NCBI RefSeq assembly: GCF_947492555.1 | Contig: NZ_CANLNE010000003.1 | Span: 62,001 to 126,000 of the forward strand | Reading direction: 5' to 3' | From: an uncultured Roseobacter sp. | GTDB lineage: Bacteria > Pseudomonadota > Alphaproteobacteria > Rhodobacterales > Rhodobacteraceae | DNA length: 64,000 nt | Shown here: one piece after another, positions 1 to 64,000 of the stretch | Position numbering within the stretch: position 1 is the first letter of the stretch | Layout of the letters: each line of letters opens with the position of its first letter | Translations under genes and position numbers: made by a program | Notes under the pieces: generated by a model | The model's database searches: none | Seen by the model: the letters and a program-made list of their open reading frames with translations, nothing else | What the model was told of the DNA's origin: nothing

Positions 1-93
1 TCAAGGTTTTTCGGTCGGGAATGTGCTGGTTTGGCGCGATTTGGATAACAAAGTGTTAACATCGCACCAACCAAGGGACCAAACTGCGCGGTT

Positions 94-309
94 TCAGCGG
101 TTTATCCATGTACTGGGAACGTCCCAGAGGTGGCGCCGCGCTTCACGTTGTGCTGCTTCACTGTCAATACCAATGTCATCGAGCGCGCGCGCGTCCAGCC
201 TGGCCAGGGCACGGCGTGATCGCCACACTGCCAGATAGGTTGTGAGACCAAAACGGTGCTTGCCCTGAGTAGTTTCGGTGCGGGTAGAAAAATGATCAAT
301 CAAAGCCAT
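94..309 (-). CDS. DUF1127 family small protein (CcaF1-like)
   Basis: This 71-residue, arginine-rich protein has the DUF1127 core RRALARLDARALDDIGID at residues 32-49, followed by a basic tail. Family knowledge: CcaF1 of Rhodobacter sphaeroides, a DUF1127 protein of about this length, binds RNA and takes part in sRNA maturation and RNA turnover. A similar role here is inference. The ATG at 309 is preceded by AGAGGAA, a good ribosome binding site. The gene diverges from the LysR gene starting at 426 across about 116 bp, so that regulator may control it, but no operator was identified. Confidence 0.85.
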   Translation of the reverse strand: MALIDHFSTRTETTQGKHRFGLTTYLAVWRSRRALARLDARALDDIGIDSEAAQREARRHLWDVPSTWINR

Positions 310-425
310 CGGTCAGTTCCTCTTGTGATGTGTTTAAGGTATTTCATCCGATTGCTTGATATATGGCGAAGGATCGTTCATATTGAAAACGAATGTTTGT
401 GACGCGTTTAATCAAGGATGGTGAT

Positions 426-1301
426 ATGAGGAATCTCGACATCACGACGTTGCGGTCTTTTGTGGCGGTTGCAGATGCGGGCGGTGTTACCCGCGCCGCC
501 GGTTTTCTGCATCTGACCCAATCCGCAGTGTCCATGCAGCTGAAACGTCTAGAGGAACTATTGGACGTGGAACTGCTTGACCGTTCCGGCCGAACCATTG
601 CCTTGACCGCTTCGGGTGAGCAGCTCCTGGTCTATGCCCGCCGTATGGTTGCATTGAACGACGAGGTGATCGGGCGTTTGACTGATCAGGCCTATGAAGG
701 GGAAATAACCCTTGGTGTGCCGCATGATATTGTCTACCCGGCAATCCCACAGGTCCTGAAACGCTTCCACGCCGCATTCCCGCGGGTCAAGGTGCAGTTG
801 GTCTCGTCTTACACGCGCGCCCTGAAGGACCAGTTTGGTCGGGGCGAATGCGATCTGATCCTGACGACGGAGAATACACTCGAACCCGGCGGTACGACCC
901 TCTGCCGGAAGCCTTTGCTCTGGATTGGGGCACCGGGGGGCGCTGCATGGCGGTGCCAGCCGCTGAACCTGGCTTTTGGCAGGCGCTGCACGTTTCGGCC
1001 CCGTGTTGTTGAGGCGTTGGATACGGCAGGCATTGAATGGGAAGTGATCGTGGAGACCGACAGTGATCGCACCATCGAGGCCACTGTCAGTGCCGATCTG
1101 GCGGTTCACACGATGATCGAAGGCACAGAGCCGCCGCATCTGGAGCGCATAGATCACGGGGGGGCGTTGCCAGAACTGCCGCATCAGTTGATCAATCTGT
1201 ACGGGGCGCAGACCAAAAAGAGCGTCGTGCATGACACACTGGCGGATCTCCTGCGCCGGGCGTTCTCAGGTTCGGAAAGTGTGCGCTTGAAAATCGCATG
1301 A
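426..1301 (+). CDS. LysR-family transcriptional regulator
   Basis: A 291-residue LysR-type regulator. The winged helix-turn-helix is at residues 5-62, with TRAAGFLHLTQSAVSMQLKR as the DNA-binding helices, and the effector-binding domain follows from about residue 88. An upstream ATG at 393 is in frame, but the ATG at 426 is chosen because it has AAGGATGG just before it and begins at the conserved N-terminus MRNLDITTLRSF. It diverges from the DUF1127 gene, the usual LysR-target geometry. The effector is unknown. The protein ends without the long C-terminal extension some family members carry. Confidence 0.9.
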   Translation: MRNLDITTLRSFVAVADAGGVTRAAGFLHLTQSAVSMQLKRLEELLDVELLDRSGRTIALTASGEQLLVYARRMVALNDEVIGRLTDQAYEGEITLGVPHDIVYPAIPQVLKRFHAAFPRVKVQLVSSYTRALKDQFGRGECDLILTTENTLEPGGTTLCRKPLLWIGAPGGAAWRCQPLNLAFGRRCTFRPRVVEALDTAGIEWEVIVETDSDRTIEATVSADLAVHTMIEGTEPPHLERIDHGGALPELPHQLINLYGAQTKKSVVHDTLADLLRRAFSGSESVRLKIA

Positions 1302-1821
1302 TATTGCGTGGCAAATCTGAGGATTTTGAAATCAGATTCGGCTGGGCTTAATGGAACGCGAGGTCCCAAAAAAGCAGATTTTTTGCTTGGTTTGGCGATT
1401 TTCCGCCAATCCTGAATGGAATGGGTGATTTTCGCCGATCATTTTCTTTTGCTATGCGATGACCTACGAAAGGAGTAAACAATTCTAGTCTGCGGCGAAA
1501 AAGTTACCGCAAACAGGTCAAAAATCAACTTATAAGTGTATTTATCCAGATAAATTTGACCAAATATAAAAAATTTTAAACGAAAAGAGAATTGGCGGGA
1601 TTTGAGACAAAAACCCCTGATTTGGAAGCAAAAGACGCCTTATGATTGATTTGATTGACGGTCTGCTCACTTTATTGGGAAGCGATTATTATTGATCGAA
1701 GAGTGAATTTCACTATTGTTCGCCAACATATCGGTTTTGTGGTGATCGCGGCTAGGTTGTGCCAAGGAGCAATCCGGTCGAAAGACCACCTTTTAACAAG
1801 GTAAATGCAAAGGATAAGCAA
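1302..1821. other. AT-rich intergenic region without a recognisable gene
   Basis: About 520 bp between the LysR gene and the XRE gene. It is clearly richer in A and T than its surroundings, with runs such as AAATATAAAAAATTTTAAA near 1562-1580. Only a 17-codon open frame (1642-1695) is present and it has no ribosome binding site. It probably contains the promoter of the XRE gene at 1822. No hairpin terminator after the LysR gene was found. Confidence 0.5.
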
Positions 1822-2193
1822 ATGGTACATGTCGTAGATGTTCATGTCGGAAAACGTATTCGCCAGCGGCGCTGGCTCGTTGGAATGACACAACAGAAAC
1901 TCGCGGAATGTGTCGGAATCAAATTCCAGCAAATCCAGAAATATGAAACAGGCGCCAATCGCGTCAGTGCGTCGCGGCTTTGGGATATCGCGGATGCATT
2001 GGAGGTGGACGTGGCCTTCTTCTTTGAGGGTTTGAAATCAGACGCCGAAAACACGACAGAGCACGATACGATTCCGGCGGATATGATGGGCGACAAGGAA
2101 GCGATGGATCTTGTGCGATCCTATTATGCGATCCCTGAGAACCAACGCCGCCGCCTGTTCGAACTGGCACGCGTTCTGAGCGACGTCGCCTGA
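1822..2193 (+). CDS. XRE-family helix-turn-helix regulator
   Basis: A 124-residue protein with a Cro/C1-type HTH at about residues 8-70 (RIRQRRWLVGMTQQKLAECV, then IKFQQIQKYETGANRVSASR) and a C-terminal acidic/helical tail ending in RRRLFELARVLSDVA. This arrangement is common in alphaproteobacterial single-domain regulators. The start at 1822 is preferred over an in-frame upstream start at 1759 because AAGGATAAG precedes it and the conserved region begins soon after. The gene stands alone after an AT-rich region. Its targets are unknown; autoregulation is likely but is inference. Confidence 0.88.
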   Translation: MVHVVDVHVGKRIRQRRWLVGMTQQKLAECVGIKFQQIQKYETGANRVSASRLWDIADALEVDVAFFFEGLKSDAENTTEHDTIPADMMGDKEAMDLVRSYYAIPENQRRRLFELARVLSDVA

Positions 2194-2293
2194 TATTTCT
2201 GGGACGTTCGTGAGACTGCGGCTTAGAGCGCTGCATGCATGAATACCGCGCGCAAGGCTTGCGCCGATGCGCGCGGACTGGCACCAGTCGGGT

Positions 2294-3106
2294 ATGACCC
2301 TATCACCTGATACCGTTGAACTCGAAAACATCGACGCAATTGCGCAACGCATGGCGGATGCGGCACGCGCTGCCATCCTGCCGTACTTCCGGCAGTCGGG
2401 ATTAAACTCCGAGAACAAACTGGCAGACGGGTTTGACCCGGTCACCGAAGCAGATCGCGCAGCGGAGCGTGCCATGCGTGCCATTCTCCAGAAAGACTGC
2501 CCAGATGACGCCATTCTTGGCGAAGAATACGGTCATTCCAATGGAACAAGCGGGCGCACCTGGGTGCTGGACCCGATCGACGGCACCCGCGGGTTTGTCA
2601 GCGGCACCCCGACCTGGGGTGTATTGATCGCCGTCTCGAATGCGCAGGGCCCATACTATGGCCTGGTGGATCAGCCTTATATCGCAGAGCGGTTCATTGG
2701 CAGCCCGGCAAAGGCCGAATTGACGGGACCATCCGGCACGTCGGTGTTGAAGACACGGTCGACCAAGGCGTTGCGCGACGCAATTGTATTCACCACATTC
2801 CCCGAAGTCGGCACGCCACAGGAAGCTGCCGCCTTTCGCGCCGTGGCGGAAAGGGCCAAGCTGACGCGTTATGGGATGGATTGCTATGCCTATGCCTTGT
2901 TGGCCGCCGGTCAGGTCGACCTAGTCATCGAGGCCGGATTGCAGGCGTATGACATCCAGGCGCCGATTGCGGTGATCGAAGCGGCTGGCGGCATTGTCAC
3001 GAACTGGGAGGGCGGACCGGCACATGAAGGGGGGCGGGCCCTGGCTGCTGCGAACGCAGACATCCACGCGCAGGCGCTTGCCTTGTTGCAAGAGAGCGCT
3101 GCGTGA
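2294..3106 (+). CDS. hisN: Inositol monophosphatase-family phosphatase, probable histidinol-phosphatase
   Basis: A 270-residue member of the Mg-dependent inositol monophosphatase fold. Metal-binding motifs are visible: GEEYG, then WVLDPIDGTRGFVSG (metal and phosphate site), and the C-terminal YDIQAPIAVIEAAGG. In alphaproteobacteria, family members of this size often act as histidinol-phosphatase (histidine biosynthesis), which the name reflects, but substrate cannot be read from sequence. The ATG at 2294 starts at the usual N-terminus. An in-frame ATG at 2267 with AAGG upstream is an alternative. Its stop overlaps the GTG start of the next gene by 4 bp, so the two are translationally coupled. 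Confidence 0.82.
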   Translation: MTLSPDTVELENIDAIAQRMADAARAAILPYFRQSGLNSENKLADGFDPVTEADRAAERAMRAILQKDCPDDAILGEEYGHSNGTSGRTWVLDPIDGTRGFVSGTPTWGVLIAVSNAQGPYYGLVDQPYIAERFIGSPAKAELTGPSGTSVLKTRSTKALRDAIVFTTFPEVGTPQEAAAFRAVAERAKLTRYGMDCYAYALLAAGQVDLVIEAGLQAYDIQAPIAVIEAAGGIVTNWEGGPAHEGGRALAAANADIHAQALALLQESAA

Positions 3107-4443
3107 CACGCCTTCTGCTGCGCGGTGCGGATCATCTGCTGACGATGGATGACGACCGCCGGGAGTTGCGCAGGGCGGACGTTCTGATCGAGGCCGGTGT
3201 CATCCGCGCCATCGGACAGAATCTGCAAAGCGATGCGCCGGTGATTGACGCCAGCGGATGCGTTGTAACGCCGGGCCTGGTGAACACGCACCACCATCTT
3301 TATCAATCCCTGACCCGCGCGGTGCCTGCCGCACAGGATGCGCTGCTCTTTGGGTGGCTGCAAACACTCTATCCGATCTGGTCGCGCTTCACACCCGATC
3401 ATATGTTTACCTCCGCTCAGGTCGGTTTGACCGAGTTGGCCTTGTCTGGCTGCACGCTGAGCAGTGATCACCTTTACCTCTACCCAAACGGCGCAAGGTT
3501 GGAGGATACGATCCACGCAGCGGCGGAGGTCGGCGTCCGCTTCCAACCCACGCGCGGCGCGATGAGCATTGGCCGGTCGCAGGGCGGGTTGCCCCCCGAT
3601 GACCTTGTGGAGCAGGAAGCCGATATTCTCGAGGACTGCATCCGGGTGATCGATGCCTTCCACGACCCGTCGCCGGAGTCGATGTGTCGCGTCGGCGTGG
3701 CGCCCTGTTCCCCGTTTTCGGTCAGCCGGGATCTGATGCGTGATGCCGCCCTGCTGGCGCGGGACAAAGGCGTGATGATGCACACGCATCTGGCTGAAAA
3801 TGAGGAGGACATCGCTTATTCCCTCGAAACTTTCGGCTGCCGCCCGGGGCAATATGCCGAAGACCTTGGGTGGGTCGGCCGGGATGTCTGGCACGCGCAT
3901 TGTGTGAAGCTTGATGCAGCTGAAATTGAACTTTTTGCCAAAACCGGCACCGGCGTTGCCCATTGCCCCTGTTCCAATTGCCGTTTGGGCAGTGGCATTG
4001 CACCGGTTGTCGATATGCGTGCGGCGGGTGTGCCTGTCGGGCTTGGTGTGGACGGATCGGCAAGCAATGACGCAGGCAATCTGGTGGCGGAAGCGCGACA
4101 GGCCATGCTGCTGCAGCGGGTTGCGCAAGGGGCGGACGCGATGAGCGCAAGGGCGGCGCTGGAGATGGCGACCCGCGGGGGCGCGGACGTGCTCGGGCGC
4201 CCGGAGTGCGGACGGATCGCGGTTGGATGCCGGGCGGATATTGCGATCTGGGACATGTCCGGGATCGAGACTGCTGGCAGCTGGGACCCGGCGGCCTTGC
4301 TGTTGGCGGGGCCGACAACAGTGCGGGATCTGATCGTGGAAGGCCGCCAGATTGTGCAGGACGGGCAGATTGTCACGCTGGACATGGCGACGCTGATCGC
4401 GCGTCAGAACCAGATGGCGCGCGGCTTGGGAGAAGCGGTGTGA
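3103..4443 (+). CDS. 8-oxoguanine deaminase (amidohydrolase superfamily)
   Basis: A 446-residue cytosolic amidohydrolase of the ATZ/TRZ group. The metal-binding HxH is in VNTHHHLYQSL, further ligands are in MMHTHLAENEED and HAHCVKL, and the end signature is CPCSNCRLGSGIAPV with GLGVDGSASNDAGNL. That last pair is typical of 8-oxoguanine deaminase, which converts 8-oxoguanine to urate and ammonia. The related hydroxyatrazine-type enzymes are the alternative. The GTG start overlaps the phosphatase stop, and its own stop overlaps the next start, so three genes form one operon. A guanine deaminase gene lies 0.5 kb away, which supports a purine role. Confidence 0.85.
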   Translation: MTRLLLRGADHLLTMDDDRRELRRADVLIEAGVIRAIGQNLQSDAPVIDASGCVVTPGLVNTHHHLYQSLTRAVPAAQDALLFGWLQTLYPIWSRFTPDHMFTSAQVGLTELALSGCTLSSDHLYLYPNGARLEDTIHAAAEVGVRFQPTRGAMSIGRSQGGLPPDDLVEQEADILEDCIRVIDAFHDPSPESMCRVGVAPCSPFSVSRDLMRDAALLARDKGVMMHTHLAENEEDIAYSLETFGCRPGQYAEDLGWVGRDVWHAHCVKLDAAEIELFAKTGTGVAHCPCSNCRLGSGIAPVVDMRAAGVPVGLGVDGSASNDAGNLVAEARQAMLLQRVAQGADAMSARAALEMATRGGADVLGRPECGRIAVGCRADIAIWDMSGIETAGSWDPAALLLAGPTTVRDLIVEGRQIVQDGQIVTLDMATLIARQNQMARGLGEAV

Positions 4444-4865
4444 GACACCTTTTCAGCATTCTTCTGTGGTGTGGGCTGACGACCGCTGCGGCCTCTGATC
4501 CAGCGGCCACCGATGCGCTGAATGCCTATCGCGCGGATAACGGACGCGCGCCGCTGACCTATTCGATGACGTTGCAGAGTGCAGCGGAAGCACATGCGCT
4601 GGATATGGCGGTGCGGGGGTTCTTCGATCATCGGGGCAGCGATGGCTCAAACGTGGGCGCGCGCGTGTCGCGGCAGGGGTACCGATGGTGTTTTGTGGCA
4701 GAGAACATTGCCAAGGGGCAGCCGTCGCTGGCGGATGTCATGCAGGCCTGGGCCGGGTCGCAGGGTCACCGCCGCAACATGCTCTCCCGTCAGGCACAGG
4801 AATTTGCCCTTGTCGAAGCACCGGGGCGCATCTGGGTCATGGTGCTGGCGGCACCTGGGTGCTGA
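4440..4865 (+). CDS. CAP-domain (SCP-like) exported protein
   Basis: A 141-residue protein starting at a GTG that overlaps the deaminase stop by 4 bp. Residues 1-18 (RHLFSILLWCGLTTAAA) look like a Sec signal peptide. The rest is a CAP domain with LNAYRADNGRAPL, the HALDMAVRGFFDHRG segment carrying conserved His residues, VAENIAKG, and AWAGSQGHRRNML. Bacterial CAP proteins are secreted or periplasmic and their biochemical role is mostly unknown. Its translational coupling to a purine deaminase is unexpected, because the two products act in different compartments. It faces the guanine deaminase gene tail to tail. Confidence 0.85.
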   Translation: MRHLFSILLWCGLTTAAASDPAATDALNAYRADNGRAPLTYSMTLQSAAEAHALDMAVRGFFDHRGSDGSNVGARVSRQGYRWCFVAENIAKGQPSLADVMQAWAGSQGHRRNMLSRQAQEFALVEAPGRIWVMVLAAPGC

Positions 4866-4890
4866 CACCGGTTGGGTGTGGCGCAGCCGG

Positions 4891-4924
4891 GCCCTCCGGG
4901 GGAGATATTTTCAGCCAGAAGAAG
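4891..4924. repeat. Copy of a CCTCCGGnGG-ATATTT-type gene-end element
   Basis: The sequence CCCTCCGGGGGAGATATTTT followed by CAGCCAGAAGAAG matches a type of short element I remember at gene ends in Rhodobacteraceae genomes (GC-rich core, ATATTT, then an A/G-rich tail). A second copy lies on the opposite strand at 34828-34862. Here it covers the 3' end of the guanine deaminase gene, whose stop is at 4911-4913. Function is unknown. It could fold at an mRNA end or be a dispersed repeat. Confidence 0.5.
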
Positions 4925-6215
4925 CCGCCCGGCGTTTTCCCGCGATCCAGACATCGGCGATGGCGCGGTCGTCCCCCATCATGAGCGTGGGGAAGAGGGT
5001 TTCCCAGACCGTGTTGGCCTCTGCCGACCGCTGCGCAATGGCGGGCGTCGAGGCGAGGTCAAGGATGGTCAGGTCCGCTTCGTACCCCGCTGCAAGCGTC
5101 CCGATTTTTGTGTGCAAATGCAGGCTGCGTGCGGAGCCGGCGGTGGCCAGCCACATCAGCTGCGCCGGATGCAGCGCGGTGCCCCGCAACTGCGCGATCT
5201 CATAGGCGGCAGCCATTGTGCGCAGCATGGAGAAGGACGACCCACCGCCGGTATCCGTGGCAAGCCCGAGCGGAATGCGACGGGTCGCGAGTCCGGCAAC
5301 ATCCATCAGGCCCGACCCGATGAAACTGTTCGACGTGGGGCAATGCACCAGTGCGGCCCCCGTTTCGGCGATGCGGTCGATTTCGCGGGGCTGCAGGTGG
5401 ATGGCGTGACCATAAACGGCACGCGCGCCGATCAGCCCATGCGCCTCATAGGTATCCAGATAGTCTCGGGCGTCCGGAAAGAGCTGCCGCACCCAGTCGA
5501 TTTCCGCGGGTTGTTCACTCAGATGCGTCTGCATCAGGCAGTCCGGATGCTCCGCCCAGAGGGCACCCAGGGCCTGCAACTGATCTGGCGTTGAGGTCGG
5601 TGAAAAGCGTGGGGTGATCGCGTATTGCGCGCGGCCCTTGCCGTGCCAGCGCGCCACCAGCGCCTTACTTTCGTCATAGGCGGATTGTGCCGTGTCGCGC
5701 AGGCCCTCCGGCGCGTTGCGGTCCATGCAGGTTTTGCCCGCGACGGTGCGCATGCCGCGCGTGGCCGCCGCCTCAAAGAACGCGTCCACGCTGCCGGGGT
5801 GGATGGTGGCGTAGGAACACATGGTCGTCGTGCCATGATCCAGCGCCAGGTCCAGATAGCGGGCCGCGATTTGGCGGGCGTAGGCCGGATCCTGCAGGCG
5901 CATTTCTTCTGGGAAAGTATAGGTGTTCAGCCAGTCAATCAGCTGCTTGCCCCAGCTCGCGATGATCGCTGTCTGCGGGTAGTGCACATGAGCATCCACA
6001 AAACCGGGGCAGATGAGATGCTGGCCGTAGTCATGCACTTCTGCCTGCGGGGCGTCGTGGCGCAGCGTGTCCCGATCTGCGACCCGGACGATCTGGCCAT
6101 TTTCGATCAAAACGGCACCGGCGCTGTTGATCCGCACCGCGTCCTGCCACTGGCCGGTCATTGGATTGCCGGAGGTTTCGAACGTCTGGCCGAGGAGGAG
6201 TTTTTGCGTGTTCAT
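4911..6215 (-). CDS. guaD: Guanine deaminase
   Basis: A 434-residue amidohydrolase that converts guanine to xanthine. Visible family features are the zinc-binding HVHYPQT after CPGFVDA, HLSEQPAEIDWV, GHAIHLQP, and the end motif HCPTSNSFIGSGLMD with ATDTGGGSSFSML, which is characteristic of bacterial GuaD. Length is normal for the family. It is convergent with the 8-oxoguanine deaminase/CAP operon. The two deaminases together point to breakdown of guanine bases to xanthine and urate. No xanthine dehydrogenase is in this window. Confidence 0.93.
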   Translation of the reverse strand: MNTQKLLLGQTFETSGNPMTGQWQDAVRINSAGAVLIENGQIVRVADRDTLRHDAPQAEVHDYGQHLICPGFVDAHVHYPQTAIIASWGKQLIDWLNTYTFPEEMRLQDPAYARQIAARYLDLALDHGTTTMCSYATIHPGSVDAFFEAAATRGMRTVAGKTCMDRNAPEGLRDTAQSAYDESKALVARWHGKGRAQYAITPRFSPTSTPDQLQALGALWAEHPDCLMQTHLSEQPAEIDWVRQLFPDARDYLDTYEAHGLIGARAVYGHAIHLQPREIDRIAETGAALVHCPTSNSFIGSGLMDVAGLATRRIPLGLATDTGGGSSFSMLRTMAAAYEIAQLRGTALHPAQLMWLATAGSARSLHLHTKIGTLAAGYEADLTILDLASTPAIAQRSAEANTVWETLFPTLMMGDDRAIADVWIAGKRRAASSG

Positions 6216-6323
6216 GCGTCTTCTCTAGGCGCTTCGGGCGGTGGCGACAACGGGCAAGCGTGCCGGCATTGTGTCCAACGGGGCCGCCGCTTATGGTCCG
6301 ATCCAAAGCAGGGGGACGCGCGC

Positions 6324-7715
6324 ATGTCAGATCAGACCGCAGAGCTGGAGCCGGAAGGCGAGGACGACGCCTATCTCCTCGGTCCCAAGGCGATTGCTGC
6401 GATCCTCTACGCGGTGGATATTGAAGATTCCGCCAAGCTGACAGAGTTGATGGAGCCGCTGCACCCGGCGGATATCGCTGACCTTCTGGAGCAGATCAAT
6501 GCATTTGACCGCTCCCGGCTGGTGCGGCTTTACGGGCGCGAGTTTGACGGTGAAATCCTTTCGGAACTCGATGAGTCGATCCGGGAAGAGGTCATCTCGG
6601 TCCTGACACCACAGGTCTTGACGCAGGCCGTGCGTGACATGGACAGCGATGACGTTGTCGATCTGGTCGAAGACCTTGAGGATCATCAGCAGGAAGCCAT
6701 TCTCGAGGCGCTGGAAGATGTGGACCGGGCCGCCGTACAGCAGGCGCTGGGCTATCCGGAGTACTCCGCGGGCCGTCTGATGCAGCGCGAAGTGGTCATG
6801 GCGCCGGAGCATTGGACGGTGGGTGAGGCCATCGACTACCTGCGCACCACGCCCGAGGACGAGCTGCCCGCGCAGTTCTATCACATCGTGCTGGTCGATC
6901 CGCGGCTGCATCCCATCGGGAACGTTACGCTGGGCAAGGTGATGCGATCCAAGCGTGAAACCCGGCTGATGGACATCAAGGAAGAGACCTTTCAGGTCAT
7001 TCCGGCGCTGCAGGACGAAGGTGAGGTGGCCTACGCCTTCAACCAGTACCACCTGATTTCTGCGCCCGTTGTGGATGAAGAGGACCGGCTGATTGGTGTG
7101 ATTACCATCGATGACGCCATGGCCGTCCTGGATGAAGAGCACGAAGAGGACATACTGCGCCTTGCCGGTGTGGGCGAAGGGTCGTTGTCCGACCGGGTGA
7201 TCGAGACCACCAAGCAGAGGTTGCCCTGGCTGGCGGTGAACCTCGTGACGGCGATTGCCGCAAGCCTGGTGATCGCTCAGTTCGAGATGGCGATTGCGCA
7301 GATCGTGGCGCTGGCCGTGCTGATGCCCATCGTGGCCTCCATGGGCGGCAACGCAGGCACCCAGTCACTGACGGTGGCAGTGCGCGCGATTGCCACCAAG
7401 GACCTGACCGGTGCCAATGTTTGGCGCGTGATCCGGCGCGAGGTGCTGGTGGGGCTGATCAACGGTCTGATCTTTGCCGTGGTGATGGGCGTGGTGGGCG
7501 TGATCTGGTTTGGCTCCCCCGCTCTGGGATACGTGATTGCGGTGGCGATGGTCATTAATCTTGTTGTTGCAGGGCTCGCCGGAACGGTGATTCCGGTTGT
7601 CTTGGAGCGTGCGGGCGTTGACCCGGCGCTGGCCTCCGGCGCCTTTGTAACCACGGTCACGGATGTGGTCGGGTTCTTTGCCTTTCTCGGCCTCGCGGCA
7701 CTGGTGCTTTTGTGA
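6324..7715 (+). CDS. mgtE: MgtE-family magnesium transporter
   Basis: A 463-residue inner-membrane Mg channel. Order: acidic MgtE N-terminal domain with LHPADIADLLEQ (about residues 48-60), two CBS domains (about 140-265), a connecting helix, and a C-terminal pore of five membrane segments with the conserved SMGGNAGTQSL signature. Family knowledge: the cytosolic N and CBS domains bind Mg and close the pore when Mg is plentiful. The open frame extends far upstream, but the ATG at 6324 is the start because the conserved domain begins shortly after it. The stop overlaps the next GTG start by 4 bp. Confidence 0.95.
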   Translation: MSDQTAELEPEGEDDAYLLGPKAIAAILYAVDIEDSAKLTELMEPLHPADIADLLEQINAFDRSRLVRLYGREFDGEILSELDESIREEVISVLTPQVLTQAVRDMDSDDVVDLVEDLEDHQQEAILEALEDVDRAAVQQALGYPEYSAGRLMQREVVMAPEHWTVGEAIDYLRTTPEDELPAQFYHIVLVDPRLHPIGNVTLGKVMRSKRETRLMDIKEETFQVIPALQDEGEVAYAFNQYHLISAPVVDEEDRLIGVITIDDAMAVLDEEHEEDILRLAGVGEGSLSDRVIETTKQRLPWLAVNLVTAIAASLVIAQFEMAIAQIVALAVLMPIVASMGGNAGTQSLTVAVRAIATKDLTGANVWRVIRREVLVGLINGLIFAVVMGVVGVIWFGSPALGYVIAVAMVINLVVAGLAGTVIPVVLERAGVDPALASGAFVTTVTDVVGFFAFLGLAALVLL

Positions 7716-8272
7716 TCGATCTGGCGGAGGCGAAGGCACAGGCGCGGCGGGAGGGGTTTGCCCGGCGCAAGGAAGCGCATGCCGCCGATCCCGGGACCGG
7801 CGCAGGGGTTCTTTCCGGTTTTCTGGCAGGTCATCGGGGGGTGCCCTTGTCAGGCTATATGCCCATCCGGACGGAGATCGACCCGCGTCCGGCCATGGCC
7901 GAGGCCGCAGCCCATGGCCCTGTCGGCATCCCGGTCATTATCGGGGCAGGCCAGCCGTTGAAATTCGCCCGGTGGGAGCCGGACATGCCCTTGGTCGAAG
8001 GGGCCTTTGGCGCGCTGATCCCCGAGCAGCCGGATTACTTCGAGCCGGAAATCCTGATCGTGCCACTGGTGGCCTTTGACGGGCAGGGCGGACGGCTGGG
8101 CTATGGCGGGGGGTTCTACGACCGCACGCTGGAACAGCTGCGTGTGCGCCGCGGGACTCTGGCCATCGGCTTTGCCTATGCCGCACAGGAGGCCGCAGAA
8201 CTGCCGTTGGAACCGACCGACCAGAAGCTCGATTTCATGGTGACCGAGACCGAGATGATCGACCTGCGCTAA
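7712..8272 (+). CDS. 5-formyltetrahydrofolate cyclo-ligase
   Basis: A 186-residue cytosolic enzyme that converts 5-formyl-THF to 5,10-methenyl-THF with ATP. The family signature GGRLGYGGGFYDRTL is clear, as are an N-terminal ARREGFARRKEAH segment, the YMPIRTEID substrate region and the LDFMVTE end. It starts at a GTG overlapping the mgtE stop, so it is probably co-transcribed with mgtE. Its TAA overlaps the stop of the minus-strand XRE gene by about 3 bp (convergent). Length is typical. Confidence 0.92.
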   Translation: MIDLAEAKAQARREGFARRKEAHAADPGTGAGVLSGFLAGHRGVPLSGYMPIRTEIDPRPAMAEAAAHGPVGIPVIIGAGQPLKFARWEPDMPLVEGAFGALIPEQPDYFEPEILIVPLVAFDGQGGRLGYGGGFYDRTLEQLRVRRGTLAIGFAYAAQEAAELPLEPTDQKLDFMVTETEMIDLR

Positions 8273-8508
8273 TCCTCGGCGTCCTTATAGGTCAGGATGT
8301 CACCCGGTTCGCAGGAGAGGGCTTCGCAAATCCGCGCCAGCGTGTCAAAGCGCACGCCTTTGACCTTGCCGGACTTCAGCAGCGATATGTTCTGTTCGGT
8401 GATGCCCACCCGTTCCGCCAGCTCCTTGGAGCGCATCTTGCGCCGGGCCAGCATCACGTCCAGCGTCACGACGATCCGCTTGCCGATTTCCTGTTCCGCA
8501 TCAGACAA
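8269..8508 (-). CDS. Small XRE/Cro-type regulator paired with DUF2975 protein
   Basis: A 79-residue helix-turn-helix protein of the YozG type: RRKMRSKELAERVGITEQN then ISLLKSGKVKGVRFDTLARI, ending ALSCEPGDILTY. No ATG lies at the expected N-terminus. I place the start at a TTG at 8506-8508, inside the last codons of the DUF2975 gene, giving the sequence after it SDAEQEIGKRIVV. An internal ATG farther in would cut into the domain. The overlap implies translational coupling. Pairs of a DUF2975 membrane protein and this regulator recur in many bacteria. The regulated process is not known. Confidence 0.85.
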   Translation of the reverse strand: MSDAEQEIGKRIVVTLDVMLARRKMRSKELAERVGITEQNISLLKSGKVKGVRFDTLARICEALSCEPGDILTYKDAED

Positions 8509-9064
8509 AGGCCTTGTTTTCCTCTGCCATATGGGCGGCGTCCACCATGATGTGACCCAGTGCCACCAGCATGAGACCCAGGATGATGGCGTAGATGTCG
8601 CCGTCCTCAAAGCCAATGCCGAAGGTGAGACGGGTGGGATCGGCCCAATACCGCAGGATTGCGCGCGCGATCCCATCGACGATCATGCTGACCGGGACGA
8701 TCAGAACCAGCACCCAGCCGACCCGCCGGAGCCGGATGGCGGTCCTTTGCGTGAAGATCCCCGATCCTTCGCGGATACCTGCAAAAAGCTGCCGAATGAG
8801 CAGCATCATCGCAACCGCCATGAAGTCGGTTATCAGCCAGATCAGCGAGGCCAGCAGCGCGTTGGCCGTGGTCAGCTGCAGGACGCCGATGTCGAGGTTG
8901 AGTTCTTGCGCCAATTTCTGTCCCAGAAGCTGCGGATCGCTGATTGACAGAAAGACAAAATAGACCGCGACAATGATCGCGAGACCCAGGGCGAGTGTGC
9001 TGAACCACACGCCAGCGCGGGCGGTTGCCGCGATTTTCGATTGCCTGTCGAGGGGGTCGGACAT
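8501..9064 (-). CDS. DUF2975 membrane protein
   Basis: A 187-residue protein with four predicted membrane segments: VWFSTLALGLAIIVAVYFVF, LLASLIWLITDFMAVAMMLL, VGWVLVLIVPVSMIVDGIA, and IYAIILGLMLVALGHIMVDA. The last segment and the HMAEENKAF tail are typical for DUF2975. The start at 9064 has GGAG eight bases upstream; an ATG at 9079 is possible but weaker. It overlaps the downstream XRE gene. In such pairs the membrane protein may modulate the regulator; this is inference. Confidence 0.85.
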   Translation of the reverse strand: MSDPLDRQSKIAATARAGVWFSTLALGLAIIVAVYFVFLSISDPQLLGQKLAQELNLDIGVLQLTTANALLASLIWLITDFMAVAMMLLIRQLFAGIREGSGIFTQRTAIRLRRVGWVLVLIVPVSMIVDGIARAILRYWADPTRLTFGIGFEDGDIYAIILGLMLVALGHIMVDAAHMAEENKAFV

Positions 9065-9111
9065 GGGTGCATACTCCACATAAAATACTACGCTTAAAAA
9101 TTATCGTAAAA

Positions 9112-9123
9112 CAATAATTATTG
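9112..9123. promoter_or_regulatory. Palindrome upstream of the DUF2975/XRE pair
   Basis: CAATAATTATTG is a perfect 12-bp palindrome 48 bp upstream of the DUF2975 start, in an AT-rich stretch that also contains TTATCGTAAAAC. It is a plausible operator for autoregulation by the XRE protein encoded in the same operon. This is inferred from position and symmetry only. Confidence 0.4.
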
Positions 9124-9249
9124 CAATCCTAATGTGAATTTTGGTGTGTCTCCATCACGTGAAGCTACAAAGGTGCCTCCCGGAGTGGTTTCTGTGGGTC
9201 ATTGGTTCCTGAACCGCACCTCCCGGCAGACCTTGCATGCCTCCAGTCG

Positions 9250-10083
9250 TCATCCTTTTTCGAAGGCGGTAAATGCCTCGGCCCAGTCCGGATGCCACCG
9301 GGACAGGGCCGGGCGGTTTTCCGCGATATCGCCTGCCGCCCAGAGCACGCGGCGCGCATCCACCGTCTCATCCACCATATTGTCGGGGCAGAGCACGTAG
9401 AAATCCCCGCGTCCGACACGGTCAAAGAGGTATTCCACACATTGCGCGCTGGTCCAGGCGCCCTCCGGTTTGTCCGGCATGATGGCCGCGATCATGCCCG
9501 TGTAGGTGAACCCCGGCACGAAGAGGTGGACGTCGATGGGGGCGCCTGCCTCACGCAGTTCGTGTGCCAGCTGTTCAGTCAGGACCTTCACGGCCGCCTT
9601 GGAGGCGTTATAGGCCGGGTTTCCGGGCGGGGTGGTGATGCCCTGCTTGGAGCCGGTATTGATGATCGCCGCAGGCTCGCCCGCGTCGATCAGCCGGGGC
9701 ACGAAGGCCTGAACGCCATTGACGATGCCGAAGAAGTTGACATCGAAGGTCTTGCGCCACGCCTCGGGATCGTCCCAACAGGAGGAGCCGAGACCAATGC
9801 CCGCATTGTTCATGACCACCGTAACCCGGCCCATGGCAAAGGCCTGATCAGCCAGCGCGTTTACGGCATGCGCATCGGACACATCCACAACCCGCGTCTC
9901 AACCCGCGCTCCCGAGGCGCGAAGGTCTGTTGCCGCCGTTTCAAGAGCCTCCGCATTCTGATCGGCCAGCAGGAGGTGAAACCCCCACCCCGCCAATAGC
10001 TCTGCTGCCGCCAATCCGACGCCGCTGGCCCCGCCGGTAATGACGGCTAGCCCACCCCGTTTGCTGATTTCGGTCCATGACAT
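9250..10083 (-). CDS. Short-chain dehydrogenase/reductase
   Basis: A 277-residue classical SDR. The NAD(P)-binding motif TGGASGVG is at about residues 16-23, NNAG in the middle, the catalytic Ser in NTGSKQG, and the catalytic pair in YNASKAAV. The acidic LADQN after the second strand suggests preference for NAD(H). The C-terminus is longer than the minimal 250 residues and contains the substrate region YVLCPDNMVDETVD. Substrate is unknown. It is alone on its strand, divergent from the phosphoesterase gene across about 126 bp. Confidence 0.88.
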   Translation of the reverse strand: MSWTEISKRGGLAVITGGASGVGLAAAELLAGWGFHLLLADQNAEALETAATDLRASGARVETRVVDVSDAHAVNALADQAFAMGRVTVVMNNAGIGLGSSCWDDPEAWRKTFDVNFFGIVNGVQAFVPRLIDAGEPAAIINTGSKQGITTPPGNPAYNASKAAVKVLTEQLAHELREAGAPIDVHLFVPGFTYTGMIAAIMPDKPEGAWTSAQCVEYLFDRVGRGDFYVLCPDNMVDETVDARRVLWAAGDIAENRPALSRWHPDWAEAFTAFEKG

Positions 10084-10209
10084 CGTTTTGCCCTCCAGTA
10101 TCTACATATCCCAACTTAACGCGAAATCGGTTTTCCGCCATGACGCTGTGCCGCATTATTATAAGGCCTGCCCCTTGCCCTGCCGGTGCCGGAGCCCTAC
10201 CCATCAGAC

Positions 10210-11022
10210 ATGAAACTGATGTTCCTTGGCGATGTAATGGGGCGGGCCGGACGGCGCGCGATCACGGAAAACCTTGCGCGGTTGCGTACGGCGTGGAAGC
10301 TGGATTTCGTGGTGGTGAATGGCGAAAACGCGACCTCGGGCGTGGGTCTGTCGGGCGCGCATGCCAAGACGCTGCTCGAGGCCGGGGCCGATTGTATCAC
10401 GCTGGGCGATCACGCCTTTGACCAGCGCGACATGCTGCAGTTCATCGAGCAGGAACCCCGGGTCATCCGCCCGCTGAACTTCTCCAAAACCGCACCGGGC
10501 AAGGGCGCGCGGCTCTTTACCTCGAAGAACGGGCGTAAGGTGCTGGTGACGCAGGTGCTGGGGCAAGTCTTCATGAAACGGCCCTTTGATGACCCGTTCT
10601 CGGCGCTGGAGCCGGTGTTGAAAATGCATCCCCTTGGCGGGCAGGCTGCCGCCGTGATCGTGGATGTGCATTGCGAGGCGACGTCGGAAAAGATGGCGAT
10701 GGGGCATTTCGCCGATGGGCGGGCGAGCCTTGTTGTCGGCACGCATACCCATGTGCCCACGGCGGATGCGATGATTCTGCCCGGCGGCACCGGATATCTA
10801 ACCGATGCGGGCATGTGCGGCGACTACAATTCCGTGATCGGTATGGACAAGGCCGAACCGCTGCGCCGCTTCATCACCGGCATGCCGCGCGACCGCTTTT
10901 CGCCCGCGAACGGCGAGGCGACCCTCTCCGGTGTCTACGTCGAGACCGATGATCGCACCGGCAAGGCTACCCGCATCGCCGCGATCCGCAACGGTGGTCT
11001 GCTTGAACCCGGTGCCCCGTGA
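10210..11022 (+). CDS. YmdB-family (TIGR00282) metallophosphoesterase
   Basis: A 270-residue dinuclear-metal phosphoesterase. Ligand motifs are visible in order: FLGDVMGRAGR, VVNGENATSG, TLGDHAFDQRD, VDVHCEATSEK and VGTHTHVPTAD. Family knowledge: Bacillus YmdB hydrolyses 2',3'-cyclic nucleotides and affects RNA decay and biofilm choices. The role here is inference. The ATG at 10210 gives the canonical N-terminus MKLMFLGDVMG. A GTG at 10186 would add eight non-conserved residues. Its stop overlaps the permease start by 4 bp. Confidence 0.9.
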   Translation: MKLMFLGDVMGRAGRRAITENLARLRTAWKLDFVVVNGENATSGVGLSGAHAKTLLEAGADCITLGDHAFDQRDMLQFIEQEPRVIRPLNFSKTAPGKGARLFTSKNGRKVLVTQVLGQVFMKRPFDDPFSALEPVLKMHPLGGQAAAVIVDVHCEATSEKMAMGHFADGRASLVVGTHTHVPTADAMILPGGTGYLTDAGMCGDYNSVIGMDKAEPLRRFITGMPRDRFSPANGEATLSGVYVETDDRTGKATRIAAIRNGGLLEPGAP

Positions 11023-11930
11023 CCGTTCCCGCACGGTCTGACGTGGTGCTGTTGACCGGCGTGCTCATCCTTCTGGGAGCCGGTTGGGGCATGACGCAGC
11101 CCCTCACAAAGATCGCGGTTTCCACCGGGTACCAGCACTTTGGCCTGATTTTCTGGCAGCTCCTTATCGGGGCGGTCCTGATGGCGTCCATCTGTGCGAT
11201 ACGGGGTACCCGGCTGCCGCGCGGACGGCGTCAGATCGCCATTTGCCTGATGGTGGCGGCCATCGGCACGATGATTCCCAATTCCACCGCCTATCAGGCC
11301 GCGGTGCATCTGCCCTCGGGCATCTTGTCGATCCTGTTGTCGATGGTGCCGATGTGGGCCTTTCCCATTGCGCTGCTGATGGGGCTGGACCGGTTTTCTT
11401 GGCGGCGCTTTCTGGGACTGTCGTTGGGCCTCTGCGGCGTGTTGCTGATCGCGATGCCGGGGGCATCCGCGCTCAATCTCGCGGTTTTCTGGGTCGGCGT
11501 CGGGTTGATCAGCGGCATCTGCTACGGGCTTGAGGGCAATCTGGTGGCGAAATTCGGCACCGCGGGCATGGACCCGTTCCAGGTGCTCTACGGGGCGTCC
11601 CTGATGGGGGCGGTGATCATGCTGCCCGTGACGGTACTCTCTGGCCAGTGGATCCCCGTCGATGCCGCCCAGACCCGCGAGGGGCAGGCGCTGATCCTCG
11701 GCTCCATCATTCATGTGGTCGTCTATGCCGGTTATGTCTGGATGGTTGGGCGTGCGGGCTCCGTTTTTGCTGTGCAGGTGAGCTATCTGGTGACGGGTTT
11801 TGGCGTCCTCTGGGCCAAGCTGCTGCTGGACGAGGCCTATTCGACCGGTATCTGGGCGGCACTGCTGCTTATGTTTGCAGGCATGTATCTGGTGCAGCCG
11901 CGCCCGAAAGCGGCGCTTGCTCCTGCGTGA
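11019..11930 (+). CDS. DMT-superfamily (EamA) permease
   Basis: A 303-residue inner-membrane protein with about ten hydrophobic segments arranged as two EamA repeats. Repeat 1 covers roughly residues 8-140 (GAGWGMTQPLTKIAV, then SILLSMVPMWAFPIALLMG) and repeat 2 about 155-295. The family exports or imports small metabolites. The substrate cannot be told from sequence. The GTG start overlaps the phosphoesterase stop, so the two are co-translated, but no functional link is obvious. Confidence 0.88.
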   Translation: MTVPARSDVVLLTGVLILLGAGWGMTQPLTKIAVSTGYQHFGLIFWQLLIGAVLMASICAIRGTRLPRGRRQIAICLMVAAIGTMIPNSTAYQAAVHLPSGILSILLSMVPMWAFPIALLMGLDRFSWRRFLGLSLGLCGVLLIAMPGASALNLAVFWVGVGLISGICYGLEGNLVAKFGTAGMDPFQVLYGASLMGAVIMLPVTVLSGQWIPVDAAQTREGQALILGSIIHVVVYAGYVWMVGRAGSVFAVQVSYLVTGFGVLWAKLLLDEAYSTGIWAALLLMFAGMYLVQPRPKAALAPA

Positions 11931-11954
11931 GCAATCGGCGTACCTTACCGCAGG

Positions 11955-13763
11955 TTGAACAACGACACAGGTCGCATCCCCTTGATCCCATTTGTTGAAT
12001 TGTCATCTACCGTGAGTGCCGTGCTGACCCTCGCGGTGGTTGCGGTGATGTTCGCGCTCTTTGTGCGCGAGACCTTCCCGACCGAAGTGGTTGCCATCAC
12101 CGGTGCGGCACTGATGCTGCTGCTGGGTGTTCTGCCCTATGAGAACGCGCTGGCCGTGCTCAGTAACCCCGCGCCCTGGACCATTGCCGCGATGTTCATC
12201 GTGATGGGGGCGCTGGTGCGCACTGGGGCGTTGGAGGTGCTGACCCAGCAGGCAGAACGCTATGCCAAGACCCACCCAAAGGCGGCGGTTGCGGGGGTCA
12301 TCCTGTCGGTCATGGGCGCCTCGGCCATCATGAACAACACGCCCGTCGTCGTGGTCATGATCCCGGTGATGGTGCAGCTGAGCCAGACATTAGGGGCCAA
12401 GGCGTCGCGTTACCTGATCCCGCTCAGCTATGCGGCGATCATGGGCGGTTCGCTCACGCTGATCGGGACCTCGACCAACCTGCTGGTCGATGGGGTTGCC
12501 CGCACGCAGGGGCTCGATCCCTTCACGATTTTTGAGATCCTGCCGATTGGCCTAGTGGTCTGCGTCTGGGGGCTGATCTACCTGTCGATCTTTGCCAAGC
12601 ATCTGCTGCCGGATCGCGACAGCATGGCGAATATGCTTTCGGACCGCTCGAAGATGAAGTTCTTCACCGAGGCCGTGATTCCGCCCGAAAGCAACCTGAT
12701 CGGGCGCGAGGTGCTCAGCGTGCAGCTCTTCAAGCGCGAAGGCGTGCGGCTTGTCGATGTGATCCGCGGCGATGCCTCGCTCCGGCGCAACATGCAGGGC
12801 GTGACGTTACAGCTGGGGGATCGCGTCGTGCTGCGCACACAGATGACGGAACTGCTGAGCCTGCAGGCCAACAAAGAACTGAAACGGGTGGATCAGGTGT
12901 CCGCAGTCGAGACCACGACGGTCGAGGTTCTGATTACGCCGGGGTGCCGGATGGTCGGGCGCTCTCTTGGCAGCATGCGCCTGCGCCGTCGCTACGGTGT
13001 CTATCCGCTGGCCGTGCATCGGCGTAACCAGAACATCGGGCGGCAGTTGGACGATCTGCTGGTCAAGATTGGCGATACCCTTCTGCTGGAAGGAGCCCCC
13101 GAAGACATTCAGCGCCTGGCCGCGGATATGGATATGGTGGACGTGTCGCAGCCTTCCGCCCGCGCGTTCCGGCGCAGCCACGCGCCCATCGCCATTGCCG
13201 CTCTGGCAGGCATTGTCATCCTCGCCGCCCTCAACGTGGCGCCCATTCTGCTTTTGGCGATCATCGCTGTGGCGCTGGTGCTGGTGACGGGTTGTATCGA
13301 CGCGGATGAGGCGTTTTCCTTCATCGACGGGCGCTTGCTTGCGTTAATCTTTGCCATGCTCTCCGTCGGTGCAGCGCTGCAGCATTCCGGGGCGATAGCG
13401 CTCATCGTCGATGCCGTCTCGCCGACGCTGATGGCAATGCCGCCGACGGTGGTGGTTCTGGTGGTATTCGCCATGACCTCGACCCTGACCGAGATCGTGT
13501 CCAACAACGCGGTCGCCGTCATCATGACCCCGCTGGCCATTGGCTTGGGCACGGCCCTTGGCCTCGATCCGCGCCCCCTGGTCGTTGCTGTCATGATCGC
13601 GGCGTCCTGCGCCTTTGCCACGCCCATCGGCTATCAGACCAACACGCTGGTCTACGGACCGGGGGGATACCGCTTCACCGATTTCATGCGCATCGGCGTG
13701 CCACTGAACCTCAGTATGGCGCTCATTGTCTCGATGATCATCCCGCTGATCTGGCCCCTCTGA
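11955..13763 (+). CDS. SLC13/DASS-type anion permease with RCK_C (TrkA-C) domains
   Basis: A 602-residue inner-membrane transporter. The permease halves flank two cytosolic RCK_C domains at about residues 225-310 and 315-400 (GDRVVLRTQ, then GDTLLLEGAPEDIQRL). Transport signatures include MNNTPVVVVMIP with LTLIGTSTNLLVDG in the first half and VSNNAVAVIMTPLAIGLG with ATPIGYQTNTLVYGPGGY in the second, as in SLC13 sodium/sulfate or dicarboxylate carriers. Bacterial members with this layout are often annotated as sulfate or sulfonate permeases. The start is a TTG at 11955 or a nearby in-frame codon. A paralogue lies at 25794-27581. Confidence 0.88.
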   Translation: MNNDTGRIPLIPFVELSSTVSAVLTLAVVAVMFALFVRETFPTEVVAITGAALMLLLGVLPYENALAVLSNPAPWTIAAMFIVMGALVRTGALEVLTQQAERYAKTHPKAAVAGVILSVMGASAIMNNTPVVVVMIPVMVQLSQTLGAKASRYLIPLSYAAIMGGSLTLIGTSTNLLVDGVARTQGLDPFTIFEILPIGLVVCVWGLIYLSIFAKHLLPDRDSMANMLSDRSKMKFFTEAVIPPESNLIGREVLSVQLFKREGVRLVDVIRGDASLRRNMQGVTLQLGDRVVLRTQMTELLSLQANKELKRVDQVSAVETTTVEVLITPGCRMVGRSLGSMRLRRRYGVYPLAVHRRNQNIGRQLDDLLVKIGDTLLLEGAPEDIQRLAADMDMVDVSQPSARAFRRSHAPIAIAALAGIVILAALNVAPILLLAIIAVALVLVTGCIDADEAFSFIDGRLLALIFAMLSVGAALQHSGAIALIVDAVSPTLMAMPPTVVVLVVFAMTSTLTEIVSNNAVAVIMTPLAIGLGTALGLDPRPLVVAVMIAASCAFATPIGYQTNTLVYGPGGYRFTDFMRIGVPLNLSMALIVSMIIPLIWPL

Positions 13764-13769
13764 GGCATA

Positions 13770-13784
13770 TGCTGCTATGCAGCA
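13770..13784. promoter_or_regulatory. Inverted repeat TGCTGC-TAT-GCAGCA
   Basis: A perfect 6-bp inverted repeat with a 3-base centre lies just after the permease stop and about 100 bp before the DUF1127-like mini-gene. Its core GCTGCTATGC also occurs in a palindrome at 41950-41968. It has no following T-run of the usual length, so an operator or promoter element is more likely than a terminator. Confidence 0.35.
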
Positions 13785-13883
13785 ATTGCAGGGCTGCTTT
13801 TCGTTTTTGAACGTTGTTTGTTAAGGGTTTCGATATCATGTTGGCGCTATCAGAACATCCGGTTTTGATGAAAGGAATGTCAC

Positions 13884-14048
13884 ATGAATGATATTATTAA
13901 CCGACTGAAAAACGCGGCCGCGAAACGGGCCGAATTCAACCGCACCTATCACGAGCTGCGGTACATGCCACGCGATACGGCGATTGATCTGGGGATGTTC
14001 CCGGAAGATGCGTATCAAGTCGCGTATTCGCACGTCTACGGACGCTAA
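13884..14048 (+). CDS. 54-residue DUF1127-like mini-protein
   Basis: A short gene coding for 54 residues with a strong AAAGGA site before the ATG. After NRLKNAAAKRAEFNRTYHEL it has RYMPRDTAIDLGMFPEDAYQ, which resembles the C-terminal half of the DUF1127 motif (basic helix, then a short DLG/M turn and an acidic helix). It ends at VYGR. It is followed by a strong terminator, so it is probably a single-gene transcript. An RNA-binding role like the longer DUF1127 proteins is inference. Confidence 0.8.
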   Translation: MNDIINRLKNAAAKRAEFNRTYHELRYMPRDTAIDLGMFPEDAYQVAYSHVYGR

Positions 14049-14086
14049 CTGCGAAGGGCACCAAAAGGTGCCCGCCGAAATTCCTC

Positions 14087-14137
14087 AAGCCCGCGCCCGT
14101 CTCCTTTTGCAGGAGCGCGCGCGGGCTTTTCATTTTT
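14087..14137 (+). terminator. Rho-independent terminator of the mini-gene
   Basis: AAGCCCGCGC pairs with GCGCGCGGGCTT around a loop, followed by TTCATTTTT. It lies 39 bp after the mini-gene stop and closes its transcript. Confidence 0.8.
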
Positions 14138-14150
14138 ACCGCTGCAGAAG

Positions 14151-14399
14151 CTAGAGTGGCCAGACAATCAGAATTCCCGTGACGTCGAGGCTGTAGCTAA
14201 GGCGGACGAAGTCGATGCGCCGAACGCCAGCTTGCGAAAGCTCGTCGACGGCAAAGGTCTTTGCGGAAAGTCCGACAATGACAGTCACCGGCACGGTGAC
14301 CGCTTCACAAACCGCGCGAACCGCGTTGATGTCGGCAATATGACCGCCTCTCAGCTTTGCTCGGGGTGTATAAAACGGGCGTACAACAAGTCCCTTCAC
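14151..14399 (-). pseudogene. Degraded isocitrate lyase/PEP mutase-family fragment
   Basis: The minus-strand translation INAVRAVCEAVTVPVTVIVG, then KTFAVDELSQAGVRRI, matches the C-terminal part of isocitrate lyase/phosphoenolpyruvate mutase-family proteins (the strand-loop region before the last helices). The catalytic N-terminal barrel with its KKCGH-type motif is missing, and the upstream part of the frame does not fit the family. Only about 45 of roughly 270 residues remain. The reading frame itself is still open for 82 codons. This is a remnant, not a working enzyme. Confidence 0.65.
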
Positions 14400-14491
14400 G
14401 CGAATTCAGTGGTCTATACAGCCTGGGTTCAGGGCCTTGCCGGAGGATTGATAGCTAGCGATACTACCGATGCAACCGTGGGGACACAGCG

Positions 14492-14878
14492 ATGCGAAAT
14501 GCACTACCTCTTGTACTCATCCTTACAGTGGCTTTGCCGGGCATGGTTTCTGGAGACGCAGCTGCGGTGAAAGACCGGGCCAGGTCGGGCAGTTTTGACT
14601 CAACGGGCGAGGTTCGCTGTGCGCAGGAGATTGGACAATCGCTGGGTGCGTGCAGCGCGGCTGTCGCCCGCACTGATGGATCTGCTGCGATTGTCGTGAC
14701 CTTCGCAAACGGCTTTGCAAGGACTCTGCTGTTCTCGGACGGGGAGTTCTTGCGCGGCAACGCGACCATGTCTGGCGCGGGGACTGATACGGATTGGCAG
14801 CTGTCCCATGGCATTTATCACGTGAGGGTGGATGACCAGCGCTATGAAATTCCAGATGCACTGATCATCGGAGATTAG
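14492..14878 (+). CDS. Exported protein of unknown function
   Basis: A 128-residue protein with a signal peptide (residues 1-21, RNALPLVLILTVALPGMVSG). The mature part contains two cysteines, in VRCAQEIGQ and GACSAAVAR, that could form a disulfide, then a beta-rich part (IVVTFANGFARTLLFSDGEF) and VDDQRYEIPDALI. I know similar exported proteins in Rhodobacteraceae without assigned function. The ribosome binding site (GGGGAC) is weak. It is convergent with the sugar dehydrogenase gene. Confidence 0.7.
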   Translation: MRNALPLVLILTVALPGMVSGDAAAVKDRARSGSFDSTGEVRCAQEIGQSLGACSAAVARTDGSAAIVVTFANGFARTLLFSDGEFLRGNATMSGAGTDTDWQLSHGIYHVRVDDQRYEIPDALIIGD

Positions 14879-14912
14879 ACCGCGCGACATGAGCGCGCGG
14901 CCACAAAGCCAA

Positions 14913-16205
14913 TCAGCCGCCGGGGGTCAGCTTGTAGATCGTGCCTTCGTCGATGGATGTGTAAAGACTGCCATCCGGCCCCATGACAACCGAGCGGAAG
15001 CGTCCCGACTCCATGGGAAGGGTCATCTCCGTCACGTCCTCGACGTCCGTGTTGTCGTCGTTGAACTGTATCACGTCGATCCGCTGACCGATTGGTGTTC
15101 CGCCAAAGCCAATGCCCATAATCCCGACGACCATCGCGCCGTCCCAGTCCCCCCAGGCGTCCCCTTCGAGAAAGGCCGCTGATGAGGTGCCCTGCGACCA
15201 GCCGTTGTTGTTCCAGATCGGCGGCATCGCATCAGGGTAGGTGTCGAAGTCCGTCATCGACATGAAGGCGGCCCGCTCATAGCGGTTCATGCCGTCTTCC
15301 TGGTTCGGACTATACCCACAGTAATCGTCGGGGCAGTCGCCACGCCCTGCCATGTTAGGCCGCGGGTCCCATCCGGCGTTGCCGCCGTTCTGCAGGATCG
15401 TGATTTCATCGGAATGCCAGGGGCCGTGTTCTGCCGTGATCGCAGCACCTGTTTCCGGGTGAAAGGCGATACCCTGAACGTTCCGGTGGCCATAGGTGTA
15501 GGTTCTGGCGTCGAAACCGTCCGGCGGGCTGTTTTCAGCATTGGCGTTGCCGTCGGTATCAATACGCAGAACTTTGGAGCCCATCATCGTCGGGCTCTGC
15601 GGCACCTGGCCATTATGCGTATCGCCCGTCGTCAGAAAGAGGTGGCCATTTGCATCAAAACGCACGCGTCCGCCGTTGTGAGCACCGGGGCCACCGAAGG
15701 GATGGTTCGAGGCTGCCATCTTGTAGGGCACGTCATCGACAATATCCGTCCTGTCCGCGACGCCGGTGAAGTCCTCACTGAGCGTGAAACGCATCAGCCG
15801 GTTGGTGTGGGGGTCCGACATGTTGGACGTCGAATAGACGTAGATGCGGCGATTGCTATCGAAGTCCGGATCGAAGGCCACACCCATCATGCCTGCTTGA
15901 CCTTCGCAGAACAAATCCGAACCATTCGATGCATAGCCTTCGGTTTCACCGACACCGTAAAGCGCATTCACCGTGCCGTCTGGCAGGCGCACCGAAAGGC
16001 CTGAGCACTTCTCAGTGAACAGCATTGTGCCATCTGCCAGAAATGCCATGTCCCACGGATTATCCAAACCCTCGAGTACGACCTCATGTTGCAGGCTGGT
16101 GGTGTTCATTCCATTTTGTGCGAAGGCAGGCGACGATAGTAGAGCCGTGCCAGCAAGAAGCGCGGCACCCATCCGCAGTGCGGAAAAAGACGTGACGTGA
16201 GACAT
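14913..16205 (-). CDS. PQQ-dependent aldose/sorbosone-type dehydrogenase
   Basis: A 430-residue periplasmic protein of the glucose/sorbosone dehydrogenase beta-propeller family. Residues 1-29 form a signal peptide ending SSPAFA. Family features include LDNPWDMAFLADGTMLFTEK, FGGPGAHNGGRVRFDANGHL, LRIDTDGNANAENSP, YGHRNVQGIAFHPETG and AEHGPWHSDEI, the PQQ-site region. The ATG at 16205 is chosen over one at 16259 because GGAGGAAAT precedes it and the signal peptide starts there. The enzyme would oxidise sugars outside the cytoplasm and pass electrons on. The cytochrome c gene upstream is a possible acceptor. No pqq synthesis genes are in the window. Confidence 0.88.
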   Translation of the reverse strand: MSHVTSFSALRMGAALLAGTALLSSPAFAQNGMNTTSLQHEVVLEGLDNPWDMAFLADGTMLFTEKCSGLSVRLPDGTVNALYGVGETEGYASNGSDLFCEGQAGMMGVAFDPDFDSNRRIYVYSTSNMSDPHTNRLMRFTLSEDFTGVADRTDIVDDVPYKMAASNHPFGGPGAHNGGRVRFDANGHLFLTTGDTHNGQVPQSPTMMGSKVLRIDTDGNANAENSPPDGFDARTYTYGHRNVQGIAFHPETGAAITAEHGPWHSDEITILQNGGNAGWDPRPNMAGRGDCPDDYCGYSPNQEDGMNRYERAAFMSMTDFDTYPDAMPPIWNNNGWSQGTSSAAFLEGDAWGDWDGAMVVGIMGIGFGGTPIGQRIDVIQFNDDNTDVEDVTEMTLPMESGRFRSVVMGPDGSLYTSIDEGTIYKLTPGG

Positions 16206-16372
16206 GATTTCCTCCCAAAAATCGATTTGAAAGTCGACCGGGAAGGCCTTCCGGCTCATAGTCTGCCCAAGCCGACCGAGACGTTAACCATAGTTCTCGG
16301 TCCATCAACGGGTCAACGAATTTCTCGTTTGACTAGAGTCCCTTGGCGCAGCAGTACTTTCTGATTGTCGTC

Positions 16373-16744
16373 TCAGTCGAAGGCTGTGGCCACGTAGACG
16401 GAGATGTTGGCGATATCCTCATCTGAGAGTTTTTTTGCATGACTGATCATGAGAATGGAGTTCGGACCAATCTTCTTGCCGGACCTGTAGATTTTCAGCT
16501 TCTCCGCAATATACTCCGGCGTCTTGTCAGACAACTTTGGGTAGCTGGCTGCGCCCTGTGCCTTGTTCCCATGGCAGGCCCGGCACGATTTGCGAAATAT
16601 TTTTTCTGCCGCCTCCAAATCCACCACGTGCTCTACTGTCGAGGTGTCGGAGTCTTCGGCCGCCGCGTCAGTTGCATGATTGTCTGCCCGCGCTGCGAAA
16701 CCACAAATGATCATCAACATGGTCAGAACGCAGTTTCTCAGCAT
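16373..16744 (-). CDS. Small periplasmic cytochrome c
   Basis: A 123-residue class I cytochrome. A signal peptide (residues 1-20) is followed by an acidic linker and the heme-binding CRACH at residues 54-58. Met99 in GPNSILMISHAKKLSDEDI is the likely second iron ligand. The pattern KLSDEDIANISVYVATAFD is the usual end of cytochrome c553/c5-type proteins. It lies upstream of and on the same strand as the sugar dehydrogenase with a 167-bp gap, so it may carry its electrons; this is inference. Confidence 0.88.
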   Translation of the reverse strand: MLRNCVLTMLMIICGFAARADNHATDAAAEDSDTSTVEHVVDLEAAEKIFRKSCRACHGNKAQGAASYPKLSDKTPEYIAEKLKIYRSGKKIGPNSILMISHAKKLSDEDIANISVYVATAFD

Positions 16745-17121
16745 CAACACAATCCCTGTTGCTTGGTCGGCTTCAACCGTTCTAGACGGTCTTCTCGACA
16801 AGTCCAATGTTTCGTAATGATCGAAGGATGTCCCATTGCTTCGATTACTGCTGCTGCACGGGCAAGCAGCGAGCATTGCAAACGCGGCCTCGAACGGACA
16901 ATCGTGCTGGGCGCGTCGATCGACCGCTTGTTCCTGCCGTAGACAAATCGCGCTTGAACGTCCCCGCCACGCTTGGGCTCACCCCCGCGATACGATGGAG
17001 TGCAGCATGTTCTTGGCCACCTCAAAACTGTCCGCCCCCGCTGCCCGTTCCTGATATTCGTTGGAGCAAGCGCATTGCTGAAAGCTTCCGGGCTTACATA
17101 AAACAGCATATTGAAGTGGTC
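16745..17121. other. Intergenic stretch without a convincing gene
   Basis: About 377 bp between the cytochrome c gene and the response regulator gene, both on the minus strand. Open frames exist on both strands, but none has a ribosome binding site, a known motif or compositional support. It probably holds the cytochrome c promoter and decayed sequence. Confidence 0.4.
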
Positions 17122-17835
17122 TCATTTTGGATCGTAAAGGTAACCGATGCCGCGCACGGTTCTGATAACTTCGGGTTTTTCAGGGTTGGTTTCCAGTTTC
17201 CGGCGCAGTCGGGAGATTCTGATATCGACGCTTCGGTCAAACGGGTCCCAGGATCGGTCATGAGCTTGTTCCAAAAGCTGATCCCTGTTGAGAACGCGCC
17301 CCCTGTTTGCCGCAAAGACCTTGAGCAGACTATACTCCATCGCCGTCAATTGAACTTCGGACCCATCCGCCGCACGGAGCTTTGCGGCGACTTTGTCCAA
17401 AAGAAAATCTCCAAATGGAGCGCAGTCCCAATCAACCTTTTCCGCCTTTGCTGAGCTACTGATGGTTTCACGGCGAAGTATCGCTTTTATCCGGGCTTCG
17501 AGCTCTCGAAGATCAACGGGTTTGCCTAGATAATCATCCGCCCCCATTTCAAGACCAATGATACGATCAACCACGTCACCGGCTGCGGTCAGCATGATGA
17601 TGGGGGTCGTGTCCTCTGGGCGCAGTGATCGTAGAATGGAAAGACCATCTTCCTTTGGCATGTTGATGTCCATGATGATGACATCCACAGTATTGGTCGA
17701 CAGGATGTCCCGAAGTTCATCGCCACCTGCGGCTCCGGATACCTTGTATCCACGTTTGCCAAGGTATTCCTGGAGCATTTCACGCAGGTCGATTTCATCA
17801 TCGCAGACTAGGATGTGGGCATTCTGGCTATCCAT
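17122..17835 (-). CDS. OmpR/PhoB-family response regulator
   Basis: A 237-residue two-domain regulator. The receiver (residues 7-120) has acidic residues in CDDEID, phospho-acceptor Asp56 in IIMDINMP and Lys105 in GKPVD. The winged-helix domain (about 137-237) shows LTAMEYSLLKVFAANRGRVL and VDIRISRLRRKLE, ending TVRGIGYLYDPK. Its start lies 8 bp inside the end of the histidine kinase gene, so the two form a coupled pair. Candidate binding sites are the TGTTTCA repeats at 20093-20271; this is inference. Confidence 0.95.
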   Translation of the reverse strand: MDSQNAHILVCDDEIDLREMLQEYLGKRGYKVSGAAGGDELRDILSTNTVDVIIMDINMPKEDGLSILRSLRPEDTTPIIMLTAAGDVVDRIIGLEMGADDYLGKPVDLRELEARIKAILRRETISSSAKAEKVDWDCAPFGDFLLDKVAAKLRAADGSEVQLTAMEYSLLKVFAANRGRVLNRDQLLEQAHDRSWDPFDRSVDIRISRLRRKLETNPEKPEVIRTVRGIGYLYDPK

Positions 17836-20071
17836 CTGGCATTTCCTCCTGCTCGGCGAGTAGCTGTCTGACGAGGTCTCTGAGCTCTGCCGGCGAAACC
17901 GGTTTCTCCAAATATGGAAGGCCAGCCTCCTTTAGAAGTCCCAGGGAAGTCTGTCCCATCGTATCACCGGTGATATAGGCCGTCCTCTTCAACATCTCTG
18001 GAAAACGGGCCACCAAAGCTTCGTATATCTGGCGCCCGTCGACACCCGGCATGTTCAAATCACTCAAGAAAACGTCGTACCTGGTTGAGTGAAGGCGGTT
18101 TAACGCTTCCTCCCCTGAGGCGACGAAATCGACTTCGAACCCTTCTTTTCTGAGAATTTCGGCGTTCAACTGGCCCACTTCAACCTCATCATCCACAATC
18201 AGTGCTCTCAGGTTTGCAGGTGCCGTGACCGGGTTGGTCGGCGCGTCCACTTCTGATCTGTGATCACTGGCGACGGGGAGCGTGATACGAAAACATGTGC
18301 TGGCTGCGCTGCTCTGATCCAGCCTGATCTGTCCGCCATGCGAAAGAATGATCCGGTGGCAGAATGCCAGACCGATGCCAGTTCCCTCGCCGACTTCCTT
18401 GGTGGTGAAAAAAGGCTCAAATATCCGCCCCCGAATGGCGGTGGGAATGCCGGGGCCGTTGTCTTGAACGGTCACTTCGACCATGCTCATCTCCGGCTTT
18501 GAGATGGCCGACAGTTCAATGCGATCGCCACGACCAGACGCGTTCAAAGCCTGTTCGGCGTTGATGATCAGATTAATGATAACCTGCGTAATCTGATCCG
18601 CATCGGCGGCAATAGGTGGCAGATCTTCCGGAATCTTGAGCGAAATACTGATGTCACCTGACGTGCTTCCATAGGCAGCGACATCTGCAGCCGTTTCGAT
18701 CACGCTGGCAACATCAACTGGCTCGATCTTGCTTGGCTGCTGGCGTGCCATGGCAAGGAAGGTCTTTACGATCTTGGCACACCGCTCTGCTGCTGTACTG
18801 ATCTTGTCGATCCTTGCGGTGAGATCAGGATCTGTGATCTCCTCTTTCAGCATCAGCGAATGACCTACAACAACGGAGAGGGGGTTGTTGAGCTCATGGG
18901 CAACACCGGCAAGCAATTCACCAAGTGCGGACATCTTTTCATTCTGGAACAGCAACTCTCTTTGCTTCGCAAGCTCTTCAGAAAGCGCCAATTCATCCGT
19001 CAAATCGCGTGTGTTTGAGACGATGACTTCTTCGCCATTGAATTCTATGAGGCGCGAGGAATCCGCCCCCCAGAACTTTCGCCCCTTTGCATCAATGAAC
19101 TCCATCCGCCGATCCTTGAGCGTCCCGGCCTTTCGCAGGTCTTCAAGATAGCGCTCGCGCTCTGTTGGGTCCGCATAGTAGGATTTGGAATTGTTGGACG
19201 GGCCAAAAAGCTCCTCAAGATCTGGCGTCGCAAAAAGAACTTTCCCGGTTTCTGCGTTCGTCATGTTAATGGCGGCCGGATAAGCTTCCATGACTTGCCT
19301 GATGAGCGCGTCAGTTTCTTTTTGGACGGTTAGATCAATGGTACTGGTCACGATGACTTCTTCGCCCTTGAAATCGATCAACTGCGAAGAAATGGTCGCT
19401 GGAAAAATGTTTCCGTCAGCATTCAATAGATCAAGTTTGAAGTCATCCACACGTCCATCCGCCAAAAGCTGCGTGACAAAATCTGCCCGGCGCTCCGGAC
19501 TGACATAATGTTCCCGCGCAGACTTGGTGGGTCCAAACATCTGCAGGGCGGCAGGTGTGCGGTAAAGAATCTGACCATCACCGATACGGGCCATGGTGAC
19601 CGCGGCAGAACTGGCGTCCAGCACTTTTCTGATCAGAAGATCCCCGTCGCGTTCCTCGACCTCGGCTTGTTTTCTGGCTGTGATATCCTCGCGGGTTACG
19701 ACAAAGCCGCCTGAGCAGGTCGGGTGAACAGACACCAGATAGGTCCGCCCGTCCGTTTCTTTCAGTTCAAAATCCTGAATGAACTCGATGCCATTGGCCA
19801 ATCTGTCAGAAACCCATTTCTGTTCATCGCCCACAGCATCGGCATATATTCCGCGGCGGGCTGTCTCGCGCATCAGTATTTCCCAGTCCAGACCGGGTTT
19901 GAGGAGATGGGAAACCCCTTTGTTCATCTCGGCATATTTTTGATTGAACATCACAAGGCGCCGGTCGTCATCGTACAGGGCGAATCCTTCCTTAAGAGAC
20001 TCGATAGCGTCCCGCAGAAGGCCCTGCGCATTGTCGATGTCTTCCAGATCGTTCGTCATGCCCGTCGTCAT
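17828..20071 (-). CDS. Cytosolic hybrid histidine kinase with three PAS domains and a receiver
   Basis: A 747-residue sensor without membrane segments. Order: PAS-type domain 1 (about 15-135), PAS 2 (148-250), PAS 3 (258-360), dimerisation/phosphoacceptor domain with His392 in GVAHELNNP, ATPase with QVIINLIINAEQAL, VQDNGPGIP and GEGTGIGLAF, and a receiver (623-740) with Asp671 in FLSDLNMPG. PAS 2 and PAS 3 look alike (TISSQLIDFKGEEVIVT against ADSSRLIEFNGEEVIVS), which suggests an internal duplication. The ligand is unknown. The gene overlaps the response regulator gene and diverges from the hydrolase gene at 20319. Confidence 0.93.
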   Translation of the reverse strand: MTTGMTNDLEDIDNAQGLLRDAIESLKEGFALYDDDRRLVMFNQKYAEMNKGVSHLLKPGLDWEILMRETARRGIYADAVGDEQKWVSDRLANGIEFIQDFELKETDGRTYLVSVHPTCSGGFVVTREDITARKQAEVEERDGDLLIRKVLDASSAAVTMARIGDGQILYRTPAALQMFGPTKSAREHYVSPERRADFVTQLLADGRVDDFKLDLLNADGNIFPATISSQLIDFKGEEVIVTSTIDLTVQKETDALIRQVMEAYPAAINMTNAETGKVLFATPDLEELFGPSNNSKSYYADPTERERYLEDLRKAGTLKDRRMEFIDAKGRKFWGADSSRLIEFNGEEVIVSNTRDLTDELALSEELAKQRELLFQNEKMSALGELLAGVAHELNNPLSVVVGHSLMLKEEITDPDLTARIDKISTAAERCAKIVKTFLAMARQQPSKIEPVDVASVIETAADVAAYGSTSGDISISLKIPEDLPPIAADADQITQVIINLIINAEQALNASGRGDRIELSAISKPEMSMVEVTVQDNGPGIPTAIRGRIFEPFFTTKEVGEGTGIGLAFCHRIILSHGGQIRLDQSSAASTCFRITLPVASDHRSEVDAPTNPVTAPANLRALIVDDEVEVGQLNAEILRKEGFEVDFVASGEEALNRLHSTRYDVFLSDLNMPGVDGRQIYEALVARFPEMLKRTAYITGDTMGQTSLGLLKEAGLPYLEKPVSPAELRDLVRQLLAEQEEMPDG

Positions 20072-20092
20072 CCCGATTTTCTAAGACAGCAT

Positions 20093-20271
20093 TGTTTCAA
20101 TGCCATTTCAAAATTCGCATCTAGTGTTTCAATTGTTTCACAGGCTGCTGCGCCAAACCAGAGACAGCAAAAAAATCCCATATTTTGAAGGTTGCTGGCG
20201 GGGGATCAGGTGAAACTGGTCGTGCAACAACTGAAACACGGCACGCCTCATTCAGACATCGCAATGAAACA
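20093..20271. promoter_or_regulatory. Five TGTTTCA/TGAAACA repeats in a divergent promoter
   Basis: The heptamer TGTTTCA occurs at 20093-20099, 20125-20131 and 20134-20140, and its reverse complement TGAAACA at 20232-20238 and 20265-20271. The first three sit near the kinase start, the last two near the hydrolase start, with mirrored orientation. Such a cluster in about 180 bp is far above chance. The response regulator of the adjacent gene pair is the obvious candidate binder; this is inference. Confidence 0.6.
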
Positions 20272-20318
20272 ATCGGACGCCAATTGTCGTTCACCACCAA
20301 CGCTTTTGGATTAGAACA

Positions 20319-21158
20319 ATGACCTTTTCATCTCAGCCAACGCAACAAGGCAATGCGCCTATTGTTGCATTGCATTCCTCGGCATCAAGCAGCGGCCAAT
20401 GGAGCCGATTGTCAGCGGATATGGAAGGCCGGTTTGACGTCCATGCATTTGATCTTCCCGGCTACGGGCGCGCGCCTTTGAGCGCCGATCATTCTCAGAA
20501 AGGGGCCGCCCGTTCCGCTGTTCCTGTTCTTCAGGAAATCGAAAAGATAGGGGGGCCCGTTCACCTTGTCGGCCACTCAAATGGAGGTGGCATTGCGATC
20601 AAGGTGGCATTGATGCGCCCTGACCTCGTGAAAAGCCTGACCGTCTATGAACCGGCAACGTTCCACTTTCTGAAGAATGGAAACAGCAAGGAAAAGCGCC
20701 TGTTTCAGCAGATCCAGACCCTTTCTGCTCTGGTGACACGTGCAGCAGAGGAAGAAGAAGTACCGACGGGAATGCGGCACTTTCTGGACTTCTGGAATGG
20801 TGAGGAGTTCTGGGACCAACTTCCCGACGTCGCCAGGCAGCGGTTTGCGGGCATGATCTCTTCGATCATGGCAGATTTCTCCAACGGAGTCGCGGAAACC
20901 TGGGAATTGGCAGATTTGTCCAAATTGGAGACGCCGACATTGGTGATGACGGGTCTGGAGTCCCCGGAAATCACGCAGCATGTGTCGATCGCCATTGCAA
21001 AGGCGCTTCCCAACGCACGCCTCGCACTGTTGCCCGAACTTGGACATATGGCGCCCGTCTTCCAACCAGAGTGGGTGAATTCACGCATTCTCGAACACGT
21101 GGCCAACGTTGAACGGCCCACCCCAATCTGCAGTTGGCCAAACCAGGTGGCGGCCTAA
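20319..21158 (+). CDS. Alpha/beta hydrolase of unknown substrate
   Basis: A 279-residue alpha/beta-fold hydrolase. LHSSASSSGQW follows strand 3, the nucleophile Ser87 lies in VGHSNGGG, and the late His is in ELGHMAPVFQPEWVN. The usual acid position reads TGLESPE, so Glu may replace Asp. The protein lacks a signal peptide and is cytosolic. It is followed after 74 bp by a methyltransferase gene and faces the two-component genes, which suggests common regulation through the repeats at 20093-20271. Carboxylester hydrolase is the broad guess. No substrate can be named. Confidence 0.85.
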   Translation: MTFSSQPTQQGNAPIVALHSSASSSGQWSRLSADMEGRFDVHAFDLPGYGRAPLSADHSQKGAARSAVPVLQEIEKIGGPVHLVGHSNGGGIAIKVALMRPDLVKSLTVYEPATFHFLKNGNSKEKRLFQQIQTLSALVTRAAEEEEVPTGMRHFLDFWNGEEFWDQLPDVARQRFAGMISSIMADFSNGVAETWELADLSKLETPTLVMTGLESPEITQHVSIAIAKALPNARLALLPELGHMAPVFQPEWVNSRILEHVANVERPTPICSWPNQVAA

Positions 21159-21232
21159 CCCAACCACATTCACCCGACCCAACAATTTACAAAACGCTGG
21201 TGATGGACCAGCAAACCCCAAAGGAGAAAATC

Positions 21233-22063
21233 ATGGGCTCTCACACAACAATCAATCCTTCAACCGACTACACGGCGATCAAAGCCAAGCAAAACGCCGC
21301 ATGGGGGGCAGGAGACTACAGCAAAGTTGGCGTAACCCTCCAGATCACCGGTGAAGAACTTGCCGAAGCCATGGACATAAATGCAGACGCCAAGGTTCTG
21401 GATGTGGCAGCGGGCAATGGTAACGCAACGCTGGCCTTTGCACGGCGCTTTTGCAACGTCACCTCAACAGACTATGTATCGGAGCTTTTGGAAGCCAGCG
21501 GCACGCGCGCAAAAGCCGAAGGTCTCTATGTCAACTACAAGGTTGCCGACGCAGAAGACCTGCCATTCACAGATCAGTCTTTTGACGCGGTCGTATCCAC
21601 TTTCGGGGTGATGTTCACGCCAAATCAACAGCAGGCAGCCGCAGAGCTTCAACGCGTCGTCAAACCCGGTGGCAAGATCGGGATGGCCAACTGGACACCG
21701 GAAAGTTTCATCGGCCAGCTCTTCAAAACAATCGGAAAGCATGTTCCACCGCCTGCCGGCGTCGGCTCTCCTGCCTTGTGGGGCAACCAGGAGTGGGTTG
21801 AAGAAACCTTTGGCGCCACTTGCCAAATATCTTCCTTCCAGCACAAGACCTTTTTGTTCCGCTACCGCTCTGCTGAGCATTTCCTGGAGTACTTCCGCGC
21901 CTTCTATGGCCCCATGCAAAAAGCGTTCGAAGCGCTGGATGAGGTCGGGCAAACAGCCCTGCGGAACGATATCATGACGCTGATTGAGACGTTCGACATC
22001 TCAACCAACGGTTCATTGTGTATCTCTTCAGAATATGCCGAAGTGATCGCAGTGCGTCACTAA
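21233..22063 (+). CDS. Class I SAM-dependent methyltransferase
   Basis: A 276-residue methyltransferase of the UbiE/Methyltransf_11 type. Motif I VLDVAAGNGNATLAFA is at residues 55-70, the acidic end of strand 2 in TSTDYVSELL, motif II in DAEDLPFTDQSFDAVVSTFG, and motif III in RVVKPGGKIGMANWTPE. The ATG at 21233 is selected for its AAAGGAG site; the open frame continues upstream without one. The C-terminal 110 residues (LFRYRSAEHFLEYFRAFYGP) likely define the substrate, which is unknown. It follows the hydrolase gene and may modify the same kind of compound. Confidence 0.87.
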   Translation: MGSHTTINPSTDYTAIKAKQNAAWGAGDYSKVGVTLQITGEELAEAMDINADAKVLDVAAGNGNATLAFARRFCNVTSTDYVSELLEASGTRAKAEGLYVNYKVADAEDLPFTDQSFDAVVSTFGVMFTPNQQQAAAELQRVVKPGGKIGMANWTPESFIGQLFKTIGKHVPPPAGVGSPALWGNQEWVEETFGATCQISSFQHKTFLFRYRSAEHFLEYFRAFYGPMQKAFEALDEVGQTALRNDIMTLIETFDISTNGSLCISSEYAEVIAVRH

Positions 22064-22219
22064 GGTCATGATCTCAAATCACAAATCCCTTCGGCGTTTC
22101 AGCCGGGGGGCGCACTCATGTTGCGGGCGGTAGACAGGCTTAACTTGGTCAAAAAGAATTTGTAGTCTTTGGCCGGGGTGAGGCACTTTTGATCCTCCTC
22201 AACACGAAAGGAACCTACA

Positions 22220-22579
22220 ATGGCTGAACGCACGCTCTATGAAGAGTATGGGGGGTTTTCAAAGGTCAGCAAGATTGTACTTTCCTTCTACGACAGCCTT
22301 TTGGACAATGATGAGGTAGGCCCGTTCTTCGACGATGTTGAAATGTCTCGGATCGTGGATCACCAGACCAAGTTCATTGCTTCGATCCTTGGTGGCCCGG
22401 CGTCCTACACAGACAATCAGTTGCGCCAATTGCATTCTCATCTGACCATCACCGACGGCCATTTCGATGAACTCGAAACGGTGCTTCGCGGCACATTATT
22501 GCAGCATGGGATGGCCAGTGAGGACGTTGACCTTGTTGTTGCGGAATTCGAGAAACGCCGCCCCCTTATTGTCAGGTGA
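22220..22579 (+). CDS. glbN: Group 1 truncated hemoglobin (trHbN-like)
   Basis: A 119-residue cytosolic heme protein with the 2-over-2 globin fold. Aligned by eye with Mycobacterium trHbN: Tyr24 is the B10 distal residue (LSFYDSLL), Gln49 matches the E11 glutamine (DHQTKFIASILGGP), and His72 is the proximal ligand (RQLHSHLTITDGHF). Group 1 proteins with Tyr B10/Gln E11 bind oxygen tightly and oxidise NO to nitrate. The ribosome site AAAGGAA is strong. Only 3 bp separate its stop from the adenylate cyclase start, so the two are almost certainly one operon. This globin could be a detoxifier or the heme sensor for the cyclase. Confidence 0.93.
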   Translation: MAERTLYEEYGGFSKVSKIVLSFYDSLLDNDEVGPFFDDVEMSRIVDHQTKFIASILGGPASYTDNQLRQLHSHLTITDGHFDELETVLRGTLLQHGMASEDVDLVVAEFEKRRPLIVR

Positions 22580-22582
22580 GTT

Positions 22583-23605
22583 ATGACTATTGAAGCGATA
22601 AACGAGCAACTTCTCCGTGCGATCGGGGTTGGTGTCGCGCTACTCGACCGCCAAACGCTGCAGTTCGGCTTCCGAAACGATACGTTTGAAGAGTGGTTCA
22701 GTGCCGAAACTCAGCCAGCTCAACTGCAGCAATTGTTCCCGGACCTGGACGTCAGCGCGATGCAGGAAAACCTGACCGGATCCGGACGTTATGCATCCGA
22801 AATCAGGTTCAAGAAGAAACGCAGAACGCTGGTGATTGCCCTAGATTTCACCGCCGCGGATGAGGACGTCCTTGTCCTGGTCTGTCAAAACATCACGCGC
22901 ATTAAAGAACTGGAATCGATGATCGATTCCTATTCGATGATGGTTGAACGCAACACGCGAGAAATCAAACGAGAGAAAGAGCAGGTTGAAAAATTATTGC
23001 TCAATATCATGCCTCGCTCTGTATACGAGGAGTTCAAGACCTTCGGTGTTGTAACGCCGCAGATGTATGATCCGGTGTCCGTCCTGATGCTCGACTTTGT
23101 CGGGTTTACAGATATGGTTGCGTCGCAAGACCCCAGCGTGACCGTCACCGAACTGAACGATATCTACAGTGCGTTTGACCGCATCGGCGAACAATTCGGG
23201 TGTGAGCGCATCAAGACGATTGGTGATGCCTATATCACTGTTGCAGGCCTGCCTGACCCCACCCCGGATCACGCAAAGGCAATCGCCAACACCGCCATCC
23301 GGTTTGTGCGGTATTTGACGCGGCGCAATCTGAGCCATCCGCATCAGTGGCACTGCCGTATTGGCCTGTCCACAGGTTCAGTTGTTGGCTCTGTTGTGGG
23401 CATCCAGAAGTATGTCTATGATATTTTCGGTCCTGCCGTGAACCTCGCCTCTCGCCTGCAAGAGTTTTCTGAACCGATGCAAATCACAGTCCAGGACGAT
23501 GTTGCAACTGTTCTGAAAGACCAGTTTGATCTTGAGAATGTTGGCGCGCGGACCATCCGCGGGTTTAGCAAGCAAGATGTCTGGCGGCTTTCCGACAGCA
23601 ATTGA
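22583..23605 (+). CDS. Class III adenylate cyclase with PAS-like sensor and signalling helix
   Basis: A 340-residue soluble cyclase. Residues 1-110 form a PAS-like domain, 110-150 a coiled signalling helix (KREKEQVEKLLLNIMPRSV, close to that of soluble guanylate cyclases), and 160-335 the catalytic domain. All key residues are visible: metal-binding Asp171 (MLDFVGFT) and Asp215 (TIGDAYI), base-selecting Lys211 and Asp280 (KYVYDIFG), transition-state Asn287 and Arg291 (NLASR). The Lys/Asp pair indicates ATP as substrate, so cAMP is the product. As both base and catalytic residues are in one chain, a homodimer would have two active sites. It sits directly behind a truncated hemoglobin gene. Confidence 0.93.
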   Translation: MTIEAINEQLLRAIGVGVALLDRQTLQFGFRNDTFEEWFSAETQPAQLQQLFPDLDVSAMQENLTGSGRYASEIRFKKKRRTLVIALDFTAADEDVLVLVCQNITRIKELESMIDSYSMMVERNTREIKREKEQVEKLLLNIMPRSVYEEFKTFGVVTPQMYDPVSVLMLDFVGFTDMVASQDPSVTVTELNDIYSAFDRIGEQFGCERIKTIGDAYITVAGLPDPTPDHAKAIANTAIRFVRYLTRRNLSHPHQWHCRIGLSTGSVVGSVVGIQKYVYDIFGPAVNLASRLQEFSEPMQITVQDDVATVLKDQFDLENVGARTIRGFSKQDVWRLSDSN

Positions 23606-23832
23606 AATCAACGGTGAATTTCAGGCTTTAGTCGAGGGGCAGATTTGATTTTTGGGACTAGGGCCCGATACAGTAGATTTGCTGGTAAATTGGCCAGCCC
23701 GATGCATATCTTGGAAGGGTGCCGCAGCCACGCAAAGCTGGAGTTTCGGATTCAGCACGGACATCCAATGGTTTTGGTCGGTTAATGGTTTCCAGCCCTT
23801 GGCAGAATTCACGCCTGTCGACGATCTTTAAC

Positions 23833-24714
23833 TTAAGTAAGTTGACCCGGCTTCACCTGGCGCAACCATTTCAAAAATGCGCGCTGAGGGGAATGCATCT
23901 TGCGATCCGAGGGCCAGACAAGCAGGTAGGCCTGTGTTTTGCAGCTTTGATGTCCAATCCGATGAAGGCGGCCATCGGACAATGCCTCCAAACAGAGCGG
24001 CGTGCGTGCCATGCCGATCCCCAATCCGTTGACGACTGCGGCTTGCACCTGATCGTAAGAACTCAAGCGACGTATCTTCGCATATCCAGGCAAAGGCGAT
24101 TGGGCTTGCACACTCCATCTTTCCCATTCATCTTCATGCGCTTCATTCAAGATGATCGGAAATCTTCGAAGCGCCTGATCCCATCCAATTTGAGCCACTT
24201 GAGCGCTCAATTCTTTTGTTGCCACCGGGAATATCTCTTCGAGACAAAACAATTCCTGATCGTATCCACTCCACTCGGCGTCACTCCTGCGCAGCGCGAG
24301 ATCGACCCCTTCGTTTTTTAGATCACAAACCCGATCGGTGGCGAACACCCGGAGTTCGACAGTTGGATTTGCCTCATAGAATGCAGCCAAATTCGGCGCG
24401 AGCCAAAGCGACGACAAAGTCTGCGGCGCGGAAATCGTGACCACGTTACTTTTGCTGTGTTTGACAGCTTTTAGCCCGCGTTCAATTTCTCGCAGACCAA
24501 CGGAAACTTGTAAGTAGAATGCCCGCCCGACATCCGTAAGCTTTGCCCCGTTCCGGCCCCGCTCCAACAACTGAACGCCCAGCTGCGCTTCCAAGCGCGC
24601 AATCTGATGACTCACAGCTGACTCGCTCACGCCGATTTCTTCAGCCGCTATCCGAAACTGACCCGCGTCGGCAACCGTCACAAAAGCACGCAGGTTCTGG
24701 ATGGGCGGATACAT
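23833..24714 (-). CDS. LysR-family regulator (GcvA-like)
   Basis: A 293-residue LysR regulator of the GcvA-like branch. The HTH is in FRIAAEEIGVSESAVSHQIA with RLEAQLGVQLLERG, and the effector domain follows (VVTISAPQTLSSLWLAPNLA). Conserved branch features include DLALRRSDAEW and AVVNGLGIGMARTPLC. The ATG at 24714 has AGAGGA upstream and fits the family N-terminus YPPIQNLRAFV. It is transcribed away from the hydrolase gene at 24808 across 93 bp, so it probably controls that gene and itself. Confidence 0.9.
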   Translation of the reverse strand: MYPPIQNLRAFVTVADAGQFRIAAEEIGVSESAVSHQIARLEAQLGVQLLERGRNGAKLTDVGRAFYLQVSVGLREIERGLKAVKHSKSNVVTISAPQTLSSLWLAPNLAAFYEANPTVELRVFATDRVCDLKNEGVDLALRRSDAEWSGYDQELFCLEEIFPVATKELSAQVAQIGWDQALRRFPIILNEAHEDEWERWSVQAQSPLPGYAKIRRLSSYDQVQAAVVNGLGIGMARTPLCLEALSDGRLHRIGHQSCKTQAYLLVWPSDRKMHSPQRAFLKWLRQVKPGQLT

Positions 24715-24807
24715 GACAAATCCTCTTCTAAAGATGACAACACTTCGTTCGACATAAAAGAAAACAGGGTTCACCTATGCAAAAAATAATCATGATGAGA
24801 AAGTAAT

Positions 24808-25641
24808 ATGACGGAATTTGACCTAAAGCAGAGCTTTGAATCGAGCTGTGGAAAGATCGCTCATGATGTGTTCGGCGAGGGTCCAGATGTGGTTTTGGTC
24901 CATGGCACCCCCGTGAGCTCGGTGATCTGGCACGGAGTTCTCAAGCGTTTGCAACATCGCTATCGGTTTCATGTACTTGATCTGCCCGGATATGGTTCGT
25001 CGGCCAAGTTTGACGGCCAAGAAGTTCGGCTGAGGTCGTTCGCGCGCGTGTTGGCCGAATGGCTCGCCTCTAAGGAGCTATCGCGCCCCGCTCTGGTTGG
25101 TCACGATTTTGGTGGTGCGACTGTGATGGGCGCGTATCTGATCGAGAAGGCGGATGTGGCAGCTATTTGTGTCAGCGATGGCGTTGTGTTGTCTCCCTGG
25201 GGCACGGCATTTTCGAGACATGTGAAAGAGAACGAGGAGGTCTTCGCCAACGTGCCGGAGTACATCCACCACGCGGTTCTGGAGGCACATCTGAAAACAG
25301 CGATGTCACGCACTCTGGATCAAGCAGTTCTGGACAGGTTGACTGCACCCTGGTTGAGCGAAAGCGGTCAGCGCGCATACTATCGGCAGGTTGGCCAATA
25401 CGATTATGAATACACTGAACAGCTCGAACAATTGTATCCGACTACCTCAGTTCCGACTACAGTCTTCTGGGGTGAAGAAGATCGTTGGGTCGACAAGTCG
25501 GAAGGGGAACGGTTTTCGCAAATGTTGCCCGATGCAACCCTAAGAATCTTGCCGGATGCCGGCCACTTTGTGATGCTTGATGCCCCGGGCCTCTTCTCAA
25601 GATATCTGGATGAATGGTTGAGTGCATTCTTTCATGTGTAG
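24808..25641 (+). CDS. Alpha/beta hydrolase with Asp nucleophile (haloalkane dehalogenase/epoxide hydrolase-like)
   Basis: A 277-residue hydrolase. The oxyanion region is VHGTPVSSVIW, the nucleophile elbow is GHDFGG with Asp100 in place of Ser, and the late residues are in WGEEDRWVD and DAGHFVMLDAP. An Asp nucleophile is found in haloalkane and fluoroacetate dehalogenases and in epoxide hydrolases, not in esterases. The halide-binding Trp next to the nucleophile of typical dehalogenases (HDWGG) is Phe here, so the exact reaction is open. It is divergent from a LysR gene, which suggests induction by a substrate-like compound. Confidence 0.87.
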   Translation: MTEFDLKQSFESSCGKIAHDVFGEGPDVVLVHGTPVSSVIWHGVLKRLQHRYRFHVLDLPGYGSSAKFDGQEVRLRSFARVLAEWLASKELSRPALVGHDFGGATVMGAYLIEKADVAAICVSDGVVLSPWGTAFSRHVKENEEVFANVPEYIHHAVLEAHLKTAMSRTLDQAVLDRLTAPWLSESGQRAYYRQVGQYDYEYTEQLEQLYPTTSVPTTVFWGEEDRWVDKSEGERFSQMLPDATLRILPDAGHFVMLDAPGLFSRYLDEWLSAFFHV

Positions 25642-25793
25642 TCGACCTCGCCTTCCTTGTGGCACGTATCGTTTCTCGCCTTGGGGAGATCTGGGTGGTA
25701 CCCTGCTTTAAAAATCCGCGCCCTTGTTTCATGGGTCAATTAATTCAATAGAACCAATGTGTTTTGTGCGGTTTGCGGCTGTGACAAGCCTTG

Positions 25794-27581
25794 CTACAAG
25801 GGCCATACGATAAGGATCATGGGTATACTCACAGCCACGATGAGCACCTCCAAGGGTAGCCCCATACGCCAATAGTCGCCGAAAGAATATCCACCCGCAG
25901 ATAGAATTAACGTGTTGTTCTTGTGCCCGATGGGCGTAAGAAACGCGGAAGAGGCCGCCACCGCTACGGCCATCAGGAACGGATCGGGTGACACATTCAG
26001 GCTCTGCGCCATCTGGATGCCAACGGGCGCGGCCACGATTGTTGTTGCCGTGTTGTTGAGCACATCTGACAGGGTCATCGTCACGATCATCAATACGGTG
26101 AGGACAGCCCAGGCGGGCAGTCCGCCGGTCCAGGAGACAAGCGCGCCTGCGATCAATTCGGTGCCGCCGGAGCTTTCCAGCGCCGCGCCAAGGGGGATCA
26201 TCGACCCCAGGAGTACCACCACCGGCCAGTTGATGTGATCGTAAAGCTCACTGAGCGGGACAATGCGGGTCAGGACGTAGGCAACGACCACCAGCCCCAG
26301 CGCGATAGGCAGGTAAAGCAGCCCGACGCTGGCTGCGGCCACGGCTGCGGCAAAGAGGCCTATCGCCAGCCAGACCTTCCGGTTTTCGGTCACAGCCAAT
26401 CCGCGGTCGGCCAGCGGTAGGCATCCCAGCCAGTCGGTGACATCCGGTCCGGTGTCGCGGGGCACCAGCAGCAGCAGGATGTCACCGGTTTTCACAACCG
26501 TCTTGCGCAGATGTTTGGTGATCCGCGTGCCCTGGCGCGAAATGCCCAGAAGCACAGTGCGCTGCCGCCATGCGAGACCGATGGATTGCGCCGTCTTGCC
26601 GTGGATGCGCGCGGCTTCCGGGACTACGACCTCGATGATCTCGACGCCTTCGCCATCGGCGCGCAGGGCCTCTTCGCGCTTGGCATCGGCCACGGCAAGA
26701 TCAAGACTGGTGCGGAACTCGTCCAAGGCATCAGGTGTTGCTTCCAGAACCAGTGCGTCACCCGCCTGCAGCAGCGCATTCCGGGCCTGACCGTAGCGGC
26801 GCTTGCCATCGCGGATGAGACCGAGGATGGCCACATCCGCCTTGTCCGCCGCGTTATCCAGTTCCGCCAGACGTCTGCCAAGGTGCTTGCTGTCCTCGGG
26901 CACGGTCAGTTCGGCAATGTATTGCGACAGGTCCGCTTCCGGGGTTGTTTGCGTTGTGTCTTGTGGAATGAGCCGCCAGCCGATCAAGGCCACGAAAATC
27001 AGGCCTGCAATGGCTGCGGCCCCGCCGACAGGGGCAAAGTCGAACATCGCAAAAGGCGCGCCCAGAGCCTCCTCGCGGATCGACGCAATGATGATATTGG
27101 GCGGCGTGCCGATCAAGGTGGCCATGCCCCCGAGGATGGTGGCAAAGCTGAGCGGCATCAGGCTGAGCCCCGGCGCGCGGCCCGCTTTGCGCGCGGTTTG
27201 AATGTCCACCGGCATGAGCAGGGCAAGGGCCGCGACATTGTTCATGAAGGCGGAAAGCACCCCGCCGATGGCGCCCATCAGGGCTATATGGGTGCCCAGG
27301 GAGCGCGTCGCATCTACCAACGTACGGGTGATGAGGAAGACTGCTCCGGAGCGCACAAGCCCGGCGGAAACCACAAGAACAAGGGCCACTACCAGCGTCG
27401 CGGGATGCCCAAAGCCGGAAAACGCATCCCCGGTCGGGACCACGCCCAGAACCACACCGACCATAAGGGCGGTAAAGGCCACGATATCGTACCGAAAGCG
27501 CCCCCAGAGCAGCAGCGCAAAGACAGCCCCAAAGAGCGTGAAAAGGATAATCTGATCTGTTGTCACGGGGGCCTGCTCCAC
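25794..27581 (-). CDS. SLC13-type anion permease with RCK_C domains (second copy type)
   Basis: A 595-residue inner-membrane carrier with the same layout as the permease at 11955-13763: permease half, two RCK_C domains (about 210-295 and 305-390, GDALVLEATPDALDEF and GDILLLLVPRDTG), and second half. Signatures are FMNNVAALALLMP with MATLIGTPPNIIIASI and VLNNTATTIVAAPVGIQMA with TPIGHKNNTLILSAGGYSFG. Family members take up sulfate, sulfonates or dicarboxylates with sodium. The two copies are clearly different in sequence, so a recent duplication is unlikely. Confidence 0.88.
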   Translation of the reverse strand: MEQAPVTTDQIILFTLFGAVFALLLWGRFRYDIVAFTALMVGVVLGVVPTGDAFSGFGHPATLVVALVLVVSAGLVRSGAVFLITRTLVDATRSLGTHIALMGAIGGVLSAFMNNVAALALLMPVDIQTARKAGRAPGLSLMPLSFATILGGMATLIGTPPNIIIASIREEALGAPFAMFDFAPVGGAAAIAGLIFVALIGWRLIPQDTTQTTPEADLSQYIAELTVPEDSKHLGRRLAELDNAADKADVAILGLIRDGKRRYGQARNALLQAGDALVLEATPDALDEFRTSLDLAVADAKREEALRADGEGVEIIEVVVPEAARIHGKTAQSIGLAWRQRTVLLGISRQGTRITKHLRKTVVKTGDILLLLVPRDTGPDVTDWLGCLPLADRGLAVTENRKVWLAIGLFAAAVAAASVGLLYLPIALGLVVVAYVLTRIVPLSELYDHINWPVVVLLGSMIPLGAALESSGGTELIAGALVSWTGGLPAWAVLTVLMIVTMTLSDVLNNTATTIVAAPVGIQMAQSLNVSPDPFLMAVAVAASSAFLTPIGHKNNTLILSAGGYSFGDYWRMGLPLEVLIVAVSIPMILIVWPL

Positions 27582-27620
27582 GCTCTTGATTTTGCGAGTT
27601 GTTTTACCTCAACTGCGGTT

Positions 27621-28127
27621 ATGTCTGATTTGAACTTTTTAATCACCAACGGATTTCTGACGGCACTCGACAATGCGGGCAAACTGGCACCAAGGGCGGC
27701 GGCCAGGGCCAAGGTCCGTATTTTCAAGCTCAGGAAGTATCTGGATGGGGTCGAATATAGCTGGCGCAACCCTGACCATTTGCGCTGGAGCCATATAGAT
27801 CAGGCGCAGCATGTTAAGAACAGCTATCCGCCCCCAGAATTCGGCGCATTCCTCTGCGAGATCGAAAAACCGCTTCTTTTTCAGAACATTGCGGGGCTGA
27901 ACGATCCGGACCCCGAAGGATACTTCGCACGGTTCCGGTCCCGCAGATTCGAGCTGGCCTGCGTGGTTGTCTATACAGAAGAGCCCGACCGGCGTCTGGC
28001 TTTCCCCATGGTCGGGACACTGGCCGAGTGCAACAGACACCTGACTGCCCTGCGCGACAAAACACATGCCAAAAAGCTCATTGCAGACGTGCGGACCTTG
28101 CCGAAGCCTTCGACCACCGCGCGGTGA
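27621..28127 (+). CDS. Protein of unknown function
   Basis: A 168-residue basic protein that I do not recognise. It has no signal peptide or membrane segment. The N-terminal third is helical and basic (AAARAKVRIFKLRKYLD), the middle is rich in aromatic residues (EYSWRNPDHLRWSHIDQAQH), and the end is basic (LRDKTHAKKLIADVRTLPK). The ATG at 27621 lacks a good ribosome binding site, and a long open frame extends further upstream over the permease gene on the other strand. The start is therefore uncertain. Confidence 0.55.
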   Translation: MSDLNFLITNGFLTALDNAGKLAPRAAARAKVRIFKLRKYLDGVEYSWRNPDHLRWSHIDQAQHVKNSYPPPEFGAFLCEIEKPLLFQNIAGLNDPDPEGYFARFRSRRFELACVVVYTEEPDRRLAFPMVGTLAECNRHLTALRDKTHAKKLIADVRTLPKPSTTAR

Positions 28128-28209
28128 AACCTTGACAGACGGGGTGCTATTGCCTAAGTGTTGCTTTGTAAGACAACAGTTTTCGACCGCTACAAACGGA
28201 TGATGACCC

Positions 28210-28614
28210 ATGACTGATGTACAGATCAACGCAGGGGCCGAGGCCAAAGCACCCAAACGGGCGGGCGCCCGCTCGGCTGCACGCACCTCGAATAAATCGG
28301 CACCACCGGTTGCTGCTCTGGATGAGGTGGCCTTTGATGCCGCCTTCGACGCGCTTGACCCGGCAGAGAAACATGCCGTGTACCGCGATGTCGGCGAGGA
28401 ATTGGCCCGCACGCTGGGCGCGCAGGTGATTGCCCAGATGCTGAACGGATCCGACCTCAGCATGCGCGAGATTGGCACGAAGTCCGGGTTTGACCATACC
28501 GCGTTATCGCGGATTGCCCGTGGCGCCTCCAAGACAGGCCCTACCTTGTGGAAGGTTTTCGCCCTTGCCGAGGCGCTGGGCTACCGGATTGAGCTGAACG
28601 CCGTCAAAAAGTGA
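28210..28614 (+). CDS. Helix-turn-helix regulator with disordered N-terminus
   Basis: A 134-residue protein. Residues 1-45 are Ala/Lys-rich and probably disordered (EAKAPKRAGARSAARTSNKS). A helix-turn-helix follows at about 90-125: MREIGTKSGFDHTALSRIAR, then WKVFALAEALGYRIEL. The pattern resembles XRE/YdaS-like small regulators. Its stop overlaps the GTG start of a small membrane protein gene by 4 bp, which suggests a functional pair. Targets are unknown. Confidence 0.78.
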   Translation: MTDVQINAGAEAKAPKRAGARSAARTSNKSAPPVAALDEVAFDAAFDALDPAEKHAVYRDVGEELARTLGAQVIAQMLNGSDLSMREIGTKSGFDHTALSRIARGASKTGPTLWKVFALAEALGYRIELNAVKK

Positions 28615-28880
28615 CCAAAGCCGGTCTCGTCTCCGACGCGCTGATCCTGGCCCCGGCGATCTGGGCCTGTTCTTTCCTGTTGCGGTCGCGTTGGTACGAA
28701 CGCGAGGCCGACCGGCTGTTGGCGCGCAACGCCGATGAACACACTGTCCAGCTCAAACGGGAAGAGGCGCGATACTATCAGGATTTCGCGCGCGTCATGC
28801 CCAACTATATGCTGGCCGCGCTGACGCTTGGTCTGGCCATCCGCGCTTTTCTGATCATTGCTGCCATGATGGCGGGGTAG
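28611..28880 (+). CDS. Small two-pass membrane protein
   Basis: An 89-residue protein with two hydrophobic segments, DALILAPAIWACSFLLRS at residues 9-26 and NYMLAALTLGLAIRAFLIIA at about 65-84, joined by a charged, helical segment (YEREADRLLARNADEHTVQL). It starts at a GTG coupled to the stop of the HTH gene. Function is unknown. The layout recalls the DUF2975/XRE pair at 8269-9064, where a regulator and a membrane protein are also translated together, but the sequences are not related by eye. Confidence 0.7.
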   Translation: MTKAGLVSDALILAPAIWACSFLLRSRWYEREADRLLARNADEHTVQLKREEARYYQDFARVMPNYMLAALTLGLAIRAFLIIAAMMAG

Positions 28881-28951
28881 GCTGAGGGGTTGAGCGTCCT
28901 GCGCGTCACGGATACACATCGCCAAACTCAAAGAATGAATGGAGGGTGCCA

Positions 28952-29692
28952 ATGGCCGGACACTCAAAATGGGCAAACATCCAGCACCGCAAGGGGCGTC
29001 AGGACGCCGTGCGGGCCAAGCTGTTTTCGAAGTTCAGCAAAGAGATCACTGTCGCTGCCAAGATGGGCGACCCTGATCCGGATAAAAACCCGCGTCTGCG
29101 CCTGGCCGTCAAGGAAGCCAAGGCACAATCCATGCCCAAGGATAACATCGACCGCGCAATCAAGAAATCGCAGGCGGGCGAGGGGGATGATTACGAAGAA
29201 ATCCGCTACGAAGGCTACGGCCCCAACGGCGTGGCGGTGATCGTCGAGGCGATGACCGACAACCGCAACCGAACGGCGTCAACCGTCCGGTCGACCTTTA
29301 CCAAGAACGGCGGCAACCTCGGAGAGACCGGTTCCGTCGGTTTCATGTTCGACCGCAAGGGCGAGGTGACATACCCGGTTGATGCGGGGGATGCGGACAC
29401 CGTCATGATGGCCGCGATCGAGGCAGGCGCCGAGGATGTCGAGAGCTCGGAGGACGGTCACGTGATCTGGTGCGCGGACACCGATCTCAATGATGTGGCC
29501 ACGGCGCTGGAGAAGGAACTGGGCGAGTCCGAGAGCACCAAGCTGGTGTGGCGTCCAACGACGACCACCGAGATGGACCTCGACAGCATGCAGAAACTGA
29601 TGCGGCTCATCGAGGCGCTTGAAGATGACGACGACGTGCAGCGCGTCACCACGAATTTTGAGGCCAGCGATGACGTGATGGAACAGCTCTGA
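28952..29692 (+). CDS. yebC: YebC/PmpR-family protein
   Basis: A 246-residue YebC-family protein with the signature N-terminus [17 protein letters not shown], then [20 protein letters not shown] and the [14 protein letters not shown] region. Members act as DNA-binding regulators, and some help ribosomes through proline-rich stretches. The ATG at 28952 has GGAGGG before it. In many alphaproteobacteria yebC precedes the Holliday-junction genes ruvCAB; they are not seen here. A strong terminator follows, so it is a single-gene unit or the end of the 28210 operon. Confidence 0.96.
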
Positions 29693-29715
29693 GCCGTTGT
29701 CACCTGCTACAAAAT

Positions 29716-29747
29716 CAAAAGCCGCCCCGGGGTCATGGGCGGCTTTT
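29716..29747 (+). terminator. Rho-independent terminator after yebC
   Basis: AAAAGCCGCC pairs with GGGCGGCTTTT around a CCGGGGTCAT loop, starting 24 bp after the yebC stop. A short T-run follows. It could also stop transcripts from the minus-strand gene at 29768-30037, which ends nearby. Confidence 0.75.
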
Positions 29748-29767
29748 GACGTCAGATCAACACCGGA

Positions 29768-30037
29768 TCAGCGCGGTTGATTGCAATCCGTGCAAAAGAG
29801 GGACCGCGCAAATTGTCCCCAGCCAAGACGCTGCACGTCGGGGTGGCCCGCCGAACGGCGCGACGTGCTTCGGTTGATCCGTTTCATGAGATGTTTTAGA
29901 TCGGTCAGTCGCTTGCGGGCACCGCTGCCGCCAGCCTCGCTTTGCACGGACAGGATCTTCTTTTGAGTGTGCAGCGCGGACTCGATCAATTCGATGTCTT
30001 TTGCCGTAAGATCTAGGTTGTGTAAATTGTCCAGCAT
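29768..30037 (-). CDS. Small protein of unknown function
   Basis: An 89-residue protein with a helical N-terminal part (LTAKDIELIESALHTQKKIL, then RLTDLKHLMKRIN) and a C-terminal basic/aromatic tail ending CTDCNQ, with a CxxC pair. The ATG at 30037 is preceded by AAGGATG. I know nothing about its function. It is convergent with yebC and lies on the same strand as argP. Confidence 0.65.
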   Translation of the reverse strand: MLDNLHNLDLTAKDIELIESALHTQKKILSVQSEAGGSGARKRLTDLKHLMKRINRSTSRRSAGHPDVQRLGWGQFARSLFCTDCNQPR

Positions 30038-30127
30038 CTGAGCGCATCCTTGTTACATCCCTATCATATGGGGAACATAGAGAGATACGCCAATCATCCC
30101 GGATAAGATTTCTGTGATTTTATTTTT

Positions 30128-31030
30128 TCACATCACACCTGCGTGAGGAACATTAACAAGATGTGATCTTGCGGCGGCTTTGATCCCCCGGCTGAGCGGG
30201 GTCAAAGCGTCGCTCATCAGGCGGCTGGTTTGCCAGTATAGCTTTACATCCAAAGGCTTTTCCGGAACGAGCGCGACCAGGGACCCGCGTTGCAAATGGG
30301 TTTTGACAAGGGGCAGGGGATTAAGACCCCACCCCAGCCCGGCCAGTGCCGCATCGACAAAGGCGTGGGTGGACGGCAGCTGATGCGCGGGCGGGGTCAG
30401 CCGTTCACCTGTCTGTTGCGTGATCCACCGGTGTTGCAGGGCGTCCTTGACGTTGAAGGTCATGACCGGTGCAGCGGCAAGGCTTGCGGGGGTGACGCCC
30501 TCGCTGAACCATATGTCATAAAACGCCGGGCTTGCGGTCGCGATGTAGCGCAAGGCACCGAGAGGGGTGCAGGTGCATCCCGACACCGCCTGGGCCTGCC
30601 CGGTGACCGCAGCACTCACCGCGCCGCGCAACAGCCAATCGGTCGAGGTGTCCTGATCGTCGATCACCAGATCGAAAAGCACTCCTTGTGCCAGCGTCAG
30701 CCCGGGCACGAACCATGTCGCAAGGCTGTCGGCGTTGACCGCAACCCGCACCCGCGGGGCCTCCTGTGCCAGATCGGGCGACAGATCGCGCAGGACGTGC
30801 GATTCCAGTAGGGCGACGTCATCGGCGTGGCGCGCCAGACGAGTGCCTGCGTCGGTGGGCGTGCAAGGCTGGCCCCGATAGATCAGCGCAGCCCCCATCC
30901 GCTCCTCCAAAGCCTTGATCCGCTGCGAAATGGCCGAAGGCGTCACGCCCAGATGTGCGGCCGCCGCATCAAAGCTGCCTTGGCGGACGATGGCAGCAAG
31001 GGCTGCGAGCTGGCTTGGGTCAATGGACAT
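30128..31030 (-). CDS. argP: ArgP/LysG-type LysR regulator
   Basis: A 300-residue LysR regulator of the ArgP branch. HTH: GSFDAAAAHLGVTPSAISQR then IKALEERMGAALIYR. The effector domain has the VAVNADSLATWF motif typical of ArgP/LysG, which binds lysine or arginine and activates the exporter gene next to it. It is divergent from a LysE-family gene at 31120 across about 90 bp, the standard arrangement. Amino-acid specificity is not visible. Confidence 0.93.
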   Translation of the reverse strand: MSIDPSQLAALAAIVRQGSFDAAAAHLGVTPSAISQRIKALEERMGAALIYRGQPCTPTDAGTRLARHADDVALLESHVLRDLSPDLAQEAPRVRVAVNADSLATWFVPGLTLAQGVLFDLVIDDQDTSTDWLLRGAVSAAVTGQAQAVSGCTCTPLGALRYIATASPAFYDIWFSEGVTPASLAAAPVMTFNVKDALQHRWITQQTGERLTPPAHQLPSTHAFVDAALAGLGWGLNPLPLVKTHLQRGSLVALVPEKPLDVKLYWQTSRLMSDALTPLSRGIKAAARSHLVNVPHAGVM

Positions 31031-31119
31031 TAGATCATCTTAATCAAGCTTCATATGTTTAATTTGAGTAATGTCGCGAGGCACGCTAGTCAATGCGGCA
31101 TCCCAAAAGGACTAATCGC

Positions 31120-31719
31120 GTGCTTGATACTTTCCTCCCCGGCTACCTGTTAAGCCTGTCTCTCATTCTGGCCATTGGTGCACAAAATGCGTTTGTCCTG
31201 CGGCAGGGTCTTCGACGTGAACATGTCTTTTGGGTCTGCCTGACCTGCGGGGTCTCCGATGCTGTTCTGATCGCGGCGGGGGTCGCGGGGTTCGGCGCTC
31301 TGGCAGAGCGTATGCCCTGGTTCGAAACCGCGATGCGCTTTGGCGGGGCCGCGTTCCTGCTCTGGTATGGATGGCGCAGCGCGCGGTCCGCCTGGCGAGG
31401 CGGGCAGGCGCTGCAGGCGGACGGCGGTGCAAAGCGCGCGTTGCTGCCGACGATTCTGACCGTGCTGGCGCTGACCTGGCTCAACCCGCATGTCTATCTT
31501 GATACGGTGGTCCTGCTGGGCTCCATCTCGGCGCAATACGACAACCGGCTGCTCTTTGGAGCTGGTGCTGTCTCGGCCAGCCTCACCTTCTTCTTTGCCC
31601 TTGGCTATGGCGCGCGATTGCTCGCGCCGCTTTTTGGACGCCCCGCCAGCTGGCGCGTGCTGGACGGGTTGATCGCGCTCACCATGTGGGCCATCGCCGT
31701 GGGATTATTGTGGCCCTAG
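31120..31719 (+). CDS. lysE: LysE/ArgO-family amino-acid exporter
   Basis: A 199-residue inner-membrane exporter with about five or six membrane segments. The family signature SLILAIGAQNAFVLRQGLRR is at residues 13-32, then WVCLTCGVSDAVLIAAGVAG, and ALTWLNPHVYLDTVVLLGSI in the second half. The GTG at 31120 is chosen because AAAAGGAC precedes it; an in-frame ATG at 31093 adds nine non-conserved residues. It is paired with argP and exports surplus lysine or arginine. An EamA-type permease follows after a 39-bp gap. Confidence 0.93.
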   Translation: MLDTFLPGYLLSLSLILAIGAQNAFVLRQGLRREHVFWVCLTCGVSDAVLIAAGVAGFGALAERMPWFETAMRFGGAAFLLWYGWRSARSAWRGGQALQADGGAKRALLPTILTVLALTWLNPHVYLDTVVLLGSISAQYDNRLLFGAGAVSASLTFFFALGYGARLLAPLFGRPASWRVLDGLIALTMWAIAVGLLWP

Positions 31720-31758
31720 CCCCTTGCGGCGCGCGGCAAAACACGCTGTCTATGGCAC

Positions 31759-32664
31759 ATGGTCACCCGCACCCCCCATCGCCCGGTTGTCGGTATCTTC
31801 TGGATGCTTCTCACGGGGCTGTGTTTCATCGCGGTGACGGCCTTGGTGAAACACATGGGCACCCGCGTACCACCCGCTGAATCCGCCTTTTTACGCTACC
31901 TGATGGGGCTGATTTTTCTGATCCCCGCCATCGGTGCCTTGCGCGCGGCACATCTGACACCCCGGCAGTGGCGTCTCTTTGGTCTGCGCGGGGCGATGCA
32001 CGGGATCGGCGTGATCCTGTGGTTCTACGCCATGGCCCGCATTCCAATCGCGGATGTCACGGCGATGAATTATCTGGCACCGATTTACGTTACCATAGGG
32101 GCTGCCCTCTTTCTGGGCGAGCGGCTGGCCTTCCGCCGGATCGCGGCCATCCTTGCCGCCCTCATCGGAGCATTCCTGATCCTGCGCCCGGGCTTCCGTG
32201 AGATCAGCAGCGGTCATCTGGCCATGCTGGCCACCGCCATTGCCTTCGGGGGGTCTTACCTGACGGCCAAGGTCATGGCGGATGAGGTCAAGCCCGCCGT
32301 GGTCGTCGCCATGCTGTCGATTTTCGTGACGATCACCCTGGCGCCTTTTGCCCTGGCGCATTGGGTCACGCCCAGTCTCGCCGATCTTGGCGTTCTCTTC
32401 CTGGTCGCCTGTTTTGCAACGGCTGGCCACTACACGATGACGCTTGCGTTTGCCGCTGCGCCCTTGACCGTCACGCAGCCCGTGACCTTTGCCCAGCTGA
32501 TCTGGGCCGTGTTGCTGGGCTATCTGGTCTTTGACGAAGCCATTGATATCTGGGTGGTTCTGGGCGGTGTGGTTATTCTGGGCTCGGTGATTTTCATCAC
32601 CTGGCGAGAGGCCGTGTTGAAGCGGGGCGAGACCACGCCGCCTGTAAACGCGACCAAGGTTTGA
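31759..32664 (+). CDS. DMT-superfamily (EamA) permease
   Basis: A 301-residue inner-membrane protein with ten hydrophobic segments in two EamA repeats. Repeat 1 starts VGIFWMLLTGLCFIAVTALV and contains GMHGIGVILWFYAMARIP-like sequence; repeat 2 begins at about SSGHLAMLATAIAFGGSYLT. It lies between lysE and the bet operon on the same strand. The BetI-type operator starts 12 bp after its stop, so it is probably not under BetI. The substrate is unknown. Confidence 0.88.
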   Translation: MVTRTPHRPVVGIFWMLLTGLCFIAVTALVKHMGTRVPPAESAFLRYLMGLIFLIPAIGALRAAHLTPRQWRLFGLRGAMHGIGVILWFYAMARIPIADVTAMNYLAPIYVTIGAALFLGERLAFRRIAAILAALIGAFLILRPGFREISSGHLAMLATAIAFGGSYLTAKVMADEVKPAVVVAMLSIFVTITLAPFALAHWVTPSLADLGVLFLVACFATAGHYTMTLAFAAAPLTVTQPVTFAQLIWAVLLGYLVFDEAIDIWVVLGGVVILGSVIFITWREAVLKRGETTPPVNATKV

Positions 32665-32675
32665 ACCCGTTATTT

Positions 32676-32697
32676 TTATTGATTGACTGGTCAATAA
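32676..32697. promoter_or_regulatory. BetI-type operator
   Basis: TTATTGA and TCAATAA form a perfect inverted repeat around TTGACTGG. A second symmetry, TTGAC-TG-GTCAA, is nested in it. It lies 45 bp upstream of the betI start. BetI operators are known from other proteobacteria as ATTGA/TCAAT palindromes near bet promoters, and choline relieves repression. The assignment is from position and sequence. Confidence 0.7.
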
Positions 32698-32741
32698 AAA
32701 ACCCGCTACTGCATGCGAAATGCCACCGATAGGGGAGTCGC

Positions 32742-33314
32742 ATGCCAAAACTGGGAATGGAACCGATCCGCCGCACCGCTTTGGTGGAGGCGACAATCGC
32801 TGAACTTGCCTCCAAGGGATCGCTGGACGTGACCGTTGGCCAGATCGCCAAACGTGCAGGCATGTCCACCGCCTTGGCGCACCATTACTTCGGCGGCAAA
32901 GACCAGATTTTCCTCGCAGCCATGCGCCAGATCCTGCGTGACTTCGGCGCAGAAGTACGCCAGGGGCTTGCCCAGGCCACGACCCCCAAAGCCCGTGCTG
33001 TGTCGCTGATCGAGGCCAGCTTTTCGCATACATGTTTCTCGCCCCAGACCGTCAGCGCGTGGATGACCCTTTATGCGCAGGCCCAGACCAACCGTGAGAT
33101 GTTGCGTCTGCTGCAGCTTTACCAGCGCCGTCTGAAATCGAACCTCAGCCATGCGCTGCGTCCGCTGACTGTGCAGCCCGAAGCGCATGCGGAAACACTC
33201 GCCGCCCTGATCGATGGCCTCTACCTACGCGCGGCCCTCTCGCGTTCCCAAAGCCCCGATGCCGCGCGCCGCACGGCTTTGGAAACGCTGAACATGCTGC
33301 TGGAGGCGCGCTGA
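32742..33314 (+). CDS. betI: TetR-family repressor BetI
   Basis: A 190-residue TetR-type repressor. The N-terminal HTH is LDVTVGQIAKRAGMSTALAH, followed by HYFGGKDQIFLAAMR, as in BetI. The C-terminal ligand domain contains FSHTCFSPQTVSAWMTLYAQ with aromatic residues likely for choline binding. Family knowledge: it represses the bet operon and is released by choline. The stop overlaps the betC start by 1 bp (TGATG), so translation is coupled. The palindrome at 32676-32697 is the likely target. Confidence 0.95.
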   Translation: MPKLGMEPIRRTALVEATIAELASKGSLDVTVGQIAKRAGMSTALAHHYFGGKDQIFLAAMRQILRDFGAEVRQGLAQATTPKARAVSLIEASFSHTCFSPQTVSAWMTLYAQAQTNREMLRLLQLYQRRLKSNLSHALRPLTVQPEAHAETLAALIDGLYLRAALSRSQSPDAARRTALETLNMLLEAR

Positions 33315-34822
33315 TGTCCCGTCCGAATATCCTGATCCTGATGGTCGATCAGCTCAACGGCACCCTGTTCCCGGATGGCCCTGCCGACTGGCTGCACGCA
33401 CCCAACCTGAAAAAACTTGCCGCGCGCTCGACGCGGTTTCGCAATTCCTACACTGCCTCGCCACTTTGCGCACCCGGGCGCGCCGCCTTCATGTCGGGCC
33501 AATTGCCCTCGGCCACGGGTGTCTACGACAATGCTGCCGAGTTTCCCTCCTCCGTCCCCACCTACGCGCACCATCTGCGCCGCGCCGGATACCAGACTTG
33601 CCTCTCGGGCAAGATGCATTTCGTGGGCCCCGATCAGCTGCACGGCTTCGAGGAGCGCCTGACCACCGACATCTACCCTGCCGATTTCGGTTGGACGCCT
33701 GACTACCGCAAACCGGGCGAACGCATCGACTGGTGGTACCACAACATGGGGTCGGTCACGGGTGCAGGCGTCGCCGAGATTTCCAACCAGATGGAATATG
33801 ACGACGAGGTCGCCTTTAACGCAATCCGCAAGATCTATGATCTGTCGCGGGGTGCCGATGCGCGCCCCTGGTGCCTGACAGTCAGCTTCACGCACCCGCA
33901 TGACCCTTACGTGGCGCGCAAGAAGTACTGGGACCTCTATGAGGACTGCGACCACCTGCTGCCAGAGGTCCCGGCCTTCGCCTATGAAGACCAGGACCCG
34001 CACAGCAAACGCATCTTCGATGCCAACGACTGGCGCAGCTTCGAGATCACCCAAGAGGATATCCGCCGCTCCCGCCGCGCCTATTTCGCCAACATCAGCT
34101 ATCTCGACGACAAGATCGGAGAGATCCTGCAAACCCTTGAAGACACCCGGCAAGAAGCAATCATCCTCTTCGTCTCGGATCACGGCGACATGCTGGGCGA
34201 ACGCGGCCTCTGGTTCAAGATGTCCTTCTTCGAAGGCTCCTCCCGCGTCCCGCTGATGATCTCTGCGCCGCAGATGCAACCGGGGCTGCAGACCACACCC
34301 GTCTCCAACATCGACTTCTGCCCGACGCTCTGTGACCTCGCAGGCGTGTCCATGGAGGAGGTGAAGGACTGGACCACAGGCGTGTCCCTCGTCCCGATGG
34401 GCCAGGGGGTGGAGCGCGGCGAACCGGTTGCCATGGAATACGCTGCCGAAGCTACCTATGCCCCCATGGTCTCGCTGCGCTACGGCAAGTGGAAATATAA
34501 CCGTTGCGCGTTGGATCCCGATCAGCTCTTCGATCTGGACGCCGACCCGCATGAGCTCACCAATCTCGCAGAGGTCCCCGCCCATCAGGGCACCCTCAGC
34601 CAGCTCAAGGCGAAGTCCGAAGCCCGCTGGGACCTCGATGCCTTCGATGCCGACGTGCGCAAAAGCCAGGCCCGTCGCTGGGTTGTCTACGACGCGCTGC
34701 GGCAGGGCGGTTACTACCCCTGGGATTACCAGCCGCTACGCGATGCCTCTGAGCAATACATGCGCAACCACATGGACCTTAACGTGCTGGAAGACGCCAA
34801 ACGCGCGCCCAAAGGCGACTGA
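33314..34822 (+). CDS. betC: Choline-sulfatase
   Basis: A 502-residue type I sulfatase that splits choline-O-sulfate into choline and sulfate. The metal site starts with ILMVDQLNG. Cys52 in LCAPGRAAF lies in a CxPxR motif and is the residue converted to formylglycine, so an activating enzyme is needed (not in this window). [20 protein letters not shown] is the second metal region. There is no signal peptide, so it acts in the cytosol on imported choline sulfate. It is second in the bet operon. No choline-sulfate transporter is next to it. Confidence 0.95.
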
Positions 34823-34827
34823 CCCTT

Positions 34828-34862
34828 TCATTGTTCTTCAAATATGCCCGCCGGAGGCGATC
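34828..34862. repeat. Second copy of the CCTCCGGnGG-ATATTT element
   Basis: On the minus strand this reads GATCGCCTCCGGCGGGCATA, then TTTGAAGAACAATGAAA. It occupies nearly the whole gap between betC and betB, and its GGAGGCGATC end serves as the betB ribosome binding site. The element at 4891-4924 is related by eye (CCTCCGG, then ATATTT, then A/G-rich). It seems to have been reused as a translation signal here. Confidence 0.5.
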
Positions 34863-36320
34863 ATGACCTATCCAACCCAACCTACTGCCAGCCATTTCAT
34901 CAACGGTGAATACGTCGAGGACACCGCAGGCACGCCCATCGATGTGATCTACCCCGCCACAGGCGAGAAAATCGCAATCGTGCACGCTGCCACACCGGCT
35001 CTGATCGAACAGGCCATCGAAAGCGCGCGCGCCGCCCAAGGCGCATGGGCCGCCATGACCGGCACCGAACGAGGCCGCATCCTGCGCCGCGCCGCAGATA
35101 TCCTGCGGGAACGGAACCACGACCTGTCCGTGCTGGAAACCTACGATACCGGCAAACCCTATCAGGAAACCAGCGTCGCAGACGCCACCAGCGGTGCGGA
35201 TGCGCTGGAATACTTTGGCGGCATGGCCGCAACGCTGACCGGCGAGCATATCCAGCTGGGCGATGATTGGGTCTATACCCGCCGCGAACCACTGGGCCTC
35301 TGTGTCGGTATCGGCGCCTGGAATTACCCGACCCAGATCGCCTGCTGGAAAGGCGCGCCCGCGCTGGCCTGCGGCAACACGATGATCTTCAAACCGTCGG
35401 AAACAACTCCGCTCTGCGCCCTGAAAGTGGCAGAAATCCTGCACGAGGCAGGGTTGCCCGCCGGGGTCTACAACGTGCTGCAAGGTCTGGGTGGCGTCGG
35501 CGGCGCATTGGTCACCGACCCGCGGGTCGACAAGGTTTCGCTGACCGGCTCTGTGCCCACCGGGCGCAAGGTCTACGCCGCTGCCGCGGAAGGGATCAAG
35601 CACGTCACCATGGAATTGGGTGGCAAGTCCCCCATCATCGTTTTCGAAGACGCAGATATCGACAACGCTGTCAGCGGCGCGATCCTCGGCAATTTCTACT
35701 CCTCCGGTCAGGTGTGCTCGAACGGCACGCGTGTCTTTGTGCACAAGGACATTAAGGAGGCGTTTCTCGACCGGCTGAGCACGCGCCTCAAGGCCGCGGT
35801 CATCGGCGATCCGATGCGGCCCGAGACAAGTTTCGGCCCGATGGTGTCTGAGCGACAGATGAACATCGTGCTCGACTACATCGCAAAAGGCACAGCCGAG
35901 GGCGCGCGACTGGTCTGTGGCGGCACCCGACTGGACCGCGATGGGTTCTACCTCGCCCCGACAGTCTTTGCCGATGTTGCGGATGACATGGTGATCGCGC
36001 GCGAAGAAATCTTTGGCCCCGTCATGGCGGTCCTCGATTTCGAGGAAGAAGCCGATGTGATGGCACGTGCGAACGACACCGAATTCGGGCTGGCCGCCGG
36101 TGTCTTTACCCGTGATCTGGCCCGCGCGCACCGTGTGGCTGCCGGGTTCGAGGCCGGTACCTGCTATATCAACACCTACAATGACGCGCCAGTCGAGGCG
36201 CCATTTGGCGGCACCAAAGCCTCCGGCGTGGGGCGGGAAAACTCGAAAGCGGCCATAGCGCACTATAGCCAGCTTAAATCCGTATACGTCCGAATGGGCG
36301 ATCTCGAAGCGCCATTCTGA
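34863..36320 (+). CDS. betB: Betaine-aldehyde dehydrogenase
   Basis: A 485-residue NAD(P)-dependent aldehyde dehydrogenase that oxidises betaine aldehyde to glycine betaine. Catalytic residues are Glu251 in MELGGKSP and Cys285 in SGQVCSNGT, with the coenzyme-binding [10 protein letters not shown] and [16 protein letters not shown] after Cys285 is typical of BetB. The ATG at 34863 has GGAGG before it; the frame is open further upstream inside betC. Its stop overlaps the next start by 1 bp. Confidence 0.96.
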
Positions 36321-36565
36321 TGGCGACATCTGTACAGGAATCGAAGGGGTTTCAACCCGTCGACATCCTCAAGTGGGTGGCAACCGCGATCCAGCTTGTT
36401 GGCTACGGGCTGACCGGTCTGAACATCGTCCCGTGGAACGTCTTTGCCTTTTTCGCAGGCATCGTTCTGTGGTTCGCGGTGGGTGTGATGTGGAAGGACA
36501 AGGCGATCATGGTGGTGCATGTCGGGGCATTTGTCTCGCTGCTCATTGGCTATCTGAACGCCTGA
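36320..36565 (+). CDS. Small membrane protein in the bet operon
   Basis: An 81-residue protein with two or three hydrophobic segments: [39 protein letters not shown] and [20 protein letters not shown]. It starts 1 bp into the betB stop and ends 14 bp before betA, so it belongs to the operon. I believe related proteins occur at this place in other Rhodobacteraceae under a DUF name. Function is unknown. It might help place choline dehydrogenase at the membrane; this is a guess. Confidence 0.8.
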
Positions 36566-36578
36566 ATGGACAAGTAAA

Positions 36579-38237
36579 ATGCAAGCAGATTTTGTGATTG
36601 TAGGAGCGGGCAGCGCAGGCTGTGCCATGGCCTACCGGTTGAGCGAGGCAGGGGCCTCTGTCATCGTGATCGAACACGGCGGCACGGATGCGGGCCCCTT
36701 CATCCAGATGCCAGCGGCACTGTCCTATCCAATGAACATGAAGCGCTATGATTGGGGCTTCACCTCCGAGCCTGAGCCGCATTTGAACAACCGTCGTCTC
36801 GCCTGTCCCCGCGGCAAGGTGATTGGCGGTTCCTCCAGCATCAACGGCATGGTCTATGTGCGTGGACACGCGATGGATTTTGACCATTGGGCAGAGCAGG
36901 GGGCCGACGGCTGGTCCTATGCCGATGTGCTGCCCTACTTTAAACGGATGGAGAATTGGCACGACGGCGGCCATGGCGGCGATCCGAATTGGCGGGGATC
37001 GGATGGTCCGCTGCATGTCAGCCGCGGGCCCCGGCAAAACCCGCTCTATCACGCCTTCGTCGAGGCGGGACGCCAGGCCGGATATCATACCACCGAGGAC
37101 TACAACGGTCAGAAACAGGAAGGGTTCGGCCCGATGGAGCAGACGGTGTGGCAGGGGCGTCGCTGGTCTGCGGCGAACGCCTATCTGCGCCCTGCGCTCA
37201 AACGCGACAACTGCACGCTGATCAACGGGTTGGCGCAGCGGGTGGTCGTTGAGGACGGGCGCGCCACCGGTGTCGAAATCCGCCGTGGTGGCCGGGTGGA
37301 AGTAATCCGGGCCAACCGCGAGGTGGTGCTGGCGGCCTCCTCCATCAACTCGCCCAAGCTCCTGATGCTGTCCGGGATCGGGCCTGCCAACCATCTGGCG
37401 GAACACGGGATCGACGTGGTGGCCGACCGGCCGGGCGTCGGGCAAAATCTGCAGGACCATCTGGAACTTTACCTGCAGATGGCGGCGAGCCAGCCGATCA
37501 CGCTCTACAAACACTGGAACCTTGTGTCCAAGGCGGTGATCGGTGCGCAGTGGCTTTTCACCAAGACCGGGTTCGGCGCCTCCAACCAGTTCGAAAGCAC
37601 TGGGTTCATCCGCTCGCAACCCGGCGTGCAGTATCCCGACATTCAATTCCACTTTCTGCCGATTGCGGTGCGCTATGACGGCAAGGTGGCCGCCGAAGGG
37701 CACGGGTTCCAGGCGCATGTGGGGCCGATGCGCTCGCCCTCGCGTGGTGCCGTGAGCCTTGCGTCAGCCAATCCGGCGGATGCGCCACGCATTTTCTTTA
37801 ACTACATGTCGACTGATGAGGATTGGGCTGACTTCCGGCGCTGCATCCGCCTGACGCGCGAGATTTTTGCGCAGGAGGCGTTCAAGCCCTTCGTCAAACA
37901 CGAGATACAGCCCGGCGATGCGGTGCAATCGGACGCCGATCTGGATGACTTTATCAGGGAACATGCTGAAAGCGCCTATCACCCCTGTGGCACCTGCCGC
38001 ATGGGCCGCGCGGATGACCGTCACGCCGTTGTCGACGCAGAGGCGCGGGTGATCAGCGTTGACGGGCTGCGCGTGGCCGACAGCAGCATTTTCCCGCGGA
38101 TCACCAATGGCAATCTTAACGCGCCATCGATCATGGTCGGTGAGAAGGCCGCCGACCACCTGCTGGGCCGCGATCCATTGGCGCGGTCCAACGATGAGCC
38201 CTGGATCAACCCGGCATGGGCGACGGCGCAGCGTTAA
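36579..38237 (+). CDS. betA: Choline dehydrogenase
   Basis: A 552-residue FAD-dependent GMC oxidoreductase that oxidises choline to betaine aldehyde and can go on to betaine. The FAD-binding motif [20 protein letters not shown] begins at residue 4. GMC signature 1 covers [19 protein letters not shown], signature 2 is in [17 protein letters not shown]. The active-site His is in [13 protein letters not shown] and the late Asn in [13 protein letters not shown]. Length is typical. It is the last gene of the bet operon. Electrons go to the respiratory chain. Confidence 0.96.
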
Positions 38238-38302
38238 CCATCTGGTAACCTTAGTTAATGAATTTCCTTGCTTGACGGTCGGGGCGTCGTCATACCGCGC
38301 GG

Positions 38303-38968
38303 ATGCGTAAGTTGATGATTTTGATGATTGTGTCTGGCCTGTGGTCGCCAGGTGTTGTGCTGGCCGGCAACGCTTTCTCTGGCGCGGTGCGTGTGATCGA
38401 CGGCGACACGATAAACGTAGGCAGCGTTCGCGTCCGCCTCTACGGCATCGACGCGCCAGAGACCGACCAGACCTGCAAAACGGAGCAGGGTGAGGTTTGG
38501 GCCTGCGGCAAATGGGTGACCGATCAGGTGACCACACTGTTCGGCGGGCGGACCGCTCACTGTGCTGCGGTGACCAAGGACAAATACAATCGGACCGTCG
38601 CCCGCTGTACCGTGGCCGATCAGGATATCGGACATGAGCTGGTCAGCGCAGGACTGGCCTTTGCCTATCGGAAATACGCGCAGGACTATGTTTTTGCGGA
38701 GAAGGGTGCGGCCATCCGGGATATCGGGCTGCATGCCAGTCGTGTGCAAAACCCATCGCAGTTTCGTCAGACGCGCGCCGTAGGTCGGATCCCGCCTGAC
38801 CGCGCGTGCCCTGTGAAGGGCAATATCTCAAGTCAGGGCACCCGAATCTACCATGTGCCCGGTCAGCACTATTACGAACGCACCGGCATCCGGACGGAAC
38901 GGGGCGAGCGCTGGTTTTGCTCGGCAAGCGATGCGCAACGTGCCGGGTGGCGTGCGGCCAAACGGTAG
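38303..38968 (+). CDS. Secreted thermonuclease-like (SNase) protein
   Basis: A 221-residue protein with a signal peptide (residues 1-21, LMILMIVSGLWSPGVVLA) and an SNase domain: AVRVIDGDTINVGSVRVRLY, GIDAPETDQ and DKYNRTVARC carry the catalytic Arg, Glu and Arg. The C-terminal 70 residues have NISSQGTRIYHVPGQHYYER, which resembles the extra domain seen in several alphaproteobacterial SNases. It likely cuts nucleic acids in the periplasm or outside. It stands alone after the bet operon and is not obviously co-transcribed. Confidence 0.88.
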   Translation: MRKLMILMIVSGLWSPGVVLAGNAFSGAVRVIDGDTINVGSVRVRLYGIDAPETDQTCKTEQGEVWACGKWVTDQVTTLFGGRTAHCAAVTKDKYNRTVARCTVADQDIGHELVSAGLAFAYRKYAQDYVFAEKGAAIRDIGLHASRVQNPSQFRQTRAVGRIPPDRACPVKGNISSQGTRIYHVPGQHYYERTGIRTERGERWFCSASDAQRAGWRAAKR

Positions 38969-39017
38969 CGGTTCCACAGCGATCTACGCGCCCGATACTG
39001 CGTCAGGAAAGGTCACG

Positions 39018-40418
39018 TTATTCAACCTGATAGGGCAGCACATCGCGCAGATTGGGATCGACTCGCAGCTTGCGTTCCAGCGGCGGCACCGCGCGTTGAT
39101 GGCAATTCGTCCGCTCGCAAATCCGGCAGGAAATACCAATAGGCTCGAACGCGCCATCCCGGCTCAGGTCCATGCCGTCTGCATAAACAAGATCGTTGGC
39201 GTGCCGCACTTCGCATCCCAGGGCAATGGCATAGCGACGCACCGGCGCGCCGAACCGACCTGCGGGTTTCGACACGTCGCGCGCCAGGTTGATGTAACGG
39301 ACACCGTCGGGGGTCTCGGCCAGCTGGCGTAGGAATTGGCTGGGCAGTTCAAAGGCCCGATGCACGTTCCACAGCGGGCAAGCCCCGCCAAATCGTGCAA
39401 ATTGCAGCCTCGTGGCCGAATGGCGTTTTGTGATTGTACCCGCCTGATCGACCCGGACAAAGAAAAACGGGATGCCCTTGGCGCCGGGACGTTGAAGGGT
39501 CGACAGCCGATGCGCGACCTGCTCGATGGACGCACCGAAGTGGCCCGCCAGCGCTTCGACATCATGGCGGTAATTGCGTGCCTCCTGCTGGAATGCGGCA
39601 TAGGGCATGAGCGCTGCGCCCGCGAAGTAATTCGCGAGACCGATCTTTGCAATCGCGCGGGCTTCAGCGCTGTGGAAGCGCGCCAGATCCAGCGTGGCTT
39701 CGAGCAATGCCTCCTGTTTGATCAGAGCGACCTGCAGTAGCAACTGGAACGTCTGGCTCTCGGGCGGCGCGCGACGTGATAGTGTCAGTTCGCGGGTGTC
39801 GGGGTCAAACCTGCGCAGCTTGTCGGTGTCTGCAAATTGCACTGAGACCTTTGCGTTTCCCAAGGCCGAAACGGCTGCGACCCGGATGTTGCGATGCCCG
39901 CCCTCCTTGTTTGCAAAGTGCTCGGCGGCCCGGTCAACAGCATCAATGTAGTTGTCGCAATAATGAAAGAAGTCGCGCACTTCTTCCCAGGGGCTTGGAG
40001 TAGATCGTGCATCTTCCCGGCCCAGTGCTTCGTCCAAAGACGCCAGTCGTTCCTGCATCTGGCGGTAGCTGCGATGCAGTTCGAGAAAGGCGCGCGCAAA
40101 GGCGGGGGCATTCGATGCTGCAAGGCGCAGGTCCGCGACCGGGGGCAGGGCGTCCGCAAAAAGTGGATCGGCCATGGCCTCACGCATATCGCTGACCAGC
40201 CGTTCACTGTCGCCCGTGCTCAGCTCGGTGACATCCAGCCCGAACTCCTGCGCCAGGGCCAGCACCACCGTGGTGGAGACGGGCCGGTTGTTGTTCTCCA
40301 TCTGGTTCAGATAGGGCAGCGAAACCCCAAGCTTGGCGGCGAAGTCTTTCTGCGTCAGGCCAAGGCGCGTACGCAATTCGCGCAGCTTGGCACCCGCATA
40401 GAGTTTCTGTGTGGCCAT
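39018..40418 (-). CDS. pccR: Short-chain acyl-CoA regulator PccR (ScfR family)
   Basis: A 466-residue regulator. An XRE HTH (residues 8-65: LRTRLGLTQKDFAAKLGVSL, then PYLNQMENNNRPVS) is followed by an IrrE/ImmA-like and DUF2083 region with a Cys-rich end (GISCRICERTNCHQRAVPP). This is the layout of PccR of Rhodobacter sphaeroides, which senses propionyl-CoA-type compounds and controls the propionyl-CoA carboxylase gene. The ATG at 40418 gives the family N-terminus. pccB is nearby, and TTTGCAAA repeats occur before both genes. The cysteines may bind a metal or sense redox state. Confidence 0.93.
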   Translation of the reverse strand: MATQKLYAGAKLRELRTRLGLTQKDFAAKLGVSLPYLNQMENNNRPVSTTVVLALAQEFGLDVTELSTGDSERLVSDMREAMADPLFADALPPVADLRLAASNAPAFARAFLELHRSYRQMQERLASLDEALGREDARSTPSPWEEVRDFFHYCDNYIDAVDRAAEHFANKEGGHRNIRVAAVSALGNAKVSVQFADTDKLRRFDPDTRELTLSRRAPPESQTFQLLLQVALIKQEALLEATLDLARFHSAEARAIAKIGLANYFAGAALMPYAAFQQEARNYRHDVEALAGHFGASIEQVAHRLSTLQRPGAKGIPFFFVRVDQAGTITKRHSATRLQFARFGGACPLWNVHRAFELPSQFLRQLAETPDGVRYINLARDVSKPAGRFGAPVRRYAIALGCEVRHANDLVYADGMDLSRDGAFEPIGISCRICERTNCHQRAVPPLERKLRVDPNLRDVLPYQVE

Positions 40419-40438
40419 CCCCCGCACCCTCCCGGCAG

Positions 40439-40477
40439 TTTGCAAATTTGCAGATTCGTCAAAGCTATCTTTGCAAA
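40439..40477. promoter_or_regulatory. PccR-type operator in front of pccR
   Basis: TTTGCAAA (40439-40446) is followed directly by TTTGCAG (40447-40453), and a second TTTGCAAA is at 40470-40477. The sites lie 21-59 bp upstream of the pccR start. R. sphaeroides PccR is reported to bind paired TTTGCAAA motifs, so autoregulation is likely. Confidence 0.75.
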
Positions 40478-40685
40478 TCACTGCGGACAAGGTGCGGCAA
40501 TGTTGGTTAACAAATGGTTTTGCATCCTTGGGGCTTGTGAGTTTTTCTGGTGGTGCACCATACCATGTTGGCTGGACGGGCAGAGCCTCCCGATTTCTCA
40601 CCATGCCCAGAACAAGCGCCGCCCTTCTGGGCTGGGCGTGGATAAGTTTGAGGGGCGGGCACCCTACCAAATCGACAGCGATGTG

Positions 40686-41915
40686 TCAGGTCAAAGGGTT
40701 CTGTAGCGCAATGCGTCTTTCGCGACGATAGACCATCAGAATTGAAACGACCGCCGCCGTTGATGTGGCCAGCATGATATAAAGCAGGGGAAAGGCCCCG
40801 GTTTCCGGGCTCAGTGACGCCCCGGCCAACACGCTGAGGCCAGCACCGCCGCCGATCATGATGGCGCCACCCAGACCAGACGCAGAACCGGCAAGATGCG
40901 GGCGCACGGAAAGCATGCCTGCGGTTGCGTTGGGGATGACCAGCCCATTGCCCAAACCCACAAAGGTCATCAGACCAAAAAAGCTGAGCGCGCTGCCCTG
41001 ACCCACCAGAAAAATCAAGAGGGAGAGGAAAACCCCGAAGGCATTGATCAGGCTGCCAATCAGGACCAACTTGTTGATGCCGACGCGCTGCGCCAGCATG
41101 CCCGTGAACATATTGCCAAAGAAATAGCCCAGGGCGGGTGCGCCAAAATAAATGCCAACCCAGAACGGAGAGAGGCCGAACACGACGGATCCCACGAAGG
41201 GACCGCCGCCCAGGTAGGCAAAAAAGGCGCCGGAGCAGAAACCCGCAGCCAGCGAGTATCCCCAGAACCTCGGAGAGGTCAGCAAGGCTGGATATTCGCC
41301 GAACTGCTGTGTGAGTGTCTTGCCGCTCTTCGTGGCTGTTTCGCCCTGATCAGCCCAGGCGAGCCACAGCGTCATCGCGCCCATGATGAACAATGCCCAG
41401 AAATTGGCGCGCCAGCCGAAGAGCTCATCCAACACGCCGCCCAGCATGGGGCTGACCATGGGCACGATCGCCATGCCCATTGTAACGTAGCCGATCATCG
41501 ACGCCGCTTTGTCTTGCTCGAACATGTCGCGGACGGCGGCACGGCTGAGAACCATGGCAACGGCGACCATCGCCTGACAGACGCGGAATACGAGGAAAAT
41601 TTCGGCGGTCGGGGCGTAGATGCAGCCCAGGGTGGCGATGAGAAAAAAACTCAGTCCGAAAAGGATCACTGGTCTGCGGCCGAATTTATCGGAGATCGGG
41701 CCAATCAGGATTTGCAAAATCGCGCTGACCCCAAGATACAGCCCGACCGAGAGTTGCATTACACCGTATTCGGTCTGGAAGTATGCGGTCATATTCGGCA
41801 GGCTGGGCAGGAACATGTTCATCACCATCGCCGACATGCCGGACAGCAGGATCAGCGTCGCAATATGCGGCGGCGTGGTCCGATCCAGAAAACGAATGGT
41901 GGGAGGATTTTGCAT
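40686..41915 (-). CDS. Bcr/CflA-type multidrug efflux MFS transporter
   Basis: A 409-residue inner-membrane transporter with twelve predicted segments. The N-terminus has MNMFLPSLPNMTAYF and the first loop GPISDKFGRRPVILFGLSFF, the MFS motif A. RVCQAMVAVAMVLSRAAVRD and YVTMGMAIVPMVSPMLGGVL are typical of the Bcr/CflA branch, which exports drugs such as bicyclomycin or sulfonamides and also dipeptides. It lies between pccR and pccB, divergent from pccB. The palindrome at 41950-41968 is 35 bp before its start. Confidence 0.9.
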   Translation of the reverse strand: MQNPPTIRFLDRTTPPHIATLILLSGMSAMVMNMFLPSLPNMTAYFQTEYGVMQLSVGLYLGVSAILQILIGPISDKFGRRPVILFGLSFFLIATLGCIYAPTAEIFLVFRVCQAMVAVAMVLSRAAVRDMFEQDKAASMIGYVTMGMAIVPMVSPMLGGVLDELFGWRANFWALFIMGAMTLWLAWADQGETATKSGKTLTQQFGEYPALLTSPRFWGYSLAAGFCSGAFFAYLGGGPFVGSVVFGLSPFWVGIYFGAPALGYFFGNMFTGMLAQRVGINKLVLIGSLINAFGVFLSLLIFLVGQGSALSFFGLMTFVGLGNGLVIPNATAGMLSVRPHLAGSASGLGGAIMIGGGAGLSVLAGASLSPETGAFPLLYIMLATSTAAVVSILMVYRRERRIALQNPLT

Positions 41916-41949
41916 CCGGCAACGCTAGGCCACGTCCGGATTGTTGTCC

Positions 41950-41968
41950 ACGCATAGCTGCTATGCGT
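41950..41968. promoter_or_regulatory. Palindrome ACGCATAGC-T-GCTATGCGT
   Basis: A perfect 9-bp inverted repeat with one central base, 35 bp before the efflux transporter start and 18 bp before the PccR-type repeats of pccB. It could be the operator of a regulator not encoded here. Its GCTGCTATGC core is shared with the inverted repeat at 13770-13784. Confidence 0.45.
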
Positions 41969-41986
41969 TTGGCGCTACTTTGCTGA

Positions 41987-42026
41987 TTTGCAATTTGCAA
42001 AAGGCCAGTTGAATATAGTTTGCAAA
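41987..42026. promoter_or_regulatory. PccR-type operator in front of pccB
   Basis: TTTGCAA (41987-41993) is followed directly by TTTGCAAA (41994-42001), and another TTTGCAAA is at 42019-42026. These lie 70-109 bp upstream of the pccB start. The set mirrors the arrangement before pccR: a double site and a single site about 17 bp apart. Confidence 0.75.
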
Positions 42027-42095
42027 TTAACGAAATATCTCTTCGATCCTCAGTAATCCTTGAGTATGGTGCTGCAAACAACCAACGGGGTCGCC

Positions 42096-43628
42096 ATGAA
42101 AGATATTCTGCACCAGCTTGAAGAGCGTCGTGAAACTGCCCGTCTTGGTGGGGGCCAGAGGCGAATTGATGCGCAGCACGGACGGGGCAAGCTAACAGCG
42201 CGAGAGCGGGTTGACCTTCTGCTGGATGAAGGCAGCTTTGAAGAGTTCGATATGTTCGTGACCCATCGGTGCACCGATTTCGGCATGGATCAGGAAAAGC
42301 CTGCCGGCGATGGGGTTGTCACCGGTTGGGGCACGATCAACGGGCGTCTGGTCTACGTCTTCAGTCAGGATTTTACAGTTCTGGGGGGCTCCGTCTCGGA
42401 AACCCACGCCAAGAAAATCTGCAAGATCATGGATATGGCGGTGCAGAATGGTGCGCCGGTCATCGGTATCAACGATTCCGGTGGTGCGCGGATTCAGGAA
42501 GGCGTGGATTCCCTGGCGGGTTACGGTGAGGTCTTTCAGCGCAACATCATGGCCTCGGGTGTGGTGCCGCAGGTCAGTGTGATCATGGGCCCCTGCGCGG
42601 GCGGAGCGGTTTATTCGCCCGCCATGACCGACTTCATCTTCATGGTCAAAGACAGCTCTTACATGTTCGTAACGGGCCCGGATGTGGTGAAGACCGTGAC
42701 GAACGAGCAGGTGACGGCGGAAGAACTCGGAGGCGCAGGTACGCATACCAAGAAATCCTCCGTGGCTGACGCTGCATTCGAAAATGACGTCGAGGCCCTT
42801 GCTGAGGTGCGGCGTCTGGTTGATTTCCTGCCCTCGAACAACCGGGAAAAACCACCGGTGCGCCCCTTCTTCGATGATCCCGACCGGCTCGAGACATCGC
42901 TGGACACGCTTGTACCCGAAAATCCCAACACGCCTTATGACATGAAGGAATTGATCCTGAAGCTTGGCGACGAGGGGGATTTCTACGAGATACAGGAAGA
43001 GTTCGCCAAGAACATCATCACCGGGTTCATACGCCTTGAGGGGCGCACCGTTGGCGTCGTGGCCAACCAGCCGATGGTGCTGGCGGGCTGTCTGGACATC
43101 GACAGCTCGCGCAAGGCGGCCCGGTTCGTGCGCTTTTGCGATGCGTTCGAGATCCCGCTGCTGACGTTGATCGACGTGCCAGGCTTTTTGCCGGGAACCA
43201 GTCAGGAGTACGGCGGTGTGATCAAACATGGAGCGAAACTACTCTATGCTTACGGCGAGGCAACGGTGCCGATGGTCACGGTGATCACCCGCAAAGCCTA
43301 CGGCGGTGCCTATGTGGTGATGTCGTCCAAGCATCTGCAGGCGGATTTCAACTATGCCTGGCCTACGGCGGAAATTGCCGTGATGGGGGCCAAGGGGGCG
43401 ACCGAGATCATCCACCGTGGTGATCTGGGGGACGCGGAGAAAACGGCGAAGCACACGGCAGATTATGAGGAGCGCTTTGCCAATCCATTCGTGGCGGCGG
43501 AACGAGGTTTCATCGACGAGGTGATCATGCCGCGTACGACCCGCAAACGCATCGCCCGCGCCTTCGCTAGCCTGCGGAACAAGCAGGCGAACATACCGTG
43601 GAAAAAGCACGATAATATTCCGCTTTAG
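42096..43628 (+). CDS. pccB: Propionyl-CoA carboxylase beta (carboxyltransferase) subunit
   Basis: A 510-residue carboxyltransferase subunit that moves carboxyl from biotin to propionyl-CoA, giving methylmalonyl-CoA. The N-terminal signature is [20 protein letters not shown]. Acyl-CoA and oxyanion regions are [37 protein letters not shown] and [20 protein letters not shown]. The ATG at 42096 begins at this conserved segment; earlier in-frame starts (42060, 42066) are weaker. It pairs with pccA, 2.6 kb downstream. PccR is the likely regulator. Confidence 0.96.
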
Positions 43629-43640
43629 AAAGTCACTGAC

Positions 43641-44039
43641 GTGCCGATCTTTCATAATGTCGATAGTGCCCCGGCCCATGTGGCGCCGTTTTCCCATGCC
43701 GTGGAGGCAGGGGGATGGGTCATGTTGACCGGGCAGATGCCGACCGTTCCGGGAGCGCCTGACGCCCCGCTGGCGGAAGGCATTGAAGCTCAAACCCGGC
43801 AGGTGATCGAAAACCTGACAACAGTGTTGACTGGGATCGATCTGGATTTGAGCGACGTGGTGCAATGCCGGTGCTACTTGACCGAGTTCGCCCGAGATTC
43901 CGCGCAGTTCAACGAAACCTATAAGGCGTATTTTCCTCAGGATCGGCTGCCCGCGCGCACGACCGTTGGGGTAACGGCGCTGGCGGTTGGCGCATTGGTG
44001 GAAATCGACTGCCTTGCCAAGCGGGAGGTTGTCGCATGA
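43641..44039 (+). CDS. RidA-family protein (Rid/YER057c/UK114)
   Basis: A 132-residue cytosolic protein with the YjgF/RidA fold: VEAGGWVMLTGQMPTVPG, GIEAQTRQVIENLTTVLTGI and ARTTVGVTALAVGALVEIDC. RidA proteins hydrolyse reactive enamine/imine intermediates. The catalytic Arg of archetypal RidA (in the LPARxxV stretch) matches RLPARTTVGV here. GTG start 12 bp after pccB; its stop overlaps the cupin gene by 4 bp, so it is part of the pccB operon. Confidence 0.9.
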   Translation: MPIFHNVDSAPAHVAPFSHAVEAGGWVMLTGQMPTVPGAPDAPLAEGIEAQTRQVIENLTTVLTGIDLDLSDVVQCRCYLTEFARDSAQFNETYKAYFPQDRLPARTTVGVTALAVGALVEIDCLAKREVVA

Positions 44040-44434
44040 CGCAGCGCTGGAAAAACCAGGCTTTCACGATCACACATGCGGATGACGGCAAGTTCGAGGG
44101 GGCGGGGTTGCGGCCTTTCTTCGAATACCGCGATCTGGGCATCAAAAACGCCACCAAGGGAAAATTCGGCGCGCATGTCATTCGGGCTGTACCAGGTATG
44201 GAGAGCCCCGCAACATGGCATTCGCATGATCCGGCGTTCCAGATGGTCTATGTCACCCAAGGTTGGGTGGTTTTCGAGTATGAAGGCACCGGAGAGCATA
44301 CCTTGCGCGCGGGCTCCTGCGTGCTGCAACCGCCGGGGATCAAGCATCGAGAAGTGCGCCATTCGGATGACCTCGAATTGCTGGAGGTGATTTCGCCGGC
44401 GGATTTCGACACCCATGACGAGGTTGCGCCGTGA
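44036..44434 (+). CDS. Cupin-domain protein
   Basis: A 132-residue small cupin. Motif 1 is SPATWHSHDPAFQMVYVTQG with the metal ligands WHSHD, and motif 2 is LRAGSCVLQPPGIKHREVRH, ending with the His ligand. The N-terminus is short. It is translated right after the RidA gene. Enzyme or metabolite sensor roles are equally possible. The substrate is unknown. Confidence 0.85.
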   Translation: MTQRWKNQAFTITHADDGKFEGAGLRPFFEYRDLGIKNATKGKFGAHVIRAVPGMESPATWHSHDPAFQMVYVTQGWVVFEYEGTGEHTLRAGSCVLQPPGIKHREVRHSDDLELLEVISPADFDTHDEVAP

Positions 44435-44811
44435 GCCTGATGACCGCCATAGCATTTGCGACCGCCACGGCCTTACCCGTGCTCGATGTGCCGTCGGGCC
44501 AGCCGGTCGAGCTTTACGAGGTGCTGGTTGACAAGGTCGGTGCCGAGACATGGTTGCGCTTCCGTTTTCTGACCCCCGAGATCGCGCGCGATGGTGGCAG
44601 CATCACCTTTGCCGAGGCCGAAGCGGATCTGGAGCACCTTTGCGCCGAAGTTGCGCTGCCCTATCTCTCGGAATACGATCTCGCGCCCGAGATCGTGGCG
44701 GTCACATTGCTGGACCGCCCGGTGGAATTTGGGCTCGCTGATCCGGATGCCACGCAGTTCATCGATGTTTTCCGGGTTAGCTCGGGGTCCTGTATCTGGG
44801 AGGGGTTCTGA
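44431..44811 (+). CDS. Protein of unknown function (possible DUF6497)
   Basis: A 126-residue protein. The first 16 residues (SLMTAIAFATATALPV) resemble a short signal peptide or membrane anchor. The rest is acidic with ALPYLSEYDLAPEIVAVTLL and DPDATQFIDVFRVSSGSCIW, which I associate with a Rhodobacteraceae family of unknown role. It starts at a GTG overlapping the cupin stop by 4 bp and ends the pccB operon, followed by about 214 bp without a gene. Confidence 0.7.
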   Translation: MSLMTAIAFATATALPVLDVPSGQPVELYEVLVDKVGAETWLRFRFLTPEIARDGGSITFAEAEADLEHLCAEVALPYLSEYDLAPEIVAVTLLDRPVEFGLADPDATQFIDVFRVSSGSCIWEGF

Positions 44812-45025
44812 TGTGGCCACTAGATGTTGACGTGCAGCCTTGCCTTCGGCGGAAATCTGCGGCTTTGGAGTCACAACGAAGCGGATTGGCGCTGCTCACA
44901 TTTCTTTTATCACCGGCATTGCCTATGGTGACGCCGAGCGGCCGATTTGGCCGTCTCGTTCCAAGAACGGGCGAGGGCACCCAATATGTGCACCCGTCCG
45001 ACAGACATTGTGACAGGAGATACAG

Positions 45026-45166
45026 ATGTCTAAGAGCATCAAACTGCTGGCGACTTTGGGCTTCATCGCCCTCGTGGCCGCGTGCGCAAGAGAGCAGGAA
45101 GAATTCGTTGTGGTCGACCCTGAGCCGATCTCGACCGAGCCGACGTACACCGGCAAATACAAGTAA
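45026..45166 (+). CDS. 46-residue lipoprotein
   Basis: A tiny lipoprotein gene. The signal peptide SKSIKLLATLGFIALVAAC ends with a lipobox LVAAC at residues 16-20, and the mature part is only 27 residues (REQEEFVVVDPEPISTEPTY). AGGAGA precedes the ATG. I remember a similar small gene at this place in other Rhodobacterales. Function is unknown. It is in the same direction as pccB and pccA. Confidence 0.8.
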   Translation: MSKSIKLLATLGFIALVAACAREQEEFVVVDPEPISTEPTYTGKYK

Positions 45167-45232
45167 CAGAACGGCGGGGCGGACTTTAGGGCCCGCCCTG
45201 ACCGGCGCACCTCTGCTGCGGGGAGGAGCGTC

Positions 45233-45589
45233 ATGCTGAAACACCGCGGATTTCCCGGTCGATTACCGGGCACGGATTTTCATTTCACCCTCAGACGATT
45301 CAATCCGCGCGGTGTCACGCCGCTCACAGAGCGCGCGCGTTTCAGGGATCGCAAGCCTGCTGACCGGCGCGCAGACGCGGCCTTTTTCCAGGCACTCTGG
45401 GATCACTTTGGCACCGAGCCGTTCGCGCGGGGCAACCTCGATGCGGGCCGGTTGTCCTGGCTCTTTGGCCGAGAAGTGGTTCCTGCCACTGATGCCTTTG
45501 ATCCGGCGGACTACGAAGCGATGCTGGTCATCGATGAACGGGTTGCGCGCCAGTCGTTTCCCGAGGCTTTCGAAGGGGGGTCGGCGTGA
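45233..45589 (+). CDS. Small protein of unknown function between pccB and pccA
   Basis: A 118-residue soluble protein with a strong GGGGAGGAG site before its ATG. The first half is basic (RFNPRGVTPLTERARFRDRK), the second acidic with FFQALWDHFGTEPFARGNLD. No signal peptide, membrane segment or known motif was seen. It lies between two lipoprotein genes in the pccB-pccA interval. The transcript ends at the terminator at 45751-45794. Confidence 0.7.
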   Translation: MLKHRGFPGRLPGTDFHFTLRRFNPRGVTPLTERARFRDRKPADRRADAAFFQALWDHFGTEPFARGNLDAGRLSWLFGREVVPATDAFDPADYEAMLVIDERVARQSFPEAFEGGSA

Positions 45590-45750
45590 TTTCGCCAGTG
45601 TCGATACCAAAACGGCGAGTCATGGCCCATTTGCTGCCGGTTGCTCCGAAAACGGTAGAATATTCAACCAGTGCGAGTATTGTGATTGTTGCAGCCGCGC
45701 GCGAATATCCCCGCACCGTGTCTGTGTACACTATTCGTACCCCTTCCCCT

Positions 45751-45794
45751 GGCGGGCAGTTCAGCGCGGTTGCGCCCGAACTGCCCGCCTTTTT
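45751..45794 (+). terminator. Strong Rho-independent terminator
   Basis: GGCGGGCAGTTC and GAACTGCCCGCC form a perfect 12-bp stem around a 15-base loop, followed by TTTTT. It ends the pccB-to-45589 transcription unit, so pccA needs its own promoter. Confidence 0.88.
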
Positions 45795-45878
45795 CTTGGG
45801 CCGGTCCAAGGCGTTGGAACAAAGAGGTGCGTTCGGTGTTGACCGGACGTCAGCAGCGAAAACAAAAGGATATCGATT

Positions 45879-46085
45879 ATGCCAGTCAGAAAAGTCATGC
45901 TTACGCTCGCGGCCTGTGCGGGTCTTGCGGCCTGCGGCGACACGCTTGGTGAACAAGCGGTCGGTGGCGCGGCCATCGGCGCCGGCACAGCCGTGGTCAC
46001 AGGTAACAGTGCCCTGCAGGGTGCCGCCATCGGTGCGGCAGGCAATGTGGCCTACTGCCAACTCAACCCAAGCAGGTGTAACTGA
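45879..46085 (+). CDS. Small glycine-rich lipoprotein
   Basis: A 68-residue lipoprotein. The signal peptide ends LAAC at residues 16-19, and the mature part has a glycine-zipper-like run (LGEQAVGGAAIGAGTAVVTG) that could form helix pairs in a membrane. It ends QLNPSRC with one free cysteine. AAAAGGATA precedes the ATG. It is placed after one terminator and before another, so it is probably its own transcription unit. Confidence 0.78.
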   Translation: MPVRKVMLTLAACAGLAACGDTLGEQAVGGAAIGAGTAVVTGNSALQGAAIGAAGNVAYCQLNPSRCN

Positions 46086-46116
46086 CCTAAGGTCAGACAC
46101 CCTCTATCCTGAATTC

Positions 46117-46149
46117 AACGCCGCGCGTGCAGCCCACGTGCGGCGTTTT
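46117..46149 (+). terminator. Terminator after the small lipoprotein gene
   Basis: AACGCCGCGCGTG pairs, with one mismatch, with CACGTGCGGCGTT around CAGCC, followed by TTTG. It starts 31 bp after the lipoprotein stop. Confidence 0.65.
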
Positions 46150-46195
46150 GCGTGGATTGCCCCTTCAATATTCTGCACTGCCAAAAGGACCCCTC

Positions 46196-48241
46196 ATGTT
46201 CACTAAGATCCTGATCGCCAACCGCGGCGAAATTGCCTGCCGCGTTATCAAATCTGCCCGCAAGATGGGGATCAGAACCGTCGCGATCTATTCCGATGCG
46301 GACAAGCAGGCGTTACATGTGCAGATGGCGGATGAAGCGGTGCACATCGGGCCACCTCCCGCGAACCAATCCTACATCGTGATCGACAAGGTGATGGAGG
46401 CGATCAAATCTTCCGGGGCCGAAGCCGTGCATCCCGGATACGGGTTCCTGTCAGAAAACGCCAAATTTGCCGAAGCGCTGTCAGAGGTAGGCGTGGCCTT
46501 TGTCGGACCACCCAAAGGCGCGATCGAAAAGATGGGCGACAAGATCACCTCCAAGAAGATTGCGCAGGAGGCCGGGGTCTCTACAGTGCCGGGCTACATG
46601 GGCCTGATCGAAGACGCGGATGAGGCCGTGAAAATTTCAGGCGAAATCGGCTATCCGGTGATGCTCAAGGCCTCTGCAGGCGGCGGCGGCAAGGGGATGC
46701 GCATCGCCTGGAATGATGAAGAAGCGCGCGAGGGCTTCCAGTCATCGAAGAACGAGGCGGCGAATTCCTTTGGGGATGACCGGATTTTCATCGAGAAGTT
46801 CGTGACCCAGCCGCGCCATATCGAGATTCAGGTGCTCTGTGATGCGCACGGCAACGGTATCTACCTGGGAGAGCGCGAGTGTTCGATCCAGCGCCGTAAC
46901 CAGAAGGTTGTCGAAGAGGCGCCGAGCCCATTTTTGGATGAAGCCACGCGAAAGGCGATGGGGGAGCAGGCGGTCGCCTTGGCGCAGGCGGTGGGATACA
47001 CCAGTGCAGGCACGGTTGAGTTCATCGTCGACGGTGACAAGAACTTCTACTTCCTCGAAATGAATACTCGTCTGCAGGTGGAGCACCCGGTGACCGAGCT
47101 GATCACCGGCGTCGACCTGGTGGAGCAGATGATCCGCATCGCCAATGGCGAGGCGCTGACCATTTCGCAATCGGATGTAACGCTGACCGGATGGGCCATC
47201 GAGAACCGGCTTTATGCAGAGGATCCGTATCGCGGGTTCCTCCCGTCGATTGGCCGTCTGACGCGCTACCGTCCACCCGCCGAGGTGGCCGCTGGCCCCT
47301 TGCTCGACAATGACAAATGGCACGGTGATGCCGAAAGTGGTCCGGCCGCGGTGCGCAACGACACCGGTGTCTATGAGGGCGGCGAGATCAGCATGTATTA
47401 TGACCCGATGATTGCCAAGCTCTGCACCTGGGCGCCGACACGGGCGGAGGCCGTTGAGGCGATGCGGGTGGCGCTGGACAGTTTCGAGGTGGAGGGGATC
47501 GGGCACAATCTGCCGTTCCTGTCTGCGGTCATGGACCATCCGAAATTCATCTCCGGTGACATGACCACGGCCTTCATCGCTGAGGAGTATCCCGACGGTT
47601 TCGACGGGGTTGAATTGCCGGAAAGCGAATTGCTCCGCATCGCGGCGGCCTGTGCGGCCATGCACCGGGTGGCAGAAATCCGGCGCGCGCGTGTCTCCGG
47701 TCGGATGGACAACCACGAACGTAAGGTCGGATCGGAATGGAACGTGCGGCTGCAGGGCCAGTCCTATGACGTCACCGTCGCGGCGGATCAGGACGGGTCA
47801 ACGGTGACCTTCGAGGATGGCGCGGAATTGCGGGTGTCCGGTGCCTGGACGCCCGGGGATCAGCTGGCGGAAATGACCGTGGCCGGCGCACCCCTGGTGT
47901 TGAAGGTCGGCAAGGTCAGTGGTGGCTTCCGCATCCGGACCCGTGGGGCGGATCTCAAGGTGCATGTGCGCACGCCGCGTCAGGCGGAACTGGCGCGCAA
48001 GATGCCCGAGAAACTGCCACCTGATACGTCCAAGATGCTGCTTTGCCCGATGCCCGGCCTGGTGGTGAAGATGAATGTCGCCGTTGGCGACGAGGTGCAG
48101 GACGGTCAGGCGCTCTGCACTATCGAAGCGATGAAGATGGAGAACATCCTGCGGGCTGAGCGCAAGGGCGTGGTGTCGAAAATCAATGCGTCTGCTGGGG
48201 ACAGCCTGGCCGTGGACGACGTGATCATGGAGTTCGAATAG
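46196..48241 (+). CDS. pccA: Propionyl-CoA carboxylase alpha (biotin) subunit
   Basis: A 681-residue subunit with biotin carboxylase (1-450), a linking region and a biotin carrier domain (610-681). Visible features: KILIANRGEIACRVIKSARK, ATP-grasp KASAGGGGKGMRIAWND, NTRLQVEHPVTELITGVDLV, and the biotin attachment site EAMKMEN with Lys647. With PccB it carboxylates propionyl-CoA. The ATG at 46196 has AAAAGGAC upstream and begins at the family start. It follows two terminators, so expression is separate from the pccB operon. Confidence 0.97.
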   Translation: MFTKILIANRGEIACRVIKSARKMGIRTVAIYSDADKQALHVQMADEAVHIGPPPANQSYIVIDKVMEAIKSSGAEAVHPGYGFLSENAKFAEALSEVGVAFVGPPKGAIEKMGDKITSKKIAQEAGVSTVPGYMGLIEDADEAVKISGEIGYPVMLKASAGGGGKGMRIAWNDEEAREGFQSSKNEAANSFGDDRIFIEKFVTQPRHIEIQVLCDAHGNGIYLGERECSIQRRNQKVVEEAPSPFLDEATRKAMGEQAVALAQAVGYTSAGTVEFIVDGDKNFYFLEMNTRLQVEHPVTELITGVDLVEQMIRIANGEALTISQSDVTLTGWAIENRLYAEDPYRGFLPSIGRLTRYRPPAEVAAGPLLDNDKWHGDAESGPAAVRNDTGVYEGGEISMYYDPMIAKLCTWAPTRAEAVEAMRVALDSFEVEGIGHNLPFLSAVMDHPKFISGDMTTAFIAEEYPDGFDGVELPESELLRIAAACAAMHRVAEIRRARVSGRMDNHERKVGSEWNVRLQGQSYDVTVAADQDGSTVTFEDGAELRVSGAWTPGDQLAEMTVAGAPLVLKVGKVSGGFRIRTRGADLKVHVRTPRQAELARKMPEKLPPDTSKMLLCPMPGLVVKMNVAVGDEVQDGQALCTIEAMKMENILRAERKGVVSKINASAGDSLAVDDVIMEFE

Positions 48242-48275
48242 GCGCTATGCCCCGCCCCCTCCGTCATACGCGAGC

Positions 48276-48731
48276 CTATCGCTCAATCGCGCGGTCCTTC
48301 TGCTCGCGGATTTCGCGCTGGCGCATGGGCATCTTGTCAATGCTGCGGCTGATTTCGCGCACGTCCCAGGGAAAGGGCTTGCGCAGTTTCACGCCGCCGT
48401 CCTTGCCGATGATCACCAGCATGAACCCGCGCGGGCGGAGTTTTTTGCGCAGGTCCGACAGTGCATCGGGGTCGGTATCGGTGATCACAACCACGTCGCG
48501 CTCTGCCAATTCGCCCGGACGTTGCTGCAACAGGCGCATCTGCTCTGCGAAGGCAGGGTTATCTTCACTGTCGGCAAAAACGACGATGGGGCGATTTTTC
48601 CACTTAAATTGGTTCAAATCGACCTCTTCCATGGTCACGAACAGCTTCGCCTCAGGCTCTGCCTCGGCAGTTTGCGCGGCGGTGCCATTGGCAAAAAGGC
48701 AAGCGAGAACAAGGGGTAATATCGGTTTCAT
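48276..48731 (-). CDS. DUF4174 exported protein
   Basis: A 151-residue protein with a signal peptide (residues 1-18, KPILPLVLACLFANGTA) and a DUF4174 domain: DLNQFKWKNRPIVVFADSED, then RDVVVITDTDPDALSDLRKK and GFMLVIIGKDGGVKLRKPFP. The fold is probably thioredoxin-like, but no CxxC pair is seen, so redox activity is unlikely. AGGAG precedes the ATG. It is on the opposite strand between pccA and the sulfotransferase-like gene. Function is unknown. Confidence 0.83.
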   Translation of the reverse strand: MKPILPLVLACLFANGTAAQTAEAEPEAKLFVTMEEVDLNQFKWKNRPIVVFADSEDNPAFAEQMRLLQQRPGELAERDVVVITDTDPDALSDLRKKLRPRGFMLVIIGKDGGVKLRKPFPWDVREISRSIDKMPMRQREIREQKDRAIER

Positions 48732-48896
48732 CGTGTCTCCTGTCCCGTCCAATATAGGCTGCTCATCCAGATATGCGATGGGTAATACCGGCAAATTTAC
48801 CATTAAATCCGCGGCAAGAGATTGCGTGTAATGATCAGGGCCTCCGCAATATCCGGACCGATCGGAGCGGTCTTCTTACATCGGGTCAGACAGGTC

Positions 48897-49838
48897 ATGG
48901 ACGTTATCCTTCACATTGGTGCGCATCGCACGGGAACAACGACATTTCAGGACTACATGCGCCGCCACTCCGAACCTTTGGCGGAGGCGGGTATTGGCTA
49001 TTGGGGCCCGGGCCGGACGCGGCGGGGCCTGTTCTCTGGTCTGGTGCCGAAGCCCGAGGTGGCCAAGGGCCGTGACCTGCGCCGCCGGGCCGAGGGCCGC
49101 ATTCAGTTGCAACTGACCGCAGCGCGGGCGCGAGGCCTCAAGACCCTGTTGATCAGCGATGAAAACATGATCGGCACGGTGCGCGACAACATCCGCACCG
49201 GCAGTCTCTACCCTGCCATTGGCGAGCGCATGTCACGGTTTGCCCGCGCGTTTGAGGGGCAGTTGAGCACGGTGATTTTCAGCCCGCGCAGTCTTGAACT
49301 CTACTGGAGTTCGGCCTTGTCTTATGGGATTGCCCGCGGACATGCCGTGCCGGAACGGGACAAGCTGCGCGGCATCGCGCAATCACGCCGCGGCTGGCGG
49401 GACGTGATTACCGATTTGGCCTGCGCGCTGCCCGAGGCCGACATCCGGGTGATGCCGTTCGAAACCTACGCCGGGCGACCAGAAGTGCTGCTTGAGCAAG
49501 GGGCTGGTCTGGAGGCGCCCCGGAATTCGGAACGCATGTGGTTGAACCGCGCGCCGACCCTGGCGGACCTGCGCCGCGTGCTGGCCGACCGAGGGTCGGA
49601 GGGCAGTGTGCTGCCCTTTGGCATGGGGCGCTGGAACCCCTTTACCCCGGAAGAAAATGCAGCTCTGCGAGAGACTTACGCGGATGACATGATGTGGCTT
49701 CATGCCGGTGCAGACGGCATGGCCACCCTGACAGAGGATCAAACCCGGACAAGAGCAGGAAAAATTCTGCCGGCCGGGCCACAGACAGAAGGACAAGGGA
49801 ATGAGCTCGACGAAAGACAAGTGGCGCGACCTGGCTGA
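48897..49838 (+). CDS. Sulfotransferase-like protein
   Basis: A 313-residue protein whose N-terminus [20 protein letters not shown] has the form of the 5'-phosphosulfate loop of PAPS-dependent sulfotransferases. Beyond that, the family match is weak. The 3'-phosphate region may be in [21 protein letters not shown] take the ATG at 48897 because the loop begins right after it; the open frame starts at 48822. Its last 38 bp overlap the methylmalonyl-CoA mutase gene in another frame. A role in a surface or lipid sulfation is possible but not supported further. Confidence 0.75.
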
Positions 49839-51930
49839 GGCGGAACTGCGCGGCAGGCCGCTCGACGATCTGACGTGGCAGACCCTCGAAGGCATTGAGG
49901 TTCAGCCGCTCTATACGGCGGATGATGTCGCGGACCTTGCGCATCTGGGCACCATCCCGGGGGAGGCGCCCTATACCCGTGGCGTGAAGGCGACGATGTA
50001 CGCAGGGCGCCCCTGGACTATCCGTCAATACGCGGGCTTCTCGACAGCAGAGGAAAGCAACGCCTTTTACCGCCGCGCGCTGGCCGCCGGGCAACAGGGG
50101 GTATCGGTTGCCTTCGATCTCGCCACCCACCGGGGCTATGACAGCGATCACCCCCGCGTCGAGGGGGATGTTGGCAAGGCGGGCGTGGCCATCGACAGCG
50201 TTGAGGACATGAAAATCCTCTTTGACGGCATCCCTCTGGACAAGGTCTCCGTCTCGATGACGATGAATGGCGCGGTGATCCCGATCCTTGCGAATTTCAT
50301 CGTGGCGGGGGAGGAGCAGGGGCATGACAAGTCCCTGTTGTCGGGTACGATCCAGAACGACATCCTCAAGGAATTCATGGTGCGCAACACCTATGTCTAC
50401 CCGCCGGAACCGTCGATGCGGATCATCGCGGATATCATCGAATACACCTCCGACCATATGCCGAAGTTCAACTCGATCTCGATCTCCGGCTACCACATGC
50501 AGGAAGCGGGGGCGAACCTCGTGCAGGAATTGGCCTTCACACTGGCGGACGGGCGCGAATATGTGCGTACCGCCATCGCGCGCGGCATGGATGTGGACAA
50601 ATTCGCCGGGCGGTTGTCGTTCTTCTTTGCCATTGGCATGAATTTCTTCATGGAGGCCGCGAAACTGCGAGCGGCGCGGTTGCTCTGGTCGCGGATCATG
50701 GCGGAGTTCGAGCCGAAGAACCCCAAATCCTCGATGCTGCGCACCCATTGCCAGACCTCTGGTGTGAGCCTGCAGGAGCAAGACCCCTATAACAATGTCA
50801 TCCGCACCGCCTATGAGGCGATGAGCGCGGTTCTGGGCGGCACCCAGTCGCTGCACACCAACGCGTTGGATGAGGCCATTGCCCTGCCCACGGAAAACTC
50901 CAGCCGGATCGCGCGGAATACTCAATTGATTTTGCAGGAAGAAACCGGTGTGACCAATGTGGTCGATCCCCTTGCCGGGTCTTACTATGTGGAAAAACTG
51001 ACCTCCGATCTTGCGGATGCCGCCTGGAAGCTGATCGAAGAGGTCGAGGAGATGGGCGGCATGACCAAGGCGGTGGCCAGCGGCATGCCGAAACTGCGCA
51101 TCGAAGAGGCCGCGGCCACCCGGCAGGCCGGAATCGACCGGGGGACGGAAGTGATTGTCGGGGTCAACAAGTACCGCCGCGACAAGGAAGATCCCATTGA
51201 TATCCTCGACATCGATAACGCTGCCGTGCGGGACAGCCAGATCGCGCGGCTCGACAAGATCCGCGCGGCGCGGGATGAGGAAGCCTGCACGCAGGCGCTT
51301 GATGCCCTGAGCACCTGTGCAGCAGAGGGCGGCAACCTGTTGGCCGCCGCAGTAGAGGCCGCGCGCGCGCGGGCAACCGTGGGAGAAATCAGCATGGCAA
51401 TGGAAAAAACATTTGGTCGCCATCGCGCCGAAGTCAAAACGCTGGCCGGTGTCTATGGGGCAGCCTATGAAGGGGATGAGGGCTTTGCCGCCATTCAGAA
51501 ATCGGTGGAGGAATTTGCCGAGGCTGAAGGGCGCCGCCCGCGTATGTTGGTGGTCAAGATGGGGCAGGACGGGCACGACCGCGGGGCCAAGGTAATTGCC
51601 ACCGCCTTTGCCGACATCGGGTTCGACGTGGATGTGGGGCCATTGTTCCAGACCCCGGCAGAGGCGGCGCAGGATGCAGTCGACAATGACGTGCATGTCA
51701 TCGGCATCAGCAGTCAGGCGGCGGGGCACAAGACGCTCGCGCCGCAACTGGTCAAGGCGTTGAACGAGGCCGGTGCCGAGGATATTCTGGTGATCTGTGG
51801 CGGGGTGATCCCGCAGCAGGACTATCAATTCCTCTATGATGCCGGCGTCAAGGCGATCTTTGGACCCGGGACCAATATTCCCAAGGCGGCACAGGACATC
51901 CTGTCGCTCATTCGCGCCGCGCGACAATAG
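49801..51930 (+). CDS. scpA: Methylmalonyl-CoA mutase (single-chain, B12-dependent)
   Basis: A 709-residue mutase that converts methylmalonyl-CoA to succinyl-CoA, so propionate carbon enters the TCA cycle. The TIM barrel has [40 protein letters not shown] and [20 protein letters not shown]. The B12-binding domain starts near 575 with [13 protein letters not shown], His592 being the cobalt ligand. The strong match suggests the whole enzyme is in one chain. It is co-directional with pccA and overlaps the upstream gene. No epimerase or mutase chaperone (meaB) is in the window. Confidence 0.97.
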
Positions 51931-52001
51931 AGGTTGTGGACGCTCGACACCCTGCGGAGTCGGAAATCTACGAAAAAACAAGGGCTTGAAGGAGCGCACG
52001 G

Positions 52002-52613
52002 ATGCTATTGGACCATGTGGCCATTGCCGGTGAATCGCTGCAGGAAGCGCGGGATTTCGTCGAGAACGCGCTTGGTGTGCATCTGCAGCCCGGTGGGGAA
52101 CATGCCGTTTTTGGCACGCACAACGCCCTGCTGGGATTGGAAGAGGGCCTCTATCTGGAAGCCATTGCGGTTAACCCGGCAGCGCCGAAACCCGCGCACG
52201 CCCGATGGTTCGACCTTGATCGGTTTGCAGGAACGGCTCGTCTGACCAACTGGATTTGCCGGACGGAGGACATCACCGGAACCCTGGCCGCTCTGCCCGG
52301 CGACATGGGCCGCCCCGTCGCGCTGGAGCGGGGGGATTTGCGGTGGCGGATGGCGGTGCCAGAGGACGGTATTCTGCCATTCGACAATTGTGCGCCTGCG
52401 CTGATCCGATGGGATACCCCTTTGCACCCGGCGCTGATGCTGGCCCCTTCCGGGGTCCGTCTCAGGAGGCTGACCATTCAGCACCCCGAAAGTGCGGATT
52501 TACAGGCGCGTCTGGCACCGCATATGGCAGATGACCGGGTCCAGTACGCGCAGGGGCCTGCGGGATTGCATGCGGCATTCGACACGCCCCATGGTCCCCG
52601 CGACATCGCGTGA
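52002..52613 (+). CDS. VOC-superfamily (glyoxalase-like) protein
   Basis: A 203-residue protein of the glyoxalase-like (VOC) type. The N-terminal LLDHVAIAGESLQEARDFVE and GLEEGLYLEAIAVNP match the first beta-alpha-beta module. Ligand-type residues His5 and Glu (YLEAIA) are visible. AAGGAGC lies before the ATG. Its stop overlaps the acetyltransferase start by 4 bp. The substrate is unknown. The family includes methylmalonyl-CoA epimerase-like folds, but this shape is different (Glyoxalase_3 type). Confidence 0.82.
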   Translation: MLLDHVAIAGESLQEARDFVENALGVHLQPGGEHAVFGTHNALLGLEEGLYLEAIAVNPAAPKPAHARWFDLDRFAGTARLTNWICRTEDITGTLAALPGDMGRPVALERGDLRWRMAVPEDGILPFDNCAPALIRWDTPLHPALMLAPSGVRLRRLTIQHPESADLQARLAPHMADDRVQYAQGPAGLHAAFDTPHGPRDIA

Positions 52614-53089
52614 GGCTCCGCCCGGCGATAGCGGCGGACGCGGGCGCAATCGCGGCGCTCTGGAACCCGATGATCCGGGATACGCTCTCCACCTTCACGA
52701 CGGTTGAAAAAACGCCTGAAGATATCCAGGCGATGATCGCCGCACGAAAAGACGCCTTTCTTGTGGTACGAGAACGGGATTCCTGTGCGGGCTTCGTTAC
52801 TTTCGGTCCGTTTCGGGCGGGGCCGGGGTATGCGGCGACGGTCGAACACACTGTGATCGTTGCGGATAGTGCACAGGCGCGCGGGGCGGGGCGCGCGTTG
52901 CTGAGCGCTGCCGAAGATGCCGCCCGCCGGCAGGGCCACCACGTAATGGTCGCGGGGATCAGCCACACCAACAAAGGTGCCCAGATGTTTCACCGGCGGT
53001 TGGGCTACACGGAGGTTGCCCGCATGCCGCAGGTCGGGCGTAAGGCTGGCCAATGGCTGGACCTTGTGCTGATGCAGAAAATCCTCTGA
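52610..53089 (+). CDS. GNAT N-acetyltransferase (phosphinothricin acetyltransferase-like)
   Basis: A 159-residue acetyltransferase. The core RLRPAIAADAGAIAALWNPM starts the fold, VEHTVIVADSAQARGAGRAL contains the acetyl-CoA loop (QARGAG), and SHTNKGAQMFHRRLGYTEVA is typical of the phosphinothricin acetyltransferase group, which acetylates small amine compounds. Substrate is uncertain. The GTG start overlaps the VOC gene stop, so the two are translated together. Confidence 0.88.
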   Translation: MRLRPAIAADAGAIAALWNPMIRDTLSTFTTVEKTPEDIQAMIAARKDAFLVVRERDSCAGFVTFGPFRAGPGYAATVEHTVIVADSAQARGAGRALLSAAEDAARRQGHHVMVAGISHTNKGAQMFHRRLGYTEVARMPQVGRKAGQWLDLVLMQKIL

Positions 53090-53141
53090 CGCGACGCTTC
53101 GCCCCCTGACACGCCCGGGGGGAGCAGGTACAGTGATGGTC

Positions 53142-53822
53142 ATGTCGATCTGGTTCCGCATTTCCGAGGCGCTGTCGGCCCTTACCGCGGGTGAGGGCCT
53201 GTCTGCGGTATTTGACCGGTTGCGCAGCCCGCCCGAGCGATCCGTGGCCTTTACCATTGCCGTGATTGCCCTGGGTGCGAAGATGGCCAAGGCCGATGGG
53301 CAGGTGACGCGGGACGAGGTGACGGCCTTTCGCGAAGTGTTTCACATCGCGTCGCAGGATGAGCAGGGCGCGGCGAAAGTCTTTAACCTCGCCCGGCAGG
53401 ATGTGGCCGGTTTCGAGGATTATGCATCCCGAATCCGGGAGATGTTTGCCAGCCAGCCAGAGACGTTGCGTGACCTGCTGGAAGGTCTTTTTCATATCGC
53501 CATGGCGGATGGGTTTTATCACCCGAATGAAGATGCGTTTCTAGAACGGGTGACCGAGATTTTCGGGCTGCCACAGGCGGAGTTCAATCGCCTGCGCATG
53601 CGATTTGCGCCAGAGGCGCGGCAGGACCCTTACGCGGTTCTGGGCGTCACCCCCGACACGCCACCCCAAGACGTACGGCGCGCGTGGCGGAGGCTGGTGC
53701 GGGAAAACCACCCCGACGCAATGATCGCCCGCGGGGTCCCCGAAGAGGCCATGCAACTGGCCCAGAAACGCATGGCGGACATCAATCGCGCCTGGGATGA
53801 GATTGCGGGTGCCGACGTCTGA
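53142..53822 (+). CDS. TerB-like plus J-domain co-chaperone (DjlA type)
   Basis: A 226-residue protein: an N-terminal TerB-like helical domain (residues 30-145, KMAKADGQVTRDEVTAFREV and LFHIAMADGFYHPNEDAFLE) and a C-terminal J domain (160-226) with DPYAVLGVTPDTPPQDVRRA and the HPD motif in RENHPDAMI. J domains stimulate the ATPase of a DnaK. There is no membrane anchor, unlike E. coli DjlA. The ATG at 53142 is the conserved start; earlier GTG/ATG codons (53133, 53136) are in frame. It overlaps the next gene by 1 bp. Confidence 0.9.
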   Translation: MSIWFRISEALSALTAGEGLSAVFDRLRSPPERSVAFTIAVIALGAKMAKADGQVTRDEVTAFREVFHIASQDEQGAAKVFNLARQDVAGFEDYASRIREMFASQPETLRDLLEGLFHIAMADGFYHPNEDAFLERVTEIFGLPQAEFNRLRMRFAPEARQDPYAVLGVTPDTPPQDVRRAWRRLVRENHPDAMIARGVPEEAMQLAQKRMADINRAWDEIAGADV

Positions 53823-54826
53823 TGCGTCTGGCGACCTACAACATCGAATGGTTCACCAATCTCTTTGACGACAACAACCGGCTGCTGCGCGATGGCGAGT
53901 GGTCCGCGCGCCACAACGTGACGCGGGCAGAGCAGGCGGACGCTCTGGGCGTCGTGTTTCACGCGCTGGATGCGGATGCGGTCTTGATCATCGAGGCGCC
54001 GGATTCAAATGGCAAACGCCAGACCGTGCCTGCCTTGGAGGATTTCGCCGAGGTCTTCGGCCTGCGTGCGCGCCGGGCCGTGATGGGGTTCATGAATGAG
54101 ACCCAGCAGGAAATCGCGCTGCTTTATGACCCCGATCACCTGCAAGCACGGCATGCGCCGATGGCGGGGACGGGCACGGTGCCGCGGTTCGACGGCACCT
54201 TCGAGATCGATCTGGATATCGATGCGACCCGGGATCAGGTCCGCTTTTCCAAACCCCCCCTGGAACTGGACATTGAAACGGCAGCGGGTGTGTCGTTCAG
54301 CCTGATCGGAGCCCATCTCAAGTCCAAGGCGCCGCATGGCGCGCGCAACAAGGCGCATGCGATGAAACTGGCCATCGCCAACCGCCGTAAACAGCTGGCG
54401 CAGGCGATCTGGCTGCGTGCGCGCGTGGACCAGCATCTTGCGCAGGCGCGTCCGCTGATGCTGATGGGGGATCTCAACGACGGGCCGGGGCTCGATGAAT
54501 TCGAAGGTCTTTTTGGCCGGTCCTCGGTTGAGATCATACTGGACGGGGAGGCCGGTGCGCTCTTTGATCCGCACGCGCGCCGGGCGCTTACGTCTCGGCT
54601 GGGCGCGGCGCCCACCTCCGCCCGTTTCTGGATCAAGCCGGAAAAGCGCTATCTGCAGGCGTTGCTCGACTACATTATGGTAACGCCGGATTTGCAGCAG
54701 AGAGGGGCCAGTTGGCGCATCTGGCATCCGCTGGATGATCCGGCGTGCTGGGCGAATACCACCTTGCGCGATGCGCTGGTGACCGCATCGGATCATTTCC
54801 CGGTCAGTATCGATCTGGACATCTGA
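53822..54826 (+). CDS. Endonuclease/exonuclease/phosphatase-family protein
   Basis: A 334-residue protein with the EEP fold: RLATYNIEWFTNLFDDNN, IEAPDSNGKRQ, FSLIGAHLKSKAPHGARN, LMLMGDLNDGPGLDEFEG and ASDHFPVSIDLDI supply the expected Asn, Glu, His, Asp-Asn and Asp-His residues. Such proteins cut nucleic acids or phosphoesters; which one cannot be said. No signal peptide was seen. The start overlaps the TerB-J gene stop by 1 bp (TGATG). Neighbours give no clear clue. Confidence 0.88.
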   Translation: MRLATYNIEWFTNLFDDNNRLLRDGEWSARHNVTRAEQADALGVVFHALDADAVLIIEAPDSNGKRQTVPALEDFAEVFGLRARRAVMGFMNETQQEIALLYDPDHLQARHAPMAGTGTVPRFDGTFEIDLDIDATRDQVRFSKPPLELDIETAAGVSFSLIGAHLKSKAPHGARNKAHAMKLAIANRRKQLAQAIWLRARVDQHLAQARPLMLMGDLNDGPGLDEFEGLFGRSSVEIILDGEAGALFDPHARRALTSRLGAAPTSARFWIKPEKRYLQALLDYIMVTPDLQQRGASWRIWHPLDDPACWANTTLRDALVTASDHFPVSIDLDI

Positions 54827-54863
54827 CCTCGAAGAATCGCGCCGAAACGCCTATATTGCTGTC

Positions 54864-55187
54864 ATGACACGCATTCTGACCGTTCTGGCCTTCTGCCATC
54901 TCTGTGCGGCACCCGTTACCGCGCAAGAGGAAGACGCGCCCTCGATGATGGAGCGCGGCGCGCAACAATTCCTCGAAGGCCTGCTGCTGGAGATGGAGCC
55001 TGCATTCGACAGCATGCGTGGTTTCATGGCGCAGATGGGGCCCGCCCTGACGGACCTGATGGGGCAGATCGAAGACTGGTCCGTCTATGAGGCACCTGAA
55101 ATCCTGCCCAACGGTGACATCATCATCCGTCGCAAGCCCGAAGGGGCAGAGCCATCCGAAGAGACGCCGCCTCAGATCGATCTTTGA
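54864..55187 (+). CDS. Small exported protein of unknown function
   Basis: A 107-residue protein with a signal peptide (residues 1-20, TRILTVLAFCHLCAAPVTA). The mature part is a helix rich in Met and acid residues (MERGAQQFLEGLLLEMEPAF, then FMAQMGPALTDLMGQIEDWS), ending NGDIIIRRKPEG. I recall similar small proteins next to ppx in Rhodobacteraceae. Its 3' end overlaps the ppx end by 16 bp on the opposite strand. Confidence 0.72.
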   Translation: MTRILTVLAFCHLCAAPVTAQEEDAPSMMERGAQQFLEGLLLEMEPAFDSMRGFMAQMGPALTDLMGQIEDWSVYEAPEILPNGDIIIRRKPEGAEPSEETPPQIDL

Positions 55188-56761
55188 GCCTTTCCACGGA
55201 TTTTTTTGATCTCCACTTCGGCTCCCAGTGACGAGGCCAGTGACATCAACCGGGCTTCCGCGACTTCGCCAAAAAGCGGGACCATGTCGGGTGTCAGGCG
55301 CAGGTGCAGAACCTTTTTCTTGGGGAACCACCGCAGCGTCCCGCGTTCCGCGTCTTGCGTCATCCAGAGCATGGAGCCAAAACGCATGGCCTTGCCAAGG
55401 ATTTCGGCATCAAGCTGCGTTTTCTCATCAATGAGATCGTAGAGTTCCTCGAACCGGGTGCCCTGGCGCTTGTTGGAATAGCGGTGCAGCAGCGCAAGAC
55501 CCAGAAATACGCGTTCCGAATGCTTCAGACCGCCGAGGTTGGCGCGCGTGGCATTGTCGAAACAGGTTTCCGCTCGATAGTCCGGGTGGGCGCGCCAACT
55601 GACGTCATGCAACAGGCAGGCGGCTTTGATCAGCCGTCGCCGCGCATCGGGCACCGAGCGGAAAATAGGGTGGATGAAAGCATAGAGCAGCTTGCCGAAC
55701 CCGGGCATACGCGCGTCCTTGGCTTCGGCAAAACGGCAAGATTCGATCAGCGGGTCGCGATCGCGCAACCGTTGCGGCATCTGCTCATAAAGCATGCCCT
55801 CGCGGATGCCGTAGCTGGAAATCGCAATGTCCTTGGGGCCGAAGGTCTTGACCAACCGGCTCAGCACTTCGGTTGCGAGAGGCACAAGGCTCATACGGGC
55901 CGAAGAAATGCCACAGGCGGCGCGCAGCTCCTCCAGATCGGCCTTTTGGATGAATTTAACCGTGGCGCTGACGCTGCGCGCCGTCATCCGGTATTCGTGC
56001 AGCACATGCAGCGGGTAGTTGCGCCGGTGCATGTCGATCCGGGCAATCGCGCGCCACGATCCCCCCACGAGAAACAGGCGGTCGCGTTGCGGTCCCATCG
56101 TCTCCTGCAACTGCTGCATCGTTTCCTTGATATGCACGCGGCGCGCAGCCTTGCCGCCCTTGATCTCCTGCAGCTTCAGGGGTCCGAGGGACGAGGAGAC
56201 GCGGCGGCCCACACGACCGCCTGAAATCTCCGCCAACTCCATCGACGACCCGCCGATATCGCAGACCAGCCCGTAAGAGCCCGGCCAGCCGAGCAGAACA
56301 CCCTGCGCGGAGAGGCGTGCCTCTTCCTCTCCGTCGATGACCCAAATGCGCAAGCCGGTTTCCCGCAGGACCTCCTCGCGAAATTCAGGGCCATCACTGG
56401 CATCGCGAACGGCGGCGGTTGCGACGACCGTCAGTTCGGGCAGCCCCATGCCCTGCGCGAGGTGCTGGAACCGGCGCAGTGCGCTGAGCGCACGCACCCG
56501 GCCTTGGGGGTTCAGTTTTCCGCTTTCCGACAGGCCTGCGCCAAGCGCGCACATGATTTTTTCATTGTAGAAGTAGGCGGGTGAGCGGGCTGCCCCGTCA
56601 AAGACCACAAGCCGCACCGAGTTTGATCCGACATCGACCACCCCCACACGCGACAGCGCCCGCGCGCTTGGGTCCTGAAACAAAGGTCGCCCAAAAAGCC
56701 CCATGTCTGGGTGGTCGAGCTGCGCCACAGCGGCATCGGGCACTTCGGTTGCTTCGTTCAT
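55172..56761 (-). CDS. ppx: Ppx/GppA-type exopolyphosphatase
   Basis: A 529-residue phosphatase of the ASKHA fold that removes phosphate from polyphosphate ends or hydrolyses pppGpp. The signature VGVVDVGSNSVRLVVFDGAA is near residue 39-58. The second site is VCDIGGSSMELAEISGGRVG. The C-terminal part is an HD-type domain, LLHDVSWRAHPDYRAETCFD, as in long alphaproteobacterial Ppx. It is downstream of ppk1 on the same strand, 108 bp apart, so synthesis and breakdown of polyphosphate are encoded together. Confidence 0.93.
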   Translation of the reverse strand: MNEATEVPDAAVAQLDHPDMGLFGRPLFQDPSARALSRVGVVDVGSNSVRLVVFDGAARSPAYFYNEKIMCALGAGLSESGKLNPQGRVRALSALRRFQHLAQGMGLPELTVVATAAVRDASDGPEFREEVLRETGLRIWVIDGEEEARLSAQGVLLGWPGSYGLVCDIGGSSMELAEISGGRVGRRVSSSLGPLKLQEIKGGKAARRVHIKETMQQLQETMGPQRDRLFLVGGSWRAIARIDMHRRNYPLHVLHEYRMTARSVSATVKFIQKADLEELRAACGISSARMSLVPLATEVLSRLVKTFGPKDIAISSYGIREGMLYEQMPQRLRDRDPLIESCRFAEAKDARMPGFGKLLYAFIHPIFRSVPDARRRLIKAACLLHDVSWRAHPDYRAETCFDNATRANLGGLKHSERVFLGLALLHRYSNKRQGTRFEELYDLIDEKTQLDAEILGKAMRFGSMLWMTQDAERGTLRWFPKKKVLHLRLTPDMVPLFGEVAEARLMSLASSLGAEVEIKKIRGKAQRSI

Positions 56762-56869
56762 GCAGACATCCGGCTTTTGCTGACACCACCCTGTTCAATA
56801 ACCAGCTATGGGTCAACAGGGGCGTTGTGACAAGCTTTCCTGGTCAAGAGCACGCGTGCGGGTGCTATT

Positions 56870-59044
56870 TCAGTCTTCGGTATGGGTCAGTTTCGGCACA
56901 TCCGAGGCCCCGGCGGAGCCACGTCCGGAGAGAGATGGGTTTTCCATGAAGAAGCGGTGGCAGTTAAAGGCAAATGCTCCTTCGGGCAGCGGTGGACGCT
57001 CAAACGACCCATCCGGCCCCATGACCCAGCTTTGTGCGACGTCCGCAAGGTTGGCGGCCATGATCTGGCTGACGATCTGTGCTTTTACGGTGGCGTTTTC
57101 GATCTCGACCAGCGTTTCCACACGGCGGTTGAGGTTGCGCCCCATCCAGTCGGCGGAGGAAATGAACACCCGTGATTTCTTGTGCGGCAGGCCGGCGCCA
57201 TTGCCGAAGCAGACGATGCGCGAATGCTCAAGGAATCGCCCGACGATGGATTTCACCCGGATATTGTCGCTGAGGCCCTTGATGCCGGGCCGCAAGCCGC
57301 AGATTCCGCGGATCACGAGGCTGATCTTCACGCCTGCCTGCGAGGCGGCATAGAGGGCGTCGATCACCTCGCTGTCGATCAGCGAGTTCATTTTGGCCCA
57401 GATCACCGCTGGTTTTCCGGCGCCCGCGTGCTCGGCTTCTGCGGCAATCAGCTCCAGCAGGCGCGGCTTGAGCGTTGTGGGCGAAATCGCCAGATTGTCG
57501 AGGCTTTCGGGCAGCGCATAACCTGACAGGTAATTGAAGACCTTCGTGGCATCGCGTCCGAGCCGCTGATCGCAGGTAAAGAGCGACAGGTCGGTGTAAA
57601 TCCGGGCGGTGATCGGGTGATAGTTACCGGTGCCATAATGCGTATAGGTCACCAGCTGATTGCCCTCGCGGCGCACAACGGTTGAGATCTTTGCATGCGT
57701 CTTGAGGTCCAGAAACCCATAGACCACATGGGCGCCCGCCCGTTCCAGCCGTCGGGACTGCCGGATGTTGGCGGCCTCGTCAAAGCGCGCTTTGAGCTCC
57801 ACCAGTGCGGTGACCGATTTGCCGTCTTCGGCGGCTTCACAGAGCGCCTCGACAATCGGACTGTCGCGCGAGGTGCGGTAGAGCGTCTGTTTGATTGCAA
57901 CGACTTTCGGGTCCCGCGCTGCCTGCTGCAGGAAGCGCACCACCATATCGAAGGTCTCGTAAGGGTGGTGCAGCAGCATGTCCTTGGAGCGGATTGCGGC
58001 GAGCATGTCGCCATCGTGGTCGGTGACCCGTTCGGGCACGCGCGGCGTGAACATCGGCCAGAGGAGATCGGGACGCGCGTCCAGCACCAGTTCCTTCAGG
58101 TCAGCAGATCCGATCATCCCGTTGATTTCGATGACCTCTTCCTGATCGACCCCTAATTCCTCCATGATCACGGATTTCAATTGTTCCGGCGCGCCGGAGG
58201 AGTGGGTCAGGCGCACGACCTCGCCACGTCGACGGCGTTTCAGCGCTACCTCGAATTCGCGCACGAGGTCTTCGGCCTCCTCCTCAACCTCCAGATCGCT
58301 GTCGCGCAGCACGCGGAACTCGAAATGGGCCTTGAGCTTGTAGCCGGGGAAAAGCCCGGACACGTTCAGCACCAGCAGCTCTTCCAGCGGCAGGAAGCGG
58401 TGGTGCCCATCCTCCGCGGGCAGGGCCACAAAGCGGTCAATCTGACCGGGGATCGGGAGCAGGGCCTGAAGCGGCCTCTTGTCCGAGACGCGTTCCAACT
58501 GCAGCGCCAGCGCGTAGCCGGTGTTGGGGATAAAGGGGAACGGATGCGCCGGATCAATGGCCAGCGGGGACAGAACGGCAAAGACCTGCGTCAGGAAGAC
58601 ATCCTCGAGATATTTGAGATCCGCTTTGGTCAACTCGGCATTGCGCAGGACGGAGATGTTCTCTTTCTCCATCTCACTCAGCAGGTCGACCAGCACATGT
58701 TGCTGGGTTTCCATCAACCGCCGGGCGTTCTCGTCGATCAGGGCCAGTTGTTCGCTGGGGCTGAGTCCGTCTGCCGCCGGGGTCGTATTGCCCGCATGCG
58801 CCAGTTCCCGCAGACCGGCCACGCGCACGGTATAGAATTCATCGAGGTTTGCGGCCGAGATCGACAGGAATCGCAGGCGTTCCAGCAGGGGCACACGCGG
58901 GTTTTCGGCCTCCTGCACGACACGCCAGTTGAAGCCGAGCCAGCTCAGTTCGCGGTTGAAAAACCTGGCCGGTCCGCTGGCATCGAGATCGGGCATCTCG
59001 GTGGCCGCAGGGAAGTCGGCGGAGAGGAAATCGGCTTGGGTCAT
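56870..59044 (-). CDS. ppk1: Polyphosphate kinase 1
   Basis: A 724-residue kinase that makes polyphosphate from ATP. The four-domain order is visible: N-terminal FFNRELSWLGFNWRVVQEAE, the head domain, then catalytic C1 with VTYTHYGTGNYHPITARIYT (autophosphorylated His in GNYHPITAR) and C2 with ICGLRPGIKGLSDNIRVKSI and FISSADWMGRNLNRRVETLV. Length is typical. The group ppk1-ppx runs downstream of hdaA on the same strand, 40 bp apart, so a shared transcript is likely. Confidence 0.96.
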   Translation of the reverse strand: MTQADFLSADFPAATEMPDLDASGPARFFNRELSWLGFNWRVVQEAENPRVPLLERLRFLSISAANLDEFYTVRVAGLRELAHAGNTTPAADGLSPSEQLALIDENARRLMETQQHVLVDLLSEMEKENISVLRNAELTKADLKYLEDVFLTQVFAVLSPLAIDPAHPFPFIPNTGYALALQLERVSDKRPLQALLPIPGQIDRFVALPAEDGHHRFLPLEELLVLNVSGLFPGYKLKAHFEFRVLRDSDLEVEEEAEDLVREFEVALKRRRRGEVVRLTHSSGAPEQLKSVIMEELGVDQEEVIEINGMIGSADLKELVLDARPDLLWPMFTPRVPERVTDHDGDMLAAIRSKDMLLHHPYETFDMVVRFLQQAARDPKVVAIKQTLYRTSRDSPIVEALCEAAEDGKSVTALVELKARFDEAANIRQSRRLERAGAHVVYGFLDLKTHAKISTVVRREGNQLVTYTHYGTGNYHPITARIYTDLSLFTCDQRLGRDATKVFNYLSGYALPESLDNLAISPTTLKPRLLELIAAEAEHAGAGKPAVIWAKMNSLIDSEVIDALYAASQAGVKISLVIRGICGLRPGIKGLSDNIRVKSIVGRFLEHSRIVCFGNGAGLPHKKSRVFISSADWMGRNLNRRVETLVEIENATVKAQIVSQIMAANLADVAQSWVMGPDGSFERPPLPEGAFAFNCHRFFMENPSLSGRGSAGASDVPKLTHTED

Positions 59045-59084
59045 GGAGGCCTTGTGCGCGAGCTGTGTAAACTATCTATGACAG

Positions 59085-59759
59085 TTATCGCGCAGGGCCC
59101 TGATCATTGTCCAGCAACGTTGCCGCAAGTGCCCGTGATATCGGGCGTTTTTGTGCCAATGAGGCGGTGTCGAGGCGTTCGACCAGTGCACGGGCTGCGG
59201 CAAAGGACCGATCCATGCGGCGGATCAGATAGGGGATCAGGTCTGCCTTCGGGGTCACCTGACGATCCGAGAAGAGTTTGGCGAGAACGGCGCTCAGCAG
59301 CGTATCATCGGGCGCGTTCAGGGCAGCAGACTGCGCGGCGGCGACGCGGCTGGCCAGATCGGGCAGGGTAAGGCCCCAGTCCCGCACAACTCCGCGGCCC
59401 GTCAGCAACAGCGCATGGCCCTCGGCCAGCACAAGGTTGTGCAGGTGAAAAAGCGCGGTTTGTGCATCGGCATCCGTTGCAATGTCAGGAACGTCCTCTA
59501 CGGCGGCGGCACCTTGCGCAAGCTCTGGAATGTCGTGCTGCGCCAAATCCTTGGCGGAGAGAATGCGCGCGCCGGTCTGGGCGGCCCAGACATGGGCGAG
59601 ATGGGTTTTGCCCGCCCCTGCAGGACCGGTCAGTACCAGCTTGTCGGCCTGCGCGCTTTCGATCATCGCCACGGCCACGGCGTTAGAAGGGGCGACGAGA
59701 AAGTCCGCTCTCCCCAGCGCCGGAACGCTTGGAAGATTAAATCCCAGTTGCTCCGGCAT
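59085..59759 (-). CDS. hdaA: DnaA-related regulator Hda (HdaA)
   Basis: A 224-residue AAA+ protein. The N-terminal EQLGFNLP is the beta-clamp-binding motif of Hda. Walker A is GPAGAGKTH at residues 45-53. The usual DnaA C-terminal DNA-binding domain is missing, as expected for Hda, which turns off DnaA after initiation by stimulating ATP hydrolysis. Walker B is degenerate (VEDVPDIATDA). The start at 59759 is 1 bp after the stop of the AI-2E permease gene, an arrangement common in alphaproteobacteria. Confidence 0.92.
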   Translation of the reverse strand: MPEQLGFNLPSVPALGRADFLVAPSNAVAVAMIESAQADKLVLTGPAGAGKTHLAHVWAAQTGARILSAKDLAQHDIPELAQGAAAVEDVPDIATDADAQTALFHLHNLVLAEGHALLLTGRGVVRDWGLTLPDLASRVAAAQSAALNAPDDTLLSAVLAKLFSDRQVTPKADLIPYLIRRMDRSFAAARALVERLDTASLAQKRPISRALAATLLDNDQGPAR

Positions 59760-59760
59760 G

Positions 59761-60828
59761 TCAGTCCTTTTTGCGCTCCGAAAGGCCACGGTAGAGGAGC
59801 GAGTCCTTGTATTGCGCGACGCCAAACCGTGTGATGACCCCAATGGCGGCTGCAACCGGCACGGCCACCAACATGCCGACAAAACCGAAAGCCGCGCCAA
59901 AGACCGAGAGCGCGAGGATCAGCCAGACCGGGTGCAGGCCGACGGAACTGCCCACCAGTTTCGGGGTGAGAATATTGCCCTCAACCACCTGGCCTACCAC
60001 GAAAATACCGGCGACCAGCCCGATGGAAATCCAATCCCCCCAGAATTGAAACAGCGCCAGACCAATGGCCAGGGCACCGCCGATCAGGGCGCCCAGATAG
60101 GGGATGAAGGTGACCAGCCCGGCGACGAACCCGACGACAAGCCCGAATTGCAGCCCGACAATCATCAGGGCGATGGCATAATAGGTGCCGAGGATCAGGC
60201 AGACCGTGCCCATGCCGCGAATAAAGGAGGCCAGTGTCGCATCGATTTCGCGCGCGAGGTTGCGTATGGTGTCGGCGTGATCGCGGGGCAGCAGATCGTC
60301 GATGCGCGCCACCATCCTGTCCCAGTCCAGCAGCAGGTAGACCGAGACCACCGGCACGATGACCAGCAGGACAACCACGTTCAGCAGGGAGGCGACAGAG
60401 CTCAGCGCGGTTTCGAGCAATTGCGCGCCACGGCTCTGGATCGTTTCCCCCAGAGAGCTGATCGATTGTCGCAGGGTCGAGCTGTCATCGAGCAGCGAGG
60501 GGAATTTCTCGGTCAGAAAGGCGGTGATGCTCTTGGCGTAGTCCGGGGCGACGTTAACGAGTTGCAGTGCCTGGCTGACAAGGGTCGGGATCACCAGCAG
60601 GGCCATCAGCACGAAAATCAGAATGCCGACAATCGTGATCAGCCCCGTGGCCGCAATACGGCTCAGTCCCATCCGTTCCAGCCGGTCCGCAACCGGATCG
60701 AGGAAATAGGCAATCGCCCCGCCGAGCACGAAAGGCAGCAGCACATGGCCGAGCGACCACAGGATCATCAGGAAAACCGCCGCCGCGATTCCCCAATAGA
60801 GCAGTTGTTTTTGTACAGGCAGGGCCAT
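59761..60828 (-). CDS. AI-2E-family (PerM) permease
   Basis: A 355-residue inner-membrane protein with seven or eight segments. The middle periplasmic/cytosolic domain follows AIAYFLDPVADRLERMGLSR. Family signatures GLVTFIPYLGALIGGALAI and LTPKLVGSSVGLHPVWLILA are clear. The family includes autoinducer-2 exporters and Na/H antiporters, so substrate is open. The ATG at 60828 begins at ALPVQKQLLYWGIAAAVF. It lies 1 bp before hdaA and is probably the first gene of the hdaA-ppk1-ppx unit. Confidence 0.9.
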   Translation of the reverse strand: MALPVQKQLLYWGIAAAVFLMILWSLGHVLLPFVLGGAIAYFLDPVADRLERMGLSRIAATGLITIVGILIFVLMALLVIPTLVSQALQLVNVAPDYAKSITAFLTEKFPSLLDDSSTLRQSISSLGETIQSRGAQLLETALSSVASLLNVVVLLVIVPVVSVYLLLDWDRMVARIDDLLPRDHADTIRNLAREIDATLASFIRGMGTVCLILGTYYAIALMIVGLQFGLVVGFVAGLVTFIPYLGALIGGALAIGLALFQFWGDWISIGLVAGIFVVGQVVEGNILTPKLVGSSVGLHPVWLILALSVFGAAFGFVGMLVAVPVAAAIGVITRFGVAQYKDSLLYRGLSERKKD

Positions 60829-60964
60829 TACATGCTCCGATGCATCTCTCTTGCGGTGACATCGCCCATGCGGGCCGGTCATTCAAGGCACTATCCGTCA
60901 ATTGGCGGGGGAAGTGCAACGGGGTGGAACGCGCGCGCCGGAAAGTGGCCGTGACCCTCTGACG

Positions 60965-60994
60965 AAAAAGGCCCCGCAGATCGCGAGGCCTTTT
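60965..60994 (-). terminator. Rho-independent terminator of the fasciclin gene
   Basis: On the minus strand AAAAGGCC pairs with GGCCTTTTT around CTCGCGATCTGCGGG. It starts 18 bp after the fasciclin stop at 61013, so it ends that transcript. A T-run is present on this strand; the other strand has one too, so it may work both ways. Confidence 0.75.
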
Positions 60995-61012
60995 GAGAAG
61001 TGCCGCCTGAAA

Positions 61013-61528
61013 TCAGTGGCAGGCGGGGCGCGTGCCGGGCAGCAGGACCTTGTCAACCACGTGGATGACGCCGTTGTCAGCTTCGATATTGGCAATGATC
61101 ACATTGGCGGTCTCGCCCGTGCCATCCGCAATCGAGACACCATCCGCGCCTTTGCTGATGCACAGACGCTCCGATGCGAGGACCGGTTTGAAATAGTTGG
61201 AGCCGTTGGGGATCATCTCGGCAGTCAGTTTGCGGTCATCCACATGGTAGAGCAGCACATCCGTCAACTGGCCCTTGTTTTCGGGCTCGAGCAGCGTCTC
61301 TACGGTACCTTCCGGCAGCGCGGCAAAGGCGTCATTGACCGGCGCGTAAACGGTGAAAGGGCCGGGGCCCTGCAGTGTTTCGACCAGACCGGCAGCGGAA
61401 ACGGCAGCCACAAGCGTGGAGAAGCGGTCATCGCTGGAGGCGATTTCAACGATATCGGCGGCCTGGGTCGCGGTGCCGAGCGAGAGTGCTGTGACAGCAG
61501 CAGCGGCGATTTTGTGGATGGGTGTCAT
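61013..61528 (-). CDS. Exported fasciclin-domain protein
   Basis: A 171-residue protein with a signal peptide (residues 1-23, ending ATQAA) and one FAS1 domain: DDRFSTLVAAVSAAGLVETL, GPFTVYAPVNDAFAALPEGT, LLYHVDDRKLTAEM and ADNGVIHVVDKVLLPG. FAS1 proteins are adhesion modules in the periplasm or outside. Perfect AAGGAGGT precedes the ATG at 61528. It is transcribed away from proS. Confidence 0.93.
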   Translation of the reverse strand: MTPIHKIAAAAVTALSLGTATQAADIVEIASSDDRFSTLVAAVSAAGLVETLQGPGPFTVYAPVNDAFAALPEGTVETLLEPENKGQLTDVLLYHVDDRKLTAEMIPNGSNYFKPVLASERLCISKGADGVSIADGTGETANVIIANIEADNGVIHVVDKVLLPGTRPACH

Positions 61529-61777
61529 GGGTCGTACCTCCTTGAAGTGCATTGATGTCTGAATGACATGCAAAGCTTACGGGGGGGTGGCCTGTGCAGA
61601 TCAGCCTCCTCGCGGTCTTGTGAGAAACGTGTAACATTTGCACACGCACGATGATCGTTGCGCGCACCATACGGATTTCCCGCTCTCATAGCGGCAACCG
61701 GACATTCCGGTTTCACGATTGCGGGTCCCTGGTCTTTGGCCTAATCAGGGCTGACCCAAGACCTGAAAGGACGTGCG

Positions 61778-63169
61778 ATGCGCCTGACCCGATATTTCCT
61801 GCCTGTTCTGCGCGAAAACCCAGCAGAGGCGCAGATCGTGAGCCACCGCTTGATGCTGCGCGCGGGCATGATCAAGCAGCAGGCTGCAGGGATCTATTCG
61901 TGGCTGCCGCTGGGCTTCAAGGTGCTGCGCAAGATCGAGAACATCGTGCACGAGGAACAGCAGCGCGCAGGTCATATGCCGGTGCTGATGCCGACGGTTC
62001 AGCCCGCTGATCTGTGGCAAGAGTCGGGCCGCTACAACGCTTATGGTCCCGAGATGCTGCGTATTCGCGACCGGCATGATCGCGACATGCTCTATGGTCC
62101 GACCAATGAAGAGATGATCACCGATATCTTCCGGTCGCACATCAGCAGCTACAAAGATCTGCCGATGACGCTCTATCACATCCAGTGGAAATTCCGCGAC
62201 GAGATGCGCCCCAGGTTCGGGGTGATGCGCGGCCGCGAATTCCTGATGAAGGACGGGTACAACTTTGATCTGACCAAGGAAGACGCGCTGCACGCCTACA
62301 ACCGCCATCTCGTCACCTATCTGCGGACTTATGAGCGGATGGGCCTGCAGGCGATCCCGATGCGTGCCGACAGCGGACCTATCGGGGGCGACAACACGCA
62401 TGAATTCCTCGTGCTGGCGGAAACCGGTGAGTCGGAGGTTTTCTACGACAGCGCCGTGACCGATCTGACGTTCGGAGACCGCGAGATTGACTACGACAGT
62501 GTCGAGCAATGCGCAGGCGTTCTGGAGGAATTCACCTCCAGATACGCCCGCACGGATGAGACCCATGACGCGGCGCTGTTCGATCAGGTGCCCGAAGAAC
62601 GCCGCCGCACTGCGCGCGGCATTGAGGTGGGGCAGATTTTCTATTTCGGCACCAAGTACTCCGATGCCATGGGGGCCACGGTGCAAGGGCCCGACGGCAA
62701 GCCGACCCCCGTGCATATGGGCAGCCACGGTATCGGTGTCAGTCGTCTGGTGGGCGCGATCATCGAGGCCAGCCACGACGACAAGGGCATCATCTGGCCC
62801 GAAGGCGTGACGCCCTATCACTGCGGTATTGTCAATCTCAAGCAGGGGGATGCGGAAGCCGATGCCGCCTGCGAGAACCTCTACGCCAGCCTGACAGCGC
62901 TCGGGCTGGAACCGCTCTATGATGATCGAGATGAACGTGCAGGCGGCAAATTCGCCACGATGGACCTGATCGGTCTGCCCTGGCGGATCACCGTCGGGCC
63001 GCGTGGCTTGAAAAACGGGGTGGTGGAGCTGACCAGCCGCCGGACCGGGGAGAGCGAAGAATTGCCACAGGAACAGGCCGTCAAGAAGATTGCCGAGATT
63101 TACAGCGGGCATCGGTCGAGCGAGCACGTGCAGATGATGGGCAAACGGTCATTCCACACCTACATCTGA
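61778..63169 (+). CDS. proS: Prolyl-tRNA synthetase (short alphaproteobacterial form)
   Basis: A 463-residue class II synthetase that charges tRNA-Pro. It lacks the large editing insertion of long forms, as is usual in alphaproteobacteria. Features: [40 protein letters not shown] (motif 2 region with [20 protein letters not shown]), and [20 protein letters not shown] (motif 3). The anticodon-binding domain fills the last 100 residues. The ATG at 61778 is clear. A DUF2937 gene and lolC/E follow, a common alphaproteobacterial order. Confidence 0.97.
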
Positions 63170-63239
63170 GGCTTTGCGGCAGGTCGCGCTTCTGTTAAAC
63201 TGACACCCGTGCCGCCGGGGGGCGAGCAGGAGCGCAGAC

Positions 63240-63737
63240 ATGATCCTTCGCGCAGTGACCTTGGCCGTCGGGCTGACCGGTGCCTTTGGGGCCGCACAAT
63301 TCCCCGCCTATTCACAGCAATACATGCAACGCCTTGGCGGAGCAGTGGATGCGCTGGCGCAGGTCGTGGCCGATTTCGATGCCTCGGCCGCCAAGGAAGG
63401 TCTCAGCCGTGCCGAAGCCCTCGCGCAGATGCGCGGCACCGCCTTTGTCGAACGCCGCCGGGCCGACATGATCCGCACCTTTGACCGTCATGCGCGCCTG
63501 CGCGGCGATCTCGTGGTGCTGCAGGGACAGGGGCCGTTCATGCGGGCCTATCATGCCACGCATCTGACGGACGCGGAAATTGCAAAGCGCGCCTGGCAGG
63601 CATTTCAGCCGGCCTTTCCCTTGACGCTGGCCACTGGGCTTTTTGCCTTTGCGGGATTTGTTACGTCGACTTTCCTGCTTGGTTTGATGCTTGCCTTGCT
63701 CCGCTGGCCGCTGCGTCGCAGGTCATTGCCTGCTTGA
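63240..63737 (+). CDS. DUF2937 membrane protein
   Basis: A 165-residue protein of the DUF2937 type. It has an N-terminal hydrophobic segment (LRAVTLAVGLTGAFGAAQFP), a helical part with AQFPAYSQQYMQRLGGAVDA, and a C-terminal hydrophobic segment (ATGLFAFAGFVTSTFLLGLM), so it likely spans the membrane twice with the helical part in the periplasm. GAGCAGGAGC precedes the ATG. Function is unknown. Confidence 0.85.
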   Translation: MILRAVTLAVGLTGAFGAAQFPAYSQQYMQRLGGAVDALAQVVADFDASAAKEGLSRAEALAQMRGTAFVERRRADMIRTFDRHARLRGDLVVLQGQGPFMRAYHATHLTDAEIAKRAWQAFQPAFPLTLATGLFAFAGFVTSTFLLGLMLALLRWPLRRRSLPA

Positions 63738-63789
63738 CCCTCTGCCGCCAAAGCATCAGGTTGCGCGCAACCACGGATCAAGGAAAAGC

Positions 63790-64000
63790 ATGGCTTCTTC
63801 AACCGCGCCTTTTGCGCCTTTCGAATGGATGATCGCCTGGCGCTACCTGCGGGCGCGTCGCGCCGAGGGCGGGGTCAGCGTGATGACCTGGATCAGCCTG
63901 ATCGGCATCACCCTCGCCGTCTTCGCCCTGATTGCCACATTGGCCGTCCGCTCCGGCTTTCGGGCGGAGTTCGTCGATACGATCCTCGGCGCCAATGCCC
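63790..64000 (+). CDS. LolC/LolE-type lipoprotein-release permease, partial
   Basis: The first 70 residues of an ABC-transporter permease, cut by the window end. FEWMIAWRYLRARRAEGGVS, then MTWISLIGITLAVFALIATL and VRSGFRAEFVDTILGAN, match LolC/LolE, which moves outer-membrane lipoproteins from the inner membrane to LolA. AAGGA precedes the ATG. The partner ATPase gene lolD is probably just downstream. Confidence 0.9.
   Translation, partial: MASSTAPFAPFEWMIAWRYLRARRAEGGVSVMTWISLIGITLAVFALIATLAVRSGFRAEFVDTILGANA

Follow-up and report, generated by a model that had tools for sequence, protein, structure and literature searches.

A group 1 truncated hemoglobin encoded beside a PAS/S-helix class III cyclase in Alphaproteobacteria is probably a separate gas or redox sensor of its neighbor

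Truncated hemoglobins are widespread and mostly lack an agreed physiological role. Several systems have been described in which a heme protein governs a signalling output. In globin-coupled sensors, which are defined by a fused 3/3 globin (PMC1457004, in part), heme and output are carried by one chain, as in the globin-controlled histidine kinase AfGcHK (PMC8697598, in part) and the globin-controlled soluble adenylate cyclase HemAC-Lm of Leishmania (PMC12755159, in part). H-NOX and NosP proteins are stand-alone heme sensors acting on the product of an adjacent gene, either a histidine kinase or a diguanylate cyclase/phosphodiesterase, and soluble guanylate cyclase (sGC) harbors PAS, coiled coil and cyclase in this order. 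HbN of Mycobacterium tuberculosis and the cyanobacterial GlbN display the 2/2 fold, the GG motifs, Tyr B10, Gln E11 and His F8. The truncated hemoglobin gene glbO of Roseobacters was placed beside nitrogen-metabolism genes, which is a different setting (PMC4319818, in part). Among the literature matches listed, mostly without subscription papers, no paper was recognized by title or abstract start as dealing with the pair described here or with an operon of a truncated hemoglobin and a class III cyclase.

The locus analyzed here lies in a stretch of 64,000 nucleotides from an uncultured Roseobacter sp. (the whole stretch is called the window), where a truncated hemoglobin gene is followed by a gene for a PAS, signalling helix (S-helix) and class III cyclase protein, as shown in Table 1. 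The analysis suggests that the globin is probably a separate gas or redox sensor of the neighboring cyclase-like protein. Like the globin-coupled sensors, the locus would place a signalling output under a heme globin; however, its globin is of the 2/2 group 1 (Bac_globin) family and has its own gene, with a stop codon between the two. It resembles the H-NOX and NosP pairs in having a stand-alone protein encoded beside its effector in a conserved pair, the heme being read from sequence, but differs from them in the globin heme fold, in a class III rather than a GGDEF cyclase and in the one-to-one tie to a single type of partner. By analogy, the pair would work like the H-NOX/NosP pairs and like an sGC with the heme domain cut off, while being a member of neither.

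Table 1. Features of the globin-cyclase locus in the window
Feature	Position	Strand	Remarks
OmpR-type response regulator, adjoins kinase gene	17122..17835	-	Cluster in 34/80 loci
Hybrid histidine kinase, PAS domains-HisKA-HATPase-REC	17828..20071	-	747 aa; domain matches
Alpha/beta hydrolase	20319..21158	+	Cluster in 34/80 loci: 27 intact, 7 degenerate
SAM-dependent methyltransferase	21134..22063	+	Frame opens at TTG; true start probably further in
Sigma-70-like promoter candidate, TTAACT - 17 nt - TAGTCT	22140..22168	+	Upstream of globin; read by eye
Group 1 truncated (2/2) hemoglobin, proposed heme sensor subunit	22220..22579	+	119 aa; Y24 (B10), H48 (E10), Q49 (E11), H72 (F8)
PAS - signalling helix - class III nucleotide cyclase	22583..23605	+	340 aa; catalytic set complete
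PAS-like domain, cyclase residues 5-104	22595..22894	+	Weak PAS_8 match and helix/strand order of the model
Signalling helix / coiled coil, cyclase residues 105-159	22895..23059	+	Most conserved part of the cyclase
Cyclase catalytic domain, residues 160-336	23060..23590	+	Guanylate_cyc match

The globin matches Pfam Bac_globin with an E value of 7e-14 (52.5 bits, cut-off 21) and reaches only 14.4 bits with PF00042 Globin (cut-off 22), and its closest solved structures are those of M. tuberculosis GlbN/HbN (phmmer against the PDB, E 2e-13). Alignment with HbN pairs Y24 with Y33, Q49 with Q58 and H72 with the aligned His, positions which we take to be B10, E11 and F8 of the helix nomenclature. 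The preliminary description had named a group 1 truncated hemoglobin with these three residues, and both the profile score and the HbN alignment agree with it. G11 G12, G58 G59, Y24 and H72 are invariant in the cyclase-linked globins, as expected of group 1 truncated hemoglobins, and Y24, Q49 and H72 are kept in 88/88 of the linked rows compared, with L048, L086, L092 and L093 set aside. The residue H48 is aligned with HbN K57, which precedes Gln58 (presumably E11), and is therefore assigned to E10. It was observed in 90/90 linked globins, against 5/38 unlinked alphaproteobacterial globin domains, and it belongs to a set of ten (Y10, F13, S17, D47, H48, T50, K51, A61, D102 and R113) found in 85–90 of the 90 linked and in 0–5 of the 38 unlinked domains. 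The unlinked set was drawn from 40 globin stretches, excluding L125-L127 (no profile match) and L161 (a linked pair); two of its loci have two domains each, and long CheA-type frames contain some of the 38. These family-specific residues, together with the one-to-one tie to a cyclase, separate the linked globins from HbN and GlbN, for neither of which do we know of such a tie.

Tyr B10 and Gln E11 form the usual ligand-stabilising pair. A distal ligand may be furnished by a His or Lys at E10, and hemoglobins of Synechococcus and Synechocystis have been observed in a hexacoordinate state (PMC4720485, in part). H48 at E10 suggests a heme with an internal ligand in place of an open pocket, and a self-ligated heme that has to be opened by an incoming ligand would be expected of a switch. 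The same invariant His E10 (H48, 90/90) and His F8 would also fit a redox-switching bis-histidyl heme (PMC4720485, in part), so that the globin might be a constitutive structural subunit or redox sensor which binds the PAS/S-helix protein and for which a gas ligand is irrelevant. This is decidedly unlikely in our judgement, given the invariance of Tyr B10 and Gln E11 (88/88), which points to an exogenous ligand.

Other truncated hemoglobins were encountered in the searches. The globin at L160:1531-1989 (-) closely resembles the cyclase-linked type (linked-globin profile, E 4e-39), has no cyclase within the 3.4 kb read and adjoins the alpha subunit of a Rieske ring-hydroxylating dioxygenase. 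Truncated-hemoglobin domains were also located within CheA-type kinases at L129:396-3395 (-) and L138:2-2620 (-), which carry Hpt, globin, dimerisation, HATPase and CheW domains, with REC in L129 and two globin domains in L138, and several other alphaproteobacterial genomes harbor Bac_globin within open frames of about 1000 aa. To judge by their domain sets, such CheA-type kinases are a second route by which 2/2 globins have entered signalling.

The C-terminal domain of the window cyclase matches Guanylate_cyc with an E value of 4.5e-44. Class III adenylate cyclases carry two metal-binding Asp, a Lys/Asp pair for adenine, which indicates ATP as the substrate, and Asn/Arg for the transition state. 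The window protein maintains this six-residue set (D171, K211, D215, D280, N287 and R291), as the preliminary description had said, and the predicted output is cAMP. The N-terminal domain gave a PAS_8 match below the cut-off (E 0.037), and the AlphaFold2 models display a PAS-like helix/strand order, a long helix and the cyclase fold. The helix had been likened to that of sGC; in line with this, HNOBA matches residues 92-149, against the end of the profile only and below the cut-off (20.0 bits against 23.4), and the phmmer matches to sGC subunits that include the helix begin at residues 92-109. The scan with domain profiles detected no H-NOX family match in the cyclase, as had been expected for a protein without its own heme-NO-binding domain. 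The best ten Foldseek matches are all sGC chains, with a close fit in the cyclase domain and poor superposition over the whole chain (TM 0.29-0.38, rmsd 19-34 Å). The protein thus shares its domain order with sGC but differs from it in lacking H-NOX, in an HNOBA match confined to the helical end, in the Lys/Asp pair for ATP and in a heme domain that would act in trans.

A scan of genome contigs with the cyclase yielded 105 confirmed loci, of which 80 were examined (51-99% identity). A globin of the same family lies immediately upstream on the same strand in 80/80 of these loci, which were found by the cyclase alone, and in the window; the scan began from the cyclase and is silent on globins without one, and the locus L048 is cut by a contig end. 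The 80 loci belong to Rhodobacterales, Hyphomicrobiales, Sphingomonadales, Kiloniellaceae and other alphaproteobacteria. Across the class, 289 alphaproteobacterial genomes were sampled, and a near full-length relative of the cyclase is present in 13 of them (E 4.4e-81 or better; G027 and G208 with stops in the cyclase frame, G165 matched from residue 48 on), and a globin adjoins it in all 13. A further 44 weaker cyclase matches in the 289 genomes were compared by eye with the globin coordinates and none is near a listed globin; 17 of them were also searched as loci, with no globin within about 1.5 kb in any. Among 398 genomes of the phylum, which are a sample, the three matches at E 1e-8 or better all fall inside the class.

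The strongest test is co-occurrence, because each gene was searched for independently, with profiles of the linked globins (A4, E 1e-15) and of the N-terminal half of the cyclase (A1, E 1e-12). Of the 198 family genomes searched, each from a different genus, 15 carry both genes, none carries only one and 183 carry neither; each profile matches 16 genes, and 16/16 pairs are adjacent on the same strand. The Fisher p value is 8e-23 with kinship ignored, and all the counts over loci and genomes include shared descent. Since both profiles were built from pairs, distant lone globins or cyclases of this type could escape them. Conservation of the pair had been set beforehand as a test by which the idea could fail, and it held in all of these samples. 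By these sequence comparisons the pairing is not due to chance, and the partnership looks obligate. One genome harbors two globin-cyclase pairs about 0.23 Mb apart (G773:C6:1142411 and 1369609).

In the window, the gap from the end of the globin to the start of the cyclase is 3 bp, as first described, with both genes in the same frame and a TGA between them. A total of 92 pairs (the window, L002-L080 and L082-L093) were compared; globin and cyclase share the strand in all of them and are -11 to +33 bp apart in 86. The six off-range pairs are L086 and L092, three pairs at 61 bp and one at -74 with a doubtful start. L086 and L092 are distant pairs with stop codons in the cyclase frame (one TAA, and one TAG plus one TAA, respectively), and their cyclases are, to judge from these frames, decayed or misassembled copies. 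No globin-cyclase fusion was found among the 92 pairs, in which the two are always separate open frames, so that contact between the proteins draws no support from a natural fusion. Globin and cyclase were also modelled with AlphaFold2 as one chain through the TGA (461 aa) and as a shorter globin-PAS-helix chain (280 aa). The domains fold well, but with pTM values of 0.45 and 0.42, respectively, no confident arrangement of globin and cyclase was obtained, and hence no interface can be claimed. Co-inheritance is compatible with a partnership without contact, too.

The evolutionary tree of globin, PAS and helix (L048, L086, L092 and L093 omitted) mixes the orders. Ruegeria L028 and Seohaeicola L031 are found among Hyphomicrobiales and Kiloniellaceae, and Novosphingobium, Croceicoccus and Qipengyuania fall inside a mainly rhodobacterial group. 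One pair is located on the Novosphingobium plasmid pLA3. The two genes seem to travel jointly by horizontal transfer, since the distribution is patchy and the tree mixes orders. In the window, the G+C content drops to 0.52-0.54 over 16-26 kb (16001-26000), being mostly about 0.6 elsewhere and also low (0.515) at 1-2000. The stretch 16001-26000 contains the kinase, regulator, hydrolase, methyltransferase, globin and cyclase genes, a LysR gene and a second hydrolase, and is probably an acquired island by its composition. The pair may form its own transcription unit, starting from the promoter-like block of Table 1, and the TGTAGTCT part of this candidate recurs in 9/16 aligned upstream regions. 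An FNR/Dnr-type box, TTGATCCTCCTCAA, upstream of the window globin was dropped; a score of ≥9/10, which arises in 0.27% of shuffles, was reached in only 2/91 upstream regions, and the box was therefore judged not conserved. The genome from which the window comes has one Bac_globin match, four Guanylate_cyc matches and 16 cNMP-binding matches (one with an internal stop), and readers of the cyclic nucleotide could be among the latter.

Substantial variation was observed in the catalytic residues of the linked cyclases. Asn287 and Arg291 are both kept in 51 of 91 (the broken L092 left out), and one or both are lost in 40; all six catalytic residues are present in 49/91, and Lys211 is replaced by Arg in 30/89. 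The residue-losing cyclases fall mainly into one group of 37, called degenerate here, whose label includes L067. In the tree built from the globin and the input half only, 36 of them (L048 is not in the tree) make up one side of a branch with 100/98 support, and L029/L030 and L043 stand apart from the group and from each other. By this placement, catalytic residues were lost at least three times, namely in the group just described, in L029/L030 and in L043. The L043 cyclase (L043:6001-7050) differs from the intact L034 at 19/350 residues, two of which are the catalytic Asn, altered by a two-base codon change, and the catalytic Arg, altered by a one-base change; this looks like a recent, possibly selected loss of activity. 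The degenerate cyclases are probably pseudocyclases. Activity is possible in class III cyclases despite unusual residues.

The loss seems to be confined to one half of the protein. Mean identity to the window's proteins is higher in the degenerate group (37) than in the outgroup (14) for the S-helix (91 vs 68%), PAS (54 vs 33%) and globin (57 vs 47%), but not for the catalytic domain (64/60 vs 67/64%) and the tail (20 vs 30%), which argues that the output half is freer; the corresponding values of the intact group (37, including L029, L030 and L043) are 96, 70, 73, 93/89 and 63%. Constraint thus seems to have been lost in the output half alone, with the input half kept. The degenerate members might instead be half-cyclases that are complemented by a cyclase encoded elsewhere in the genome, a view for which the retained metal-binding aspartates (D171 88/89, D215 89/89) speak. 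The base-selecting Asp280 is kept as well (89/89), so these proteins are not simply C1-like, and the examined flanks of the 40 degenerate loci contain no second cyclase; we regard this alternative as very unlikely. A neighboring second cyclase forming a heterodimer was rejected as a general answer: a further cyclase match occurs in only 3/80 loci (L011, L019 and L035), and their linked cyclases are all intact.

The same loss bears on what the globin does. It had been suggested at first that the globin might only protect the cyclase or its signal from NO, and this reading is weakened, because a catalytic residue is lost in 40/91 cyclases while Y24, Q49 and H72 stay invariant (88/88). More broadly, the globin could be an enzyme, an NO dioxygenase or peroxidase, that clears the surroundings of the signalling proteins of NO or reactive species without signalling itself; the Tyr B10/Gln E11 pocket is that of HbN, among the nearest solved relatives, which is described as a potent NO dioxygenase (PMC3493545, in part). 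Such an enzyme would need neither a one-to-one tie to one cyclase (15/15 genomes) nor a pocket kept where the cyclase has lost its catalytic residues, H48 at E10 suggests a self-ligated heme instead of an open pocket, and D47, T50, K51 and R113 are near-invariant in linked globins only. We consider an enzymatic role unlikely, and continue with the globin as a sensor.

In most loci the pair is not the whole module, because a PAS/HisKA/HATPase histidine kinase is found near 71/80 (65/80 by neighbor clustering alone, the rest after a profile search), where the density of kinases in the genome of the window (25 HisKA matches in 4.44 Mb) would give about 0.07 per 13 kb. The window kinase, on the minus strand, ends 2.1 kb before the globin. 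Of the 40 intact loci, 32 have a kinase of its type (57-83% identical), encoded on the opposite strand at most about 4 kb upstream of the cyclase; among the remaining eight, the flanks of L008, L022 and L080 are short and those of L036, L074, L076, L077 and L079 are not. The arrangement differs in the degenerate group, where a kinase is encoded immediately downstream on the same strand in 36/37 (all but L067), its ATG lying within 20 bp of the cyclase end in 29 degenerate loci; immediately after the intact cyclases, no kinase was found in any of the 40 loci. The downstream kinase of the degenerate group is shorter, with one PAS domain fewer (three scanned), and carries the H-box HELNNP in 36/36. 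Eight degenerate-group loci with it also carry the upstream type, L029, L030 and L043 have the upstream type only, and a kinase is present near 39/40 loci with a lost catalytic residue. Among the distant pairs, no kinase match was detected in 12-20 kb around L112-L115, L117, L120 and L121, and L111, L116, L118 and L119 have a kinase at 1-8 kb that is not directly downstream. On account of these seven and four pairs, the globin-cyclase pair is probably the older core of the module.

The metabolic neighbors also differ between the intact and the degenerate groups. Intact loci harbor the hydrolase (27/40) and the methyltransferase (28/40), the latter cluster occurring in 28/80 loci, every one with an intact cyclase. 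Of the 40 degenerate loci, 19 have the FAD-dependent oxidoreductase cluster c7 and 18 have c8, which also occur in 3 and 1 intact loci, respectively. On pLA3, a single strand carries, as annotated, in order OsmC, two FAD oxidoreductases, the truncated hemoglobin, the cyclase-domain protein, an ATP-binding protein, a response regulator and two PLP enzymes, and its cyclase has Ile and Gln at the catalytic Asn and Arg positions (read by eye). OsmC, FAD oxidoreductases, a PLP-dependent enzyme and a PLP decarboxylase recur near many degenerate pairs (L169:6356-16702 and clusters c6, c7, c8, c11 and c12), and from its composition this set is a possible biosynthetic or detoxification pathway controlled by the sensor. 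FAD-dependent oxidoreductases, which accompany the pair in roughly half of the degenerate loci and on pLA3, and the Rieske dioxygenase adjoining the L160 globin would suit a globin that serves the metabolic enzymes of the cluster, by supplying O2 to FAD and Rieske oxygenases or protecting them, with the cyclase or kinase only regulating the cluster. However, the window and most intact loci have the hydrolase and methyltransferase and not those oxygenases, and the cyclase is the sole neighbor present every time, which makes service to the metabolic enzymes highly improbable.

Returning to the globin as a sensor, the sequences themselves show that globin and cyclase are inherited together and lie side by side, that the globin has residues specific to its family, that catalytic residues were lost and that a kinase is linked. 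The reading that we moderately favor is that the globin, made from its own gene, is the heme-sensing subunit of the PAS/S-helix cyclase, with a pseudocyclase-to-kinase relay in the sister group. Binding of NO, O2 or CO, or a redox change, would displace the distal His E10 and shift the E helix; through contact, this movement would reach the PAS domain and the coiled coil, by which the dimeric output domain would be gated. According to one proposal, the S-helix holds downstream domains inactive until the upstream domain changes (PMC1592074, in part). Where the active site is intact, the output would be a cyclic nucleotide, cAMP for the window, and in the sister group a pseudocyclase that still binds nucleotide would relay its state to the histidine kinase encoded downstream. 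Direct transfer of the signal from globin to cyclase in trans, as first proposed, is what we infer, and the same goes for contact and ligand, the direction in which the signal runs, the loss of activity and the substrate. That one split globin sensor has had its output swapped, giving cAMP in one branch and signalling through a dead cyclase, a kinase and a response regulator in the other, is a tentative extension to which we give slightly less than an even chance, and we hold its component, the pseudocyclase as an adaptor between globin and kinase, to be just as tentative. A dead diguanylate cyclase domain is present in HnoD of an H-NOX/kinase pathway (PMC8738867, in part), and by analogy HnoD is a precedent for a pseudocyclase in a chain from heme sensor to kinase. 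Compared with the trans-acting heme sensors, the new elements suggested by these loci are the sensor family, the one-to-one partner and the exchange of output, the last of which was not found among the literature matches listed.

The one-to-one tie of a truncated hemoglobin type to a signalling protein makes a sensing role directly testable. If the proposal is true, the pair would be a bacterial counterpart of soluble guanylate cyclase with the heme domain as a separate globin, and its relatives would form a natural series leading from a second-messenger enzyme to a pseudoenzyme adaptor for a histidine kinase.
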